Part shown: positions 1-64,000 of the stretch, one piece after another
Position numbering within the stretch: the stretch's first letter is position 1
Layout: each line of letters begins with the position of its first letter
Origin: Geoalkalibacter subterraneus
GTDB lineage: Bacteria > Desulfobacterota > Desulfuromonadia > Desulfuromonadales > Geoalkalibacteraceae
Reading direction: 5' to 3'
Assembly: GCF_000827125.1 (NCBI RefSeq)
Contig: NZ_CP010311.1
Location: forward strand, 2,935,001 to 2,999,000
Length of the DNA stretch: 64,000 nt
Notes under the pieces: generated by a model
Seen by the model: only the letters and a program-made list of their open reading frames with translations
Databases searched by the model: none
What the model was told of the DNA's origin: nothing
Translations under genes and position numbers: made by a program

Positions 1-75
1 GAGTTGACCGGCTACAGCAACTTTGCTCCAGCGCACTGTCGGGCGAATACTCACGCGATTTATGTTTTCTACGAA

Positions 76-105
76 AAAGGCGAACCCCCGAAGAAGTTCG
101 CCTTT
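76..105 (-). terminator. Rho-independent terminator of the small secreted-protein gene
   Basis: A 10-bp perfect stem (76-85 with 96-105) encloses a 10-nt loop. On the minus strand the stem is followed by a short T-run. It lies 28 bp past the stop codon of the minus-strand gene ending at 133, which fits termination of that gene. Confidence 0.8.
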
Positions 106-132
106 GAATCGTATCAGCAATGCTGCAGATAA

Positions 133-585
133 CTAGTCCTCGAAAACAATACGCCGCAACCCGTCCAATGCCGTATTGCCCTGGTTGATGTCATCGGTGA
201 AGGGGTTACGGTAACTGTAGGTCATGAAGGTGCAGTCACAGTCCGACGGCAAAAAAGCATCCTGCAGGATAAAGGTTTTGCCGTCAAGCTTGCGCTTCAG
301 CTCTACTTCTCCGGAGCTGATATCGTTGCCGAACATACTGTAACTGGAGTTGGGGCTGTCGAGAAAAACGACCTCGCTGACGGAATTCAGGGGCACTTCG
401 ATGGCGGTACCGTTGAGCCAGCCCTTGATGGTGTCTCGGTCGTCAATTCGGTAAAAGTGGATTTCCTGCCCTTCGATCGTTACGAACTTCCCCGGGCGTG
501 TGGTTGCTCCGGAAACGACGCCCGCCAGCAGAGTGACGATGATCGCAGGCAGGGCGATAAAGCGCAGCCACGTGCAAATTTTCAT
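133..585 (-). CDS. Small secreted hypothetical protein (150 aa)
   Basis: I do not recognise a family. The start at 585 is chosen because an AAGGAG Shine-Dalgarno stands just upstream; longer readings of the frame lack one. The N-terminus (MKICTWLRFIALPAIIVTLLAG) is a clear signal peptide or membrane anchor, so the product is probably exported. The mature part is mostly short beta-prone stretches and carries a Cys-Asp-Cys motif (SDCDCTF) near residue 118, which could bind metal or form a disulfide. It is a single-gene unit ending at a good terminator. Function unknown. Confidence 0.75.
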   Translation of the reverse strand: MKICTWLRFIALPAIIVTLLAGVVSGATTRPGKFVTIEGQEIHFYRIDDRDTIKGWLNGTAIEVPLNSVSEVVFLDSPNSSYSMFGNDISSGEVELKRKLDGKTFILQDAFLPSDCDCTFMTYSYRNPFTDDINQGNTALDGLRRIVFED

Positions 586-1108
586 TTCAAAAGTCTCCTT
601 TATATTGTGTTGATGCAATCGCGGAAATCCAAAGAACAATGAAAATTTTTGTCCCGCGCTCGGCGCAAACACACGCTTCAGTCAAATAACGCACTTCAGC
701 GCAAGCCGTTTTTTCAGGGGTTGAAGTATCGTGCAAATCCGGATCGCAGCCTTCTCGGACAGATGAAACCTGACGGCAGAAGAAGAGATGGATACGCCCA
801 GCCATTAATCTTTTCTAAACGGCTCACCGCCAGCCCTATTCCTTAGCAGTTTTCAAAAAAAAATTCAATGATTTTTCCCTGTCCTGCACCCTTCAACCAG
901 CGATCAGTTCCTCGGAATTTATCTTCAAACCCTACAGGATTTCTAGCGCACCCTGGGTGGGGTGTGCTAGCATGTGCCCATTCGGAACCCTGGGTGAAAA
1001 CCGGCAGGCATGAATTGACATCAAGGTTTCTCACCCTGACCTAGAGCCAACCGCCCATTCAGCAGACAAAGTTTATTCTTCACCTGAGATAGGAACTCAT
1101 TTCGACCG
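586..1108. other. Intergenic region without a recognised gene, containing one hairpin
   Basis: This 523-bp gap separates the divergent small secreted-protein gene and engB. Open frames here are short and lack ribosome sites or family resemblance. The one clear structure is an inverted repeat with a 10-bp stem (943-952 with 961-970, one G-T wobble) around an 8-nt loop. No T-run follows it on either strand, so it does not look like a simple terminator. I saw no riboswitch motif. Confidence 0.5.
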
Positions 1109-1708
1109 ATGCAGATTTCTTCCGCCGTATTTCTGAAAAGTGCTCTCAAGCCGGTTCAGTACCCCGAAGCCGACCGACCCGAAATTGCTTTCGCCGGCCG
1201 CAGCAATGTGGGCAAAAGTTCCATGATCAACTGCCTGCTCAACCGTCGCGGGCTGGTACGGACATCTTCCACACCGGGACGCACCCAGATGCTCAACTTC
1301 TTCGACATCAATGAGCGCTTCCGTTTCGTCGATCTTCCTGGCTACGGCTTCGCCCGTGTCCCCATGGCGGTCAAAAAAAGCTGGGGGCCCATGATACGGG
1401 CTTACCTGGAAAGCCGTTCGACTCTGCGCGGGGTAGTTTTCATCCTGGATATCCGGCGGATTCCAAGTGAAGAAGATCTGCGCCTGCTCGACTGGCTGGA
1501 AGAATACGGCTGCCCTACCATCATGGCGGTCACCAAGGCGGACAAACTTGCGCGAAGCCGGCGTGACAGGCAAATTGAAACCATTGCCTCGACCTGCGGC
1601 CTGCCCGTCGATGCTTTTACCCTTTTTTCAGCCACCACCCGCCAGGGAAAAGACGAAATATGGGAGCGCATCGAAACGGCGCTTGAACTGCCGACTCCTT
1701 CGGCATAA
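1109..1708 (+). CDS. engB: Ribosome biogenesis GTP-binding protein EngB/YsxC
   Basis: This is a small TRAFAC-class GTPase needed for late assembly of the large ribosomal subunit in the cytoplasm. At 199 aa it has the usual EngB length. All G motifs are visible: the P-loop GRSNVGKSS near residue 31, the G2 threonine in SSTPGRTQ near 54-61, the G3 motif DLPGYGFA near 75, TKAD (G4) near 141, and a serine/alanine G5 (FSATT) near 172. It is transcribed alone, with a stem-loop right after the stop codon. Assignment is secure from motifs and length. Confidence 0.95.
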   Translation: MQISSAVFLKSALKPVQYPEADRPEIAFAGRSNVGKSSMINCLLNRRGLVRTSSTPGRTQMLNFFDINERFRFVDLPGYGFARVPMAVKKSWGPMIRAYLESRSTLRGVVFILDIRRIPSEEDLRLLDWLEEYGCPTIMAVTKADKLARSRRDRQIETIASTCGLPVDAFTLFSATTRQGKDEIWERIETALELPTPSA

Positions 1709-1715
1709 CAAGCTC

Positions 1716-1743
1716 TGCCCTGCGTTGCCATGAAGGCAGGGCA
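1716..1743 (+). terminator. Stem-loop after engB, probable terminator
   Basis: An 8-bp perfect GC-rich stem (1716-1723 with 1736-1743) begins 8 bp after the engB stop codon. The downstream T-run is weak (TGTTAT), so termination efficiency is uncertain. Confidence 0.5.
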
Positions 1744-1886
1744 TGTTATCCTGAAGCACAGGCGATGCAGATCACACTGCCCCGCCGGCTAGGCGAAATG
1801 TAGCAGGCAAAGCGAAACCTCCTCCCCCAAAACAATAAATCCGCTGAATTGCGACGACAAACCAAGATTTTAGAGGGAAACAGTTC

Positions 1887-3101
1887 ATGAGCAGAAAAAT
1901 CTATGTGGTAGGTGCAGGAGTTGAAGGACAGGAAGGCTTCAGTCGTCGAACCCTTCAACTGATCGAGAATGCCGCACTGCTGGTCGGATCACAGAGGCAA
2001 CTGGATCTTTTCCCTGATTACAAGGGAGAAAAGAAAACAATCGGCGACAACCTGGCCGAGGTGATCGACCTGCTTCAGTCCTCGCGCGAAACCGTGGTGA
2101 TTCTAACCTCGGGCGATCCGCTCTTTTTCAGCATTGGACGCGACCTGTTGCGGAACCTGCCCCATGATGAGATGGAATTCATCCCCAACGTCAGCTCCAT
2201 CCAGTATGCCTTTGCCAAAATAAAAGAGCCATGGGACGACGCCGTGTTCGTTTCAGCGCAGGGGCGCGGCCTGCAGAAAGCCGTAGATCGCGTCGTAGCC
2301 AACGACAAGGCGGCCATTCTCACCGATCCGGTCAATACGCCGTTCGCCATTGCAACCGAAATGGTGGCGCGCGGACGCGACGGCTATGCCGCCTATCTGT
2401 GCGAAGAACTCGGCACCGCTGAGGAGCGCATTATCGACACGGACGTCAAAGGCCTGCTGGAAATTGAAGCGGCTCCCCTCAACGTCCTGATCCTCATCAA
2501 GGAATACGAAGGGGAAGGCGAGGAGCACATCCCCACCCTCGGCATTCCGGATGAGGAGTTTTCCGCCGTCAAAAAACTGATTACCCGCGAAGAAGTACGT
2601 GTCATCTCGCTGGCCAAGCTGCAGCTGCGTCACGACATGACCCTGTGGGACATCGGCGCCGGGTCAGGTTCCATCAGCGTCGAGGCCGACCACCTGCTCC
2701 CCAACGGACGGGTTTTCGCGGTAGAGCGCAACCCTCAATGCCTGCATTTTCTACGGGAAAATCTCTGCAAATTCAACACTCGCCACGTGGCGCTGGTGGA
2801 GGGAGAGGCCCCGGACTGCCTGGAAACCCTGCCCGATCCGGACCGCGTCTTCATCGGCGGGTCCGGCGGCAATCTATGGGAAATTCTTGAAACCGTCGAC
2901 GGACGCCTGCCGGCCGAAGGGCGGGTGGTGGTCAACGCCGTGACCCTCGATACCCTGACCGCCGCCATCGAGTTTTTTGAGAACGCCGGCTACGAACTCG
3001 AAGTCACTACGGTCAACATCGCCCGCACCCATCCGCTGACCGACTATAAACTGTTCGAGGCTCATAATCCGGTTTTCGTGCTGAGCGCCGACAAGCTGTA
3101 G
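1887..3101 (+). CDS. cbiET: Bifunctional precorrin-6Y/cobalt-precorrin methyltransferase-decarboxylase (CbiE-CbiT fusion)
   Basis: The enzyme methylates C-5 and C-15 of the corrin precursor and decarboxylates the C-12 acetate in cobalamin synthesis. At 404 aa it is a fusion as in CobL. Residues 1-205 form the tetrapyrrole methylase CbiE domain, with the N-terminal glycine motif VVGAGVEG and the TSGDPLFFSIG loop. Residues 230-404 form the CbiT Rossmann methyltransferase, with the SAM motif WDIGAGSGSISVEA near residue 254. A GAGGGAAA ribosome site precedes the ATG. cbiB follows after a repeat element. I looked upstream for a cobalamin riboswitch and could not support one. Confidence 0.95.
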   Translation: MSRKIYVVGAGVEGQEGFSRRTLQLIENAALLVGSQRQLDLFPDYKGEKKTIGDNLAEVIDLLQSSRETVVILTSGDPLFFSIGRDLLRNLPHDEMEFIPNVSSIQYAFAKIKEPWDDAVFVSAQGRGLQKAVDRVVANDKAAILTDPVNTPFAIATEMVARGRDGYAAYLCEELGTAEERIIDTDVKGLLEIEAAPLNVLILIKEYEGEGEEHIPTLGIPDEEFSAVKKLITREEVRVISLAKLQLRHDMTLWDIGAGSGSISVEADHLLPNGRVFAVERNPQCLHFLRENLCKFNTRHVALVEGEAPDCLETLPDPDRVFIGGSGGNLWEILETVDGRLPAEGRVVVNAVTLDTLTAAIEFFENAGYELEVTTVNIARTHPLTDYKLFEAHNPVFVLSADKL

Positions 3102-3236
3102 TTATATCTTTTCACTTCGCGGGTTCGCAGTTCCCAGGACAAGGGTGTTTGGCGCCAGGGATGGCGCCAATCAAACGGCCAGGGGTGGCGAAAAGTGGCC
3201 CTTGTCCTGGGAACTGCGAACCCATGCTGAAGAGTT
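3101..3236 (+). repeat. Palindromic repeat element, copy 1 (conserved core, covarying arms)
   Basis: A 25-bp perfect inverted repeat (3121-3145 with 3199-3223) encloses a 53-nt core. The core contains a 9-bp hairpin (3149-3157 with 3162-3170) and a smaller GGCCA/TGGCC pair. The core matches the copy at 32269-32321 (opposite strand) at 51 of 53 positions, while the arms differ by paired substitutions. Flanking bases on both sides (TATCT..TTCAC at left, CCATGC.GAA.AGTT at right) also recur. It lies between cbiET and cbiB and ends 30 bp before the cbiB start. No T-run follows the stem, so it is not a simple terminator. Family unknown to me. Confidence 0.9.
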
Positions 3237-3266
3237 GCCTGTAATCAGAAACCGCCGGGAGTTGCC

Positions 3267-4208
3267 ATGTCAGGCTGGTTGATTCTAAGCGCCTTTGTCC
3301 TGAGTCTCGTACTCATCGAACCGCGCCGCATACCCCATCCAGTCATCGGCATCGGGCGCCTGGTTGAAAAGCTTGAAATAGCACTGGCAGTCCTGGAAAA
3401 CAGGCGGCGGGCCGGCATTCTGCTCGTTGTTCTGACCCTTACCCTGACCGGGCTGGGCACCGCCCTGATTCTGTGGGCGGCATCCGCCATCCACCCCTTT
3501 CTGGCCGGAGTGATTGCCCTCTGGATCGCCTACACAGGGTTTGCACTGCGCTCAGTGCACAAGGAGACCGCCGAAGTGGTCGGTCTTGTGCAATCGGGGC
3601 GGGTCCAGGAGGCGCGGCGCGCCCTGTCCCTTATTGTCGGTCGCGAAACCCGCACTCTAAGTGAAGAGGAAATCATCAAAGCCTGCATTGAGTCATTGGC
3701 GGAAAATACCTCAAGCAGCCTGGTCGCGCCTCTCTTCTATCTAAGCCTAGGCGGTCCTGTGGCTCTAATGGTCTACCAAGCGGTAACAACCCTCGACAGC
3801 ATGGTGGGGTACCTGACCGAGCGTTACCGCGAGCTGGGTTGGGCGGCCGCCAGATTGGACGACCTGGCCAACTGGATTCCGGCCCGCCTAACCGCGCTGC
3901 TGATGATCTCCGCAGCGTTTTCACTGGGACTTAACGGCTTTAACGCAGTGCGCATCATGCTGCGCGATGCGCGCAAGCACCGCAGCCCCAATGCCGGTTG
4001 GCCGGAGGCGGCAGCAGCGGGTGCCTTGGGAGTGCAACTGGGCGGCCCGGCGATCTATTTCGGTGAACAAACGGAAAAAGCCGTTCTCGGCGAACCGGAT
4101 CGATCGGCGACCTCCGCCGAATACCACCGCATGGTCCGCCTGACCTACGTGACCGCAGCGCTGGCAGTGATCCTCGGCCTGTTACTCCATAGCTGGATCT
4201 GGGGATAA
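3267..4208 (+). CDS. cbiB: Adenosylcobinamide-phosphate synthase (CbiB/CobD)
   Basis: This membrane protein attaches the aminopropanol-type side chain to adenosylcobyric acid, late in cobalamin assembly. Its 313 aa match the family. Recognisable features are an N-terminal hydrophobic segment, the HPVIGIGRLVE motif near residue 24, two central hydrophobic segments near residues 50-85, the conserved ESLAENTSS motif near 142, and the region around DSMVGY and NWIPARLTALL. The start has a GGGAG ribosome site. It follows cbiET in the same direction, but a 136-bp palindromic repeat fills most of the gap, so co-transcription is possible but not certain. The gene ends 14 bp from a convergent gene. Confidence 0.95.
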   Translation: MSGWLILSAFVLSLVLIEPRRIPHPVIGIGRLVEKLEIALAVLENRRRAGILLVVLTLTLTGLGTALILWAASAIHPFLAGVIALWIAYTGFALRSVHKETAEVVGLVQSGRVQEARRALSLIVGRETRTLSEEEIIKACIESLAENTSSSLVAPLFYLSLGGPVALMVYQAVTTLDSMVGYLTERYRELGWAAARLDDLANWIPARLTALLMISAAFSLGLNGFNAVRIMLRDARKHRSPNAGWPEAAAAGALGVQLGGPAIYFGEQTEKAVLGEPDRSATSAEYHRMVRLTYVTAALAVILGLLLHSWIWG

Positions 4209-4221
4209 TCCGCGAAACGTC

Positions 4222-4701
4222 TCATTCTTCCGGGGGGCCCAGGTATTGGCAGGGCACCTCGATTCGAATGATCTGGCCGCGACGCTCAATGAAAATCTGC
4301 TGCTCAAGCAGCATCGGCAGATAATCCTCCCCTTCGCAGCTCACCTCATAATGCCCACTCAAATCGAGGCCGGGGATAAAGGCAGGCACCTGGTATTCGA
4401 TCTCATCTACGGTGCAGACGATCTCGCCGTGCAGGCTGCGCTCGCCGGGGTCGCGCCGATTGTTGCCGTTGTCATCACGAAAGGCCTGAATAATGAGTTT
4501 GCCGCGGTCAGTGGGCAGCTCCGGGGGGGAACCGAAAAACAGGTTAAGGAGATTGCCTCTTCCTCCGGGGCGCTCCTCGATCCTGAATTGCTCGGAAATC
4601 CCCTCCTCCTGGGCCTCAACAGCCGTTGCGGCCAGGCCAAGAATGCCGGCCAGAAAAAACCCCAAAAAAATCCGTATTGACAAAAAATGGCTCCCGGTCA
4701 T
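4222..4701 (-). CDS. Secreted protein with an SdrD-B-like calcium-binding loop (159 aa)
   Basis: The start at 4701 gives a textbook signal peptide (FLSIRIFLGFFLAGILGLAA, cleavage near VEA-QE); upstream in-frame ATGs only add a polar extension. The mature protein contains AFRDDNGNNRRDPGERSLHG, an Asp/Asn-rich loop typical of SdrD-B/Cna-B-like immunoglobulin folds that bind calcium. After it come beta-strand-like stretches and a C-terminal VPCQYLGPPEE. The ribosome site is weak. The role is unknown; an exported beta-sandwich protein is the most that can be said. Confidence 0.7.
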   Translation of the reverse strand: MTGSHFLSIRIFLGFFLAGILGLAATAVEAQEEGISEQFRIEERPGGRGNLLNLFFGSPPELPTDRGKLIIQAFRDDNGNNRRDPGERSLHGEIVCTVDEIEYQVPAFIPGLDLSGHYEVSCEGEDYLPMLLEQQIFIERRGQIIRIEVPCQYLGPPEE

Positions 4702-4820
4702 TTTCCAAAAGTTGTGAATGGCTTTTGCTTCGGTCGTCATTATACCGGTTACTGCCTCGAATTGCACGACCCCTCTGGATAAATCAGCCAAAGCACCCGG
4801 CACCAGACGTCAACCAGACA

Positions 4821-5455
4821 TCAACGCGGTTCATTTTCCATCTCCACCAGATATTTCCAGTATTTCATCGGCATGAAACTGCGCTGCCTGCGCGGGTTGA
4901 GTCGTTCGCCGATGGCAACCCGCCGAAAGAAGGTCTGCCATAAATGCTGCCAATGGCGCTCATCATCCGTGAAGACCGGGGATTCTTCCAGTTCCAGATC
5001 TGCCAGAATCCAGCCTCCACCATCATAGAGCACGCCCTTCTCCCGCCGCACATCATGAATCAACCAGCGCTCCTTCGCCAGTCGAACGGAAAAATGAGGC
5101 GCCACCAACGGCAGGATGAAATGGTCGGGCTCCATGGGAGCATAAAGAACGCCATCCTGCGTTTCTCTAAAACGCAGCAGCCAGTCCGCCTGGTACAGGC
5201 GATGCTCGCGCAGCAGCGGCGGCTCTCCAATTGCCGGCAGACGGGTGTCGAAACTGACGGGAATAAAAGCGGAGTAGTAGACCCGCTTGAGATCCATGCG
5301 CCGGTAAAGAGATTCAGACAGAGCGAGTATCTGGCGATCGTTTTCAGGGGTGGACGTTTTCGACCTTTCCCCCGGCTGCCGCTCGACGCACAGGAGGCAT
5401 CGTATTTAGCGCTGTCGACAAGAATTTCGAGTTTTTTCTGCAGCGAATCGAGCAT
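4821..5455 (-). pseudogene. Collapsed radical SAM DNA modification/repair gene joined to a DUF4130 remnant
   Basis: Three pieces of what are normally two adjacent genes remain. The first (from 5455) reads LQKKLEILVDSAKYDASCASSGS, the N-terminus of the putative DNA modification/repair radical SAM family. Then about 200 residues, including the CxxxCxxC iron-sulfur region, are missing and the frame shifts. The second piece resumes as STPENDRQILALSESLYRR and then MDLKRVYYSAFIPV..LREHRLYQADWLLRF, the C-terminal part of that protein. It runs directly into the third piece, the end of the partner DUF4130 protein (PDHFILPLVAPHF..WLIHDVRR..MPMKYWKYL). The product cannot be a working radical SAM enzyme. 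A 477-nt frame (4821-5297) remains open. Confidence 0.75.
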
Positions 5456-5479
5456 GAGTAGAACCTTTAGCTGCAATGA

Positions 5480-5526
5480 GGGTATCTATCCACCTCATGG
5501 GAGTTGCGACCCCATGCAGAACAGTG
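5480..5526 (+). repeat. Palindromic repeat element, copy 3 (deleted derivative)
   Basis: The left flank GGGTATCTATCCACC matches the left flank of copy 2 (GGGTATCTATTCACC in the same orientation). It is joined directly to a right-arm end (CATGGGAGTTGCGACCCC) and the conserved right flank CATGCAGAACAGT. The left arm and the 53-nt core are absent. It lies 25 bp upstream of the radical SAM pseudogene start. Confidence 0.65.
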
Positions 5527-5599
5527 ACACATTGAGCCTCATTATCCCAGCCGGTCATGACGGAATAAGTCACACCCCGGATTTTGTCACCCCAAGGGT

Positions 5600-8134
5600 T
5601 CAGTCTTCACGCAGATAAACCGCCGGCTTCTGCCCCAGTGCCTTCCAGGTCCCCAGCAACCCCAGCGCCAGGGTCAGCAGGATGCCAGTGGCCAGGGTTC
5701 CCAGCACCGAAAGGGGATGCAGGCTGAATCGCACATCCATCAGCCCTTCCAGAATCCCGTAGGCCGCCGCCCCGCCCACCAGCAGGCTGATCACCCCGGC
5801 GGCCGCGCCGAGCAGCACAAATTCACTGGCTAAAGCACCGAGAATGTCACGCCGGGTGGCGCCGCACACCTTGAAGATCACCGCATCCTGGATGCGCCGA
5901 TGCTGGTCGGCCGACACCGCCCCCGCCAGCACCAGGAAGCCGCTGACCAGTGCCACCGCCGCCATGGCCCGGAACGCGGTGCCGAAACGCTCAAGGGTGC
6001 GTGACACGTTGGCCAGCACCTCCCGGACACCGATGGCGGACACATTGGGAAAACGGTCGATCACCTCGCGCAAAAGTTCCGTCTCCCGCTCCTGTGGCAC
6101 ATAGGCGGTCGCGATGGAGGTCTGGGGCGCCCCTTCAAGTACACCCGGGGAAAAAAGCAGGGCGAAATTGAGATTGAGAGTGGTCCAGTCCACCTCCCGC
6201 AGGCTGGCAATCTCAGCGGTAATATCGCGTCCGAGGATGTTGACCGTCAGTGTATCGCCGACACCGACCCCGAACCCTTCGGCCACATCGGCGGTCAGCG
6301 AAACCAGGGGCTCTCCCCGGTAGTCGGAAGGCCACCAGCGGCCGGCAGTCAGTTCAGTGCCGTGGGGAAGTCCCTCGGCATAACTCAGAAAACGGTCGCC
6401 GCGCACCGCCCACTGTACTTCGGGCGAGATGCGCGCCTCCTCCACCGGGGTGCCGTCGATCGCCACGATACGGCCGCGCAGTGTCGGAAATCGTTCGCTG
6501 CGCGCCAGACCGGGAAAGGCGTTCAGTGTCTCTTCAAAGGACGCCACCTGATCCGGCTGAATATCGAGAAAAAAGTAGGCGGGCGCGTCGTCGGGCACCG
6601 TATCGTCCACCAGCCGGGTGAGGCTTGCCTGCACCAGAACCACGATGACCAACGCGGTCAAACCGAGGCCAAGGGAGAAGACCGCGCTGCCCGCGGGGGA
6701 ACCGGGGCGGTGAATGTTGGCCAGCGCCAGACGCAGACTCGGCGACTTCGGGCGGGGCGCATGCCGCGCGCCCAGAATGACGAGCGCTGCCAGTCCCCGG
6801 AAAATAACAAAGCAGGCCAGCGCACCGGCAATAAACCACAGGGCCAGGCGCCGGTCGGAACTGGTCGCCACCGCCAGCAGAGCCAACCCCGTGGCGAACA
6901 CTCCGATAGCGACCCAGGTCCCTTTTCCCGGCGACATGCGCAGGGTGTCGACATAGCCCCGGAACAGGGCCGAAGGAGGCACGCGCCGTGCGACGCCCAA
7001 CGCCTTCAGGGAAAACACCAGAGCGATCAGCAGCCCGAACAGGGCCGCGCTGAGCAGCGGACCGGGATAGAGCCCCGAACGCAACGGCAGCGGCAGGGCT
7101 TCTCCCGCCAGCTTCACGGCGATCCACGGGACGGCCGCGCCTGCCGCCAGTCCGGCAGCGGCGCCCAGAGCGCCGAGGACCAGCACCTGCAGCAGATAGG
7201 CGGTAAAAATCACCCTGCCGCCGGCGCCGACGCATTTCATGGCGGCGATATGGAACACCTTGCCGTCGAGATAACCCCTTACCGCGCCCGCTACGCCGAC
7301 GCCGCCCACCAGCAGGGCGCACAACCCGACCAGGGTCAGGTTGAGGGTCATGCGCTCGATCATCATGCGCACTCGCGGCGCGGCTTCTTTCCAGGTCCGC
7401 AGACGCCAGCCAGCGTCGGGAAAGCGTTTCTGCAGCTCGCTTTTCAGCTTTTCGACATCGGCTTCGGGGGAAAGGCGCAGGCGGTAGGAATAAGTCACCA
7501 GGCTTCCAGGCTGCAGCAGACCGGTGGCATCAAGAGCCGCACGGCTCACCAGCAGCCGCGGGCCCAGAGTGAAAGCCTGTATGGAGCGATCCGGCTCATG
7601 GGTCAGCACGCCGCGGATGCGAAATCGGGCCTCGCCGAGAAGGATCTCGTCACCCACCTGCACATTAAGGCGTTCCAGCAACGCCCGTTCCACAAGGGCC
7701 CCGAACAGGCCGTCGCTGCTCTGCGCCAGCGCCGCCGACAACTCAAGCGGCGGCTCGCTGACGACCCGGCCATGCAGCGGATAAGCCTGGTCGACGGCTT
7801 TCACTTCCACCAGCAGCCGTTGGTCGACCGAGGGCGCACGCGCCATGGCCCGCAGGTCCGCCACCTGGGAAACATCGCCGGCAGCTGTAAAAAACTGCTG
7901 CTGCGCCTCGCTCATCTCGCGATGGTTGAGGCGCGCCTCAAGATCGCCGCCAAGCAGAGCCCGGGCATCGGTCAACAGTCCGGAACGGGCAGCAGCAGAA
8001 AAAGACCCCACCGCGCTGATGGCGAAAACGCCGAGAAACAGGCACGCGAGAAAGACGCCGAAACCGCGCAGCCCGCCGCGCAGTTCCCGCCGCGCGATAC
8101 GCCAGGCCTGGGGCAGCAGAGGCGGAGAGTTCAT
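5600..8134 (-). CDS. ybbP: ABC transporter permease, FtsX/YbbP family
   Basis: This is a large inner-membrane permease (844 aa) of the MacB/FtsX-like group, with two FtsX domains and about ten membrane segments. The N-terminal segment (FGVFLACLFLGVFAISAVG) is followed by a large periplasmic domain to about residue 250. Membrane segments follow around 260-390, 405-455 and 480-505, then a second periplasmic domain, then three C-terminal helices. Its start overlaps the stop of the ATPase gene by 4 bp (ATGA), so the two are translationally coupled. With YbbA it forms an ABC system next to tesA, as in many proteobacteria. The substrate is not established. Confidence 0.9.
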   Translation of the reverse strand: MNSPPLLPQAWRIARRELRGGLRGFGVFLACLFLGVFAISAVGSFSAAARSGLLTDARALLGGDLEARLNHREMSEAQQQFFTAAGDVSQVADLRAMARAPSVDQRLLVEVKAVDQAYPLHGRVVSEPPLELSAALAQSSDGLFGALVERALLERLNVQVGDEILLGEARFRIRGVLTHEPDRSIQAFTLGPRLLVSRAALDATGLLQPGSLVTYSYRLRLSPEADVEKLKSELQKRFPDAGWRLRTWKEAAPRVRMMIERMTLNLTLVGLCALLVGGVGVAGAVRGYLDGKVFHIAAMKCVGAGGRVIFTAYLLQVLVLGALGAAAGLAAGAAVPWIAVKLAGEALPLPLRSGLYPGPLLSAALFGLLIALVFSLKALGVARRVPPSALFRGYVDTLRMSPGKGTWVAIGVFATGLALLAVATSSDRRLALWFIAGALACFVIFRGLAALVILGARHAPRPKSPSLRLALANIHRPGSPAGSAVFSLGLGLTALVIVVLVQASLTRLVDDTVPDDAPAYFFLDIQPDQVASFEETLNAFPGLARSERFPTLRGRIVAIDGTPVEEARISPEVQWAVRGDRFLSYAEGLPHGTELTAGRWWPSDYRGEPLVSLTADVAEGFGVGVGDTLTVNILGRDITAEIASLREVDWTTLNLNFALLFSPGVLEGAPQTSIATAYVPQERETELLREVIDRFPNVSAIGVREVLANVSRTLERFGTAFRAMAAVALVSGFLVLAGAVSADQHRRIQDAVIFKVCGATRRDILGALASEFVLLGAAAGVISLLVGGAAAYGILEGLMDVRFSLHPLSVLGTLATGILLTLALGLLGTWKALGQKPAVYLRED

Positions 8135-8820
8135 GACGGACTCCTGGTGCTTTCAAGCAGGCGCCCGTCCACCATCTGCAGGCGGCGGGTGCAGCGCGCC
8201 GACAACCGCTCATCGTGGGTGACCAGAATGAGGGTGGTCCCCTGCTCAGCCTGCAGCCGGAACAGAAGATCCATCACCCTCTCGCCCGTTTCCAGGTCCA
8301 GGTTGCCGGTCGGTTCATCCGCCAGGATCAGGGACGGATTGGCAACAAAAGCCCGCGCCAGAGCCACACGCTGCTGTTCTCCCCCGGAAAGCTGGCCGGG
8401 GAAATGGTCGACGCGCTCCTGCAGCCCCACGGCAGTCAGAGCTTCAAGAGCACGCGGCTGCGCATCCTGTTCGCCGGCAAACTCCAGCGGCAAGGCCGCG
8501 TTCTCCAGTGCGGTCATGGTCGGCACCAGGTGAAAGGACTGAAAAACAATGCCGACATGCTCGCGCCGGAAGCGGGCCAGCTCATCCTCGTCAAGACCGG
8601 CAAGATCGACTCCGGCAACCCGGATACGGCCGGCCGTGGCACGCTCCAGCCCCGACACCGCCATCAGCAGGGTTGTCTTTCCCGCTCCCGAAGGTCCGAC
8701 GATGCTCAGGGTCTCACCGCGCGCCACCTCCAGATCGACGCCGCGCAATATGTTGACCCGACCGCCGCCGCCGACTAAACTCAATTGCAGATCTTTCAAC
8801 TCCACGATGGATTGCGACAT
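8131..8820 (-). CDS. ybbA: ABC transporter ATP-binding protein, YbbA/LolD family
   Basis: This cytoplasmic ATPase subunit (229 aa) partners the YbbP permease. Walker A GPSGAGKTT, signature LSGGEQQRVALARA, Walker B LILADEPTGNLD and the H-loop VTHDE are all intact. The start at 8820 is chosen because the protein then begins MSQSIVELKDL, standard for the family, with a GAAAGG site upstream; the longer frame is the antisense of tesA. The start codon overlaps that of the divergent tesA by 2 bp. The pair may move lipids or hydrophobic molecules, but that is inference from family. Confidence 0.93.
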   Translation of the reverse strand: MSQSIVELKDLQLSLVGGGGRVNILRGVDLEVARGETLSIVGPSGAGKTTLLMAVSGLERATAGRIRVAGVDLAGLDEDELARFRREHVGIVFQSFHLVPTMTALENAALPLEFAGEQDAQPRALEALTAVGLQERVDHFPGQLSGGEQQRVALARAFVANPSLILADEPTGNLDLETGERVMDLLFRLQAEQGTTLILVTHDERLSARCTRRLQMVDGRLLESTRSPS

Positions 8821-9496
8821 GATGACCTTTCTTTTTCGATTTTTATTGCTGCTGTCACTGGTTGCGCCCTCTCCCACCATCAGCCATGCTGCTTCGCAGG
8901 GCGATTCCCCTCTGCATCTCCTGGTACTCGGCGACAGCCTCACTGCCGGCTACGGGCTTGCCTCTCAGCAGGCGTTTCCCGCCCGGCTCGAGCAGGCCCT
9001 GCAGGAACGAGGTTGGCCGGTCAGGGTCACCAACGCCGGCGTCTCGGGCAGCACCACATCAGGGGGACTGGCTCGCCTGGAGTGGAATCTGGCCGACAAG
9101 CCGGACCTGGTGCTGGTGGAACTTGGCGCCAACGATGCCCTGCGCGGCCTCGATCCGGCCCGCACCGAGGCGAACCTCGACGCCATCCTGACCCTGGTGA
9201 AAGACCGCGGCGCCTATCCGATTCTGGCAGGCATGAAGGCGCCGCGCAATCTCGGGCGCAATTATACCGAATCCTTCGACCGGATCTACCCGCGTCTGGC
9301 GGAAAAACATGCGGCCCCCCTCTATCCTTTTTTTCTTGAGGGAGTGGCGGGAAAGGCCGAACTCAACCTTGAGGACGGCATCCACCCCAATGAGCGCGGA
9401 GTGGATGTCATTGTGGCGGGAATCACACCCGTTGTAGAACGAGCCCTTGCCGAGGTCTGCCGTGCGCAGAACCGCGACGATTGCCGTAAAGACTGA
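8819..9496 (+). CDS. tesA: Periplasmic acyl-CoA thioesterase I / lysophospholipase L1 (SGNH hydrolase)
   Basis: This is a GDSL/SGNH esterase, exported, that hydrolyses acyl thioesters and lysophospholipids. It is 225 aa. A signal peptide (FLFRFLLLLSLVAPSPTISHA) is followed by block I GDSLTAGYGL with the nucleophilic Ser, a block II glycine (NAGVSGSTTSGG), block III GANDALRG with the oxyanion Asn, and block V DGIHPNERG with the catalytic Asp and His. Two tandem ATGs (8819 and 8822) could start it; neither has a strong ribosome site, and an ATG at 8807 is also possible. It is divergent from ybbA, a conserved arrangement. Confidence 0.93.
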   Translation: MMTFLFRFLLLLSLVAPSPTISHAASQGDSPLHLLVLGDSLTAGYGLASQQAFPARLEQALQERGWPVRVTNAGVSGSTTSGGLARLEWNLADKPDLVLVELGANDALRGLDPARTEANLDAILTLVKDRGAYPILAGMKAPRNLGRNYTESFDRIYPRLAEKHAAPLYPFFLEGVAGKAELNLEDGIHPNERGVDVIVAGITPVVERALAEVCRAQNRDDCRKD

Positions 9497-9559
9497 CTGC
9501 AGAAACCGGCGAGGATTCATCTCTGAGCACGGGGGGCGGAAAACGTTTGCGACAGCGGA

Positions 9560-10753
9560 TTAAAGGGAACGCCCGCGGTATTCGATGCCGAGCAATGTGA
9601 TGTCGTCTTTGATCGGTTGTGCTTTGCCGAACGTATGCAGTGCCTCGACCATCTTTTCACACACCGAATCCAGATCGCGTTTTTTCAACTCCTGCACCTT
9701 GCGAAAGAAGCGCTGTTCACCGAACAGCTCAAGGCGGCTGTTGCTGTGCTCGGTAATACCGTCGGAATAAAGATAGAGGCGATCGCCGGGCCGCATGGAC
9801 ACCTCCCCCTCATTGAAAGCCCCGAGGCCTTCTATTCCTATCAATCCTCCCCCCTCGTCGAGGGTTTCCAGCGAGCCGTCCGCTCTGAGCAATACCGGCG
9901 GGGGATGCCCGGCGTTGCAGTAGCGCACCCGCCCCGTTTCAATATCGATCAGCAGATAGGTGATGGTGAAGAATTTTTCGAAACGTTCGAAGGGGAATTC
10001 CTTCTCCAACGACGCCATGACCTCGGCCGGGGACGGAATGCGGTAGTAAGGATCGGTTTGGATGCGCTGCTTGACTATGCGCCCCGAATGGGGCGAGAGA
10101 CTCTGGCTGACGGAAACGCTGACCATGGCCGCAGACACCCCATGCCCGCTGACATCGAACAGGTAGGCCATAAGCGTCTTTTCATCCAGGCGCATGACGT
10201 TGAAAAGGTCACCCCCGACCTGTTCGCAGGGTAGAAAACGGTAGGTAAAGCTCAGAGTGTCGACTTTCGGCAGCCGCTGAGGCAGCAGATTTTTCTGAAT
10301 CTGGGCAGCGGCTCGCAGGCTTTCATTGTATTCTCGCTGTTTGCGCTGGAGCATGCCATGGGCGAGTCCCAGCTCATGCCCCAGTCGCCGGATACTGACC
10401 AGATCCCCAACGCGTGCGGCAAGCTCATCCACGTCGTTCGGATGGCGCACCACCCCCATTGCCCAGGGCAGCCGCTCGCGAATGGAGGAAGAAGGTTCTC
10501 CGGTATTGGAGATTACCAGGCAGGCCGTCTCGCGCTGACTGCAGAATTTCGCGACCTCGTCCCAATATTCACCCCGACCGTTTCCGAAGAGTGCGGCATC
10601 AAGCAGCAAAACCGCCGGCGAATCCTCCAAAGCGTCAAGCAGAGAAGCGGTATCGACACACTGCCGCACGAAGTACCCCTGTTCGCGCAGGGCCGAGCAC
10701 ATGGTGCGACGTTCATCGTCCCGGGTGTGGGCAAGCAGTATTTTTTCCGACAT
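9560..10753 (-). CDS. SpoIIE/PP2C-type serine phosphatase with N-terminal receiver-like domain
   Basis: The 397-aa protein has a receiver-like domain at about residues 1-120 (ILLAHTRDDE, LLLDAALFG, a likely Asp near residue 54), a short coiled-coil linker (residues 130-160), and a C-terminal PPM phosphatase domain of the RsbU/SpoIIE group. The linker ends in QIQKNLLPQRLP, the usual entry to this domain. Metal-binding Asp residues are visible in GGDLFN, FDVSGHGVSAAM, YSDGITE and KDDITLLG. Such proteins dephosphorylate anti-sigma-factor antagonists and thereby set stress or motility responses. No antagonist or anti-sigma gene is adjacent, so the target is unknown. An AAGGA site precedes the ATG. 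Confidence 0.88.
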   Translation of the reverse strand: MSEKILLAHTRDDERRTMCSALREQGYFVRQCVDTASLLDALEDSPAVLLLDAALFGNGRGEYWDEVAKFCSQRETACLVISNTGEPSSSIRERLPWAMGVVRHPNDVDELAARVGDLVSIRRLGHELGLAHGMLQRKQREYNESLRAAAQIQKNLLPQRLPKVDTLSFTYRFLPCEQVGGDLFNVMRLDEKTLMAYLFDVSGHGVSAAMVSVSVSQSLSPHSGRIVKQRIQTDPYYRIPSPAEVMASLEKEFPFERFEKFFTITYLLIDIETGRVRYCNAGHPPPVLLRADGSLETLDEGGGLIGIEGLGAFNEGEVSMRPGDRLYLYSDGITEHSNSRLELFGEQRFFRKVQELKKRDLDSVCEKMVEALHTFGKAQPIKDDITLLGIEYRGRSL

Positions 10754-11019
10754 GCGGAGTCCTTGGAAATTGAATTATCCAAATACCATCATAAGCTCTT
10801 CGAACGTCCTGTCAATCCCCCGAAATCGGCGCCGAAAAAAAGCATCAGGAGCCTGTCGCCGCTCTCCGCCCCGATGGCAACACCATGGACATACTGTGTG
10901 ATATAAGTATAGGTGTATTTTCCACCGTGTGGGGTCGGGACTTTGCCGTTACAAGCATAAAACACTGAGCGTCCGTTGTGCTGAATGACAACTCTCTTTC
11001 CAATGAAAGACGACCTGCG

Positions 11020-11895
11020 ATGGTTCAACAACCGCTGCTGCAGCTGGATTCATTGACCAAGAGCTACCGGGAGGGCGACAGCCTGCGTACGGTGTTCAGC
11101 GGTCTCAGCGCCTCTTTCCTCTCGGGCGAATGCGTGGCGCTGCTCGGGCGCAGCGGTTCGGGCAAATCGACCCTGCTCAACCTGATCAGCGGAATCGATC
11201 GGCCCGACGCCGGGGATATCATTTTTGACAATGTTCAGCTCAACCGGCTCAGCGAACACGAGCGCACCCTGTTCCGGCGTCACCATATCGGCTTCGTCTT
11301 CCAGTTTTTCAACCTGATCGGCACCCTGACGGTGCGCGAAAACCTGCTGCTGCCGCTGGAGCTGACGGGGAAACTGACCGCTGATCGCAAACAGCGGGTC
11401 GACCATATGCTGGCGGAGGTCGGTTTGGCCGACCGGGGAGAGAGCTTCCCCGACCGCCTGTCCGGCGGCGAACAGCAGCGGGTGGCGATCGCCAGGGCGC
11501 TGATCCATCAGCCCCGCCTGGTTCTGGCCGACGAGCCGACCGGCAACCTCGATGCCGAAACAGGCAACCAGGTGCTGGCGCTGCTCGAGCGCACCACCCG
11601 CAAGGCTGGACACGCCATGATCCTGATCACCCACAGCGCCGAAATTGCCGCCCACGCCGATCGCAGGGCTGCTGGCCTTGCCGCTGGGGATCATCCAGGC
11701 TCTGGTACTGATTCTGGTCATCAACCGCCGCTCTTTCGGCTGGACCATGCAGACCTCCATCACGGGCGACATCCTGTGGCAGGCGATTCTTCTGGCCGTC
11801 GGCGCTGCCGTGCTGGCCGGCATTTATCCCACTTGGCGCATGGCCCGTTCAGCCCCTGCGCTGGCGTTGCGGGAGAAGTGAAGCATGTCTGGTAA
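11020..11895 (+). pseudogene. LolD-like ABC ATPase, C-terminus replaced by a deletion junction
   Basis: Residues 1 to about 213 are a normal LolD/MacB-type ATPase: Walker A GRSGSGKST, Q-loop VFQFFNLI, signature LSGGEQQRVAIARA, Walker B LVLADEPTGNLD and H-loop LITHS. After AEIAAHADR the frame enters sequence that in another frame encodes the end of an FtsX permease, so the last 75 or so residues are out-of-frame junk. The catalytic core is intact but the usual C-terminal few residues and the partner permease are gone. The start at 11020 has a GAAAGACGA site upstream. I class it as broken; a residual ATPase could still be made. Confidence 0.75.
11664..11881 (+). pseudogene. C-terminal remnant of an FtsX-family ABC permease
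   Basis: In the frame offset from the ATPase, the sequence reads GLLALPLGIIQALVLILV and continues through two hydrophobic segments to a WRMARSAPALALREK ending. That is the last two membrane segments and tail of an FtsX permease. Only about 70 of an expected 780 or more residues remain, and there is no start or ribosome site. The remnant ends 3 bp before the attH start, as an intact permease gene would in an ATPase-permease-attH operon. Confidence 0.8.
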
Positions 11896-13039
11896 ATTCT
11901 CCGCTTTATTCATCCTGATGGTGCTCTTCCCCCTGTGCACTGCAGCGGGCTGTCGCTTCTCTGAAAAAAAAGAGTCTGCTTCTTCCCGGCTGGAAGTCGG
12001 GCGCACCCTGGGCGCAGAAGAAGACACCGGCTATGCCCGCGCCCTGGAACCCCGTGGATTCGCGTTCCCCCGCGATCATGGCCCGCACCCCGACTTCAAA
12101 ACCGAATGGTGGTACTACACCGGCAACCTCGAGGATGAAGAAGGGCGGCGCTTCGGCTACCAGCTGACCTTCTTCCGCGTCGCCCTGGCTCCACAGCCGA
12201 TTCGCCGTTCCTCGAACTGGGGGGCCCGCCAGGCCTACATGGCCCATTTCGCTCTCACCGACGTTGCCGGCGATCGCTTTTTCTACGATGAACGCTTTTC
12301 CCGCGGAGCCATGGGCCTCGCCGGAGCCGAGAGCGTTCCGTTTCACGTCTGGCTGGAAGACTGGCAGGCGAGGGGACCGGCGGAAACCTTCCCTACAGAA
12401 CTGTCCGCAAGCACGGATACAGCAGCCATTGATCTGTCTCTGCGACAGGGCAAGCCGGTGGTTCTTCAGGGGGAAAAGGGCCTGAGTCAAAAAAGTGCCG
12501 AGGCGGGCAATGCCAGCTATTACTATTCGCTGACCCGCATGCCCACGCAAGGCCGAATCAGGATCGAGGGAAAGCAGTACGAGGTCCGCGGCAGCAGCTG
12601 GCTGGACCGGGAATGGAGCACCAGCGCCCTGGCTGCCGACCAGCAGGGGTGGGACTGGTTCGCCCTGCAGAGCGACGATGGGCACGAATTGATGTACTAC
12701 CAGCTGCGCCGCCAGGACGGATCGGCAGACCCGGCCAGTCGCGGCGTGCTGGTTACCCCCGACGGCAGCACCCTCCCCCTGCTGGGCGAGCAGCTTCAAC
12801 TGGTGGCAACTTCCCGTTGGCGAAGCCCCCGCGGCGGGAGCTATCCTTCAGCCTGGCGAATGAAAGTGCCGGATCAGGATCTTGAACTGCAGATCACTCC
12901 CCTGCTTTCCGACCAGGAGCTTGACGTAACGATACGCTACTGGGAAGGCGCGGTGCGTTTTTCTGGGCACTACGGAGAGCGCCCCCTTACCGGATACGGC
13001 TATGTGGAATTGACCGGTTATGCCAAGGACAACCGCTGA
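11885..13039 (+). CDS. AttH/CrtC-family lipocalin-like lipoprotein
   Basis: The 384-aa product has a lipoprotein signal (FSALFILMVLFPLCTAAGC, lipobox TAAGC at about residue 22), so it is probably anchored in an envelope membrane. The body carries AttH-family hallmarks: FPRDHGPHPDFKTEWWYYTGNL near residues 59-80, a WLDREWS motif near 239, and GWDWFALQ near 253. Proteins of this kind are often encoded with an ATPase and FtsX permease, as here before the deletion. It may be a hydrolase/isomerase-fold partner of that transporter, but the substrate is unknown. The gene itself looks intact. Confidence 0.85.
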   Translation: MSGKFSALFILMVLFPLCTAAGCRFSEKKESASSRLEVGRTLGAEEDTGYARALEPRGFAFPRDHGPHPDFKTEWWYYTGNLEDEEGRRFGYQLTFFRVALAPQPIRRSSNWGARQAYMAHFALTDVAGDRFFYDERFSRGAMGLAGAESVPFHVWLEDWQARGPAETFPTELSASTDTAAIDLSLRQGKPVVLQGEKGLSQKSAEAGNASYYYSLTRMPTQGRIRIEGKQYEVRGSSWLDREWSTSALAADQQGWDWFALQSDDGHELMYYQLRRQDGSADPASRGVLVTPDGSTLPLLGEQLQLVATSRWRSPRGGSYPSAWRMKVPDQDLELQITPLLSDQELDVTIRYWEGAVRFSGHYGERPLTGYGYVELTGYAKDNR

Positions 13040-13067
13040 TCCCCAAGAAAATGGCAAAGGGTGCGAT

Positions 13068-14669
13068 TCAACTGAGCAGGAAAAAGAGAAGTACCTTGAC
13101 GGCGAGGATCTTGCCGATCAGGGCCACGGGATAGACGGTGGCATACGCCGAGGAGGCATAAGTTGTACTGGAAAGGGAGTTGGCGGCCGCCAGCCCCGAG
13201 GCGGAGGTCATGGCGCCGACCAGCACACCGAGAAGCCGTGGGAAGCGGATGCGCAGCAGCCACAGCCCCAGGGCCACACCCGCCACTACCGGCACCAGCG
13301 TCACCAGGACGCCGGCCAGCAGAAGCGGTGCGCCTTGCTGAGTGAGAGTATCGACAAAGGTGGTGCCGGCAGCGGTACCCACCGCCGCCATGAACAACGC
13401 CAGCCCCAGATCGCGAATCAGGTTGTTGCCGGTGGAGGGGACCTCCCAGATCATCTTTCCCGTCTGATAGCGGGCCCCGAGCAATAGCCCCGCCAACAGG
13501 ACGCCGCCGGTGGTCCCCAGGCTCAGGGGACCGATCAGGGGGAGGGGAATGGTGATCTTGCCCAGCAGCAGGCCAAACAGCAGACCCAGCAGAATGGGCA
13601 GCAGACTGATCTCGTAAGTCGCTTTGAGGTCGTTGCCCAACATGCGGCGGATGTTGCGCAGAGAGCGCTCATCCCCGACCACGTGCAGCACATCGCCCAG
13701 ATGCAGCATGGTATTGGCATCGGCGGCCAGATCGACCCCGTTGCGGGTGATACGCGCCACCTGCACGTTGAAGACTTCGCGGAAGTTGAAATAACCCAGG
13801 GTGGTGCCCGAGAATTCGCGCTTTGAGATGATGATGGAAGCCTTGGTCAGAACCCGGTCAAAAGCGATCTCCCCTTCCACCGCCCGGCCGATGTAAAGCC
13901 GCACCTTTTCCAGGTCCTGCGCACTGCCGACCACCCGCAGGTGATCGCCCTCCTGCAGCACCGTATCGGCGCCCACCAGCACCGGTTCAGTGCTGCCCCG
14001 GCGCAATAGGCGGGTTATGGTGACCGGTGCGATGCTTTTGAGAAACAGATCGGCCACCCGTTTGCCGAACAGGTTGGGGTTGCTGACCTCGATGTGCTGG
14101 AAGGTAATCGGCGGATGGATCTGTTCCAACTCGCGCGCCAACCTCTGCTCTTCCTGCTCCATGTCGATGCGCAGCAGGCGCGGCATCACCTTGATCGCCA
14201 GGGCCATGCCCACCACCCCGAAGCCGTAGGTTACGCCGTAGGCGGCCGGGGCGCTTGCGTGGCCGACCTGCTCTACCGCCACCGCCAGCGACGGCGTGCT
14301 GGTCATCCCCCCCGACAACAGGCCCGCGCCGGTCCCGGCGTCGAAGCCGAACAGCAGGCAGCAGCCCCAACTCACCAGCATCCCCACCGCCGCCATGGCC
14401 AGCACCACCACCGACATAACCAGGCCGTGCTGTCTGAACGAGGAGACAAACCCGGGCCCCGCCTGCAGTCCAACCGCGTAGATGAACAGAGCCAGCCCGA
14501 GGGTCTGAACCTCCTGCGGCAGGGTCCAGCCGTAATGGCCGAAGGCCAGCGCCACGAAGATCGTCGCCGAGGGACCAAGGGTGATGCCTGAAACGCGCAC
14601 GCGTCCAAGCAGTTCACCCAGCGCCATGATCAGCAGCAGAAGGGAGATGGGGTGTTCCAGCAGAGTCAA
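13068..14669 (-). CDS. AspT/YidE-family transporter with two RCK-C domains
   Basis: The 533-aa membrane protein begins with about five membrane segments (residues 1-165), including the family motif GLLSGGMTSTPSLAVA near 120. Two cytoplasmic TrkA-C/RCK-C domains follow, around residues 190-275 and 285-360. A second set of helices repeats the fold, with GAMTSASGLAAANS near residue 495. This is the aspartate:alanine exchanger (AspT) fold; the substrate here cannot be read from sequence. The apparent start is TTG at 14669, 19 bp after the DUF4139 stop, so the two may be co-transcribed. The ribosome site is weak and the exact start is uncertain. Confidence 0.85.
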   Translation of the reverse strand: MTLLEHPISLLLLIMALGELLGRVRVSGITLGPSATIFVALAFGHYGWTLPQEVQTLGLALFIYAVGLQAGPGFVSSFRQHGLVMSVVVLAMAAVGMLVSWGCCLLFGFDAGTGAGLLSGGMTSTPSLAVAVEQVGHASAPAAYGVTYGFGVVGMALAIKVMPRLLRIDMEQEEQRLARELEQIHPPITFQHIEVSNPNLFGKRVADLFLKSIAPVTITRLLRRGSTEPVLVGADTVLQEGDHLRVVGSAQDLEKVRLYIGRAVEGEIAFDRVLTKASIIISKREFSGTTLGYFNFREVFNVQVARITRNGVDLAADANTMLHLGDVLHVVGDERSLRNIRRMLGNDLKATYEISLLPILLGLLFGLLLGKITIPLPLIGPLSLGTTGGVLLAGLLLGARYQTGKMIWEVPSTGNNLIRDLGLALFMAAVGTAAGTTFVDTLTQQGAPLLLAGVLVTLVPVVAGVALGLWLLRIRFPRLLGVLVGAMTSASGLAAANSLSSTTYASSAYATVYPVALIGKILAVKVLLFFLLS

Positions 14670-14688
14670 GGCTTATCGGTTCCCATGC

Positions 14689-16134
14689 TCAGTAACGGAT
14701 GCGCGCCCGGTATTCAAGCGCCGCCTCTCCTTCAGCCGGCACCTCGATGTCCCACGCCGCCAGGGCAGAGGACAACTTGCGGTGGGGGAAATTTTCCTCC
14801 AGGATGGTCCAGTCTCCGGGCAGCGGTTCCTCCACCCGCACGGTCTCCGCCTGCGGCTTGGCGTTCTTGAGAGTGATACGCCAGGCCGTCTCGATCACAG
14901 GCGACTTGTCGCGCCCCTGGTCCAGCTTGTGGTAGTCGGTCTGGACCTTTTCGGCGGTCAGGTCGAAGGAGGAGCCGAGGCGCAGGCGCACCTCTTCATT
15001 TTTCGGCGTATGGTCGATGCGATCCTCGCCGACAAACTGCGCCGTGCCGCGCGAATCGTCCTTGTAGACGCGCATGATCCCCTTGGGCAGCGGAACGCCG
15101 AGCCCGTCCTGCTCCCGGTTGTCGAAAGCGATATGCACCGCCACCTTGAGCCCGCGCTGGGGCTCGCCGTAGCGCCCGGTGTAAAAATGGGGTGCGCCGC
15201 GCAGCACCAGCTCCTTGCGCACCGGCAGCTCGGCCGCCGACAGCAGGCTGACTTGCTTGGTCTGGTTGTCACGGATACTGGTGGGCCGCGCCAGCGTATA
15301 GAGGTGGTATTCGAACAGGCTCTCTTCCTGAGGTGCCGCATCCTGCATGGCCATCGCCATGCGCGGCTGCGCCTCTGCCGCCCTCATCCTGTCCCGGGCC
15401 TGCTGCACGTCGCCCGCCACCAGTTGCACCTGTGCATTCCGGAAGGCAATGCCGCTCCTGTTGGTGAGCGTCACCCAGCCGGAGAGGTCGAGCCGGTCGT
15501 CGCTTTCGTTGAGCCTGGCCACATAATCTGCACGCCAGGACAGCCCGCCGGACAGGTAGCTCAGCTCAAGTTCGCGCTGCCCGGTGCGCGGATTGTCCAG
15601 CAGCAGCACCAGCGTCGGACGAACGCGCAGGGTCTCGGGCACATCAGGATAGACCAGCCGCCCCGGCACCCCCGTTTCGATACGATCACCCACTTTCAGG
15701 ACCGGAACGCCATCGTTATAGGCCAGGACAGTGGCGGGTTGCGTCTGTTCTGCGCCGCTGGTGGGGTGGGTTCGCACCAGCAGCACGTCCCTGCCGACAT
15801 ACTTTTCCAGCAGTTTATCCGGGGTCAGCAAGTCGAAATCAAAATTCTGCTCGATGACGCGCAGGGGTGAATTCCCGTCACGAGTCCGCAGCAGAGCTGT
15901 CTCCGGACGGATGCGGGCGCTGACTTCGCGCACGGCGAGACGAATCTCACCTTCCGGCAGCTGCACCTCGCGCCGGTCGCGGACCAGGGCCAGGTCTTCG
16001 TTATAGATGGTGACGGCCACCGCGGTCTGATCCTCGAGTGTGGTCGCCGTCTCGGCGGCGACCGGGCCCGAGCCGAGGCACAGACCCATTGCTGCGATCA
16101 TTCCGCAAAAAATAAAGAGAAAGGTTTTATGCAT
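14689..16134 (-). CDS. Secreted DUF4139 domain-containing protein
   Basis: The start at 16134 follows a strong GGAGG site and gives a signal peptide (FLFIFCGMIAAMGLCLGSG..VAA). The 481-aa product has an N-terminal domain resembling DUF4140 (VTIYNEDLALVRDRREVQLPEG). The C-terminal DUF4139 beta-rich domain follows from about residue 180 (ELSYLSGGLSWRADYVARL, GWVTLTNRSG, RVYKDDSRGTAQFVGED). The biochemical role of the family is not known. It is followed closely by the AspT-like transporter on the same strand and separated from the upstream aldo/keto reductase by a terminator-like hairpin. Confidence 0.85.
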   Translation of the reverse strand: MHKTFLFIFCGMIAAMGLCLGSGPVAAETATTLEDQTAVAVTIYNEDLALVRDRREVQLPEGEIRLAVREVSARIRPETALLRTRDGNSPLRVIEQNFDFDLLTPDKLLEKYVGRDVLLVRTHPTSGAEQTQPATVLAYNDGVPVLKVGDRIETGVPGRLVYPDVPETLRVRPTLVLLLDNPRTGQRELELSYLSGGLSWRADYVARLNESDDRLDLSGWVTLTNRSGIAFRNAQVQLVAGDVQQARDRMRAAEAQPRMAMAMQDAAPQEESLFEYHLYTLARPTSIRDNQTKQVSLLSAAELPVRKELVLRGAPHFYTGRYGEPQRGLKVAVHIAFDNREQDGLGVPLPKGIMRVYKDDSRGTAQFVGEDRIDHTPKNEEVRLRLGSSFDLTAEKVQTDYHKLDQGRDKSPVIETAWRITLKNAKPQAETVRVEEPLPGDWTILEENFPHRKLSSALAAWDIEVPAEGEAALEYRARIRY

Positions 16135-16160
16135 AGCATCCTCCGAAGAACGGAAAAACC

Positions 16161-16183
16161 CCCCAGGCCTTGAGGACCAGGGG
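16161..16183 (-). terminator. Terminator-like hairpin after the aldo/keto reductase gene
   Basis: An imperfect GC-rich stem (CCCC..GGGG ends, one mismatch and one bulge) is followed on the minus strand by a T5 run at 16158-16154. It sits 26 bp beyond the aldo/keto reductase stop and before the DUF4139 start. Confidence 0.55.
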
Positions 16184-16208
16184 AGGACTCGCCCGGGAAC
16201 GGACGATT

Positions 16209-17216
16209 TCAGGAGTTCTTCTGGAAACGGTTGCGGTCCGGCGGCGCCATGAATTCCGGTCCGACCGGATCGGTCACCGTTTCGGTGATGATGCGGTCGA
16301 TCTCCTTCAGGTCGTCGGCTTTGAGCCGCCACCCCATGGCTTGCTCCACACTCTGCACCTGCTCCGGGCGCCTTGCCCCCCACAGGGCGATATCGGCACC
16401 GTGGTCAAGAATCCACCGCACCGCCAGATGAAGGACATCGGTGTCGAAACGCTCACGGGCAAGGCGATCGAGTTTTTCCACCGCCTGCAGATACTGCGGG
16501 TATCGCTCAGGCTTGAATTTCGGATCGTGGCGACGCAGGTCGTCCCCTTCGAAGCGGCTGTCCGCGTGCATTTTCCCGCTGAGCAGGCCGCGGCACAGCG
16601 CCCCGTAGGCGAGCGTGGTGATGCCGCGCTGCTGACAGTAAGGGAGCACATCCTCCTCGATGCCGCGTTCGAACAGATTGTAGGGGGGCTGACAGGTATG
16701 CAGGGTCGACTTTGAGCGGAAGGTCTCCATCTGTTCCGGTGAATAATTGCTGACGCCGATGGCGCGCACCTTGCCTGAGCGCAGCAGTCGATCCATCGCT
16801 TCGGCCGTTTCTTCGATCGGCGCAACGGGATCAGGCCAGTGAACCTGGTAGATATCGATATAGTCGGTGCGCAGGCGCTTCAGAGAGGCCTCGACTTCCT
16901 CCTGAATGCGGTCGGCGCTTGCGTTGCGAAAGACCTTCCCATCTTCAGTCCATTGGAGACCGGCCTTGGTAGCGATCAAGACCTGGCCACGCCCGCCGCG
17001 GCGGGACAGCGCTTCGCCGACCACTTTTTCCGAACGGCCGAAGCCATACACCGGCGCGGTATCGATCAGGGTGATCCCATGATCAAGGGCCGCATTGATG
17101 GTGCGGATCGACTCTTCATCGTCGGCGCCACCCCACAGCCAGCCGCCGATCGCCCAGGTGCCGAGGGCGATGCGCGACGCGACCAGATCAGTTCCTTTTA
17201 TGCGTGTGGTTTCCAT
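16209..17216 (-). CDS. Aldo/keto reductase
   Basis: This 335-aa NAD(P)H-dependent TIM-barrel oxidoreductase is probably cytoplasmic. The catalytic tetrad is visible: Asp and Tyr in LIDTAPVYGFGRSE, Lys in IATKAG, and His in QVHWPD. The C-terminal region ALWGARRPEQV matches the cofactor-binding part of the family. Of two in-frame ATGs 6 bp apart, the second (17216) is preferred because the AAGGAGG site lies 7 bp from it but only 1 bp from the first. The natural substrate is unknown. It is the first gene of a minus-strand run with its own downstream hairpin. Confidence 0.9.
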   Translation of the reverse strand: METTRIKGTDLVASRIALGTWAIGGWLWGGADDEESIRTINAALDHGITLIDTAPVYGFGRSEKVVGEALSRRGGRGQVLIATKAGLQWTEDGKVFRNASADRIQEEVEASLKRLRTDYIDIYQVHWPDPVAPIEETAEAMDRLLRSGKVRAIGVSNYSPEQMETFRSKSTLHTCQPPYNLFERGIEEDVLPYCQQRGITTLAYGALCRGLLSGKMHADSRFEGDDLRRHDPKFKPERYPQYLQAVEKLDRLARERFDTDVLHLAVRWILDHGADIALWGARRPEQVQSVEQAMGWRLKADDLKEIDRIITETVTDPVGPEFMAPPDRNRFQKNS

Positions 17217-17335
17217 ATCCATTCCTCCTTGCGGGAAATATACACAACTGTGCAGCATGTGGGTCGTGAAAAAGAAGGTGTCCGCGCAAAGTCTAGCAAG
17301 GATTACCGCAAGAACAAGCCGGATGCACACAACGG

Positions 17336-20300
17336 TCAGGAAGTTTGGATCCAGCGCTGGAGTTTGGCAGAGAGTTCCGCCATGCGGATCGGCTTGGCGA
17401 GGTAGTCGCTCATGCCGACACGCAGACAGCGTTCGCGGTCGCCGTGCATGGCATGGGCCGTAAGGGCAATGATGGGGATATCCATATGATCGTCGCCACC
17501 CTGGCCGGCGCGAATACGACGGGTGGCTTCCATGCCGTCCATCTCCGGCATCTGCACATCCATCAGAACCAGATCGAACCGGTCTTTGCAGAGGATTTCC
17601 AGCGCCTGGCGGCCGTTTTCAACCTCTTCGGCCTCGAAGCCGAGCCGACGCAGAAACGTCATGGCCAGCTTGCGGTTGACGGGATTATCCTCCGCCAGCA
17701 GGATTTTCCCTTTTTCGACGGGGACATCCTGCTCAGGGCGCTTTTGGTTCGCATCGGGCTTCGTTTCAAGCTGTCCGGAGCGCTGCAACAGAACCTGCTC
17801 CAGCATCTCCATGAGCTTTGCCGTTCGAATCGGCTTGTGCAGCACGCCGAAGAACGGCGGATCCTCATCATTATGCGCTGCCGACGGGCGACTGAGGCGG
17901 CTCAGGACGATGACGGCAGGAGGGTCCTCCTGCCCGGCGCGTCGCAGGGCATGCGCAAGGGGAGCAGTCATAGGGGGCGCAAGGTCGTGGTCCAGGAAAA
18001 CCACCCGCAGCGGCGCGCCTTCGCGGCGTGCCTGTTCGGCGACCGCCAGCACCTGCTCGGGATTGTGCGCAACCCGGACCGAGGCATTGTGGTTTTCAAG
18101 CCGACGGATCAGAAAATCCCGCTGCATGGCCTTGGCGCAGGCAACCAGCATCGGGATGTCTGCACAGTCCAGAGTCGGCGGATCTGAATGACTTTCTTCC
18201 AGGAGCGCCGGTTTCAATGGAATGTTGCAGCGGAAAGTCGTTCCTTTTCCGGGAGCGCTGTCAAAATCGATTGTTCCTCCCATCAGATCCAGCAAGCGCC
18301 GGGTGATGGCCAGTCCCAACCCGGTTCCGCCGAATTGCCGCGTACTGGAGGGGTCACCCTGCTCGAAAGGCAGAAAGAGTTTCTCGCGCTGCTCAGCGGA
18401 GATGCCGACCCCCGTGTCGCGGACTTCGCAACAGATGGTGACCGCCTCATCGCTGCCCCCAGCAAGAGACACCAGAATCACCACCTCGCCACGGGGGGTG
18501 AATTTGACTGCGTTGCTGCCCAGGTTGAGCAATACCTGCCGCAGACGGCCGGGATCTCCCCGTAACCACAGCGGCACGTCAGGCGCAATATAGTTGGTCA
18601 TCTCCACGGGTTTGTCTCCGATCTGCAAGGCAAGCAGATCAACGGATTCCTCCACCAGTTCCAGCAGGTTGAAATCTTCTTCCGCAAGGACGAGACGATC
18701 GGCTTCGATCTTGGAAAAATCAAGGATGTCATTGATGATGGACAGCAGAGACTCGCCGCAGGCGCGCATGGTGCGCACGTACTGTTCCTGCTCTTTGTCG
18801 AGCGCCGTTCCCAACATCAACTCCGCCATGCCGACGATCCCGTTCATAGGCGTGCGGATTTCATGACTCATGTTGGCAAGAAAGCGGCTTTTGGCCTCGT
18901 TGGCGTTGCGGGCCTGTTCCGCCATGCGATTGCTGTGGGCGATGGCCCTCTTGAGGCGCTCGTTGGCTTTTTCCAGCGACTCCTTGGCGCGCAGCAGCTC
19001 CGCCTCGGTTCGCTTGCGCTCGCTGATATCCTCAAAGACTGTGACCATGCCGCGCACGGCGCCCCCTTCAATCAACGGACGACTGGCCGCGCGCACCACG
19101 AATGGCTCGTGGTTGCTGCGCAAAAAGGTGAGTTCTCCATGAAAAGGCCCACGCGAGCGGCACATAGGGCAGTCGCTCCGGTCCCCATTGGAGCTGGCGG
19201 GATGGAAGCTGTCGTGGGGGGACTCCCCCAGAAGCTTGTCCCGGTCGCGACCGATAAGGGAGGCGCCGGCCGGGTTGATGTAAGTCAGCTGACCGGCGGA
19301 ATCGGTCACGTAAAGCCCTTCCCCCATGCTCTCTGCGATCGCCTGAAACTGACGGCGCTCCTGAGCCAGACGGGAGCGGCTCAGCATCAGGCGATACAGA
19401 GCCCAGCCAGCCAGCATCACAAAGAAGGTGGTCAGGGCCAGGTTGGTGAAATAATTAACATCCTGCTCCGCCAGCGCCCGACCCTCCGCGTAAGACGCCA
19501 GATAGCCTGCCAGATCTCCCTGAACATCGGTAATCGGGGTAAAAACAGCGACATAAGCTTTCGCCCCCAGCGTGAGCTTGAAGGCGCCCCCCTCACCCGC
19601 CTCCAGAGCTTGGCGAATATCCGGCCTCTCCGCGATGCGGGCCTCCAGGCGGCGGCTGGTAAAAGACAGGGGCGGCGGAGCATCGGGCAGTTCGCGGCGA
19701 GGGTCTTCCTCCACCCAGGCTCTGGAATCTCCTGCCCAGGGGCCGTAAAGTCCAAGGCTTTCATCAAACAGGTGCCCCAGGGCATCTCTTCGCAGAATCA
19801 GGTTGAACTCGGAATCGGGCTTAAGCTCTGCTATAGCCTGGCGCAAAGTATCAAACGGCAGTCCAAGCTCGACACTTCCAAGCAGGCTGCCATCATCATC
19901 TTCCAGGGGATAAACCGAACGGAACCCCGATATGACCTTCCCGACTTCAAACCCTTCAAAAGTCTGCCTGCGCAACTGGGCCATTCGTATAGCGGGACGC
20001 ACGGTGATCAGCGAGTCACCGCTGAGGTGAGGCGCATGAAAACGCAGCAGGCTGACCGCGCGCGGGAGATGAAACTGGAGCTGCCGCATGCCTCTGGCGC
20101 GAAGCTTCAGGTAAACGGGAAAAAACTTGCGGTAGAGCAGTGCGCGGGCCTGCACCCTTTGCGCTTCGTCCTGCGCCATAACCAGCAGATCAAGGATTTC
20201 CGGGCGGCGGACATACTCGTCCACATAGACGCCCAGCCCGTCCTCAAAAGAACGGACCGTTGCCCGCCAGGCGAGATCCTGCATCTCCAGACGCTGATTG

Positions 20301-20410
20301 AGATAGGCGTTTTTCTGTTCTGCATGCCTTTGCCGAAACATCCCCGCCACCGCCAACCAGGCCAACAGCAGGAAAAGAGCAAACGCAATGCGGTGCCTGA
20401 TACGCATCAT
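17336..20410 (-). CDS. Hybrid sensor histidine kinase/response regulator with periplasmic sensor, PAS and two receivers
   Basis: The 1024-aa protein has a membrane segment at residues 8-25, a periplasmic double-Cache-like sensor at about 30-320, and a second membrane segment near 325-343. It continues with a PAS domain at 350-465, a coiled coil at 470-505, HisKA with His516 (LANMSHEIRTP), and an HATPase with N (GSNAVKFTP), G1 (DTGVGIS) and G2 (GGTGLGLAI) boxes. A first receiver-like domain at 750-875 lacks the usual acidic pair. A complete receiver at 902-1022 has Asp951 (VLMDVQMPEMDG). It starts 45 bp after the upstream PhnD-like gene, and that binding protein is the likely ligand carrier. 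The output target is not in view. Confidence 0.92.
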   Translation of the reverse strand: MMRIRHRIAFALFLLLAWLAVAGMFRQRHAEQKNAYLNQRLEMQDLAWRATVRSFEDGLGVYVDEYVRRPEILDLLVMAQDEAQRVQARALLYRKFFPVYLKLRARGMRQLQFHLPRAVSLLRFHAPHLSGDSLITVRPAIRMAQLRRQTFEGFEVGKVISGFRSVYPLEDDDGSLLGSVELGLPFDTLRQAIAELKPDSEFNLILRRDALGHLFDESLGLYGPWAGDSRAWVEEDPRRELPDAPPPLSFTSRRLEARIAERPDIRQALEAGEGGAFKLTLGAKAYVAVFTPITDVQGDLAGYLASYAEGRALAEQDVNYFTNLALTTFFVMLAGWALYRLMLSRSRLAQERRQFQAIAESMGEGLYVTDSAGQLTYINPAGASLIGRDRDKLLGESPHDSFHPASSNGDRSDCPMCRSRGPFHGELTFLRSNHEPFVVRAASRPLIEGGAVRGMVTVFEDISERKRTEAELLRAKESLEKANERLKRAIAHSNRMAEQARNANEAKSRFLANMSHEIRTPMNGIVGMAELMLGTALDKEQEQYVRTMRACGESLLSIINDILDFSKIEADRLVLAEEDFNLLELVEESVDLLALQIGDKPVEMTNYIAPDVPLWLRGDPGRLRQVLLNLGSNAVKFTPRGEVVILVSLAGGSDEAVTICCEVRDTGVGISAEQREKLFLPFEQGDPSSTRQFGGTGLGLAITRRLLDLMGGTIDFDSAPGKGTTFRCNIPLKPALLEESHSDPPTLDCADIPMLVACAKAMQRDFLIRRLENHNASVRVAHNPEQVLAVAEQARREGAPLRVVFLDHDLAPPMTAPLAHALRRAGQEDPPAVIVLSRLSRPSAAHNDEDPPFFGVLHKPIRTAKLMEMLEQVLLQRSGQLETKPDANQKRPEQDVPVEKGKILLAEDNPVNRKLAMTFLRRLGFEAEEVENGRQALEILCKDRFDLVLMDVQMPEMDGMEATRRIRAGQGGDDHMDIPIIALTAHAMHGDRERCLRVGMSDYLAKPIRMAELSAKLQRWIQTS

Positions 20411-20455
20411 GCCAGGCCGCCTTTTCCAACGAACCTTTTCAAGTCTCCCCCACCC

Positions 20456-21361
20456 TCATTCCTCCCCATCCCGGGAGGAATCCATCAGATAATCGACCGC
20501 GCTGCGGCCGGACTCCTGCAACATCCGCCGCATGCTGCGGTAATCGTCCTCATTGGCACGCACAAACCCCCGCCGTGCCACCCCCCATTCGGTACGCTGA
20601 TCCCGGGAAACGGCAAGAAGCGCCTCGGTGACGGCGTCAATAATCTCGGCGTCGACGGTTTTCCGGTTGACCACCAGGGCAAAGGCCGGCATGGGCGGAG
20701 TTTCATCCAGAACGCGCAGTCCCAGCGAGGCATACCGCCGAGCAATGTGGGTTTTGACTCCGCCGACAGGATACTCGCCGCGAACAACAGCCTGGGCCAC
20801 TGCTGCGTGATTACCAAGTATCTCGAAAGAGGCCGATTGGGGGTCGATGCCGTGCTTTTTCAGCAGGTAGCTCGTAGAGAGAGGGCCGCAGGTGCTTAAA
20901 TGCTGGGTAGATGCCAGAGGGATATGTGCCGCACCCTTCATTTCGGCGATCGACTCGGGACCGTCGAAAGCCGTGACCAGGGCGCAGGTGTAATGGGCGC
21001 TGCCATCCGCCTCGACGAAAAACAGAATCGCCTGCGCCTGTGGGTACTGCTCGCGCAAGGCCACATAAGGGAGGGGGCCGATTTCCGCCAGGTCGATGCG
21101 CCCTTGCTGAAAAGCACGGACCACATCGGCGTTGGCCATTTCGTAATGCAGCTCGATGTCAACGTCCAGTTGATCTTCAAGAAAATCGAGCATGGGCCGG
21201 CTTTCAGCCACCACCTTATCGGCACCAACCAGGGGCAGGGGTGTATAGACCAGTGTCTGCCCGGCAAACAGGAGAGAAGGACTCAGAAGAACGGCCAGAA
21301 ACAAAAGTGTTCTCAGCCGCCTGAAATTTTCAGAAATGCATCTTCTGGCGGGGGGTCTCAT
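20456..21361 (-). CDS. PhnD-like periplasmic phosphate/phosphonate-type substrate-binding protein
   Basis: The start at 21361 is set by a GGAGGAG site. The 301-aa product has an Arg-rich N-terminus, a signal sequence (LRTLLFLAVLLSPSLLFAG), then a type II periplasmic binding fold of the PhnD family (TLVYTPLPLVGADKV, FQQGRIDLAEIGPLPYVALRE, GGVKTHIARRY). No ABC permease or ATPase gene is nearby. Instead the next gene is a hybrid histidine kinase with a periplasmic sensor, so this protein more likely presents a ligand to the kinase than feeds a transporter. The ligand is unknown; phosphonate or phosphite binding should not be assumed from family name. Confidence 0.88.
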   Translation of the reverse strand: MRPPARRCISENFRRLRTLLFLAVLLSPSLLFAGQTLVYTPLPLVGADKVVAESRPMLDFLEDQLDVDIELHYEMANADVVRAFQQGRIDLAEIGPLPYVALREQYPQAQAILFFVEADGSAHYTCALVTAFDGPESIAEMKGAAHIPLASTQHLSTCGPLSTSYLLKKHGIDPQSASFEILGNHAAVAQAVVRGEYPVGGVKTHIARRYASLGLRVLDETPPMPAFALVVNRKTVDAEIIDAVTEALLAVSRDQRTEWGVARRGFVRANEDDYRSMRRMLQESGRSAVDYLMDSSRDGEE

Positions 21362-21466
21362 GATGTCTCCTCCAGACCGGTGGGAAACCCATAAGAAACA
21401 TTCAATCACACATCGAAATAAGTTTAAAGACTTTTTACACTTGTTTGTGTGGCAAAAACAGCGCCG

Positions 21467-23704
21467 TCAGGCCGGTTCCAGCCCGGCGAATTTAAGGAGG
21501 AGTTTTTTCGGCCCGACCCGGTTGAAATAAACGGTGACTTTCTGGTTGTCGCCCTGCCCTTCCAGCCGGCGAACGGTGCCGACCCCGAATTTGACATGGC
21601 GCACCCGCATGCCGATGCGCGGCCCCTGGTCAGGCTCCGGAACCAGCCGCACGTCCTTTTCAAATTCTTCAAACGACTCCTTTTCATCTTCGGCTGAGGA
21701 CTGCTCCGCGCCAGGCATGCCGGCAAACACCGCCGCCAGGTTGTGAGCGGCGGCCTTTGGGGCTCTGTCGGCCTTTGGCGAGTTGGAACTTTTAACCCCG
21801 ACCTGGTCATCAAGCAGGGAAAGAGGGATCTCCGCCAGAAACGGGCTGGGTGGATTGAACTGAAAATCGCCGTAGACACGCCGCCGCCGGGCATGGGTAA
21901 GGTAGAGTTTTTCCATGGCGCGGGTCATCCCCACATAGCAGAGCCGCCGCTCCTCCTCAAGCTCCTCGCCGCCGCGCCCGGCACGGCTGTGGGGGAAAAG
22001 CCCCTCTTCCATACCGGTCATGAAGACCACCGGGAATTCGAGCCCCTTGGCAGCGTGCAGCGTCATGAGGGTGACCCGGTCGAGGCGCCCGTCATAACTG
22101 TCGAGATCGGTCACCAATGCCACCTGCTCGAGGAAATCCTGCAAGGTGCTCTCACGGCCCCGGTGTTCCTCCATACCGGCCAGAAGCTGTTCGAGGTTGT
22201 GCATGCGCTCACGCGCCTCTTCGGTCTTTTCTTCACGCAGTTTCGGCCCGTAGCCGGTCGCCTCAATCAGCTCGGCGGTCAACTCCGGATAGGGGGCTGT
22301 CTCCAGCTTACCGGCGAATTCGTCCATCAGAGCGACGAACGCCGTCACTTTTTTATTCGCCGCAGCGCCCAGAATGCCACGTTCCAGGGCCAGGCGGCAG
22401 GCGGGGAGAAAACCGCCCGCGTCATCTTCGAGTTGGGCGATGCGCGCCACGGTGGTCGCCCCGATGCCACGCGCCGGCACATTGACGATACGTTTGGCCG
22501 AAACCGTATCGGCCGGATTCACCAGCACCCGCAGATAGGCAAGGATGTCCTTGACTTCCATGCGGGAGAAAAATTTGATGCCGCCGATCATGACGTAGGG
22601 CAGGCGCTCCTGTACCAGCGCTTCCTCCAGCGGACGCGACTGGGCATTGGTGCGGTAGAAAACGGCCATTTCGCCCAGGGGACGCCCGGCGCGATGCAGG
22701 CGGGCGATCTCGCGCGCAACGAAACGCGCCTCTTCCAGGTCATCGGGCAGCGCCTCAAGGGTAATTTTCTCCCCTTCCGGATTGTCGGTCCATAGGCTCT
22801 TGCCGGTACGCCCGATATTGCGCGCCACCACTTCCCCGGCAGCATCAAGGATGGTTCGGGTGGAACGATAATTCTGCTCGAGCCGAATCACGGTGGTATC
22901 GGGGTAGTCCCGCTCGAAACCGAGGATATTGCCCACCTCGGCGCCACGCCAACGGTAGATGGACTGATCGTCATCCCCCACCACGCACAGGTTGCGGCTG
23001 CCGTCGGCCAGCAGACGGGTCAGCTCGTACTGCACTGCGTTGGTATCCTGAAACTCATCCACCAGCACGTAGCGAAACCGCTCCTGCCAGCGCCGCAGGA
23101 TATCCTCTTCGTTGCGCAGAAGATGCACGGTGAGCATGATCAGGTCGCCGAAGTCGAGCGCATTGGCGAGCCGCAGCCGCTTCTGATAGAGGTCGTAGAT
23201 CCTCACCAGCTGCTCGCCGCGGAAATCGTCCCGGTCACATTCCTCGGGCAGCAGTCCGCGGTTTTTGAACCCATCGATCGCTGCAGCGGCGGCCCGCGGC
23301 TTGAAGGACTTCTCGGAAACACCCAGTTCTTTGAGCACATCCCGCAGCAGGCGCTCCTGGTCCTGGTCGTCGTAGATGGTAAAATCGGAGGTATAGCCGA
23401 GAGCCGATATTTCGCGCCGCAGAATGCGCACACAGAGGGAATGAAACGTCGACACCCAGGGCAGCTCGCCGCCGCCCAGCAGCTGTTCGATGCGCTCGCG
23501 CATCTCGCCGGCCGCCTTGTTGGTAAAGGTCACCGCCAGAATCTGCCAGGGCGCAACGCCGTGTTCACGGATCAGCCAGGCGACGCGATGGGTCAGGGTA
23601 CGAGTCTTACCGGAACCGGCGCCGGCCAGCAGCAGAAGCGCTCCGTCGCCGTGCTGCACGGCCTGGCGCTGCATGGGGTTGAGCTGTGTCAGAAGATCGG
23701 TCAT
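21467..23704 (-). CDS. pcrA: ATP-dependent DNA helicase UvrD/PcrA
   Basis: This is a superfamily 1A 3'-5' helicase acting in nucleotide-excision and mismatch repair and in clearing RecA filaments. At 745 aa it is typical. Motif I LAGAGSGKTRTL is at residue 27, motif II DEFQD near 216, motif III GDDDQSIYRWRGA near 243, motif IV LEQNYRST near 278, and motifs V-VI (MTLHAAKGLEFPVVFMTG, RRLCYVGMTRA) at about 555-620. The C-terminus ends in the RNA-polymerase-binding Tudor-like domain (VRHVKFGVGTVRRLEGQGDN). It is transcribed alone. Confidence 0.95.
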   Translation of the reverse strand: MTDLLTQLNPMQRQAVQHGDGALLLLAGAGSGKTRTLTHRVAWLIREHGVAPWQILAVTFTNKAAGEMRERIEQLLGGGELPWVSTFHSLCVRILRREISALGYTSDFTIYDDQDQERLLRDVLKELGVSEKSFKPRAAAAAIDGFKNRGLLPEECDRDDFRGEQLVRIYDLYQKRLRLANALDFGDLIMLTVHLLRNEEDILRRWQERFRYVLVDEFQDTNAVQYELTRLLADGSRNLCVVGDDDQSIYRWRGAEVGNILGFERDYPDTTVIRLEQNYRSTRTILDAAGEVVARNIGRTGKSLWTDNPEGEKITLEALPDDLEEARFVAREIARLHRAGRPLGEMAVFYRTNAQSRPLEEALVQERLPYVMIGGIKFFSRMEVKDILAYLRVLVNPADTVSAKRIVNVPARGIGATTVARIAQLEDDAGGFLPACRLALERGILGAAANKKVTAFVALMDEFAGKLETAPYPELTAELIEATGYGPKLREEKTEEARERMHNLEQLLAGMEEHRGRESTLQDFLEQVALVTDLDSYDGRLDRVTLMTLHAAKGLEFPVVFMTGMEEGLFPHSRAGRGGEELEEERRLCYVGMTRAMEKLYLTHARRRRVYGDFQFNPPSPFLAEIPLSLLDDQVGVKSSNSPKADRAPKAAAHNLAAVFAGMPGAEQSSAEDEKESFEEFEKDVRLVPEPDQGPRIGMRVRHVKFGVGTVRRLEGQGDNQKVTVYFNRVGPKKLLLKFAGLEPA

Positions 23705-23740
23705 AAGATCACTTGTCGTTTCAGGGGAAAAACAGATTAT

Positions 23741-23886
23741 TTACCGCGGAGAGCGCGGAGAAAAACCATTTATGAATTATGAATCAAATGAATCTTTGCT
23801 CGAGCCTTTGACTTTGACTTTGCGTCTCTGCCAAAGTCTCCGCGCCTCTGCGTTGAGATTTTTCTTAGCGTTCTTAGAGCCTTAGT
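23741..23886. repeat. Probable dispersed intergenic repeat fragment
   Basis: The gap between the clc and helicase genes contains phrases such as CGCGGAGAGCGCGGAG and, 85 bp on, GTCTCCGCGCCTCTGCG followed by TTCTTAGCGTTCTTAGAG. These are partly complementary and resemble a type of low-complexity intergenic repeat I have seen in many unrelated bacterial genomes. No coding potential is evident. Confidence 0.4.
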
Positions 23887-23896
23887 GGCTCCCCTA

Positions 23897-25774
23897 CTAC
23901 AAAACATCCTCCGACAACGTCCGCGACATAAGCGCCCGGTTGTAGGCCGAAACCATATCGCGGCGCGAGATGATCCCCACCAGCTTGCGCTTGTCATCGC
24001 GATCCACCACCGGCAGCTGCTCGATATTGCGGTAGCCGATTCTGCGCATGGCGGCATCGAGGTTTTCGTCCTCGGTCACGGTGATCACATCGAGGGTTGC
24101 AAGCTCCTTGATCACCACCAGGTCCATCAACTCTTTCTCGAACACCGCGCCGAGAAAATCCTGCACTGAAATGATCCCCGTCAGCCTGCCCGCCTGATCT
24201 ACCAGCGGGAAATTGGTATGACGGGTGGTGGCGATGAAATCAGCGAACTGGCCCAGAGTCATGTGTTCAGGGACGGATTCGGGGTCGCGCACCATGACCT
24301 CGCCGACCCGCAGCGATTTCATAATGTTGCGCTCCTTGCCCGCCTCCAGGTCGATGCCGGCCTTGGACAGCTCCACCGTATCGAGGCTGTCTTTTTTGAA
24401 ATGACGGCTGATGGCGGTGCCGATCACGCAGGACAGCATGATGGGGATGATAACCTCGTAGCTTGCGGTCATCTCGAACAGCAGAAAAATGGCGGTCATC
24501 GGCGCATGGGTCGCCGCCGACAGAAAAGCCCCCATCCCCACCAGCGCATAGGCGCCGGGCGAAATACCAAAGGTGGGAAAGACCATCTGCAGCACCTTGC
24601 CGAACGCGCCGCCGGTCACCGCACCGATATAGAGCGCCGGGGCAAACAGGCCGCCCGGCAGGCCGGAGCCGAGAGTGACGGAAGTCGCCAGCGCCTTCAT
24701 CAGAACCAGCGCCGCCAGGACATACCAGATCCCCTCGCCGTGCAGCACGCGCTCCATGAAATGGTAGCCGTTGCCGAACACCTGGGGAAAACCGATCCCC
24801 ATGATCCCTACCAGCAGGCCACCGAATATCGGCTTGACCAGTCGGTGCATGCGCAGGCGGTCAAAGGCCTCCTTGATGCGATAATGGATATCGATAAAAC
24901 CCGATGCCAGCACGCCCACCAGCATGCCCAGAACCAGGTAAAAAACCAGCTCCCAATGATTGCTCAGGGCATATGGGGGCACCGCAAAAGCGGGAATGTT
25001 ACCGAGCAGCGCACGCGACACCACGGTACTCATGCCGCTGGCGACCACGATGGAGGTGAAACTGGAAAGTTCGAAGGAAGAGAGCAGCACGATTTCGGTG
25101 GCGAAGAAAACACCGGCGATAGGGGCGTTGAACGTCGCCGCCACGCCGCCGGAAACCCCGCAGGCCACCAGCACCTTGAGGCGATCGCCGCTGACGCGAA
25201 ACGCCTGGCCGAACTGGCTGCCTACCGCGCCGCCGATCTGGGCGATGGGCCCCTCCTGCCCGGCAGAACCGCCGGTACCGATGGTGATCGCTGAAGCCGC
25301 GCCCCGAGTAAAAATGGTGCGCATGGGGATCTTGGCGCCGCGCAGATTGACGATTTCCAGAAAGCGTGGAAAACCGTATTTGAGGTCCCTCGGAAAGAAA
25401 ACGCCGAAAAAAATCATCAGCAAACCGCCGATGACGGGGAAGATAAAAACCAGCAGCCGTCCCCAGGTCCAGTGGTCGAAGGACACGCCGAACAGATCAA
25501 GCCCCTGCTTGATGATCGCCCACTCGAAAAATTCGATGGTGACGCGAAAAACATAGTTGCATAGCCCCGACAGCAACCCGATCACCACCGCCATGGCAAT
25601 CATGAAGGTGTTTTCGCTGATGCGGAAACGGGTCTGGAAGGCTGTGCTCAGGCCGCGCAGGCGGTTAAAGACGATTCTTTTGTAAAAAGGCTGTGATTTC
25701 ACGTTGGCAGCCAGTTTGCCCCGTAAAAAACGGGACACTGTCAAGGGGAAGAGGAAAAACGCACCGAGCCGCAC
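23897..25774 (-). CDS. CLC-family chloride channel/transporter with C-terminal CBS pair
   Basis: The 625-aa protein has a CLC membrane domain at about residues 50-450 and two CBS domains at about 480-615. The anion-pathway motifs are present in variant form: GGSAGQEGPIAQIG near residue 165 carries the gating-type Glu, and GSGLPGGLFAPALYIGA near 365 carries the second selectivity motif. CBS pairs usually bind adenine nucleotides and gate transport. The best open reading start is a GTG at 25774 with no good ribosome site; a later start (for example GTG at codon 25) is possible, and the first 50 residues are poorly conserved in type. No fluoride riboswitch was seen upstream. Confidence 0.88.
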   Translation of the reverse strand: MRLGAFFLFPLTVSRFLRGKLAANVKSQPFYKRIVFNRLRGLSTAFQTRFRISENTFMIAMAVVIGLLSGLCNYVFRVTIEFFEWAIIKQGLDLFGVSFDHWTWGRLLVFIFPVIGGLLMIFFGVFFPRDLKYGFPRFLEIVNLRGAKIPMRTIFTRGAASAITIGTGGSAGQEGPIAQIGGAVGSQFGQAFRVSGDRLKVLVACGVSGGVAATFNAPIAGVFFATEIVLLSSFELSSFTSIVVASGMSTVVSRALLGNIPAFAVPPYALSNHWELVFYLVLGMLVGVLASGFIDIHYRIKEAFDRLRMHRLVKPIFGGLLVGIMGIGFPQVFGNGYHFMERVLHGEGIWYVLAALVLMKALATSVTLGSGLPGGLFAPALYIGAVTGGAFGKVLQMVFPTFGISPGAYALVGMGAFLSAATHAPMTAIFLLFEMTASYEVIIPIMLSCVIGTAISRHFKKDSLDTVELSKAGIDLEAGKERNIMKSLRVGEVMVRDPESVPEHMTLGQFADFIATTRHTNFPLVDQAGRLTGIISVQDFLGAVFEKELMDLVVIKELATLDVITVTEDENLDAAMRRIGYRNIEQLPVVDRDDKRKLVGIISRRDMVSAYNRALMSRTLSEDVL

Positions 25775-25894
25775 TGTGCGGCAAAAGAACGACTCTTTAT
25801 GCTATTTTTTTTAAAGCCAGGAATCAACCCGCAATCGGGGAGACGGGAGAAAAAATTCTGTAGGGAAAGGAAGATACCCCCGGGAGAGGAAAAA

Positions 25895-27811
25895 TCAGCT
25901 GCCTTGCCCCTGCGCGAAACAGGCCGGGCGGATGATGCTGGAGCCGGGCGAAGTTTTCTTGCGGGTCAGAAAAGCCTGTGCTTCCTCTGCCGGGACGGCC
26001 GGCGAGAAAAGAAAGCCCTGCCCCTGATGACAGCCCTTTTCTCGCAGCAGACGTGATTGCTCCTCTGTCTCCACACCCTCGGCAATGATCTCCATGTTCA
26101 TGTTGCGCCCGAGCGCAATGATGGAACCGGCAATGGCGGCATCATTCTGATCGCGGTCGATATCGCGCACAAAGGACTGGTCGATTTTGAGCTTGGAGAT
26201 GGGGAAGCGTTTGAGGTAGCCGAGCGAAGAATAGCCGGTGCCGAAATCATCAATCGCCAGATGCACTCCGCGGATTTTCAGATCGGTCAGAGTCATGATG
26301 GTGTCTTCGAAGTTGCGCATGGCGATGGTTTCGGTGATTTCGAGTTCCAGCCAATGGGGATCAAGTTCACTTTCTTCCAGCACCGCATCGACATGGTCAA
26401 TGAAATCGGGCTGCCGGAATTCGCGCGCGGAGATATTGACTGCGAAGCGCACAGGGGCATAACCCTGTATCTGCCAGTCCCGCGCCTGCCGGCAAACCGT
26501 CTGCATCACCCAGTGGCCCAGCGGGACAATCAGGCCGGTTTCCTCCGCCAGCGGAATGAATTCGCCGGGAGACACCATGCCGTGCTCCGGGTGATTCCAG
26601 CGCAGCAGCGCTTCGAAACCGACCAGCTTCCCGCTGCGCAGATCGAACTGCGGCTGATAGAAGACCTGCAGCTGGCTCTCTTCCATTGCTCTGCGCAGAT
26701 TGCCTTCCATAATGAGCAGATCGCGGGTCCGCAGGTTCATCTCCGGACGATAGAATTGATAGTTGTTGCGCCCTTCCTCTTTGGCCCGGTACATAGCCGC
26801 ATCGGCAAATTTGAGCAGACTTTCTGCGTCCTGGGCGTCGTGAGGGTAGAGACTGATGCCGATGCTGGTGCTCAGGAACAGATCCTGGGGCCCGGCGCGA
26901 AAGCCGCGCCCCATGGCGCGCAGGATATTGCGGGCCACCACCGCCACGGTCTTCATATCCTCGACCTGCGGCAGAACCACGACAAATTCGTCGCCTCCCA
27001 CACGCGCCACCAGGTCGCTGCCGCGCAGGCTTTCCAGCAGGCGGCCCGATACTTCGCGCAGCACCTGGTCACCCGTTTCATGGCCGAGAGAATCATTGAT
27101 GTTCTTGAAGCGGTCGAGGTCGAGAAAAAGCAGGGCCAGCGGCATTTTCTCTTTTCGCGCGCTTTCCATCATCTCCCGCAGCCGCTGGTTGAACCTCAGA
27201 CGGTTGGGAAGATTGGTCAATGGATCATGGTGGGCCAGATAATTGAGGCGATCCTGATTCTCCCGCAAGGTCGCCTCCACCGCCAGACGGTCGCTGATAT
27301 CGCGCGCTGCCTGGATGATGCCGCGCAGAGAACCGTCCGGATTCCACAGCGGCGAAGCGCTGACCTCGAATGTGCGGGTGCGTCCGTCGCCCAATAGATG
27401 ACGATGGACCACCCGCGCCGTCTTGCCGGTGCGACGCACCTCGCGCAGCGGGCAGATTTCCCCATCTTCGCTGCAGGGCCGCTCGCTGCCGTGCACCACA
27501 CGGTAACAGCGAAGCTCGGCAGGCGCATCCTTGCCGGGCGGCAGATACATGCGCGAAGCCTGATTCATCATCAGGATGCGGTGTTCGGTATCGACGACCA
27601 TAGTGGGATCAGCCACACCGTCGATCACCGTCTGCAGAAAGCCCCTCTCCTGCTGCAGTGCATCTTCGGCTTCCCGGCGACGCGCCGCCTCACGCCGGGC
27701 TCCGATCATCTCGTGCAGGCGAAAAATCTGGCAGGCGGCCAACACCATAGCGCTTGCACCCAGTGCCCACTGGGCGACAATCGAGGCTTGCTGAAGAGAT
27801 AAAAAGGTCAT
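25895..27811 (-). CDS. PAS-GGDEF-EAL cyclic-di-GMP turnover protein
   Basis: The 638-aa protein has one N-terminal membrane segment ([20 protein letters not shown]), a short coiled coil, a PAS domain at about 55-180, GGDEF at about 200-360 and EAL at about 375-625. The cyclase active site GGDEF is intact, and a canonical inhibitory I-site (RGSD, five residues before GGDEF) is present. The phosphodiesterase residues are intact ([44 protein letters not shown]). Both activities are therefore possible and the net output cannot be predicted. It is monocistronic. Confidence 0.92.
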
Positions 27812-28189
27812 GAAGATCCCATCACATCGGTTCAGACTGGCGACAAAGAACTGTCGGACAGTCTTTTAACTGCCGTCAGACAGCCATTTCGCGCAGCCAT
27901 TTTACCGGCATCATTAAAAAAAGAAAGCGACAGCAAACAATCTTTAACAAACCGCAACCCTTAGAAACCAGTCATAACATGATTCTAAACATTTTTTGCG
28001 TCTACATCATCCTCTGGAAGTCCTCCACTGATGCACACCCGCCTCACAACAGATATTTATTAGGTGCAAAAACCATGTCGAAACAGCAGGAAAGGGCACA
28101 GGCGATTGACAAAGATCGGCTGATCCCTCTATCCTGCGTTCTGATTCCGTGCTTCAAACACCCCCCTTTCTTCTACCGAAAGATGCCTC
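27812..28189. other. Intergenic region, nothing recognised
   Basis: This 378-bp gap lies between the divergent PAS-GGDEF-EAL and ygiQ genes. It is more AT-rich than its surroundings and should hold both promoters. The only structure noted is a weak partial inverted repeat (GGACAGTC..GTCAGACAG) near 27856-27886. A 74-codon open frame overlapping the ygiQ start lacks a ribosome site and is not called. Confidence 0.4.
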
Positions 28190-30034
28190 ATGTGCGGCGC
28201 TAATTCTCCCCAGCACCTTCCTGCCAGCAAAGCCGAAATGGATTCCCGCGGTTGGAACGAACTCGATATTCTGCTGATCAGCGGCGACGCCTATGTCGAC
28301 CACCCTGCTTTCGGAGTGCCGCTGCTGGGTCGACTTCTGGAAGCTGAGGGATACCGGGTCGGCATCATCGCCCAGCCTGCGTGGAAAGACCCCGAGTCGT
28401 TCCGCGTCATGGGACGCCCGCGCCTGTTCGCCGCCGTATCGGCCGGTGCGATGGATTCCATGGTCAACCACTACACCGCCGCCAGGAAAGTGCGCAACAA
28501 CGACGCCTACACCCCCGGCGGGCGCAGCGGAGCGCGCCCCGATCGCGCACTGATCGCCTACACTGCCGCCCTCAAGGGAGCGTTCAAGGGACTGCCGGTG
28601 GTGATCGGCGGCATTGAGGCGAGCCTGCGCCGCCTGGCCCACTACGATTACTGGCAGGATAGAGTCCGCCGCTCCGTGCTGGTGGACAGCAAAGCCGACC
28701 TGCTGGTGTTCGGCATGGGCGAAAGACCACTGCTGGAGATTGCCCGCCGCGCGGCCGAAGGCGAACCGTTGAAAGAGATGCTGGACATCCGCGGCACTGC
28801 CGCCATGGTCAAGGATGAACCCGACGACGCCGTGCGGCTGCCGCCTTTTGAGCAGGTGCGCGACGACCGGCAGGCGTACGGTGAGGCCTTCCGTTTAGCT
28901 GCCGAAGAGAACAACCCGTGGAGCGGACGCCCCCTGACACAGGCCTACGGCAATCGCTGGCTGCGCATCAACCCGCCGGCACTCCCCCTGACGGAAGAAG
29001 AGATGGACAGGCTCTATGCCCTGCCATTTACGCGTCTGCCGCATCCGAGCTACACGGAAACGATTCCCGCCTTCGAACAGATCAGATTTTCCATCACCTC
29101 GCATCGCGGCTGCGCAGGAGGCTGTGCCTTCTGCGCCATCACCCATCATCAGGGCAAGGCCATCCAGTCACGCTCGCTGGAGTCGGTGCGCAGCGAAGCC
29201 GAGCAACTGACCACTCATCCTGACTTTCGCGGCACCATCAGCGATATCGGCGGCCCCACCGCCAACATGTACGGCATGGCCTGCAGCGATCCCCAGGCCC
29301 GCAGCAAATGCCGTCGCGACAGCTGCCTTTATCCGCGCATCTGTCCCAAACTCACCGCCGATGGCCGGAAGGCCACTGAGTTGTTACGGGCCGTTCGTCA
29401 TATTGAGGGCGTACGCCATGTGTTTGTCGCCTCCGGCATCCGCTACGACCTGCTCGACCATCAGCAGGAATACTTCGAGGCCCTGCTGGAACACCACGTC
29501 GGCGGCTTGCTCAAGATCGCCCCCGAGTCGGTGGTCGATGAGGTGACGGCCATCATGCGCAAACCCGGCGCGCAGCCGCTGGAAAAATTCCTGCGTTACT
29601 ATTACGATGCCTGCCGGTGCAGCGGTAAGCGCCGCGGGGTGGTCCCCTACCTGATCGCGGGGCACCCCGGCTGCACCCTGTCGCACATGGTGGATACCGC
29701 TCTTTTCCTGAAAAAACACAACCTGAGGGTCGAGCAGGTGCAGGAGTTCACCCCCACACCGGGGACGGTTTCCACCTGCATCTGGCACACCGGACGCGAT
29801 CCTTTTACGGGCCACCCGGTACATGTACCGACCGATCCCAGAGAACGCCGCTTGCAGAAGGCACTGCTGTTGTGGCATCTTCCGGAAAATCGCAGGGAAA
29901 TTGAGGCCGCGCTGCGGGAATGCGGGCGGGAGAAGGACGGTCGTTTACTGCTTGGCGGGAACGGAAAAGACTCCGGACTGAAAGAAAAGAGCAAAATCCA
30001 GGGAAAGAGAAAACGGCATCAGCGAAAAGCCTGA
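28190..30034 (+). CDS. ygiQ: YgiQ-family radical SAM protein
   Basis: The 614-aa protein has the family layout: an N-terminal B12-binding-like Rossmann domain (ILLISGDAYVDHPAFGVPLLGRLLE), the YgiQ-specific SVLVDSKADLLVFGMGE stretch, and the radical SAM core with the iron-sulfur motif CAGGCAFC near residue 305. The long C-terminal region includes SDIGGPTANMYGMAC and further Cys clusters (CSDPQARSKCRRDSCLYPRIC). YgiQ substrates are not known. The gene ends 8 bp from the convergent plsC-like gene. Confidence 0.92.
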   Translation: MCGANSPQHLPASKAEMDSRGWNELDILLISGDAYVDHPAFGVPLLGRLLEAEGYRVGIIAQPAWKDPESFRVMGRPRLFAAVSAGAMDSMVNHYTAARKVRNNDAYTPGGRSGARPDRALIAYTAALKGAFKGLPVVIGGIEASLRRLAHYDYWQDRVRRSVLVDSKADLLVFGMGERPLLEIARRAAEGEPLKEMLDIRGTAAMVKDEPDDAVRLPPFEQVRDDRQAYGEAFRLAAEENNPWSGRPLTQAYGNRWLRINPPALPLTEEEMDRLYALPFTRLPHPSYTETIPAFEQIRFSITSHRGCAGGCAFCAITHHQGKAIQSRSLESVRSEAEQLTTHPDFRGTISDIGGPTANMYGMACSDPQARSKCRRDSCLYPRICPKLTADGRKATELLRAVRHIEGVRHVFVASGIRYDLLDHQQEYFEALLEHHVGGLLKIAPESVVDEVTAIMRKPGAQPLEKFLRYYYDACRCSGKRRGVVPYLIAGHPGCTLSHMVDTALFLKKHNLRVEQVQEFTPTPGTVSTCIWHTGRDPFTGHPVHVPTDPRERRLQKALLLWHLPENRREIEAALRECGREKDGRLLLGGNGKDSGLKEKSKIQGKRKRHQRKA

Positions 30035-30041
30035 ACCCTGA

Positions 30042-30821
30042 TCAATCCTGCCACTGATCGAGCTTCGATTGAATGAAGTCCACCACCGCGGCCTGTTGCT
30101 GCTGACCATTGCCGGTCACGGTCAGCGGCTCGCCGAACGCGAAATGGACGGTTTTCTGCGGACGTATGGGACCGAAATCCTTGATGAAGCGGCCGTTGCT
30201 CCAGGCATCGGTCTTCAGAGCCACCGGAATGACCGGAACTTCGGCGCGCTTGGCCAGTTTGACGCCGATGGTATTGAAATGCGCGGGATCGAACTGATCT
30301 TCGCGGGTGGTCTGCGGAAAGACAACGATGGAAACTCCGGCGGAGAGCCTCTTCGTCCCCTCTTCCATCACCACCTTAAAGTCCTCGCGCGGGTTGGTCC
30401 GATCCACCACCACCGGGTCGCGGGTCGCCATGACATGGCGGAATACGGGATATTCCATCAGGCTGCGCTTGATCACGAAGGTTAGAGGGGTGAAGGGAAC
30501 CAGCAACCCCGGCAGAACAAAGGTCTCCAGGGTACTCATATGGTTGCCGACGAAAACACAGGGACTGGATAGCTCCTTGAGATGATCGCGCCCTTCAATG
30601 GAAAAGCGGACACCGACTTTTTCCAGCGCCTCGATGATATCGCGACTGCTCGCGGCCCAGGCTTCTTCGTCATAGACATTCGTTCTGGCCATGCGACTGG
30701 AGCGCAGCACGATGCGCAACATGCGGCTGTAATAGAACAGGGAAGGCAGGAGACTATAGGGCCATGCAGCGGCGCCCTCGGCAGTCTGATAACTATCGGT
30801 CAAAAAGTCATGTGATTTCAC
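30042..30821 (-). CDS. Lysophospholipid/1-acylglycerol-3-phosphate acyltransferase (PlsC-like)
   Basis: The 259-aa protein belongs to the LPLAT/AGPAT superfamily that acylates lysophospholipids at the inner membrane. Motif I is NHMSTLE (an NHxSxxE/D variant) near residue 92 and motif III is FPQTTRED near 174, where the classical form is FPEGTR; the FPQTTR variant defines a subgroup. A PVIPVAL motif IV is near residue 196. The Asp of the catalytic pair is replaced by Glu, which is tolerated in some subfamilies. The true acyl acceptor is unknown. The ribosome site is poor, so the start could be slightly different. Confidence 0.82.
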   Translation of the reverse strand: MKSHDFLTDSYQTAEGAAAWPYSLLPSLFYYSRMLRIVLRSSRMARTNVYDEEAWAASSRDIIEALEKVGVRFSIEGRDHLKELSSPCVFVGNHMSTLETFVLPGLLVPFTPLTFVIKRSLMEYPVFRHVMATRDPVVVDRTNPREDFKVVMEEGTKRLSAGVSIVVFPQTTREDQFDPAHFNTIGVKLAKRAEVPVIPVALKTDAWSNGRFIKDFGPIRPQKTVHFAFGEPLTVTGNGQQQQAAVVDFIQSKLDQWQD

Positions 30822-31009
30822 GGAACAAAAGACTCCGGTAAAGAATTGCCCTATGCTGAACAGCTATGAATTGCCTTCAATTTAGGCGACTCGTGCCGCT
30901 GCCGCAACATAAAACTGGCCAACCCGCATTGAAATCCGCTTGAGCCAAAACGTGCCTCCGCTGACACGCAATGCCGAATCTGAACCCACAATCCACAAGG
31001 GGAAAGGCC

Positions 31010-31843
31010 ATGCCTCCGACGCCCACTCCCAGCCCGACAGGACAACGCTTTCTTACCCCGGCCCAGACGGCGGAGCAGATTGCAGCCAACGGCGAGCGCG
31101 TCCTGCGCCAATCAATGTCACGCACAATTGTTCTGAGCCTGCTGGCAGGTTTCTACATCGCCTTCGGTGCGCAGTTGGCCACCATGGTCACCCATGACAC
31201 CATCCCCATCATCGGCGACGGGCTGACACGCTTTGTCGCCGGCAGCGTCTTTTCCCTCGGACTGATGCTGGTGGTGGTCTGCGGGGCGGAACTTTTTACC
31301 GGCAACAGCATGCTGACCAAGGCGGCACTGCATGGACGCATCCCCTGGCACAAAATTGCTCAGAACTGGGTGGTGGTCTTGCTTGGCAATCTGGTGGGGT
31401 CGTTTTTTTTCGCCTGGCTGATGTTTCACAGCCAGTTATGGGAGAGTGGACAGGTGGCACAGCGCGCCATCGCCATCGCTGAAGCCAAGACCGAGCTATC
31501 GTTCGGCGCGGCCCTCATCCGCGGCATCCTGTGCAACTGGCTGGTGTGCCTGGCCGTGTTCATGGCCACCGCGGCCCGCGACGTGACGGGGAAAATTCTC
31601 GCCTGCTATGTGCCGATCATGGCTTTTGTCGCCAGCGGCTTCGAACACTCCATCGCCAACATGTACTTTATCCCCACCGGACTTCTGCTCGCCCGCCTGC
31701 CGGGCTTCGAGAGTGCAGATCTAACTTGGGGCGGGTTTATGGCCAATATCGTGCCGGTCACTCTCGGCAACATTATCGGAGGGGTGGTGTTCGTTGCGCT
31801 CGCGTACTGGTTTATCTACCTGCGCGGCAGCCGTATTCACTGA
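31010..31843 (+). CDS. Formate/nitrite transporter family channel (FocA/NirC-like)
   Basis: The 277-aa protein of the FNT family is predicted to have six membrane helices. These are visible as hydrophobic stretches beginning with IVLSLLAGFYIAFGAQL. Typical family motifs are GAELFTGNSM near residue 100, RGILCNWLVCLAVF near 175, and FEHSIANMYFIPTG near 215, containing the central-pore His. The start at 31010 has an AAGGGGAAAGG site; an ATG 39 bp upstream lacks one. FNT channels move formate, nitrite or hydrosulfide, and no neighbouring enzyme identifies which applies here. It converges on the small cytochrome c gene. Confidence 0.9.
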   Translation: MPPTPTPSPTGQRFLTPAQTAEQIAANGERVLRQSMSRTIVLSLLAGFYIAFGAQLATMVTHDTIPIIGDGLTRFVAGSVFSLGLMLVVVCGAELFTGNSMLTKAALHGRIPWHKIAQNWVVVLLGNLVGSFFFAWLMFHSQLWESGQVAQRAIAIAEAKTELSFGAALIRGILCNWLVCLAVFMATAARDVTGKILACYVPIMAFVASGFEHSIANMYFIPTGLLLARLPGFESADLTWGGFMANIVPVTLGNIIGGVVFVALAYWFIYLRGSRIH

Positions 31844-31873
31844 TATGTATTCGCTGGGCACCTGCCTATTTAT

Positions 31874-32212
31874 TCAATTGCGTAAAGACATGACATAGTC
31901 AACCACCGCATCCAGTTTTTCCTCGTCCAGTCGGCTGCTGAAAGCCGGCATCTCCTCGCCGCGGCCGTCGTGGATGCTGGCGAGAATCGATTCGCGCTCG
32001 CCGCCGTAGATGAATTCGGGGCCATGCAGGGACGGCCCCTTGTAGCCCAACCCGCCGCTGCCGTCCGAACCGTGGCAGGGCGCGCACCAGGTATTGAAAA
32101 GCGATTGCCCTTCACCGCCGGCGGGGCCTGATGAGCCACTGCAGCCTGACAGGAAAAAGAGTCCTGCCGCCAGAAAAATTGCGGCCATCCCATTCGATCT
32201 CAAGTTAAGCAT
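31874..32212 (-). CDS. Small lipoprotein c-type cytochrome (112 aa)
   Basis: The start at 32212 has a GGGAG site. The product begins with a lipoprotein signal (MAAIFLAAGLFFLSGCSG), so it is probably membrane anchored. One heme-binding motif, CAPCH, lies near residue 43, and the likely axial Met is in EEMPAFSS near 90, followed by the class I cytochrome C-terminal helix (LDAVVDYVMSL). It would carry single electrons in the periplasm. A full palindromic repeat element fills the 5' region, ending 18 bp before the start codon. The NQR operon lies upstream on the same strand but is separated by about 270 bp. Confidence 0.9.
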   Translation of the reverse strand: MLNLRSNGMAAIFLAAGLFFLSGCSGSSGPAGGEGQSLFNTWCAPCHGSDGSGGLGYKGPSLHGPEFIYGGERESILASIHDGRGEEMPAFSSRLDEEKLDAVVDYVMSLRN

Positions 32213-32230
32213 GTGAGTCTCCCTTTTTGT

Positions 32231-32365
32231 AACTGTTCGGCATGGGGTCGTCACTCCCATGACAAGGGCCACTTTTCGCCATCCCTGGCCGTTTGATTGG
32301 CGCCCTCCCTGGCGCCAAACACCCTTGACATGGGAGTGACGACCCCGCGGGGTGAATAGATACCC
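32231..32365 (-). repeat. Palindromic repeat element, copy 2
   Basis: The arms 32244-32268 and 32322-32346 are complementary at 24 of 25 positions and enclose a 53-nt core. Read on the minus strand, the core differs from copy 1 (3146-3198) at 2 positions only. Relative to copy 1, the left arm differs at 7 positions and the right arm at 6, and the 6 right-arm changes pair with 6 of the left-arm changes. The flanks GGTATCTATTCACC and CATGCCGAACAGTT are shared with the other copies. The element points toward the cytochrome c start, the same relation copy 1 has to cbiB. Confidence 0.9.
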
Positions 32366-32482
32366 TTTCTTCCAATAATCCAAAAACGGAAAAATATGTT
32401 CAAGTTCTGCTTACGTTCACAAAACAAAAACATCTCAACATTTACAAACAAACTCGCAAATTATTGCAAATACGGATCGAAT

Positions 32483-32647
32483 TCAATTGCAGTCGCAGTC
32501 CTCCGGGGCACGTTCGCCCTCGCACCGACAGGCCGCCCCGTCCCGACCGCAGGTACGCCTCAGCCCGGGACGGCGAAAGAACAGTTTCACCGCAAGCCCG
32601 GCAAAGGCCAGGAGAAAGAAAAGAAAAACCAGAAGGAAAACTTTCAT
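32483..32647 (-). CDS. nqrM: NqrM-like (Na+)-NQR maturation protein, 54 aa
   Basis: This short gene starts 27 bp after nqrF ends. It encodes an N-terminal membrane helix (MKVFLLVFLFFLLAFAGLAV) and a Cys-rich tail with five Cys (RTCGRDGAACRCE, then CDCN). NqrM is a small membrane protein with four conserved Cys that is needed to build the NQR complex, proposed to help insert iron at the NqrD-NqrE cysteines, and its gene usually follows nqrF. Size, topology, Cys pattern and position all fit. This product is somewhat shorter than the usual NqrM. Confidence 0.8.
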   Translation of the reverse strand: MKVFLLVFLFFLLAFAGLAVKLFFRRPGLRRTCGRDGAACRCEGERAPEDCDCN

Positions 32648-32673
32648 GACAACCATGAATCGGGAGGAAGAGC

Positions 32674-33900
32674 TTAAAGACCGAAATCATCGTAGAGGAT
32701 ATTTTCAGGCTCGACGCCAAGATTTTCAAGCATTTCGCGAACGGCAACCAGCATCATGGGCGGGCCGCAAAGATAATACTCGCAATCCTCGGGAGCGGGA
32801 TGGTCCTTGAGATAGTTTTCATACACCACCGTGTGAATAAAACCTGTCGGCCCGTCCCAGTTGTCTTCAGGCAAGGGTTCCGACAACGCAACATGCCAGC
32901 TGAAATTATCATGTTCGCTGGCCAGTTTTTCGAACTGGTCGTTGTAGAACAACTCCTTGAGACTGCGCGCACCATACCAGTAGGAGATTTTTCGTTGGCT
33001 CTTCAAACGCAGCAGAAGATCGAAGATGTGGGAACGCAGCGGCGCCATGCCGGCACCACCGCCGATATAGACCATTTCGGCATTGGTGTCCTTGTGGAAA
33101 AAATCGCCGAAGGGGCCGGAGATGGTGACCTCATCCCCCGGCTTGAGACTGAAGATATAGGATGACATCTTGCCCGGCGGCACTTCCGGGTGGCGGGGAG
33201 GCGGGGTCGCGATCCTGACATTGAGCATGATAATCCCTTTTTCGTCGGGATAATTGGCCATGGAATAGGCCCGCTCGATCTTCTCCTTGACGACGGAACG
33301 GTACTGCCACACGTTGAATTTGTCCCAGTCCTCGCGGAACTTCTCCTCGATATCAAAATCCTTGTACTCCACCTCATGCGGAGGCGCCTCGATCTGGATA
33401 TAACCGCCGGCGCGAAAATCGACATCCTCCCCTTCCGGCAACTCCAGCACCAACTCTTTGATAAAGCTGGCCACATTGCGATTGGAACGCACCCGGCAGC
33501 GCCACTTGCGGATATCGAAAATTTCGGCGGGCAATTCGATCTTCATATTCTGCTTGACGCCGACCTGGCAGGAAAGGCGATAGCCTTCGCGGGCGTCTCG
33601 GCGCGAGATGTGGCCCGTCTCCGTCGGCAGGATGGCGCCGCCGCCTTCAACCACTTTGACCCGGCACTGCCCGCAGGTCCCGCCGCCACCGCAGGCGGAG
33701 GGGATAAAGATCCCGTTCTGCCCGAGCGTCTGCAAAAGCTTGCTGCCGGGGCTGACCTTGAGGGACTTGTCCGGGTCATCGTTGATGGTGATGCGCACCT
33801 TGCCGCGCGGCACGAGAAAATGACGCGCGGTGACGATGACCGCGACCAGCAGCAGAATAATGCCGGTAAAGAAAGAGACTCCGAGGATGACTTCAAGCAT
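32674..33900 (-). CDS. nqrF: Na+-translocating NADH:quinone reductase subunit F
   Basis: NqrF is the NADH dehydrogenase subunit that takes electrons from NADH through FAD to a 2Fe-2S centre. It is 408 aa. An N-terminal membrane anchor ([20 protein letters not shown]) is followed by a ferredoxin domain with Cys in [12 protein letters not shown] near residue 70 and a later LSC. The FAD-binding RAYSMANYP motif is near residue 209 and the NADH-binding motifs [12 protein letters not shown] and YLCGPPMM follow. It is the last large gene of nqrABCDEF, 15 bp after nqrE. Confidence 0.95.
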
Positions 33901-33915
33901 TAAAGTAACCCGTAC

Positions 33916-34527
33916 TTATAGTTGGATTCCGGAAAAGGCCATAAAGGCCAGGGACATGAGCCCCGCAACGATGAAAGTCATGCCAAGCCCACGCAACCCT
34001 TCTGGAATATTGCTGTATTTGATCTTGGTCCGGATTCCGGCCAGGGCCACAATGGCCAGGGCCCAGCCGGTGCCGCTGCCCAGGCCGAACACAATGCTTT
34101 CACCGAAATTGTACTCGCGCTCCACCATGAAGAGAGAACCGCCGAGAATCATGCAGTTCACGGTAATCAGCGGCAGGAAAATACCCAGGGCGTTATAGAG
34201 TTTGGGTACGTATTTATCGAGGATCATTTCGAGAATCTGCACGATAGCGGCAATGACCGCGATGTAGCAGATCAGCCCGATAAAGGTCAGATCGACCTGA
34301 TCGAGCCCCGCCCAGGACAGCCCCCCCTCACGCAGCAGGTAACGATAAATCAAGTTGTTGACCGGAACCGTGACAGTCTGCACCACGATCACGGCAAACC
34401 CGAGGCCCACGGCGGTATCAACCTTCTTCGACACGGCAAGAAAGGTACACATGCCGAGAAAGAAGGCCAGCGCCATGTTCTCGATGAACACCGCCTTGAT
34501 GAAGATGTTGAGATATTCTTCAATCAT
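33916..34527 (-). CDS. nqrE: Na+-translocating NADH:quinone reductase subunit E
   Basis: This 203-aa integral membrane subunit has about six helices, starting [27 protein letters not shown]. The Cys in GMCTF and a second in the [10 protein letters not shown] stretch correspond to membrane Cys residues that, with those of NqrD, hold the intramembrane iron centre. Its start overlaps the nqrD stop by 4 bp. Confidence 0.95.
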
Positions 34528-35156
34528 TTGCCGACCTCATTCTCTTCGATCTGCTCAGGCTTCCAGGTACGCAGGGCCCAGATCAGAAACCCGATAATGA
34601 AAAATGCGCTGGGCGGAAGAAGCATCAAACCGTTGCTGACATACCAGCCTCCATCCTGGGTCAAGGGCAGGATCTTTATCCCGAGCAGGGTTCCCGATCC
34701 GAACAATTCCCGCAGAAAGGCGACCAGCAACAGGACAAGACTGTACCCGAGACCGTTGCCGATACCATCGAGGAAGCTCAACCCCATCGGATTTTTCATG
34801 GCAAAGGCTTCCGCACGCCCAAGCACGATGCAGTTGGTAATGATCAACCCGACAAAAACCGACAGCTGCTTGCTGATATCTGGCATGAAGGCCTGCAGAA
34901 ACTGGTCGACGACGATGACCAGCGAAGCGATGATGGTCATCTGCACGATGATGCGGATGCTATCGGGGATTTCACGCCGGATCATGCTGATGGCGGCATT
35001 GGAACAGGCCACCACGAAAATGACCGCCGCCGACATCACCAGCGCGGTTTCCAGGCGCGTCGTAACCGCCAGCGCAGAACAGATGCCGAGGATCTGCAGG
35101 GCGATCGGATTGTTGTCGAAAACAGGACGAAACAGTGCGTCACGTGCTCTAGTCAT
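34524..35156 (-). CDS. nqrD: Na+-translocating NADH:quinone reductase subunit D
   Basis: This integral membrane subunit is 210 aa with the start at 35156, chosen for the GAGGAGGG site 6 bp upstream. It has about six helices and the family sequence [24 protein letters not shown] near the N-terminus and [16 protein letters not shown] near residue 110; the two Cys in these stretches are the expected iron ligands shared with NqrE. The start overlaps the nqrC stop by 8 bp, indicating translational coupling. Confidence 0.95.
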
Positions 35157-35928
35157 GTAAACCCTCCTCGCGCATACGCTTGAGATACGGGCCAAAACCG
35201 TCTTCGCCCAACCAGTAGCGCAGCAGGTTGGTCACCCCGCGGGATGTGGCCGTCGCCCCCGACAGGCCATCCACCTGATACCGCGCCCTGGGGTTGTCAG
35301 GATCAACGCTCCCCTTGATGACCTCGATGCGGGGAACCCCTTCCTCATCCGCAACCTTCTTCCCTTCCCATTTGGCCAGCCACTGGGGGTTGTCCACCTC
35401 CCCGCCGAGCCCCGGTGTCTCGCCGTGCTCATAAAAACCGAAACCCGAGACGGTGCGAAGATCGGATTCAAGAGCGATATAACCGTAAAGAGTTGACCAC
35501 AGTCCCTTGCCGTGGACCGGCAGCACAACCTGTGAAAACCGGTCACCGTCGCGTATAAGGTAGACGGGAGCGTAGCGGGCACGCCGCTTGATATCGGCCA
35601 GATCCTTATCGGGAGAAATCGTATGCCCCAGCTCGGAGTCGGAAGCCGCCCGATACTGGTCGAAACCTTCCACATCGACCGCATCGGTATAGCTCCCGTC
35701 AGCCAGCTTTACCATGCGCGGCACGACTTTTTCCTCCCACAACTGGGCCACATCGGCATCCCTGGTCATCAGGTCCGCAATGGCCAGCACTTCGCGGTAT
35801 TGAGAGAGGCGCGCGTCCCGCTCTTTTTTTGCCCGCAGCCCGGCTGCTGTGCCGGACACCAGCAGCGAGCAGACAAAGCAGACCAGAAAGGCAACAAGAA
35901 AAGTACGTGCGACGGAATCATTGGCCAT
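35149..35928 (-). CDS. nqrC: Na+-translocating NADH:quinone reductase subunit C
   Basis: NqrC carries a covalently bound FMN on a domain facing the periplasm. The start at 35928 gives 259 aa with an N-terminal anchor ([22 protein letters not shown]). The FMN-attachment motif SGATAT lies in [14 protein letters not shown] near residue 226, with the Thr as the flavinylation site. Attachment needs an ApbE flavin transferase, for which no gene is in this window. The start overlaps the nqrB end by 11 bp. Confidence 0.95.
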
Positions 35929-37084
35929 GAAGAGAAACCCTCTTGCGGATATGAGCCTTGAGCACAAAACGATCGATAACGGGAGCAAACACATTGCCGA
36001 ACAAAATGGCCAGCATGGTCCCTTCAGGAAAAGCCGGGTTGACCACCCGCACCAGGATCAGCATAACCCCGATCAGCAAGCCGTAAAACCACTTGCCCGT
36101 ATCAGTCAATGTCGAGGAAACAGGGTCGGTCGCCATGAATACCAGTCCGAAAGCGAAGCTCCCCAACACCAGGTGCCAGATAAACGGCATGGCGAACATA
36201 GGGTTGGTACTGCTGCCGATCCCCTGCAACAGGATAGTCGTGCCCAGCGCACCGATCAGCACTGCCAGCATGGTGCGCCATGAAGCCACTCCGGCAACCA
36301 GCAGAATCAATGCCCCGACCAGGCAGGCGGCAAGGGAGGTCTCCCCCATGGAACCGGGGATGGTGCCAAGAAACGCCTGCAGCCAATCGACATTGTCACG
36401 GACCGCGGCCATCCCTCCCTCGGCAGCCAGCGCCAGAGGGGTCGCTGTGCTGACACCGTCCACCGGAACATAGACGCTGCCGGAGAACTGCCCGGGGTAG
36501 GCAAAAAACAGGAAGGCGTAGCCCGCCAGGGTTGGGTTGAGAAAATTACGGCCGGTCCCGCCGAAGATCTCTTTGCCGAGCACGATGCCGAAGCTGACCC
36601 CCAGCGCCACCTGCCACAGGGGGATCGAAGGCGGCAGGATCAGAGCCGTCAGCAGAGCCGTCACCCCCCATCCTTCGTTCATCTGCAGGCCGCGAACCAC
36701 GGCGAAAAGCGCCTCCCAGAACAGCGCGCACACCGCACTGATCAGCAACACCGGTACAAAGTGCAGAGCGCCGAGCAGCAGATTGTCTCCAACATAGGCC
36801 GGATCGTGCCCGACTCCCAATAGCCGGAATACCGATTCGTGCCAGCTGAAGAGCTCCTCCATGCCTTCGCGCTGCATGGCGAGATGCATCTGGTACCCGG
36901 TATTCCACATCGCCATGAAAACGCAGGGCAGCAACGCGATGATGACGGTGAGCATGATGCGACGCAGGCTCATAGCGTCGCGTACGGCAACACTGCCGCT
37001 TGTATTTTGCGGGTTTTCCCGCCACAGAGAGCGGAACATGATTTTCACCGGCGCCATCCGGTCTTTATGTTGAGGGGTCTGCAT
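35918..37084 (-). CDS. nqrB: Na+-translocating NADH:quinone reductase subunit B
   Basis: NqrB is the main membrane subunit and forms much of the Na+ pathway. It is 388 aa with about ten helices. The motif DGVSTATPLA near residue 215 holds the Thr to which FMN is expected to be attached, while the NFLNPTLAGYAFLFFAYP stretch before it is well conserved in the family. It overlaps nqrA at an ATGA-type junction at 37084, so translation is coupled. Confidence 0.95.
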   Translation of the reverse strand: MQTPQHKDRMAPVKIMFRSLWRENPQNTSGSVAVRDAMSLRRIMLTVIIALLPCVFMAMWNTGYQMHLAMQREGMEELFSWHESVFRLLGVGHDPAYVGDNLLLGALHFVPVLLISAVCALFWEALFAVVRGLQMNEGWGVTALLTALILPPSIPLWQVALGVSFGIVLGKEIFGGTGRNFLNPTLAGYAFLFFAYPGQFSGSVYVPVDGVSTATPLALAAEGGMAAVRDNVDWLQAFLGTIPGSMGETSLAACLVGALILLVAGVASWRTMLAVLIGALGTTILLQGIGSSTNPMFAMPFIWHLVLGSFAFGLVFMATDPVSSTLTDTGKWFYGLLIGVMLILVRVVNPAFPEGTMLAILFGNVFAPVIDRFVLKAHIRKRVSLHGQ

Positions 37085-38427
37085 CAGCCTTCCTTTTCGA
37101 TTTGATCAAGCATCTCCCGCAGCATGGGGCCGAAGTCGTTTTTCCCCGGGCAGGCGAAGGTGCAGGTTGCCAGGTCCTCCTCGTCGAGCTCCAGGCAGCC
37201 GAGCGCCAGCGCCTCCTCCATGTCACCCACCTCCAATGCCCGCAATAAATAGGTGATCGGCAGATCAAGGGGGAACACCTGCTCATAGGTCCCTATGGGG
37301 TAGATCGCCCGGCGCGCCCCGCCCCGGGCAGTCGTCAATCGGCGAGGACGCTGACGGTCAAAAGCACCTTTAAACAGGCAGCGAAGAGAGAAATCGTTCC
37401 CCCCCGGACGCAGCCATCCGAGAGCGGAGCCCGGTACGCCTTCCTCCAATGCCGTGATCTGGTTGTGGTAGCGACCGAGAAATGCCAGGGGGCCTCGTGC
37501 GGCACGACCATCCAGCACAGAACCTGACAGAACGCGCAGATGCGGGCCTTCAAGTTCGTCGCGAATGAGTTCATCGATGGACGCCCCGATGCGGGTTCTG
37601 ATCAATCGGGGGCGCTGAACGCCGGGACCGCCCAAAGAAAGAACCCGTTCCGTCGGAATTCGCCCCTGAGTAAATAGGTGACCAACGGCACACACGTCCT
37701 GGTAACCCAGGTGCCATACCGCATGCTGCAGCCCTACCGGAGAAAGATAATGAATATGGGTACCGGGCAGTCCAGCCGGATGAGGTCCGGCGAAGGTGAC
37801 GCGCTGCCCCGCAGAGCAGTCCGGCAGCTTCGCATCGGGCGCGGCACAGAGATAAAGAGGACCGTCGGTCAATGTGGAAAGGACTTTGACGCCGTTATTG
37901 AAATCCCCGGCACGCTCCGAGATGGCCACACAGGGGTCGGGTGCCAGAGGATGAGTGTCCATGGCTGTGATAAAGACCGCCTGCGGCGTTTCGCCAGGAT
38001 TGGGAATGCGGCCAAAGGGGCGGCGGCGCAGCGCGGTCCACAACCCGGACGCCAGCAGGGTTTCGACAACCAGGTCGCGCTCCAGATTAGCAAGATGACT
38101 CTCGGGATGGAGGGCAAAAGACTCTTCATCATTGCCGTCGAGTTCGACCTCAACCGACAGAAATACCCGCTTTTCGCCACGGTTTATCGCCCTGATCCGT
38201 CCACTGCCAGGGCTGGTATAGACGACGCGCGGATTTTTCTTGTCGCTGAAAAGGACCTGGCCCAGCCGGACCCGGTCCCCCTCTGAAACTTCCATGGTCG
38301 GGCGCATGCCGGGGTAATCCGGTCCGACCAGCGCCACCCGGCCGACCTCGGGAGCATCTTCCACCTCCATGCGGGGCGCCCCGGCCAGAGGCAGATCAAG
38401 GCCTTTGTTAATAGTAAAAAAATTCAT
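37084..38427 (-). CDS. nqrA: Na+-translocating NADH:quinone reductase subunit A
   Basis: NqrA is the peripheral cytoplasmic subunit associated with quinone binding. It is 447 aa and begins with the family sequence INKGLDLPLAGAP; YPGMRPTMEVSEGDRVRLGQVLFSDKKNP follows near residue 38. The C-terminus ends with a stretch holding Cys residues (LGCLELDEEDLATCTFACPGK) that resembles the related RnfC and NuoF proteins. It is the first gene of nqrABCDEF-M, so the operon promoter should lie in the 72 bp after the ferritin-like gene or further up. Confidence 0.95.
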   Translation of the reverse strand: MNFFTINKGLDLPLAGAPRMEVEDAPEVGRVALVGPDYPGMRPTMEVSEGDRVRLGQVLFSDKKNPRVVYTSPGSGRIRAINRGEKRVFLSVEVELDGNDEESFALHPESHLANLERDLVVETLLASGLWTALRRRPFGRIPNPGETPQAVFITAMDTHPLAPDPCVAISERAGDFNNGVKVLSTLTDGPLYLCAAPDAKLPDCSAGQRVTFAGPHPAGLPGTHIHYLSPVGLQHAVWHLGYQDVCAVGHLFTQGRIPTERVLSLGGPGVQRPRLIRTRIGASIDELIRDELEGPHLRVLSGSVLDGRAARGPLAFLGRYHNQITALEEGVPGSALGWLRPGGNDFSLRCLFKGAFDRQRPRRLTTARGGARRAIYPIGTYEQVFPLDLPITYLLRALEVGDMEEALALGCLELDEEDLATCTFACPGKNDFGPMLREMLDQIEKEG

Positions 38428-38499
38428 CAGATCACTTCAGGTGTCAGAGGTTGGTCATCGTGCCGAAAACGTACCGTTTAAACCCGCAGGAGCAGCCTG

Positions 38500-38961
38500 T
38501 CATAAATCAAGCAACCCGGCTGCCGCTCTCATCAGCTTCTGCTTCTCCTCCATCTCACGCAGCAGCAGGCTGTTGAACATGTCCTTGACTTCAGGTGATA
38601 CCGCCTGCGTACTCATATCCTGATAGAGTTCAAGCAGCTTGGAATCAAGGGTCAGGGCCAGGTCGAGAACGTCGTCGAAGTCGTAATCGCGATCGAGGTC
38701 AACCTCCTTGAGAGGCGCAAAAATATCTTCGTCGTGGGTGTACTTGAACCAGCTCGACAAGACCTGCGGACGACTTTCGTCACGATATTCACGAATGCTG
38801 AGCGCCACCCGGTCTTCATGGCGCGCCATATAGTCGAGCAGCATCTTCACCCGGGGCGACGAGACTCTTTCGGTCAATGCGCGATACAATTCAGCGGTTT
38901 TGCGGTGAAAAAGGCCGACATGTTCCAGCACGTCGACAGTCTGCTCGAAACGCATCATCAT
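38500..38961 (-). CDS. Ferritin-like/rubrerythrin-fold diiron-type protein
   Basis: The 153-aa protein is almost wholly helical and looks like a four-helix-bundle ferritin-like domain. Repeated Glu/His motifs fit a diiron site: HRKTAELYRAL, YMARHEDRVAL, LLELYQDM and LREMEEKQKLM, each spaced as one helix. There is no rubredoxin domain. The role may be oxidative-stress or iron related, which is inference from fold. Three consecutive ATGs start it behind a GGAGGA site. It lies 72 bp upstream of nqrA on the same strand and could share its transcript. Confidence 0.75.
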   Translation of the reverse strand: MMMRFEQTVDVLEHVGLFHRKTAELYRALTERVSSPRVKMLLDYMARHEDRVALSIREYRDESRPQVLSSWFKYTHDEDIFAPLKEVDLDRDYDFDDVLDLALTLDSKLLELYQDMSTQAVSPEVKDMFNSLLLREMEEKQKLMRAAAGLLDL

Positions 38962-39227
38962 TCCTCCATGGCCCCGAAAACACTGCCGGGGGGAAAGGTC
39001 GGGTTGCCTTGGATCGTTGCTGACATCTTACGGATTACAAGTATAACGGGCAAGTCGCACCTGTCCATAAGGTTGTAAAAATCCACAACGGACGAGCCTG
39101 AAACCAAACAGGCCAACCTGAACCACCCTGAACGTCCTTCGTTGACAGCCCCTCACCCCTCTGCTAAAAAAATTCGACATCCTTGGAAAAATTTTCCGCA
39201 ACCCGTTATTTCCCAGCAAGGTTTTTC

Positions 39228-39830
39228 ATGGGCTCTCGTACCCGCATCTACCTGATCCGCCACGGTCAGGTCGAAGGATTTGACAACAGGCGCTACAATG
39301 GCCAATCCGATGTTGCCCTCACCGCCGTCGGCCGCCGCCAGTCCCGGCAGATTACGGAGAGACTGGCCGCGCAGTCACTGACGGCGATTTACAGCAGCGA
39401 CCTGTCGCGCTGTGCGTTTGCTGCACGCTGCCTCGGCGAACGCCACGGACTTGAGCCGCAGTTTCTCGCCAGCATGCGTGAACTCCATATCGGGGAATGG
39501 GAAGGACGTACCTGGCAGGAACTACAGGAAAAGCACCCCGATCAATGGCAGGCGCGTCTGGACGACCTGGTCAATTACCGGGTGCCCGGCGGGGAAAGCC
39601 TGCAAGAGATGGCACAGCGTGTACGGCCAACGGTTCAAACTCTCATCGCACGCCACCGCGATGCCGAAATCGCCCTGGTCGGTCACGGCGGCGTCAACCG
39701 CGTGATCCTCCTCGACGCCATCGGCGCACCGCTGGACCGCATGTTCGCCATCGAGCAGGATTACGCCTGCCTGAATATCATCGACTATTTCGATGACGGT
39801 CGCACGACCGTAAGACTGCTCAACGGTTGA
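39228..39830 (+). CDS. Histidine phosphatase family protein, possible alpha-ribazole phosphatase (CobC-like)
   Basis: This 200-aa phosphoglycerate-mutase-like phosphatase has the nucleophilic His in LIRHGQVEG, Arg in IYSSDLSRC, Glu in HIGEWEGRTW and the second His in LVGHGGVNRV. Alpha-ribazole-5'-phosphate phosphatase in cobalamin synthesis has the same form, and cbiX follows 54 bp downstream in the same direction, which supports that role. The start at 39228 gives the standard N-terminus; it has an AAGG site. Other small-molecule phosphatases of the family cannot be excluded. Confidence 0.8.
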   Translation: MGSRTRIYLIRHGQVEGFDNRRYNGQSDVALTAVGRRQSRQITERLAAQSLTAIYSSDLSRCAFAARCLGERHGLEPQFLASMRELHIGEWEGRTWQELQEKHPDQWQARLDDLVNYRVPGGESLQEMAQRVRPTVQTLIARHRDAEIALVGHGGVNRVILLDAIGAPLDRMFAIEQDYACLNIIDYFDDGRTTVRLLNG

Positions 39831-39884
39831 GGAACGGCGGCCTCATACGACACGCCCACCACCGTCCCCGGGGAGACTCCTGCA

Positions 39885-40268
39885 ATGAAAACGGCCCTTC
39901 TGCTCATCGGCCACGGCTCACGCATTGACGGCGCCAACGCCACCCTGCATGCTATCGCCGAAATGATCCGCAATCTCGCTGAATTCGACCTGGTCGAAGT
40001 CTCCTTCCTGAGTCGGGATACTGCCGAAATTCAGGAGAAAATCGACGCCTGCGTGCAGCAGGGGGCGCAATGCATTCTGCTTTATCCCTATTTTCTTTCG
40101 GCCGGCACTCACGTCCTGAACGATCTGCCATCCTTACTGGACGACGCCGCCCGCCGTCACCCTGATGTCAAGCTGACATTGGCAGAGCCCCTGGGGGCGC
40201 ACCCCAAGCTGGCTGAGATTGTCTGTGAACGGGCGCGGGAAAAAATGGTCAAGGCAGGATGGATCTGA
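39885..40268 (+). CDS. cbiX: Sirohydrochlorin cobaltochelatase, short form (CbiX-S)
   Basis: The enzyme inserts cobalt into sirohydrochlorin at the start of the anaerobic cobalamin route. The 127-aa size is the small homodimeric CbiX form. The metal/substrate His residues are in LLIGHGSR near residue 10 and FLSAGTHV near 75. A GGGGAGA site precedes the ATG. Together with the preceding CobC-like gene and cbiET/cbiB 36 kb away, it shows cobalamin synthesis is encoded in dispersed groups. Confidence 0.93.
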   Translation: MKTALLLIGHGSRIDGANATLHAIAEMIRNLAEFDLVEVSFLSRDTAEIQEKIDACVQQGAQCILLYPYFLSAGTHVLNDLPSLLDDAARRHPDVKLTLAEPLGAHPKLAEIVCERAREKMVKAGWI

Positions 40269-40301
40269 AATCGAGAAATCGGTAAGAAGAGAGGGAAAAA
40301 A

Positions 40302-40754
40302 TCAGAGCCCGCGGGCTTTCTGGATGGCTTCACGGGCCAGTTCGTCACAGCGCTCGTTTTCAGGGTGGCCGGTGTGGCCGCGCACCCAGTGCCATTCGAC
40401 CTCATGGCGACGGCTCAACTCCAGCAGGCGCTCCCACAGATCGCGGTTGGCGACATCCTTTTTCTGGCTGTTTTTCCAGCCGCGACGCACCCAGCCGTCA
40501 ATCCACTCAGTGATCCCTTTTTTGACATATTGTGAATCAGTCGTCAGGCGCACCCGGCAGGGACGACGCAGGGCCTCAAGCCCGGCGATGGCACCGAGAA
40601 GCTCCATGCGGTTGTTGGTCGTCTGCGCTTCATAGCCGGACAGCTCGCGCACGTGGCCATCGTAGCGCAGCAGTGTCCCCCAGCCGCCGGGTCCTGGGTT
40701 GCCGGAACAGGCGCCGTCTGAGAAAATTTCAACGACCTTTTTACTTGAGGACAT
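40302..40754 (-). CDS. rnhA: Ribonuclease HI
   Basis: The enzyme degrades the RNA strand of RNA-DNA hybrids during replication. It is 150 aa from the start at 40754. The catalytic residues are visible: Asp in [15 protein letters not shown], Glu in [10 protein letters not shown], Asp in [12 protein letters not shown], His in [16 protein letters not shown] and Asp in the last motif. It lies downstream of the tRNA cluster on the same strand, separated by a terminator. Confidence 0.95.
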
Positions 40755-40814
40755 GATGCGAGCTTCCCTTGAGTGTCCTTGCCCGGCCATAAAAAAACAG
40801 GCAGAAAAAGTTCA

Positions 40815-40841
40815 GCCCCGCCGCGTTGCCGACGGCGGGGC
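40815..40841 (-). terminator. Terminator after the distal tRNA-Glu
   Basis: A 9-bp perfect GC stem (40815-40823 with 40833-40841) is followed on the minus strand by GAACTTTTTCTG. It lies 16 bp past the tRNA-Glu 3' end. Confidence 0.8.
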
Positions 40842-40856
40842 CAACTCTTCATTTGG

Positions 40857-40931
40857 CGTCCCCAGGGGGATTCGAACCCCCGTCGCCGGCGTGAAAGGCC
40901 GGTGTCCTGGGCCGGGCTAGACGATAGGGAC
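40857..40931 (-). tRNA. tRNA-Glu (TTC), distal copy
   Basis: The cloverleaf is complete: a 7-bp acceptor (GTCCCTA with TGGGGAC), an anticodon loop CCTTTCA, and a T-arm GGGGGTTCGAATCCCCC-type stem. The 3' CCA is encoded at 40854-40856. The body is identical to the copy at 41044-41118. Confidence 0.97.
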
Positions 40932-41002
40932 TTAAAAGATGTAAACAGCTGCCAAGGCTGCCGCTGGGATGACTCAAATTTCTTCGGTTTGCCAAAGTGT
41001 AA

Positions 41003-41034
41003 ACAACCCCACTGCCGAAAGGCAGTGGGGTTGT
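41003..41034 (-). terminator. Strong hairpin between the two tRNA-Glu genes
   Basis: A 14-bp perfect stem (41003-41016 with 41021-41034) is closed by a tetraloop. It starts 7 bp past the CCA of the proximal tRNA-Glu. T-rich sequence follows on both strands, so it may end the tRNA-Lys/tRNA-Glu transcript or process it; the distal tRNA-Glu would then need read-through or its own promoter. Confidence 0.8.
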
Positions 41035-41043
41035 CTTTTCTGG

Positions 41044-41118
41044 CGTCCCCAGGGGGATTCGAACCCCCGTCGCCGGCGTGAAAGGCCGGTGTCCTGGGCC
41101 GGGCTAGACGATAGGGAC
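41044..41118 (-). tRNA. tRNA-Glu (TTC), proximal copy
   Basis: The sequence is the same as the distal copy, with anticodon TTC and an encoded CCA (41041-41043). It lies 8 bp after tRNA-Lys, so the two are one transcript. Confidence 0.97.
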
Positions 41119-41126
41119 TTAAATGG

Positions 41127-41199
41127 TGAGCCGCGAAGGACTCGAACCTTCGACCATCTGATTAAAAGTCAGATGCTCTACCAACTGAGCTAGCGGCTC
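41127..41199 (-). tRNA. tRNA-Lys (TTT)
   Basis: The cloverleaf is complete with acceptor GAGCCGC/GCGGCTC, D-arm GCTCAGTTGGTAGAGC, anticodon loop CTTTTAA (TTT) and T-loop GGTTCGAGTCC. The CCA is encoded at 41124-41126. It is the first gene of the cluster. Confidence 0.97.
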
Positions 41200-41214
41200 G
41201 CAACGGAGACCTGT

Positions 41215-41242
41215 TATATATTAACCGACGAAGAGGAGTCAA
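41215..41242 (-). promoter_or_regulatory. Sigma-70-type promoter of the tRNA-Lys/tRNA-Glu cluster
   Basis: On the minus strand a -35 box TTGACT (41242-41237) and a -10 box TATATA (41220-41215) are separated by 16 bp. The -10 box lies 15 bp before the mature tRNA-Lys 5' end. Confidence 0.75.
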
Positions 41243-41305
41243 CCCCTTTTTTGGTTTTCCTGCGATTTTTTATGTCGCTTTTTTAGAGCAACAACCAGAG
41301 GGCCA

Positions 41306-42619
<1,314 letters not shown>

Positions 42620-43915
42620 TTATGCAGTCAGAGAACTGAAATCACCCGCAAGCAGCGCATCCAGTCCGACTTTCCGGGTCGTGCCATCGGTGACACCGAT
42701 GACCGTCACACCCTCCCCTGCCGGGCCAAGGGTCATGACATAGCGATAATTCATTTTTCCTGCGTACTGCAGACTTTCTTCCAGGTTGCGTGGATACATA
42801 TCGCGGGCGGCTGCAAATCCTGCCTGCCGCAGAGCGCGTGCAAGGCGCTGCGCCACCATCTTGTCGGCTCCCGATTGGACGATGAGCACATCGATGGCGC
42901 CGGCACTGCGGGGGGCCAGAGTCCCATCGAGGGCAAACAGAAGGTTGAGCAGGTTGAAGGAGAAGCCGGTGGCCGGCGCCGGATAACCATAATGGGCCGT
43001 CAGGTTGTCGTAACGCCCTCCATTGCACACGGCGCGTCCCAGTCCGGGCAGAAAACCCTGAAAGGTAATGCCGGTATGATATTCATGGCCGCGAATTTCG
43101 CCCAGATCCAGCGTTACATGATCCTGAACCCCGTAGACATCGAGGAAGTCGAGTACACGGGACAGGTTGTCGAGAGCGCGGCGTGAACGCTCATTGCGCA
43201 CGACTGAGGCGGCCTTCTCCAGCACATCGCGCCCCCCGAACAAACGCGGCAAAGCAAGGACTTCTTCGCGGGCCGCGTCGGAGATATCGGCATCGAAAAG
43301 CAATGCACGCAGACCGGAGTTGTCCTTGTGCGCAATCGCCGTCGCCACTTCACGCGACAGAGGGCCCTCCAGGGCGAGATTGTCCATGACGCCCCGGAAA
43401 AACTCCACCTGGCCGATATCGACGGTAAATTCCTTAGCTCCCACCGCCTGCAGCCCTTCAACCGCCATGGCGATCATTTCCGCATCCGCCTCGGGGCTGT
43501 CAAGGCCCACCAGCTCGACGCCGGCCTGCAGAATTTCGCGGTCCTTGCCGGCCTGCTGCTCGGCGTGGCGCAGGACGCGGCCGCTGTACGACAGACGCAG
43601 CGGTAGCGGCATTTCCCGCATGCGGGTCGCAACGATGCGCGCCACCTGGGGTGTCATATCCGGCGGGATCGCCAGCATCTGGTCGCCCTGCCGGTCTTCA
43701 AAACGAAAGGTCTTCTCGCGCAGATCGGCGCCGAGAGCCTTCTCCAGTACGGACAGGAACTCCAGCGAGGGCGTGATGACCGGCCGGAACCCCCAACGGG
43801 CAAAAACGTCTTTGAGCGTCTGCGTCAAAAACTCAATTTTGGCGGCCTTGGCCGGGAGAAAATCCTTGACCCCCTTGGGGAGCATGGTCTCGGGGGCGAC
43901 GGTAGGCAACTTCAT
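42620..43915 (-). CDS. hisZ: ATP phosphoribosyltransferase regulatory subunit HisZ
   Basis: HisZ is a catalytically inactive HisRS-like paralogue that activates the short form of HisG for the first step of histidine synthesis. It is 431 aa with class II synthetase-type motifs (FEDRQGDQMLAIPPDMTPQVARI, LRLSYSGRVLRHAEQQ) and a C-terminal anticodon-domain-like tail (IDVLIVQSGADKM). HisRS active-site peptides such as the full motif 3 are altered (NGGRYDNLTAHYG), which together with the purA linkage separates HisZ from HisS. The hisG gene is not in the window. Confidence 0.92.
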   Translation of the reverse strand: MKLPTVAPETMLPKGVKDFLPAKAAKIEFLTQTLKDVFARWGFRPVITPSLEFLSVLEKALGADLREKTFRFEDRQGDQMLAIPPDMTPQVARIVATRMREMPLPLRLSYSGRVLRHAEQQAGKDREILQAGVELVGLDSPEADAEMIAMAVEGLQAVGAKEFTVDIGQVEFFRGVMDNLALEGPLSREVATAIAHKDNSGLRALLFDADISDAAREEVLALPRLFGGRDVLEKAASVVRNERSRRALDNLSRVLDFLDVYGVQDHVTLDLGEIRGHEYHTGITFQGFLPGLGRAVCNGGRYDNLTAHYGYPAPATGFSFNLLNLLFALDGTLAPRSAGAIDVLIVQSGADKMVAQRLARALRQAGFAAARDMYPRNLEESLQYAGKMNYRYVMTLGPAGEGVTVIGVTDGTTRKVGLDALLAGDFSSLTA

Positions 43916-44032
43916 GACCTGTTCGGGTCCTTTCGGGGAAAAGAGGTCTCACCTCTGAGATGTGATGGCGTCGCAAAAACCTGGCAACTGCTTTGTTGCT
44001 GCAATTGCTCTCCTTACCTCAGCGTACTTTGG

Positions 44033-45637
44033 TCACTCCGATTCGTCAGCAGGAAGACTGACCTGCACAGCCGACAGAAAGCAATCGTGCGCACGCAGTC
44101 GCTCCAGCACGGTTTCGGGAATGGGGCTGTCCACGGTAATGAGCGACACAGCCTCTCCGCCCGGTCTGGTGCGTCGTGAAAGATTCAACCGCGCGATGTT
44201 GATGTCGGCCTCAGCCAGCATCTGTCCGAGAAAACCGATCACTCCGGGACGGTCACTATTGTGAACGACCAGAAGGTGCCCCGACGGAACCGCTTCAAGC
44301 TGGTAATCATCGATACGCACGATCCGCATGTCCGATTTATTGAACAACGCACCCGCCACGCTGCCGCACCGACTTTCCGATTCCACCGTCAGCCGGATGA
44401 GGTTGGAGTATCCCTCCGCCGACTGGTTGCGCACTTCCACCACCGGCAGGCCACGGTCGCGCACAAGGTGCGGAGCATTGACATAGTTGACCGTCTTGCC
44501 GAGCCGCGGCGCCATCAACCCTTTGAGCAGGGCCATCGTCATGGGCGCAGTCGGAAAATCGGTTACATCGCCGGCATATTCCACGGTCACCTTGTTGATC
44601 CCCTTGGAAAACAACTGGGACATAAAAGCCCCCAGCCGCTCCGCGAGATTGAGATAAGGGCGGATCAGCGGCAACAGCTCCGCACTGACGGACGGCACGT
44701 TGAGAGCATTGACGATGATCCCCCTGGTGAGAAAATCGACGACCTGATGGGCCACCTGAACGGCAATATTGATCTGGGCGTCGAGCGACAGGGAGCGAAT
44801 ATGAGGGGAGCAGACGACGCGGTCCATGCGTACCAGAGGATTGCTGTCGGCGGGCGGCTCTTTGGCAAAGACATCGAGCGCGGCACCGGCAACACGGCCG
44901 TCTTCTACGGCGCGGGCCAGGGCGGCCTCATCAATCAATCCTCCCTGTGCGCAGTTGATGATCCGGCAACCGGGGCGAACCCGTGTCAGGGCCTCCTCGT
45001 CAATCAACTGAAAAGTTTCGGAATTGAGCGGCACATGCAGCGTCAGAAAATCGCTGCGGGCCAGCAGGGTCTCAAAATCAACCTGCTCCCCGCCAAGCTG
45101 CCCAACCACATCTCCCGCCAGATAGGGGTCATAAACCAGCACGCGCATTTTAAGAGCTGCGGCCCGCTCTATAACCAGCCTGCCGATCTTGCCGGCGCCA
45201 ATCACGCCCAGCGTTTTGCCGGAGATCTCCACACCGGTCAATCCATCCGCGGCCCAGCGTCCACCCTTCACTGCCCGGTCGGCAGCAGGGATATTTCGCG
45301 CCAGCGTCATGAGCATGGCGATCGCGTGCTCAGCCGAGGTGGTCGCGCTGCCGAAAGGGGTATTCATCACAACCACCCCTTTACGGTTAGCTGCCGCAAG
45401 ATCGATATTCTCGACACCGATGCCGGCGCGACCGACGACCCGCAGCTTCGGGGCGGCGGCAAACAAATCCTCATCGACCTGAGTTCCGGCGCGCACCACC
45501 AGAGCCTCGGCGTCCGCCAACTGCTTCAGCAGTTCGCTGCGCTCGGCACCCGGCAGATAGACCACTTCGATCCCCGCAGTTTCCTCAAAAATTCGCAGAC
45601 CTTCAGCGGAAAGCCTGTCGGTTACAAGAACCTTCAT
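44033..45637 (-). CDS. serA: D-3-phosphoglycerate dehydrogenase
   Basis: The enzyme oxidises 3-phosphoglycerate for serine synthesis. The start at 45637 gives MKVLVTDRLSAEGL and 534 aa, the long form. The NAD-binding GVIGAGKIGR motif is near residue 145, catalytic Arg in NCAQGG-type context near 230 and His in CSPHIRSLSLDAQ near 280 (the usual form is PHxGAST, here altered to IRSLS). An intervening ASB domain at about 320-450 and a C-terminal ACT domain (RPGVIGFLGQMLAEADINIARL) near 460 complete it. The ACT domain usually gives serine feedback. Confidence 0.94.
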   Translation of the reverse strand: MKVLVTDRLSAEGLRIFEETAGIEVVYLPGAERSELLKQLADAEALVVRAGTQVDEDLFAAAPKLRVVGRAGIGVENIDLAAANRKGVVVMNTPFGSATTSAEHAIAMLMTLARNIPAADRAVKGGRWAADGLTGVEISGKTLGVIGAGKIGRLVIERAAALKMRVLVYDPYLAGDVVGQLGGEQVDFETLLARSDFLTLHVPLNSETFQLIDEEALTRVRPGCRIINCAQGGLIDEAALARAVEDGRVAGAALDVFAKEPPADSNPLVRMDRVVCSPHIRSLSLDAQINIAVQVAHQVVDFLTRGIIVNALNVPSVSAELLPLIRPYLNLAERLGAFMSQLFSKGINKVTVEYAGDVTDFPTAPMTMALLKGLMAPRLGKTVNYVNAPHLVRDRGLPVVEVRNQSAEGYSNLIRLTVESESRCGSVAGALFNKSDMRIVRIDDYQLEAVPSGHLLVVHNSDRPGVIGFLGQMLAEADINIARLNLSRRTRPGGEAVSLITVDSPIPETVLERLRAHDCFLSAVQVSLPADESE

Positions 45638-46230
45638 TATCCTGTTCGCCACCCTTTTGAAATTGTCTAAAACCCTTTTAAATCGGGCTTAAACCAAGTC
45701 TCGTACACTAGCAACAGGCAGCATCGTTGTCAAGAACAAAGCCCGTGACAACAAGGACTTCCGACACCGCAAAAAAGCCCCGCCATTGCAGAGTGACGGG
45801 GCTCTTGATGCATATATTTGAAGAGGATACCCCCGGGAAACCGAATGGCCGGCAAATCTCTCCCATGTCACATCAGTAGGTCCATTGAGACAGAAAATCC
45901 CCGACACACCAGGGTGCGCTGTGAATTAGAACCAAAGGCTCGCTTAAAAAATATCAGGTGTGCGATCGAGTCCCGCCCGATTCACGGCCTGCGGAGGCGG
46001 ACATTCGAGCCATGCAGCGGGGACAGATCGTGGAAGTATCAATCTCGCTGCGATCCCCCCTGACCTGCACCCCAATGCCTGCTTTGGCCCCTTGAAACCG
46101 ACCGCACCATGCGCAATATCGAAGCAAATGGCTTCTCCCGTCGATTGGAGTTGAATCCCGTGCTGTTGTGCACCGGCAACCGGCCCCAAAATTATTGCTT
46201 TTATTTCTAAAAGGTTATCAGAATATACGA
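45638..46230. other. Intergenic region with an orphan terminator, possible small RNA
   Basis: This 593-bp gap separates serA and pepA, both on the minus strand. A strong terminator lies at 45775-45804. The 400 bp between it and pepA carry no convincing gene: an 81-codon frame (45944-46189, minus) starts with TTG, lacks a ribosome site and resembles nothing I know. A small RNA ending at the terminator, or a pepA 3' UTR, are both possible. Confidence 0.45.
45775..45804 (-). terminator. Rho-independent terminator upstream of serA
   Basis: An AGCCCCGTCA/TGGCGGGGCT stem (10 bp, one G-T pair) is followed on the minus strand by TTTTTT. It is 138 bp before the serA start and 427 bp after the pepA stop. 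Confidence 0.8.
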
Positions 46231-47736
46231 CTAGTGCAATTCACATTCTCCGCGCAGATAAGCCATCAGCAGGCGCACCCCAAAGCCGGTGGCACCTTTG
46301 GAAGCCAGGGGACTGCCTGAATCCTCCCAGGCCGTGCCGGCAATGTCGACATGGGCCCAGCTCTGCCCCTCGGCAAATTTCTGCAGGAAGGCCGCCGCCG
46401 TTATGGTGCCGGCAGGGCGGCCGCCGATGTTTTTAAGATCGGCAATCTCACTTTTGAGCTGCGCCGCGTACTCCTCCCACAGGGGCATCTCCCAGACTTT
46501 TTCTCCGCTGGCCTGGCCTGCGGCCTGCAGGCGTTGAACCAACGGCGCGTCACTGCCGAGCACCGCCGCCGCATGATGCCCCAACGCGATAACACAGGCG
46601 CCGGTCAATGTTGCAAGGTCAATCATCGTCCGTGGCTGATAACGGGCGCAGTAGGTCAGGGCATCGGCCAGGATCAGCCGTCCCTCGGCATCAGTATTGA
46701 CCACCTCGATGGTCCGGCCGGACAGGGAAGTCAGCACGTCCCCGGGGCGCATGGCTGTTCCTGAAGGCATGTTTTCCACCGCAGGGATGACCCCAACCAG
46801 GTTGACCGGCAGCTGAGCGGAGGCGGCCGCTTCAAAGGTGCCGAGAACCGCTGCGGCCCCGGCCATATCCATCTTCATTTCATCCATTTTTTCCGCCGGT
46901 TTGAGAGAAATGCCGCCGGCATCGAACATGACCCCTTTACCGATCAGCGCCACCGGCTTTTCGTCCTCGGCCCCGCCGCGATATTCGAGCACAATGAGGC
47001 AGGGCTCGCGGCTGCTGCCACGCGCAACTCCCAGCAGAGCGCCAAATCCCTGCCGAGACAGCTCCTCCTCACCGATCACCTCGCAGGTCAACCGGGAATG
47101 ATGTGTCAGGGCAGCGGCCCGCTCGGCCAGGTACAGGGGAGACTTGACATTGCCGGGCTCATTGACCAGATCACGCGCCAGAAAAACACCCCGGCAGACC
47201 GCCTGGGCGAGCTGCGCACCCTGCTCCACCGCCTGGTGATCAGCGCTGTTTTCCACCTGGCAAGCCAGCCGCGCCAGGCCAGGAGGCAGCTTGTCTCGTT
47301 TTTCCGTCCGATAACGATCGAAGCGGTAGCCTGCCAGCATCACACCTTCGACCACAGCCTGAGTACGCCTGGCAACAGGCTCGTTCTGCGGCCCGAGAAT
47401 AAACATATCGGTGGCAAGTCGCGACACCCGGCGACCGAGAAGCTCCCGGGTCGCTACCGCAGCCGCCTCACGCAGGCGGTCAAGTGTACAGTCGGAGGAC
47501 TTGCCCAACCCGATCAGAAAAAGATGGAGAGCCTTGAGCCCGTCCGGCCGGAGTTGCAATGTCTGCCTGAACTCACCGGCAAACTCGCCGCTGGTGCGCG
47601 CACTCTCCAAGGGCCTGCCGACGCGGGCCAGTAGGTCCTGCTGCCCGGCATCGTCCCAGCGGTCTTCGAACACCCCCACGACCAACGCCGGCATGTCGCT
47701 ATTAAAAATTGATCCCTTCTCAACTGATAGATCCAT
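46231..47736 (-). CDS. pepA: Leucyl aminopeptidase (M17)
   Basis: This cytosolic dizinc/dimanganese exopeptidase removes N-terminal residues. It is 501 aa. The catalytic C-terminal domain begins near residue 170 and has GKGVMFDAGGISLKPAEKMDEMKMDMAGAAAV with the metal-binding Lys and Asp, and NTDAEGRLILADAL with Asp, Glu and the catalytic Arg. The N-terminal macro-like domain is normal in length. The start is preceded by a GACGG site. Confidence 0.95.
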   Translation of the reverse strand: MDLSVEKGSIFNSDMPALVVGVFEDRWDDAGQQDLLARVGRPLESARTSGEFAGEFRQTLQLRPDGLKALHLFLIGLGKSSDCTLDRLREAAAVATRELLGRRVSRLATDMFILGPQNEPVARRTQAVVEGVMLAGYRFDRYRTEKRDKLPPGLARLACQVENSADHQAVEQGAQLAQAVCRGVFLARDLVNEPGNVKSPLYLAERAAALTHHSRLTCEVIGEEELSRQGFGALLGVARGSSREPCLIVLEYRGGAEDEKPVALIGKGVMFDAGGISLKPAEKMDEMKMDMAGAAAVLGTFEAAASAQLPVNLVGVIPAVENMPSGTAMRPGDVLTSLSGRTIEVVNTDAEGRLILADALTYCARYQPRTMIDLATLTGACVIALGHHAAAVLGSDAPLVQRLQAAGQASGEKVWEMPLWEEYAAQLKSEIADLKNIGGRPAGTITAAAFLQKFAEGQSWAHVDIAGTAWEDSGSPLASKGATGFGVRLLMAYLRGECELH

Positions 47737-48028
47737 AAGGTTTCGCCGTCCCTTTCTATTCCAGAAATGTTAACGCCGTATTGCAAACACGGCCATGAGA
47801 ATACATCCTATCAACGACAGGAACAATCAATCGGCTTTGCCCCCCCGACCGCATACATCAAGAGCAAACCTTTTGCTGATGTTATACCAACCGGTTTCGA
47901 TTTTAAAGTCACGGATCTTCACTCCAGTCGTGGTCCAACTTTGACATTCAGGCAGCAGCAAGTAAAATCCTCTCATAGCCGCCCACATAATAAGACAAAA
48001 TACAAATCCTTTTCGCTTGGAGTCGGAT

Positions 48029-48886
48029 ATGAAGATCGCGCATTTTTGCCGTTCAGCTCTCCGTCTGCTCATCGTTGCCCTCGTGGCCGGCTGTGCATGG
48101 CATACGCCACAGCAAACAGGGGATGTCACTGAATATCTGACGCAGGACGGAAAAACAGGCCTGACCGGGCATGTCTACGTCAGCGATACATCCAATCCTC
48201 TCGCGGGCGCCTACGTCAATGTTTATCCCGACACCCTCTCGAATCTACTCGGACCTTCTCAATTCATCTCCAGCCCTACCGACGAACAGGGGCGTTATAC
48301 CATCGAAAATGTGCCGCCGGGAACCTATTACATCGTCGCCCGCAAGCGCCAAAGCGGCCACCCGACCGGCCCTCTGGCCCCTGGAGATTACTACTCGCAG
48401 AACGAGCGCATTACCGCCGAGGTGAGGGCGGGCAAGCTGGCCCGCGTGGATATCCCCGTGGTCCCCATGAAAGCTCCCATGTTTTTCAAAAAAGCGGTCA
48501 CTGATCAACGTTCGGATACCGGCATATGCGGAAGGCTGGTCGACCCGCAGGGGCAACCGGTGCCCGGCAGCTTCGCTATTGCATATCTGGATGATGATCT
48601 CAAGCGGGCCCCTGATTTCGCCTCCACTCTCACCGATCAGCAGGGGCGCTTCGTGCTGTACCTGCCTGATGGCGGCGAATACTATCTGGCCGGTCGTGTT
48701 CATGCCTGGGATATGCCGCGCCCCGGCGAGCCTTACGGCATTTACGGCAGCACAGAACCTGAACCGCTGAAAGTGGAAAAAGGATCGTTCATTGAAGAAG
48801 TGGAGATTTTAATGACGCCGTTTTCCGGGGAATACAAGCCCGGCAAAAGCCGTCGCCCTGCGATCGGCTCAGGGCAGGAAAAGTAG
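48029..48886 (+). CDS. Lipoprotein with two carboxypeptidase-regulatory-like (Ig-fold) domains
   Basis: The 285-aa protein has a lipobox after a short signal (LLIVALVAGC, residue ~23). Two similar beta-sandwich domains follow: TGLTGHVYVSDTSNPLAGAYVNVYP..DEQGRYTIENVPPGTYYIVARK, and DTGICGRLVDPQGQPVPGSFAIAYL..DQQGRFVLYLPDGGEYYLAGR. Both fit the CarboxypepD-reg/transthyretin-like fold used in cell-surface proteins. The start at 48029 has a TTGGAGT site. It stands alone; no partner is evident, so the role is unknown. Confidence 0.82.
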   Translation: MKIAHFCRSALRLLIVALVAGCAWHTPQQTGDVTEYLTQDGKTGLTGHVYVSDTSNPLAGAYVNVYPDTLSNLLGPSQFISSPTDEQGRYTIENVPPGTYYIVARKRQSGHPTGPLAPGDYYSQNERITAEVRAGKLARVDIPVVPMKAPMFFKKAVTDQRSDTGICGRLVDPQGQPVPGSFAIAYLDDDLKRAPDFASTLTDQQGRFVLYLPDGGEYYLAGRVHAWDMPRPGEPYGIYGSTEPEPLKVEKGSFIEEVEILMTPFSGEYKPGKSRRPAIGSGQEK

Positions 48887-49097
48887 ATTATTACAAATCC
48901 GACAGCCTCCTGAGGGGCCCTGAATATCTACCGTAAGGATTGTTGGTTGCCGACCTGATCATTGCTATTGCAGCAAAACCAGAACAATTTCATTGAAACG
49001 GCCACATAACTAACGTTAAGATGGCGAAGATTCATTCATCCGGTTGGCAAAAAAGCCATTGCAATGTTTTTTTCAACTACGGACCGCTACCTGCCGC

Positions 49098-49958
49098 ATG
49101 TATAACGATTATCAGACCATTGTAGAGCACCTCGGGGATCTCCCCCCGATGCCGGCGGTCGCCATCAAGGTGCTCGAACTGCTGAAGAACCCCTATTGCT
49201 CGGCCAAGCTGCTCGCCAAAGCCATTTCCCATGACGCAGCCGTGTCCGGACGCATCCTGCGCATCGCCAACTCCCCCATGTACGGTCGCCAGAAACGGGT
49301 CACGACCCTTGAGGGCGCCATCGTCGTTCTGGGGGAAAACACGTTGAGAACGCTGGTTCTTGAGACCAGCCTGCGCGGCATCAACAAAAGCTTCGGGCGA
49401 CTGGAACGCATGCTGTGGGAGGACTCCATCGGCTGTGCAATCGGCGCACGCATCATCGCCCGGCGCCTCGATATCGGCGACCCGGAAGAGTTGTTCATCG
49501 CCGGCCTGTTCCGTCATATCGGCAAAGTCGTCATGAGCAACCACGACAAGGACGCCTACCAGCATGTTCTGGATACCGCAAAAACCGCGGGGGAGGGATT
49601 GATCGACATTGAGCGGGCCTTCTTCGCCTTTTCCCATGAGATGGTCGGCGCCGCGGTCCTCGACAACTGGAACCTTCCAGCGCCGATGATTCAAAGCGCT
49701 CTTCATCATCACGACCTGACCCTTGCGGAATCGGTGGATCCGGACCTGGAAGAACAGGTTGCCGTGATCAACCTGGCCGGACTTTTATGCCGCAGCCTGG
49801 GGATCGGCCAGGAAAGCCCCGACGAACAGATTGACATTGAGGACTCGCCGGGCGCCCGAGCCCTTGAACTCGACGAAGACCAGATCGATGATATCCGCCA
49901 CGATCTGGAGAACCTGTTCGCCAGAGAACGTGACTTTTTCCTGGTCGCCACCCGCTGA
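49098..49958 (+). CDS. HDOD-domain signalling protein
   Basis: The 286-aa protein is an HDOD (metal-independent HD-related output) domain throughout. Characteristic parts are LPPMPAVAIKVLELLKNP, AAVSGRILRIANSPMYG, LEGAIVVLGENTLRTLVLE, and the altered HD region IAGLFRHIGKVVM. HDOD proteins act in regulatory networks but no enzyme activity is established. The start at 49098 gives the standard N-terminus; an earlier TTG at 49044 is also open. It is followed 161 bp later by a FapA-domain gene in the same direction. Confidence 0.85.
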   Translation: MYNDYQTIVEHLGDLPPMPAVAIKVLELLKNPYCSAKLLAKAISHDAAVSGRILRIANSPMYGRQKRVTTLEGAIVVLGENTLRTLVLETSLRGINKSFGRLERMLWEDSIGCAIGARIIARRLDIGDPEELFIAGLFRHIGKVVMSNHDKDAYQHVLDTAKTAGEGLIDIERAFFAFSHEMVGAAVLDNWNLPAPMIQSALHHHDLTLAESVDPDLEEQVAVINLAGLLCRSLGIGQESPDEQIDIEDSPGARALELDEDQIDDIRHDLENLFARERDFFLVATR

Positions 49959-50119
49959 TTCGGCCTGAAAAGCGGCACCCTCCCGCCAACACGTCCCCAC
50001 CTAAATCCCCCATCCGTTTAGATTCAGACCGAAAAATCAGGTTGACTTCCCCTTTCAAGATAGGTAATATTTAATAAACTCATTCCCAGAAAAACAAGCA
50101 TTGGAAAAAAGAGGGCTTC

Positions 50120-51652
50120 ATGAGCGAGAAACAGACCGAGCAGGGGCAGGAAAAAAAACCGGACAACGTTTTACTGGAAGAAGATAACGAGCGGCACAGC
50201 CTCGTCCTTGAAGTCGTCAAAAACGCCATGGAATGCCGCCTTTCCGTCACCCCGAAAAGCAAATCCGGACAGCTCGAAAAAGACGAAGTCATCGACCTGC
50301 TTGCCGACCAGGGAGTGACCCAGGGGTTGGTGGACAACCAGATCCGGGCAATGTGCCGTGACCTGTCCAAAGGCAAGACGGCCAACAGTTTCCTGGTGGC
50401 CGAAGGCAAGGAACCGAAACCCGGGCCGGACGGCTACCTGGAACTGTTCGTCAAGGCTGCCGCCGAGACCCCCGATTACCATGAAGACGAAGAAGGCAAT
50501 ATCGATTTTCGCACTCTGAATTTTTTCACCAACGTCTTTCCGGAGCAGGAGATCGGCGTTATCCGCCCGCCCGAGTACGGCGACGAAGGTTATACGGTCA
50601 CTGGTGAGCCCCTGCCCCCCCTTCTCGGCAAGCCGTTGAAGCTGACGGTTGGATCAGGCGCGCGGCTTAAGGAAGACGGCAAAACGGTTATTTCGGAAAT
50701 TGAAGGGCGCGTCCTCTACGACGGCAAGACGGTTTCGGTCACAGAGGAGTACGTCGTGCCGGGAGATGTGGACCTTTCGGTGGGCAACATCGATTTTCGC
50801 GGATTCGTCGAAGTGCGCGGCGACGTGCTGGACGACTTTGACATTCACTCCGGCAAGGGGATTCTGGTCAAGGGCAACGTGGGGATCTGCGAGATCTCCT
50901 CCGCCGGGGACATTGCCCTCGGCGGCATGGCGGGGCAGGGGCGCGGGCGCATCGTATGTGGCGGCAACCTGGTGACCACCTACCTCAACGACGTCACCGT
51001 CGAGTGCGAGGGCGATGTTTTCGTCAAGAACGAAGTCCGCAATGCCCGTATTTACGCCTCGGGGATCGTCAGCCTGCCCAACGGCAACATCTTCGGCGGC
51101 GAAACCTACGGCCTCGGCGGCATCGAAGTCAAAAACGCCGGCGCGGCCAGCGGCATCAAAACCCGCCTCTACGCCGGGATCGACTACACCCAGATCAAGC
51201 TGGCCCAGCAGCGTGACGAGGCTCAGCTTGAATTTGTCGAAATTAACGACCAGCTCGCCATCCTGAGCCAACTGCTCAAACAGAACAAGATGCTGAGCGC
51301 GGACGACAAGAAGAAGGTTATCGAGCTGTCTGCGCGCATAAATGAGATCAACCAGCTTAAGGAAGAGCTTGAGGAAAAAATCGCGCGGGCCCGCGTCCTC
51401 GCCAAGAAGAAGGCCAACGGCAAAATCAATATCAAAGGACGAATCGGCGAAGGGGTCATTCTACACATCGGGGACACAACTGAAGAGATCAAGATCGAGC
51501 GCCAGAGCGCCGTTTCCATTATTGAAAACCGCAAAGCCCAGGGATTCCACTTCCTGAGCCTGACCCCTCTTTCCACCTCGGCGGAAGAACTCGAAAAAGA
51601 GATCGAAGAAGACGCAGAGGACGACGATGTGCCCGCCGAGTGGGGGCAGTAG
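50120..51652 (+). CDS. FapA-domain (DUF342) protein
   Basis: The 510-aa protein has an N-terminal region to about residue 95, a DUF342/FapA beta-helix domain at 100-390 (DVDLSVGNIDFRGFVEVRGDV, GKGILVKGNVGICEISSAGDIALGGMAGQGRGRIVCGGNL), and a C-terminal coiled coil at about 390-440. FapA proteins have been linked to flagellar placement and polysaccharide-type functions, but the molecular role is not settled. A GAGGG site precedes the ATG. The C-terminal tail is rich in Glu and Asp. Confidence 0.85.
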   Translation: MSEKQTEQGQEKKPDNVLLEEDNERHSLVLEVVKNAMECRLSVTPKSKSGQLEKDEVIDLLADQGVTQGLVDNQIRAMCRDLSKGKTANSFLVAEGKEPKPGPDGYLELFVKAAAETPDYHEDEEGNIDFRTLNFFTNVFPEQEIGVIRPPEYGDEGYTVTGEPLPPLLGKPLKLTVGSGARLKEDGKTVISEIEGRVLYDGKTVSVTEEYVVPGDVDLSVGNIDFRGFVEVRGDVLDDFDIHSGKGILVKGNVGICEISSAGDIALGGMAGQGRGRIVCGGNLVTTYLNDVTVECEGDVFVKNEVRNARIYASGIVSLPNGNIFGGETYGLGGIEVKNAGAASGIKTRLYAGIDYTQIKLAQQRDEAQLEFVEINDQLAILSQLLKQNKMLSADDKKKVIELSARINEINQLKEELEEKIARARVLAKKKANGKINIKGRIGEGVILHIGDTTEEIKIERQSAVSIIENRKAQGFHFLSLTPLSTSAEELEKEIEEDAEDDDVPAEWGQ

Positions 51653-51687
51653 CCGGCGTCTCGACGCCTCATCGCCGTTTCGCGGGG

Positions 51688-52065
51688 TTACAGTAATTGC
51701 CGGTCACGCAGAAACGTCTGCAATTCATTCCACTGCTTCTCCAGTGAAACAATGCACGCCCGCGCCTTCTCTGAGTCCTCGTTGCGCGCGGCGGCCTCAA
51801 CCTCAAGGGCGGTCTTCTTCAGGTCCGTCGCTCCGACCACCGCCACCGATCCCTTGATCGTATGCGCCACCACTGAAGTTTTTTTCAGATCGCCGCTATC
51901 CAAGGCCGCCCGCATCTCGCCGATGCGCCCGGGCAGATCCTCCGCCAGCAGTACCAGACACTCCTGCAGAAGTTCCTGATCACCCTCCAGCGCCTTAAGT
52001 GTTTCATTCAGGTCGATCAAAGCCTGTACCTGTACTTTCCGGCGACTTATTTCGCCTGTGTTCAT
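51688..52065 (-). CDS. HPt phosphotransfer protein
   Basis: This 125-aa single-domain histidine phosphotransfer protein is all-helical. The phosphoacceptor His is in VAHTIKGSVAVVGA near residue 68, followed by the typical helix C (DLKKTALEVEAAARN). Such proteins shuttle phosphate between receivers of hybrid kinases. It lies 33 bp downstream of a GGDEF-EAL gene on the same strand and should be co-transcribed. The hybrid kinase at 17.3-20.4 kb ends in a receiver and lacks an HPt, so it is a candidate partner, which is inference only. Confidence 0.88.
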   Translation of the reverse strand: MNTGEISRRKVQVQALIDLNETLKALEGDQELLQECLVLLAEDLPGRIGEMRAALDSGDLKKTSVVAHTIKGSVAVVGATDLKKTALEVEAAARNEDSEKARACIVSLEKQWNELQTFLRDRQLL

Positions 52066-52098
52066 TTACCCCTTTTGTGGGCGGCCACCGCGGCCTGT

Positions 52099-54222
52099 TC
52101 AGTGAAACATCCCCCCTGCGGTGTCACGCCCGCGGCTGCGCAGATGCGGGAGCAGCTCGATCGCCGGCAGGGGATGCTCCCAGTAAAAGCCCTGCACTTC
52201 GTCGCAATGGCGTGACAGCAGAAAATCCACCTGTTCCTGCTCTTCAACTCCTTCCGCCACAACCTGAATGCCAAGACTGTGCGCCATGGCAATCATGGCC
52301 TCAATAATCGCCGACTGCCCGAAGGGACAGTCGAAATCAGCAAGAAATGAGCGGTCGATTTTTATCTGGTCGATCGGGAATGAGCGCAGGTGGTTGAGAC
52401 TGGAATAACCGGTGCCGAAATCGTCGAGAGAAAGCATGACGCCCCTCACCTTGAGATCGGTCAATGTCATGATGGCCATCTCTGTTTTTTCCATCACTGT
52501 GCTTTCCGTCATCTCGAGCATCAGGCGGTTGGGAGGCAATCCCGTTTGCGCAAGCATTCGGTCGAGAGAGTCGACGAAGCCGGGGCTGTGGAAAACCCGG
52601 GCGGAGATATTCACGGACAAGCGCAGATGATCATAGCCCGCCTCGTGCCACACTTTCATCTGCCGGCAGGCTGTGTGCAGCACCCATTCACTCAGAGGCA
52701 CGAGCATCCCCGTCTCCTCGGCCAACGGGATAAATCTGTCCGGGGCGACCTCGCCGAGAACCGGACTGTACCAGCGCAACAGCGCCTCCACGCCGACAAT
52801 CTCTCCGCTGCGAAGCAGCATCTGCGGCTGGTAATGCAGGCTCATCTCGCCGCGCGCCCAGGCCTCGCGCAGATGTTGTTCCAAGGTCAGTTTGGCCTGA
52901 ATGCGACGGTTCATCTCCGCCGAGAAGAAACGGTAGGTGCGGCGCCCGTCCGCCTTGGCCTGATACATGGCTGCATCGGCATGGCGCAGCAGGCTTTCAA
53001 TGGAGGTGCCGTCAGCAGGATAGCGGGCAATGCCGATGCTGGTGCCGGTATGGATATCATTTCCGGCCAGCGAAAAAGGCTCATCGAAACTGGCGATAAT
53101 CTTTTTGGCGACCGTTTCGACCTGTGCGGTCCCATGGGCGGGGTGCAGAATGACGACGAACTCATCTCCTCCCAGGCGCGCTACCGTATCGGCCTGCCGC
53201 ACGCAGCCGCGCAACCTGCGGCCGACCGCAGCCAGCAGAGCATCACCCCCTTCATGCCCGAGGGTATCGTTGACATCCTTGAAGCGATCGAGATCGAGAA
53301 ACAGCAGAGCCAGCTGCTGGGATTCGCGCTCACTCTGGGCAATGGCCTGTTCGAGCCGTTCGAGAAACATGCGCCGGTTGGGCAATTCGGTCAGCGGGTC
53401 GAAATAAGCCAGCCTGCGGACCTGTTCCAGTGCTTCGCTGCGCTCGGTTCGCGCACGCAGAGCCTCCAGCCCGAAAGCCAGTTGTCTCGCCAGCTCAACC
53501 AGAAGCTCGACCTCTTCGGCATCGAAGACTCTGCGCTCATCTGAATAAATCCCCAGCACTCCCAGGCAACGCTCATCGACAATCAGCGGCAGGGAGATAC
53601 ACGAAAGAAGTCCTTCGGCCAGGGCATCTGCACGCAGGCGCGAAAAAATCGGACTGCTGGCGATATCCTGGCAGACTACCGGCCTGCGCTCCCGCACTGC
53701 GCGACCGCTCGGCCCCTGGCCATAAGGGTTGTCGCCATAGGACATGGAGTGATTCGTGAGAAAAAGCGCCTCTTTGCCGAAAAAGGCCGCAGGCTGGATG
53801 CTGCACGCTTCGTCGGCTGCGACCAGTCCGACCCACGCCAGGCGAAATCGCCCCTGTTCGACAATCAGGCGGCAGACCTCGGTGAGAAGCGCCGCTTCAC
53901 TGCCGGCCTGCAACAGGGCATGATTGCATGACGCCTGCACCCGATAGGCGCGGGTGATGTGGTCGAGGGTTTCCCGGGAGCGGGTCAGTTCCTGATTGCG
54001 CGCCAGCAGTTCCTCGCGCTGCTGATGCATCTCCGCCATCAGGCTTTCCAGATGCCTCTCGAGTTGAAGATGACGCTGATGCTGTCGCTCCATCCGTTCC
54101 AATTCAGCCTCAAGGGCACGAACCCGCTCACGCAGGCACGACTCTCCATCGGAGCCATCAATGCTTTGCGCTGCCGGCTGCCGCCGGTTTTTGTCGGACG
54201 AATCGACTGTTTTTTGCGACAT
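52099..54222 (-). CDS. GAF-GGDEF-EAL cyclic-di-GMP turnover protein
   Basis: The 707-aa soluble protein begins with a coiled coil (about residues 25-95), then a GAF domain at 100-255, GGDEF at 268-430 and EAL at 445-690. The cyclase motif GGDEF is intact, with an I-site (RQAD) five residues before it. The phosphodiesterase set is present ([39 protein letters not shown]). The GAF domain would bind a small molecule. An AGGA site precedes the start. The HPt gene follows at once. Confidence 0.92.
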   Translation of the reverse strand: MSQKTVDSSDKNRRQPAAQSIDGSDGESCLRERVRALEAELERMERQHQRHLQLERHLESLMAEMHQQREELLARNQELTRSRETLDHITRAYRVQASCNHALLQAGSEAALLTEVCRLIVEQGRFRLAWVGLVAADEACSIQPAAFFGKEALFLTNHSMSYGDNPYGQGPSGRAVRERRPVVCQDIASSPIFSRLRADALAEGLLSCISLPLIVDERCLGVLGIYSDERRVFDAEEVELLVELARQLAFGLEALRARTERSEALEQVRRLAYFDPLTELPNRRMFLERLEQAIAQSERESQQLALLFLDLDRFKDVNDTLGHEGGDALLAAVGRRLRGCVRQADTVARLGGDEFVVILHPAHGTAQVETVAKKIIASFDEPFSLAGNDIHTGTSIGIARYPADGTSIESLLRHADAAMYQAKADGRRTYRFFSAEMNRRIQAKLTLEQHLREAWARGEMSLHYQPQMLLRSGEIVGVEALLRWYSPVLGEVAPDRFIPLAEETGMLVPLSEWVLHTACRQMKVWHEAGYDHLRLSVNISARVFHSPGFVDSLDRMLAQTGLPPNRLMLEMTESTVMEKTEMAIMTLTDLKVRGVMLSLDDFGTGYSSLNHLRSFPIDQIKIDRSFLADFDCPFGQSAIIEAMIAMAHSLGIQVVAEGVEEQEQVDFLLSRHCDEVQGFYWEHPLPAIELLPHLRSRGRDTAGGMFH

Positions 54223-54298
54223 GCAAATCCTGCCCCGTCAGAGTGTCGGCCCCTTTGTTCATTCAAGGGCCTGAAGGCTGTCCCCACATTTTACCGTA

Positions 54299-54352
54299 TT
54301 TTTCAAAATATGCAGGAGCAGTGGCGCTCAGGCTTCTGCATATTTTGAAAAA
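54299..54352. repeat. 17-bp perfect inverted repeat in a divergent intergenic region
   Basis: The arms 54299-54315 and 54336-54352 are perfectly complementary and enclose a 20-nt spacer that itself contains GAGC..GCTC. The element is AT-rich, ends in T-runs and A-runs, and lies 77 bp upstream of the GGDEF-EAL gene and 120 bp upstream of the gene at 54473. It could be a bidirectional terminator-like structure, a small RNA terminator or a regulator site. Confidence 0.7.
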
Positions 54353-54472
54353 AAACCGATAAAAACCTTTTTGTCCACCCGCGACTTCCTGCTAAGATCA
54401 GATGCCTTCATTCATGGGGCACCCCAATAAAAAGGCATCCGCCAACCTCAGACTCAAGGCAGATTCCTGCAT

Positions 54473-55456
54473 ATGCGCGCGCGATTTACGTACCTGTTGA
54501 TTGCTGTTTCGCTGGCACTCACTGGCGGTTTGACGGAGGCCTCCGGTGCCCTTTCCAGCGACGAAATGGCCGCGGGCTCCGATCTGCCTTACATCTCCGT
54601 TCCGAAAAACGGGTTGGAGCAGACATCGCCGCTACCACCGCTTATCTTTCGGACCAAAACGTCCCCGCCGGAGCCGGCCACGGCCGTAAGACGCTACCGG
54701 GATTTGGGCGTCATCGTGCGCGACAGCAGTTGGCTGCCGGTCTGGAATCCGGTCGCCACATCGGCCTGGGCGCGGCGTATCAGCAAAAGCCTTCCCTTTG
54801 ACAGCATTCTGGTTGAATTGCCGCCCGGCAAATTGAAAATGTTGGAAGAGGATGCTGCACTTCGCCGCCGTCTTCACGGGCTGATTCTGGAGCTTGCAGA
54901 CAATGGTGTCGCAACGGGGCTTGTCATCAACGACCCCGCCCTGTTTCTGGCACCGGAACGCGGGCGGATTCTGGAACTGATCACCGCCCTGGAGAATCTT
55001 CCCCTGGCGGCTGTGCTGCTCGAAGTCGACCGGGTTCTGACGCCGCCCGGGCAGGAGGATCTCCCCCTGATCGATGCCCTGGTGAACCTGTCTGTCGGCG
55101 TGACGGTGCGCGCTCCCTGGCCGGTAGGTATGATCCTCAGACCATATCAGCTCGACCAGGGGGAGTTGGGAGGGCGACTTGAAAAAAGCGCCATTGATTT
55201 CATCGCGCTGCGCCTTGAAGATCTCAGCAGGGGCAGTGTCCGCCGGATCGAACCCTTTCTCGCCATCTATCCTCGGGCGCAGTTCCGTCTCATCCCTTCC
55301 CTGAATGCCGCCGTGCAGGAGAACGGCAGAGACATAGAAAAAACCGGTCATCTACTGGCAAGAATGGAACGCTGGCACCGCCACCTCCAGGTCTACCCCA
55401 ACTTCGGGGGGATTCTGCTGGACGATCTGGAAGCGTTCAGAAATCTGCATCCCTGA
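54473..55456 (+). CDS. Secreted hypothetical protein (327 aa)
   Basis: I do not recognise a family with confidence. A signal peptide (YLLIAVSLALTGGLTEASG) is followed by a Pro-rich stretch to about residue 70. An alternating strand/helix region from about 80 to 320 could be a TIM-barrel-like fold (LGVIVRDSSWLPVWNP, DSILVELPPGKLK, GVATGLVINDPALFL, AAVLLEVDRVL, IDFIALRLEDL, FRLIPSLNAA, FGGILLDDLEAF). The last motif has some likeness to the C-terminal hydrolase-like domain of PgaB, but this is weak. It converges on selU, which ends 28 bp away. Confidence 0.75.
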   Translation: MRARFTYLLIAVSLALTGGLTEASGALSSDEMAAGSDLPYISVPKNGLEQTSPLPPLIFRTKTSPPEPATAVRRYRDLGVIVRDSSWLPVWNPVATSAWARRISKSLPFDSILVELPPGKLKMLEEDAALRRRLHGLILELADNGVATGLVINDPALFLAPERGRILELITALENLPLAAVLLEVDRVLTPPGQEDLPLIDALVNLSVGVTVRAPWPVGMILRPYQLDQGELGGRLEKSAIDFIALRLEDLSRGSVRRIEPFLAIYPRAQFRLIPSLNAAVQENGRDIEKTGHLLARMERWHRHLQVYPNFGGILLDDLEAFRNLHP

Positions 55457-55483
55457 CGGAAAGGGGGCCGGTGCGCGACAGAA

Positions 55484-56545
55484 TCAGGCCCCCGTGCGGC
55501 GAGGTTCCACAAGCACTGTTTGAATGGCTTTTTCAACCGCCGGGAGTGCGGCCTCTTCATCCTCCACCTCGATTTCAATGCGCCTCTGCGGCAGAGTATG
55601 GCGGTAAAGAGGGTCGTAATAATAGAGCATCAGCTCGCCGGCCAGATTTTCCCAGTCACCCTCATCAAGCAGCGCCAGCAGGCGCGCGACCCGCTCTCCG
55701 CCAAGTCTCCGGCGCAAAGCCTGAATGGGTCCGCGAAACTGATCCCGGCACTGCTCGACGGCAGGATAATCTTCCAGCAGGCGCTTGACCCGCACCTCGG
55801 CGGAAGCGTGCAGCCACAGGGATGTTTCCTCCTGCAGAGAGGCATAAACCTCGGCGGGAAGACGGCATTTGCCGATGTGGCGGCTTTCCCCCTCGGCCAG
55901 GGCGTACCCCTCAAGGCCGACATGGCGCAACTCGTCCCACAACAAGGCTTCGAACATCTTCTGGCTCGGCTGCGGCGCACACCCCAGTGCCCCGAACGCA
56001 CTGCCGCGGTGATTGGCCAACCCCTCCAGGTCGATCACGGGGTGGCCGCGATCCCGCAGTTTCAGAAGAAAGCGGGTCTTCCCCACGCCGGTAAGTCCGC
56101 GCAAGACCAGCAATCTCCCCCACTGCCCTCGCTCAAAGTATTGCCGGACGTAGGCACGAAACGCCTTATGGCCCCCTTCCAGCTGACGCGCGGAAATGCC
56201 GGCCAACCGCAGAAAAGTCGCCACCGCCCGGCTGCGCTCGCCGCCGCGCCAGCAGAAAACAATAACCGACGACCTGTCATCGCCGCAAAGCCCCATCACC
56301 TCGCGCACCAGCGCAGGAATACGCGGCGCCACCAGATCCACCGACAACAGGCGCGCAGCCGCCGCCCCTTCGCGGTGATAAACCGTCCCAACCCTGGCGC
56401 GCTCCTCGTTGCTGAACAGAGGAACATTGACCGCGCCGGGGATGGTGGCCTCAGCAAACTCTTCCGGTGTTCGGGTATCAATGAGCAGCGCGCCGCGATC
56501 ACGCTGCTGCAAAGCAGCTTCTACTTTGATTTTGAGTCCGTTCAC
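55484..56545 (-). CDS. selU: tRNA 2-selenouridine synthase (SelU/MnmH)
   Basis: The enzyme replaces sulfur with selenium in the wobble 2-thiouridine of tRNA, using selenophosphate, via a geranylated intermediate. It is 353 aa from a GTG start at 56545, chosen for its GGAGG site 5 bp upstream; the longer open frame runs back across tRNA-fMet and is an artefact. An N-terminal rhodanese domain has the active Cys in VIVFCWRGGERS, and a P-loop domain has GLTGVGKTRFL. The organism is therefore likely to make selenophosphate, though selD is not in the window. Confidence 0.92.
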   Translation of the reverse strand: MNGLKIKVEAALQQRDRGALLIDTRTPEEFAEATIPGAVNVPLFSNEERARVGTVYHREGAAAARLLSVDLVAPRIPALVREVMGLCGDDRSSVIVFCWRGGERSRAVATFLRLAGISARQLEGGHKAFRAYVRQYFERGQWGRLLVLRGLTGVGKTRFLLKLRDRGHPVIDLEGLANHRGSAFGALGCAPQPSQKMFEALLWDELRHVGLEGYALAEGESRHIGKCRLPAEVYASLQEETSLWLHASAEVRVKRLLEDYPAVEQCRDQFRGPIQALRRRLGGERVARLLALLDEGDWENLAGELMLYYYDPLYRHTLPQRRIEIEVEDEEAALPAVEKAIQTVLVEPRRTGA

Positions 56546-56655
56546 AGCGCCTCCGTCGGATAAAAATCTATCCAGCAGCTTTCTACCACTATCCGGCAGC
56601 AGGCACAATGATGAAGAAAAGATTGCCTTTGGAGAAAGATTCCTCAAATCTGCTG

Positions 56656-56684
56656 TTGACATGCCATCCATGCCGATATATAGT
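56656..56684 (+). promoter_or_regulatory. Consensus-like sigma-70 promoter of tRNA-fMet
   Basis: The -35 box TTGACA (56656-56661) matches consensus and the -10 box TATAGT (56679-56684) is near consensus, separated by exactly 17 bp. Transcription would start about 5 bp before the mature tRNA. Confidence 0.88.
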
Positions 56685-56696
56685 GCCGGTTCCTGT

Positions 56697-56773
<77 letters not shown>

Positions 56774-56781
56774 ATAAATCG

Positions 56782-56813
56782 AAAGGTCACGGCGCATTGC
56801 CGTGACCTTTTTT
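56782..56813 (+). terminator. Terminator of tRNA-fMet
   Basis: A 12-bp perfect stem (AAAGGTCACGGC with GCCGTGACCTTT) has a short loop and a T-run, 8 bp after the CCA. Confidence 0.92.
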
Positions 56814-56964
56814 GGTTCGCATCACTGTCGGGCCTTAATCACAGGAGTTCAGGAGCAACCGAGCGATTTGAAGGCTTTTGTCACCACTTCAGTCAAACTC
56901 GCCACAACCTCGACTTTTTGAGAGAAATCGGCAACTGCTCAACAGGGACCTGCAGAAGGGGCGC

Positions 56965-59073
56965 TCAGACAGGAGAACTGGAAGAATCCAACTGTTGCCG
57001 CAACAGTTCAGTAAAGGCAGCTTCCGGAAGTGGCCGTCCGCAGTGAAACCCCTGCACTTCATCGCAGCCGTATTCGCGCAACAGGCGAATATGAGCTTCG
57101 GTCTCTGCGCCCTCGGCGAGCACCTCCATACCGAGAGTATGGGCCATAGCGATAATGGTCTGCGTGATAACGGCATCATCCGGGTCCGTATCGACATCAT
57201 GTACGAAAGTGCGGTCAATCTTGACCCGGCTGAAGGGAAAGCCTTTCAGGTAGCTCAAAGAGGAGTAGCCTGTGCCGAAATCATCCACGGCCAGATGAAC
57301 TCCCATCTCCTTGAGTTGCAGCAGGATGCGGCGCACCCGGTCCGGATTGTCCATGATGCAGCTTTCCGTCAGTTCGATTTCCAGGGCGTTAGGTTCGAGT
57401 CCGCACTCTTCAAGAACCCGTGCGACCCTCTGTGCAAAATGCACTTCTTGAAACTGTCTTCCGGATACGTTGACAGCCATTCGCAGTCCGGTGAAGCCCT
57501 GCTCCCGCCACAGACGCGCCTGGCGGCAGGCGGTACGCAACACCCATTCCCCGATTTTTAAAATCAGACCGCTTTCTTCCGCCAGACAAATAAACCGATC
57601 AGGGGCAATCGGCCCCAGAACCGGGTTGCTCCAGCGCAGCAAGGCCTCCATTCCGACCAGCTTCCCTGTGCCCAGATTGAATTGCGGCTGATAGTGAAGA
57701 GTAAATTCCTCCTTCTCCAAGGCTTGGGCGAGATGCCCGTCGAGAAGCTGCCTGTATGCGGCCCGAGCGTGAATATCGCTGGAATAAAAGCGATGCAGAT
57801 TTCGTCCGGACTCCTTGGCATCGTACATGGCGATTTCGGCATTTTTGAGCAGCGCCTCGACGTCCTGGCCATCATCGGGAACCACGGCAATCCCTACGCT
57901 GACGCTGATCAGGCATTCCTCTCCATCACAGATGAAGGGTGTTTCAAATCCCTGGCGCACCTTCTCCGCAATGACGGCCACATCCTCGATCGCATTGATC
58001 TCCCGCAACACCACGGCAAACTCATCCCCGCCCAAGCGAGCCACAAGGTCGGAGGGGCCGGTCAACTCTACCAGGCGGCTGCCGGCAAGCCGCAGCAACT
58101 GATCGCCTGCGCCGTGCCCCATGGTATCGTTAACTCGTTTGAAATGGTCGAGGTCAAGAAACAAAACCCCCAGCGCGGCACCGCTGTCTTCGAAGCGAGC
58201 CAGGTCCTGAAGCAGTGCGTCCTGAAAATGCCTGCGGTTCGGCAATCCCGTCAATGGATCGAAATTGACGAGGCGCTCAATGTCTTTCTGGGCGGCACGC
58301 TGATCGGTAGTATCCTGCACCAGCCCGATGCCATATTGAGCGCGTCCCGAATCATCATGAACCCAGGCGACTGTCACCCGCCCGCAAACATGCGAGCCGT
58401 CCTTGCGACGATACTCTTTTTCGTAATTGAAACAGAGGGTTCGCTCTTCACGAACCTGTTGGTAATAACGGCGGGTTTCCTCCAGGTTAGCGTCAGCCGT
58501 TATCTGCTCAACATTCATCTGCTTCAGTTCATGGGGTTCGTAACCGATAAAGGCGCAGAAAGCGTCATTAGCCTCGAGAAAATCTCCAATAGGGTTGAGA
58601 ATCGCCATACCGGCTGCAGCATTCTTGAAAAAGGAGCGGAAGCGCTGTTCACTGCGGCGCAGGCGATTTTCAGCATCTTTTCGCGCGGAGATATCACGCA
58701 CCAGGTAAAAAAGTAATTCTTCCGACTCATCTTCCAGGCGCCCCGCGTTGATCTCCACGGGAATCATCTGGCCGTCACAACGCCGCATGACACACTCGTG
58801 AACAGGAGGCTTCGCCTCGAGGCTGCCCTGAAGTACCAGACAACCGCCGGGGTCGCAGGGATAGGCCAGCAGATCGGACCACTTCAGATTCGCAAGCTCC
58901 CTGCCGGCATACCCCAGCATCTTGCAGGCCTGGGCATTGAAGTCGAGCAGAGCGCCCCCTTCGCCGACCAGAAAAACCCCGTCGCCCATGCGCGTCAGCA
59001 ACGCGGGCAGGACGCGTTGGAAACGGTCGCCATGGCAAGTCTCGGCAAATTTTTTCTGCAAATCAGGAGTCAT
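56965..59073 (-). CDS. PAS-PAS-GGDEF-EAL cyclic-di-GMP turnover protein
   Basis: The 702-aa soluble protein has two PAS domains (about residues 20-130 and 140-260), then GGDEF at 270-430 and EAL at 445-690. The cyclase motif GGDEF is intact, but the inhibitory I-site Arg is missing (GPSD in place of RxxD), so product inhibition by that route is not expected. The phosphodiesterase set is intact ([40 protein letters not shown]). The EAL signature AEGVE reads AEGAE. An AAGG site precedes the ATG. Confidence 0.92.
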   Translation of the reverse strand: MTPDLQKKFAETCHGDRFQRVLPALLTRMGDGVFLVGEGGALLDFNAQACKMLGYAGRELANLKWSDLLAYPCDPGGCLVLQGSLEAKPPVHECVMRRCDGQMIPVEINAGRLEDESEELLFYLVRDISARKDAENRLRRSEQRFRSFFKNAAAGMAILNPIGDFLEANDAFCAFIGYEPHELKQMNVEQITADANLEETRRYYQQVREERTLCFNYEKEYRRKDGSHVCGRVTVAWVHDDSGRAQYGIGLVQDTTDQRAAQKDIERLVNFDPLTGLPNRRHFQDALLQDLARFEDSGAALGVLFLDLDHFKRVNDTMGHGAGDQLLRLAGSRLVELTGPSDLVARLGGDEFAVVLREINAIEDVAVIAEKVRQGFETPFICDGEECLISVSVGIAVVPDDGQDVEALLKNAEIAMYDAKESGRNLHRFYSSDIHARAAYRQLLDGHLAQALEKEEFTLHYQPQFNLGTGKLVGMEALLRWSNPVLGPIAPDRFICLAEESGLILKIGEWVLRTACRQARLWREQGFTGLRMAVNVSGRQFQEVHFAQRVARVLEECGLEPNALEIELTESCIMDNPDRVRRILLQLKEMGVHLAVDDFGTGYSSLSYLKGFPFSRVKIDRTFVHDVDTDPDDAVITQTIIAMAHTLGMEVLAEGAETEAHIRLLREYGCDEVQGFHCGRPLPEAAFTELLRQQLDSSSSPV

Positions 59074-59226
59074 TCGACAGAGTCACCTTGTTGGACAGGT
59101 TAGAAACCCGTTTGTAAAATTGCTCAGAACCGAAGAAATAAACTCTTAAACCTCAGAAACCTTAGCAAAAACTAATTCTTTTTTCAACATCAAAACAGAT
59201 ATTTGATTCTGCCGACTCTCATCCAT

Positions 59227-59255
59227 AAAAAAAGCCCGGGACGACTGCCCCGGGC
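59227..59255 (-). terminator. Terminator after the DUF169 gene
   Basis: A 7-bp perfect GC stem (59234-59240 with 59249-59255) is followed on the minus strand by a T7 run (59233-59227). It lies 70 bp past the DUF169 stop. Confidence 0.88.
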
Positions 59256-59324
59256 AACTGCATGGAAGGTCCATTCTCTCCCGAAAGTCGGAAGGGAAGA
59301 GGACGCGCGTGAAATGAACTGATT

Positions 59325-60170
59325 CTAGATGACGTGAGAGATGCTCTCCTTGTTGTCGCTGCTGGACAGATCTTTCCAGGTCTGCCCTTCAAGAAAACTC
59401 CCCCAGACGTTCTGCTCCAGCTCAGGTAGCATGGAGAAGGGAATGGTAAAGCTCATCTTGTCGCTGCCGAGCAGGCACTGGGCCTGGGAACGGGCATGGA
59501 TATCGGCGAGCCCCACCACGGCGCGCGGCTTGATGGCCAGGGCCTCGCGGTATGGGAAAATCCCCACCGCCTGACAGCTGGACGCCTGCGGAAAGAGGAT
59601 GTTGTCGAAACTGGTGCGGCTGTAGCCCACCAGGGTGGTCAGCGCCGCCAGTTGGTTTGGGTTGACCAGAAAAATCACCGATTGCGGCGCGCCCTCGCGG
59701 GGATCGACCTTCTTCAATGGCATGAAGGTGACGTAATTTCCGGGAATTTCAGTAGTCGGCAGAGTCGCCAGAAACTTCCGCGCCAGTTCCGGCGTGCGGA
59801 AATAGCGGCGTCCTTCCATGAAATCGGAGAAGTATTCCTCCCCCAGGCTCATGCGTACCAGCTCTCCCACCTGCCGGCCGCGCTCCCAGCGCTTGTTGCC
59901 GATCGAGAGGTAGTAGCAGTAGCATTCCGGCCCACCGGGAAATTTCTTCAAACGCGATTCGAGGCCAAGCCCGAGACCGGCGCTGAGACACCCCGCTGTC
60001 TTCTGGTCGCAGGTCGTCGTCTCCCCGTGCGCTGCGCGGGTGACCAGTTCCATGATGCAGCCGAGCTTGTCCTCAGCGAGTTGATAAGCCCCATCAGGTT
60101 TCTGCTCCTGCCACAACAGGGCGACAGGTTCAAGTTCAAGGTCCATGACTTGAGAGATCAAGCACTCCAT
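59325..60170 (-). CDS. DUF169-family protein
   Basis: The 281-aa protein matches DUF169 by its pattern LGCIMELVTRAAHGETTTCDQKTAGCLSAG near residue 36, GGPECYCYYLSIGNKRWERGR near 78, and a SSCQAVGIFPYREAL stretch near 200. Multiple Cys (near 38, 54, 61, 83, 85 and 204) are conserved in kind and may bind metal or a cofactor. The biochemical role of the family is unknown; it is common in anaerobes and methanogens. A GAGGAAGGA site lies 9-10 bp upstream of the ATG. The receiver-like gene at 60214 is immediately upstream on the same strand. Confidence 0.8.
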   Translation of the reverse strand: MECLISQVMDLELEPVALLWQEQKPDGAYQLAEDKLGCIMELVTRAAHGETTTCDQKTAGCLSAGLGLGLESRLKKFPGGPECYCYYLSIGNKRWERGRQVGELVRMSLGEEYFSDFMEGRRYFRTPELARKFLATLPTTEIPGNYVTFMPLKKVDPREGAPQSVIFLVNPNQLAALTTLVGYSRTSFDNILFPQASSCQAVGIFPYREALAIKPRAVVGLADIHARSQAQCLLGSDKMSFTIPFSMLPELEQNVWGSFLEGQTWKDLSSSDNKESISHVI

Positions 60171-60213
60171 TAATTTACGTCCTTCCTCTATTTCCGAATC
60201 GTTAAATTCCGGA

Positions 60214-60621
60214 TTACTGCAGAACAGGATCCAGCTGCAGAAAACCGGTCAGTGAACCCACAAGATCGCGGGGATGGCAGGTTCTGCCTCCCCATTGCTC
60301 GATATCGAAATTCCGAGGAAGATCTTCTCGCTCAACCAGCAGCACGGGCGTTTGAACTCCACGCATTCTGAGCGTTTCAAAAATCTCCTCGACCTCTTCA
60401 ATTCTCTGAAAGCGATTGACCACCAAGGCGTCGAACGGAATGTCGCTGCTCATTTGACTGAAAAACCAATTGAGCATTTCATGGCCGTCACGCACAACCG
60501 TCACCTGACAACCCCGCAGCCGCAGCAGAAAAACTGTTTCCCGACAGGCATCGGTACACCAGTCGAGCATCAGAACCCTGGCATCGCTCAAACGTCTTCC
60601 CCCCTTGATATGTGCCGGCAC
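60214..60621 (-). CDS. Degenerate receiver-like protein (135 aa)
   Basis: The protein has a receiver-like alpha/beta pattern: ARVLMLDWCTDACRETVFLLRLRGCQVTVV, then PFDALVVNRF where the phosphoacceptor Asp would be (here Asn or none), then TPVLLVE. The acidic pair after strand 1 is reduced to one Asp. It is therefore unlikely to be phosphorylated in the normal way. The apparent start is GTG at 60621; an internal ATG at 60570 is a weaker alternative. It lies 43 bp upstream of the DUF169 gene in the same direction, so the two may form an operon. Confidence 0.6.
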   Translation of the reverse strand: MPAHIKGGRRLSDARVLMLDWCTDACRETVFLLRLRGCQVTVVRDGHEMLNWFFSQMSSDIPFDALVVNRFQRIEEVEEIFETLRMRGVQTPVLLVEREDLPRNFDIEQWGGRTCHPRDLVGSLTGFLQLDPVLQ

Positions 60622-60855
60622 ATCTCGCCGCCAAACCTGTCTTTTCTTTGAGCAAGGGACGTTCCATCTGGGGGGAAATGGGCTTTTATGTTTTATTTCA
60701 GAGTATTAGGAGAGATTTGAAAAAACCGAAAGGGTGTGACACGTGAAGTGGAGAGACGAAGAAGAGGCGTAATTTCTTCAATCATTTAAAACCCTTGAAG
60801 GAAAGTGTGCCATAAAAGATCGATGTTAACTTTTGTCGCACCCTTTGCGGCACTC

Positions 60856-62286
60856 TTACAACGATTCGTCATTCGTTCTGCGACGGGAAAGGCGCTTGTT
60901 CAGAGCCGGTCGGGATATGCCCAGCAGCCCGGCAGCAATTGTCTGATTCCCACCGGTACGTGCCAGAGCTTCATCGATCAGCTGGGAGACTGCCTGATCC
61001 AAGGTCGGCAAAATTTCGGGGAAGACAAGCTGTCCGGCACTCCGTCCGCCCGTGAAATCTTCCCCGGAGCCCGTGAACTCCCCCATCGCGCGGCGGAAAA
61101 TATCCATCGATAGCTTGCGTGACTGGTGCACGCTGACCGCATCGTACACCATCGCCCTGAGTTCCCTGACATTTCCGGGGAAGACATAGTTTGAAAGCAG
61201 GACTGAAAGTTCCGGGGGAGCGGTAGGCTTGCGCTTGTCGAGTTCATGAGCGGTTTCAGCGAGAAAATGTTCCAGCAGCAAAGGGATATCCCCGGGACGT
61301 TCCCGTAGCGGCGGGAGATGGACATGATGCGTACGCAGGCGGTAATAGAGATCCCTGCGAAATGCTCCCTGGGCCTGAGCGCGCTCCAGATCCCGGTTAG
61401 TCGAAACCACCACCCGCGCCTTGAGCCGGCGGGGCCGGTCACTGCCCAGGGGAAAATACTCCCCTTCCTGCAGCAGCCGCAGCAGTTTGACCTGTGAGGG
61501 CGGGCTGAGATCACCGATTTCATCGAGGAAAAGAATGCCGCCGCGCGCTTCTTCCACCAGACCTGCGCGGGCGCGGTCCGCCCCGGTGAACGCGCCGCGT
61601 TCGTGACCGAACAGAGTATCGGAGAAGACGTTGTCATCCAGCCCCGCAACATTGACGGCGACCCAGGGCTGCTGCGGACGGCTCAACCGGTGCAGCCCGC
61701 GGGCGACCAGTTCCTTGCCCGTCCCGCTTTCCCCTGTGATCAATACCGGTTGTGAGGACGGCGCGACCGCTTCGAGATACTGGAACACCGAGCGCATCTT
61801 TTTGTCTGCGGTAATCAGGTCGGCAAAAGCCTCGGGATGAGCGACCTCATCATGCAGAAACCGGCGACGCATGTCGGTGTTTTCCCGTTGCAGTTCCGCC
61901 ATGCGCAAGGCATGGCGCACCACCGTCACCAGGCGCTCCTCTTCGGCGGTCTTCACCAGGTAGTCGAAGGCGCCCAGCTTGATGCAGCGCACCGCGGCTT
62001 CCACCCGGTTCATGCCGGTGAGCACAATCACCGGGATATCCGGATAATCACGCACCACCTCTTCAAGAACCTGCTCGCCGGAGATGGCCGGCATCACCAG
62101 GTCGAGCAGCATCAGAGCCGCCGGACGCCTCGCCAGCGACTCCAGAGCTTCCCGGGGGTCGCTGCAGCAGATGATATTGTTGATGCCGGCGGAGCGTTCC
62201 AGAACCAATCGCAGCGATCGCAGCCAGGCGCGCTCGTCATCGACCAGCACCACGGGCAAAGCGGGGAAAAGAGTGTCAGCTGTCAA
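60856..62286 (-). CDS. Sigma-54-dependent response regulator, NtrC family
   Basis: The protein is about 476 aa: a receiver at 1-125 (Asp in LMLLDLVMPAISGE, acidic pair VDDE), an AAA+ domain at about 150-390 and a Fis-type DNA-binding helix-turn-helix at the C-terminus (AAGLLGISRPALNKRLSRR). The AAA+ domain has Walker A GESGTGKE, GAFTGA loop intact for sigma-54 contact, and Walker B GGILFLDEIGD. The likely start is the TTG at 62286, 6 bp after a GAGGAGG site, rather than the TTG at 62292 that abuts it. It overlaps the kinase stop, so the pair is co-translated. Confidence 0.92.
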   Translation of the reverse strand: MTADTLFPALPVVLVDDERAWLRSLRLVLERSAGINNIICCSDPREALESLARRPAALMLLDLVMPAISGEQVLEEVVRDYPDIPVIVLTGMNRVEAAVRCIKLGAFDYLVKTAEEERLVTVVRHALRMAELQRENTDMRRRFLHDEVAHPEAFADLITADKKMRSVFQYLEAVAPSSQPVLITGESGTGKELVARGLHRLSRPQQPWVAVNVAGLDDNVFSDTLFGHERGAFTGADRARAGLVEEARGGILFLDEIGDLSPPSQVKLLRLLQEGEYFPLGSDRPRRLKARVVVSTNRDLERAQAQGAFRRDLYYRLRTHHVHLPPLRERPGDIPLLLEHFLAETAHELDKRKPTAPPELSVLLSNYVFPGNVRELRAMVYDAVSVHQSRKLSMDIFRRAMGEFTGSGEDFTGGRSAGQLVFPEILPTLDQAVSQLIDEALARTGGNQTIAAGLLGISRPALNKRLSRRRTNDESL

Positions 62287-64000
62287 GATCAACCTCCTCG
62301 CCGGCCAGCGGCAGCGTCAGGACGACTCTGGTCCCCTGTCCCGGACGCGATGAAAATTCAAGTTTCCCCCGGTGCTCACGCACAATTCGCGAAGAAACCG
62401 ACAACCCCAGACCGGTCCCGCCTTCGCGGCGGCGGGTGGTGAAAAAGGGATCGGTAATGCGCGGCAGATCTTCGGGCGATATGCCCTGCCCTTCATCTTC
62501 GACCTCGGCCAGGGCACAGTTATTTTCCACATCCAAGCGGGTGCGAATCCAGAGGCGCCGACGGGAGCCGGTCAAAGACTGGCAGGCATTCAATATCAGG
62601 TTGACCAGCACCTGCTCGATGCGCGCCGAGATGCCCCGCACCACCAGCGGGGTACCCGTCAGTTCCACCGTTGCCGCGGCACTGCACTTCTCCAGAGGAT
62701 TGGCGACCAGGCGCAACGCACGCTGCACCGCGTCATTAAGATCAAAAAGCTCATCCTCGTCGACCTCTTCGCGGCGGGTAAAATTCTTCAGATCCTCCAC
62801 AATCCTTTTAACACGGCGGGCGCCGTCGGTCATTTCCTCCAGCAAAAGCGGAATTTCCTCGCGCATTGTGCCGTAAGAGACTCCCGCCAGGTCAAAATCA
62901 CCCTGTTCTGCATGATAGGCATCGAGAAGAGTTCGAACATCGGCAAAGGCCTCACGCAGCGTCGGCAGGCTCATCAGAATGAGACCGTTGGGGTTGTTGA
63001 TCTCGTGGGCCACCCCGGCGGAGAGTTCGCCGAGAGCGGCCAGGCGCCCGGCCCGCAGGTTTTCTTCGCGCAGGCGTGTTTTTTCCGTAATATCGGCGGC
63101 CAACCGGATGACTCCCGTCACGCCGTCGTCGTGCCCCGCAAGAGGAAACGTCCTCACCTCCCAGACCCGACCCTGGAAGTCGTGCTCAATGCGCTCCCAC
63201 ATCCGGCCGGTCTGAAAGGTCTTGCGGACAGGGCAGCCCCTGCACAACTCCCCGGTGCGATGCTGCAATACTTCGGCGCATGAATGACCGAGGAGTGAAT
63301 CCTCCGTCATTCCCACCACCCGTGAAGCGGCCCTGTTGCCCCAGACCACCCTCATGGCAGGAGAGAACAAAACGATGGAATCGGCGATGGCGTCGAGCAG
63401 AACCGAAAACTCCTGCGACAGCTTGCGGTAGCGCTGTTCGCTCTCGCGCAGCGACTGTTCGTTCTGCAGGCGCTCGCGGATATCGCGCGCCAGGGCCAAC
63501 AGCAAACGACGGCCATGCGCCTCAAAACGCGAGACACTGATTTCAACCGGCAGCAGAGTGCCGTCGCGACGCTTCAATCGGGACCGCGTCACCATCCCTT
63601 CCCCCGGCGCCAGTTGCCGCCAGGGCTTGTCAAGCGCGGCAATTTCGGGGCCGAGAATCGACCAGCCTCGTCCCATGAATTCCTCTCGTGAATAGTGCAG
63701 GGATTCACAGGCAGAACGGTTCACATCGACAAACCCACGCTGGAGATCGAACAGGAAAAATGCATCCGGCGCCTGCTCCACCAGGAAGCGCAGAAGGTTC
63801 TCGCTCTCCTCCCGCCGCTGTCTCATGCGCGCAAGCCGGGCTTGAACAATATAGACCAGCACGCCGAAAGCGAGGCTGAGCACAAGGCTCCAGCGCATGA
63901 AGTACCTGATGGTGGCAAGTCCCTGACGGTAGATGTCCCGCGGAATTTCGGCCTGCAGGATTTTCACCGGTCGGCCGAACACATCACTGAGATGGATGCG
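62276..64000 (-). CDS. Sensor histidine kinase, N-terminus cut by the window edge
   Basis: The visible 575 or so residues begin inside a periplasmic sensor domain (VFGRPVKILQAEIPRDIYRQG), then a membrane segment (FMRWSLVLSLAFGVLVYIVQA), two PAS domains, a HisKA box (ELSAGVAHEINNPNGLIL) and an HATPase with N, G1 (EDEGQGISP) and G2 (GGTGLGLSV) motifs. The frame stays open to base 64000. It overlaps the downstream sigma-54 regulator by about 11 bp and is its cognate partner by position. The signal sensed is not known. Confidence 0.92.
   Translation of the reverse strand, partial: RIHLSDVFGRPVKILQAEIPRDIYRQGLATIRYFMRWSLVLSLAFGVLVYIVQARLARMRQRREESENLLRFLVEQAPDAFFLFDLQRGFVDVNRSACESLHYSREEFMGRGWSILGPEIAALDKPWRQLAPGEGMVTRSRLKRRDGTLLPVEISVSRFEAHGRRLLLALARDIRERLQNEQSLRESEQRYRKLSQEFSVLLDAIADSIVLFSPAMRVVWGNRAASRVVGMTEDSLLGHSCAEVLQHRTGELCRGCPVRKTFQTGRMWERIEHDFQGRVWEVRTFPLAGHDDGVTGVIRLAADITEKTRLREENLRAGRLAALGELSAGVAHEINNPNGLILMSLPTLREAFADVRTLLDAYHAEQGDFDLAGVSYGTMREEIPLLLEEMTDGARRVKRIVEDLKNFTRREEVDEDELFDLNDAVQRALRLVANPLEKCSAAATVELTGTPLVVRGISARIEQVLVNLILNACQSLTGSRRRLWIRTRLDVENNCALAEVEDEGQGISPEDLPRITDPFFTTRRREGGTGLGLSVSSRIVREHRGKLEFSSRPGQGTRVVLTLPLAGEEVDLDS

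Follow-up and report, generated by a model that had tools for sequence, protein, structure and literature searches.

A probable recent internal deletion in an ATPase–permease–attH operon of Geoalkalibacter subterraneus Red1

Genes and gene remnants at the locus

Geoalkalibacter subterraneus Red1 is a metal-reducing bacterium. We analysed a window of 64,000 nucleotides from this genome (G000:C1:2935001-2999000, where G000 is Red1), and positions below are those of the window unless another contig is named. The genome totals 3,717,645 bp, divided between a chromosome of 3,475,523 bp and a megaplasmid of 242,122 bp (PMC4357744).

The first gene of interest is the remnant of an ABC ATPase gene on the plus strand (11020-11664), which matched the ABC ATPase family PF00005 with 124.7 bits in a Pfam search. 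The residues that we take to be Walker A, the signature, Walker B, the D-loop and the H-loop can be read in this stretch, and it contains no stop or frameshift. The catalytic core is thus kept through the H-loop, as the initial annotation stated, and through an Ala-Asp-Arg; approximately the last 14 native codons and the stop are gone. From there the ATPase frame runs on, still on the plus strand, through an out-of-frame extension (11665-11895) of 76 non-homologous codons and a stop (11893-11895) that ends 11 nt into attH. Homologous permease tails, that of Red1 among them, leave this frame open in 11 of 11 cases, so its openness in Red1 means nothing. When the fused ORF of 291 aa was modelled with AlphaFold2 together with 12 relatives, a nucleotide-binding domain was predicted with confidence to approximately residue 219; residues 220-291 had low confidence and the extension was predicted to be disordered. 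For these two reasons, the shared open frame and the disorder in the model, we rejected a meaningful fusion protein as the main reading.

The ATPase stub gene is probably dead. It is exceedingly doubtful that the 291-aa protein is still made and serves another FtsX-type permease of the cell. The confidently modelled domain and the kept catalytic motifs would be compatible with such a role, but the native C-terminus is gone and the residues that replace it appear disordered in the model. Moreover, the stub is not evidently needed because the Red1 genome encodes five other ATPases of the same group (209-258 bits).

The second remnant is the 3' end of an FtsX/MacB-type permease gene on the plus strand (11660-11881). 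It consists of the last 73 codons (11660-11878), which encode two hydrophobic segments, and the stop at 11879-11881. Its frame differs from that of the ATPase, which bears out the earlier description of an out-of-frame join to the last segments of a permease. Against the FtsX family PF02687 the remnant scored 22.5 bits (E=1.2e-4), just under the Pfam cut-off of 25.5, and over the aligned part it is 65.8-77.8% identical to the permease ends in 10 of 10 loci of the order. The sole in-frame upstream start listed for it is a TTG at 11645, which has no evident ribosome-binding site.

A complete FtsX/MacB permease of the attH-operon family is absent from Red1; what remains covers positions 776-847 of the 848 in the permease profile, at 98 bits. 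Searching the whole genome with a same-family permease from which the tail had been removed gave three partial matches with 28-33% identity, and a 12-row permease profile (A2) gave none at 1e-30, also across the whole genome. A looser search with A2, in which all 12 candidates were scored, returned the 98-bit tail and five stretches of paralogues, none above 82 bits. We therefore rejected the idea that the middle of the permease had moved elsewhere or to the megaplasmid, as the two contigs together gave the tail and weak paralogues alone.

The attH gene starts 3 nt past the permease stop and is intact (11885-13039, plus strand). It encodes an AttH/CrtC-lipocalin (DUF2006) protein of 384 aa, in which a Cys close to the N-terminus lies in a lipobox-like setting. 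Both lipocalin-like domains are full length (PF07143, 1-168 of 168; PF17186, 1-131 of 131) and the protein matches PDB 2ICH with E=5e-57, in agreement with the earlier claim that attH was left whole. Judged by eye, the lipobox-like Cys in the N-terminus (11885-11960) is shared by Red1 and the four loci of its sister genus (L099-L102). By the same inspection, AttH has no evident lipobox Cys in the order's remaining six loci (L103-L108), where it seemingly bears either an anchor that is not cleaved or an ordinary signal peptide.

Near the broken operon, at 5600-9496, lies a set of genes resembling YbbAP-TesA. It comprises a YbbP-like permease (NF041854, 282.7 bits, under the cut-off of 999), a YbbA-like ATPase (NF007879, 258.4 bits, under the cut-off of 336) and a divergent, TesA-like GDSL esterase.

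Comparison with intact operons

AttH is present in 11 of the 58 genomes of an order-level set, Red1 included. The ATPase, permease and attH genes are consecutive in all seven relatives in which a contig spans the operon. In these seven loci the ATPase has 234-239 aa; the permease has 847 aa in L099-L102 and L108 and 846 aa in L105. Three further loci (L103, L104 and L107) are cut off by a contig end, either within the permease or shortly ahead of it, and were left out of the spacing comparison. The closest match is the operon of the sister genus (G001, G003, G004 and G005), where gene order and strand are as in Red1. Over the aligned part, these operons are 67-69% identical to Red1 in the ATPase and 73-78% in the permease tail. 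They encode a full ATPase of 235 aa and a permease of 847 aa, and it is relative to them that 2,368 bp are missing from Red1.

The size of the loss follows from the distance between the THS of the H-loop and the last permease codon. This distance is 250 nt in Red1 and 2,618 nt in four of four same-family loci (L099, L100, L101 and L102); elsewhere it is 2,633 nt in L105, 2,612 nt in L106 and 2,636 nt in L108. Set against the four same-family loci, Red1 is without approximately the last 14 ATPase codons and the first 774 permease codons. Since 2,368 bp is a multiple of three plus one, the join is out of frame. The initial annotation had proposed one internal deletion of more than 2 kb with its break points in the 3' ends of the ATPase and permease genes, and the near-constant spacing in the seven complete relatives agrees with this.

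The junction itself is marked by the five bases TCGCA (11661-11665), which fit both the ATPase and the permease sequence on the two sides, reading as ATPase ...GATCGCA and as permease ...TCGCAGG. At this register, two to five bases are common to ATPase and permease in the seven relatives by eye, with five in L102. A long repeat was sought between 10760 and 13100 and none was found; the direct repeats of at least 16 nt in this interval are a 26-nt pair (81%) and an 18-nt pair (94%). Judging from the junction sequence, the deletion probably arose by a short-homology mechanism, with which a microhomology of up to 5 nt is compatible. The initial annotation had suggested looking for short homology at the break points.

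The same features bear on whether the deletion is an artefact, namely an assembly error or a mixed population in which the real chromosome still carries the permease. We consider this very unlikely. The locus lacks a long repeat, its two direct repeats are imperfect, and an assembly that misses a unique 2.4 kb normally leaves the contig broken or extended. The history of the strain offers some room for doubt: the DSMZ stock of Red1 was contaminated and PacBio sequencing was done on a re-isolate, which makes a clone-specific variant possible (PMC4357744). Against this, the assembly was produced de novo by HGAP from PacBio reads at 250x with three Quiver passes and was further polished with Pilon and 100x Illumina reads to give a finished genome (PMC4357744). 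An assembly error is unlikely because the genome was finished with both types of reads.

Co-occurrence of attH and the permease

To place the Red1 locus among others, we compiled a neighbourhood census of 90 loci: 10 came from the order, and the others were the best 80 among 131 confirmed public loci. The permease was called at 200 bits with an HMM iterated from the relatives. Sequence of 3 kb or more upstream of attH was available for 73 loci; the permease was just upstream in 43 of them, otherwise placed in three and absent from the available flanks in 27. Taken alone, the last number could be read as AttH often standing alone. We rejected this reading because whole-genome searches for 16 of these 27 loci, chosen as having at least 5 kb on both sides, found a full-length permease elsewhere in 16 of 16 genomes (672-982 bits). 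At locus L070 (5165-7140), an ABC ATPase gene lies directly 5' of attH with no FtsX permease between, and a full-length permease is found elsewhere in the genome (784 bits); here the same parts are arranged differently.

In the 58-genome set of the order, the permease was found in 10 of the 11 genomes with attH, and Red1 is the exception. Two of the 10 permeases (G002 and G056) are shortened by a contig end. Among genomes scored as lacking attH, the permease of G033 stops 127 bp before the contig end, where attH would follow, and two others gave 107-108 bits over part of the permease profile and appear paralogue-like.

We also examined a phylum sample of 297 genomes with thresholds of at least 300 bits for attH and at least 250 bits for the permease. 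Here attH was found in 57 genomes, the permease in 64 and both in 50 (Fisher p=5e-36, with species treated as independent). Red1 is one of the seven genomes with attH alone. In three of the others (G222, G247 and G307), attH lies less than 900 bp from a contig edge on the upstream side. The remaining three (G103, G105 and G160) have attH at 305-347 bits, no permease on a full re-search and no obvious contig-edge excuse. The number of permease genomes without a strong attH was 14 of 64. The pairing is thus not absolute, given these 14 and the three of 57 genomes with attH alone and no edge excuse. Lowering the attH cut-off to 100 bits gave 16 of 66 genomes without the permease, the additional nine scoring 108-225 bits. 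In one of the genomes with attH alone, two tandem attH genes lie on one strand (L128; G105:C28:3776-6044); this genome is rated 100% complete and its best permease match is 67 bits.

Some limits apply to these counts. The permease search of the phylum sample scored three candidates per genome, so misses are possible; seven genomes were given a full second search. Of the 16 genomes searched in the census, at least two recur in the phylum sample at identical places with identical scores, which makes the two counts non-independent. The top attH score of Red1 carries no weight as evidence, because the query profile (A3) includes the Red1 AttH as one of its rows. The strong co-occurrence of AttH and the permease, even where they are unlinked, makes it very probable that the two belong to a single functional system. 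We regard this co-occurrence of AttH with a double-FtsX permease as a more useful result than the deletion, with Red1 as a natural permease-null.

Relation to known systems

The initial annotation called the ATPase LolD-like. As a statement of resemblance this holds, with a score of 214 bits over positions 1-211 of the 221 in the LolD profile TIGR02211, yet the LolD cut-off of 307.75 is not reached; nor is that of NF008639 (200.5 bits; cut-off 360). These scores were obtained with the shortened ATPase of Red1, which leaves just the last 10-18 profile positions absent. LolCDE has LolC and LolE as permeases. The relatives, by contrast, have a single permease of approximately 847 aa and AttH as the partner. 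By sequence, then, the ATPase is LolD-like but not LolD, and the operon is one of ATPase, double-FtsX permease and AttH, not LolCDE. The name 'LolD-like ATPase', if annotated here, would sit on a broken gene.

A second comparison is with YbbAP-TesA, presented in the portion of PMC12646458 consulted as a Type VII (MacB-type) ABC lipid hydrolase complex in which hydrophobic compounds are extracted for hydrolysis. Type VII ABC transporters are described, in the excerpts used here, as acting with a partner protein to do mechanical work in the periplasm (PMC12646458, PMC5985334). The attH operon is similar in having separate genes for an ATPase, a permease and a periplasmic partner, and the intact permease of L101, with two FtsX and two MacB_PCD stretches, resembles a fused double-unit YbbP. 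It differs in that its partner is AttH, not TesA.

The AttH protein of Nitrosomonas europaea, NE1406 (PDB 2ICH), is double lipocalin-like and, according to the parts of its report drawn on here, has a proposed role in lipid metabolism (PMC2954199). Like the protein studied here it is a two-domain lipocalin-like AttH, and the same parts place a LolD-named ATPase and ABC genes in its genome context (PMC2954199). That context, however, was drawn from STRING, and those parts describe no comparable deletion (PMC2954199). Among the matches listed for AttH-transporter function, this paper alone was judged directly relevant; AttEFGH is mentioned three times in PMC4338557 and AttH twice in PMC4051167. 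By analogy with YbbAP-TesA and other Type VII (MacB-type) ABC systems, the intact transporter probably took a lipid-like molecule out of the inner membrane, moving or presenting it with AttH as its partner.

Decay of the remnants and retention of attH

Because the permease is missing, the AttH system cannot work in Red1. It is probable that a single deletion of 2,368 bp in the Red1 lineage broke the operon, that the transporter is dead, and that the loss is recent and attH has not yet decayed. The relatives show the ancestral ATPase–permease–attH order, and comparison with them gives the size and place of the loss and the shift of frame. The event was probably illegitimate recombination, or slippage during replication, at a few matching bases; it cost the ATPase gene its 3' end and the permease gene approximately its first 774 codons. 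The transporter would have been dead afterwards. The loss would be recent relative to the split from the sister genera, and attH would persist as not yet decayed, possibly still expressed with its partner gone.

The condition of the remnants bears on this timing. They have no stop or indel and retain most conserved residues. Compared with the invariant columns of relatives, the Red1 ATPase departs from eight of 103, all conservatively. This is the most among eight sequences (0-6 in the seven relatives), with the non-sister relatives L105, L106 and L108 at two, six and five. The Red1 permease tail departs from three of 32 (zero, three and seven in L105, L106 and L108), and Red1 AttH from two of 136 (two, four and 10 in the same loci). 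On a fixed tree of eight taxa, the terminal branch of Red1 accounts for 17.9% of the total length for the remnants and 11.9% for AttH. The resulting ratio of 1.5, calculated by hand, is the largest of the eight taxa, the others having 0.7-1.3. These sequence comparisons suggest that the remnants may be slightly relaxed, with no plain decay; such a possible relaxation of constraint means that the loss may not be very recent.

The initial annotation left it as an either/or whether attH has a function without the transporter or the loss is recent. Of the two, the second stood up better and the first is kept as the lesser option. It is unlikely that the loss is old and that AttH was kept because it functions in the absence of its own transporter, either by itself or with a different Type VII transporter. 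Such a history would account for the retention of 134 of 136 invariant residues in an intact attH, for the three of 57 attH genomes that lack the permease without a contig-edge excuse and for the slightly long terminal branch of the remnants, and a candidate partner is encoded 1.5-5.4 kb away in the YbbAP-TesA-like set. It is harder to reconcile with the strong co-occurrence of attH and the permease, with remnants free of stops and indels, and with the conservative nature of the ATPase changes at invariant sites. Co-occurrence and little-decayed remnants fit a recent loss better than a long-standing solo role of AttH, and the sequence evidence as a whole favours recent loss over an independent role.

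It is commonplace for a gene to be lost through a single internal deletion. We regard the Red1 case as probably an ordinary, recent gene loss, notable mainly because attH seldom occurs without the permease. It is highly improbable that AttH survived the loss of its transporter because a different Type VII ABC system, such as the neighbouring YbbAP-TesA-like set, took it over; if this were true, Red1 would be a natural experiment in partner swapping. The sister-genus loci have an opposite-strand ABC ATPase gene upstream, at the place of the YbbA-like gene of Red1, in the three of four loci that reach far enough.
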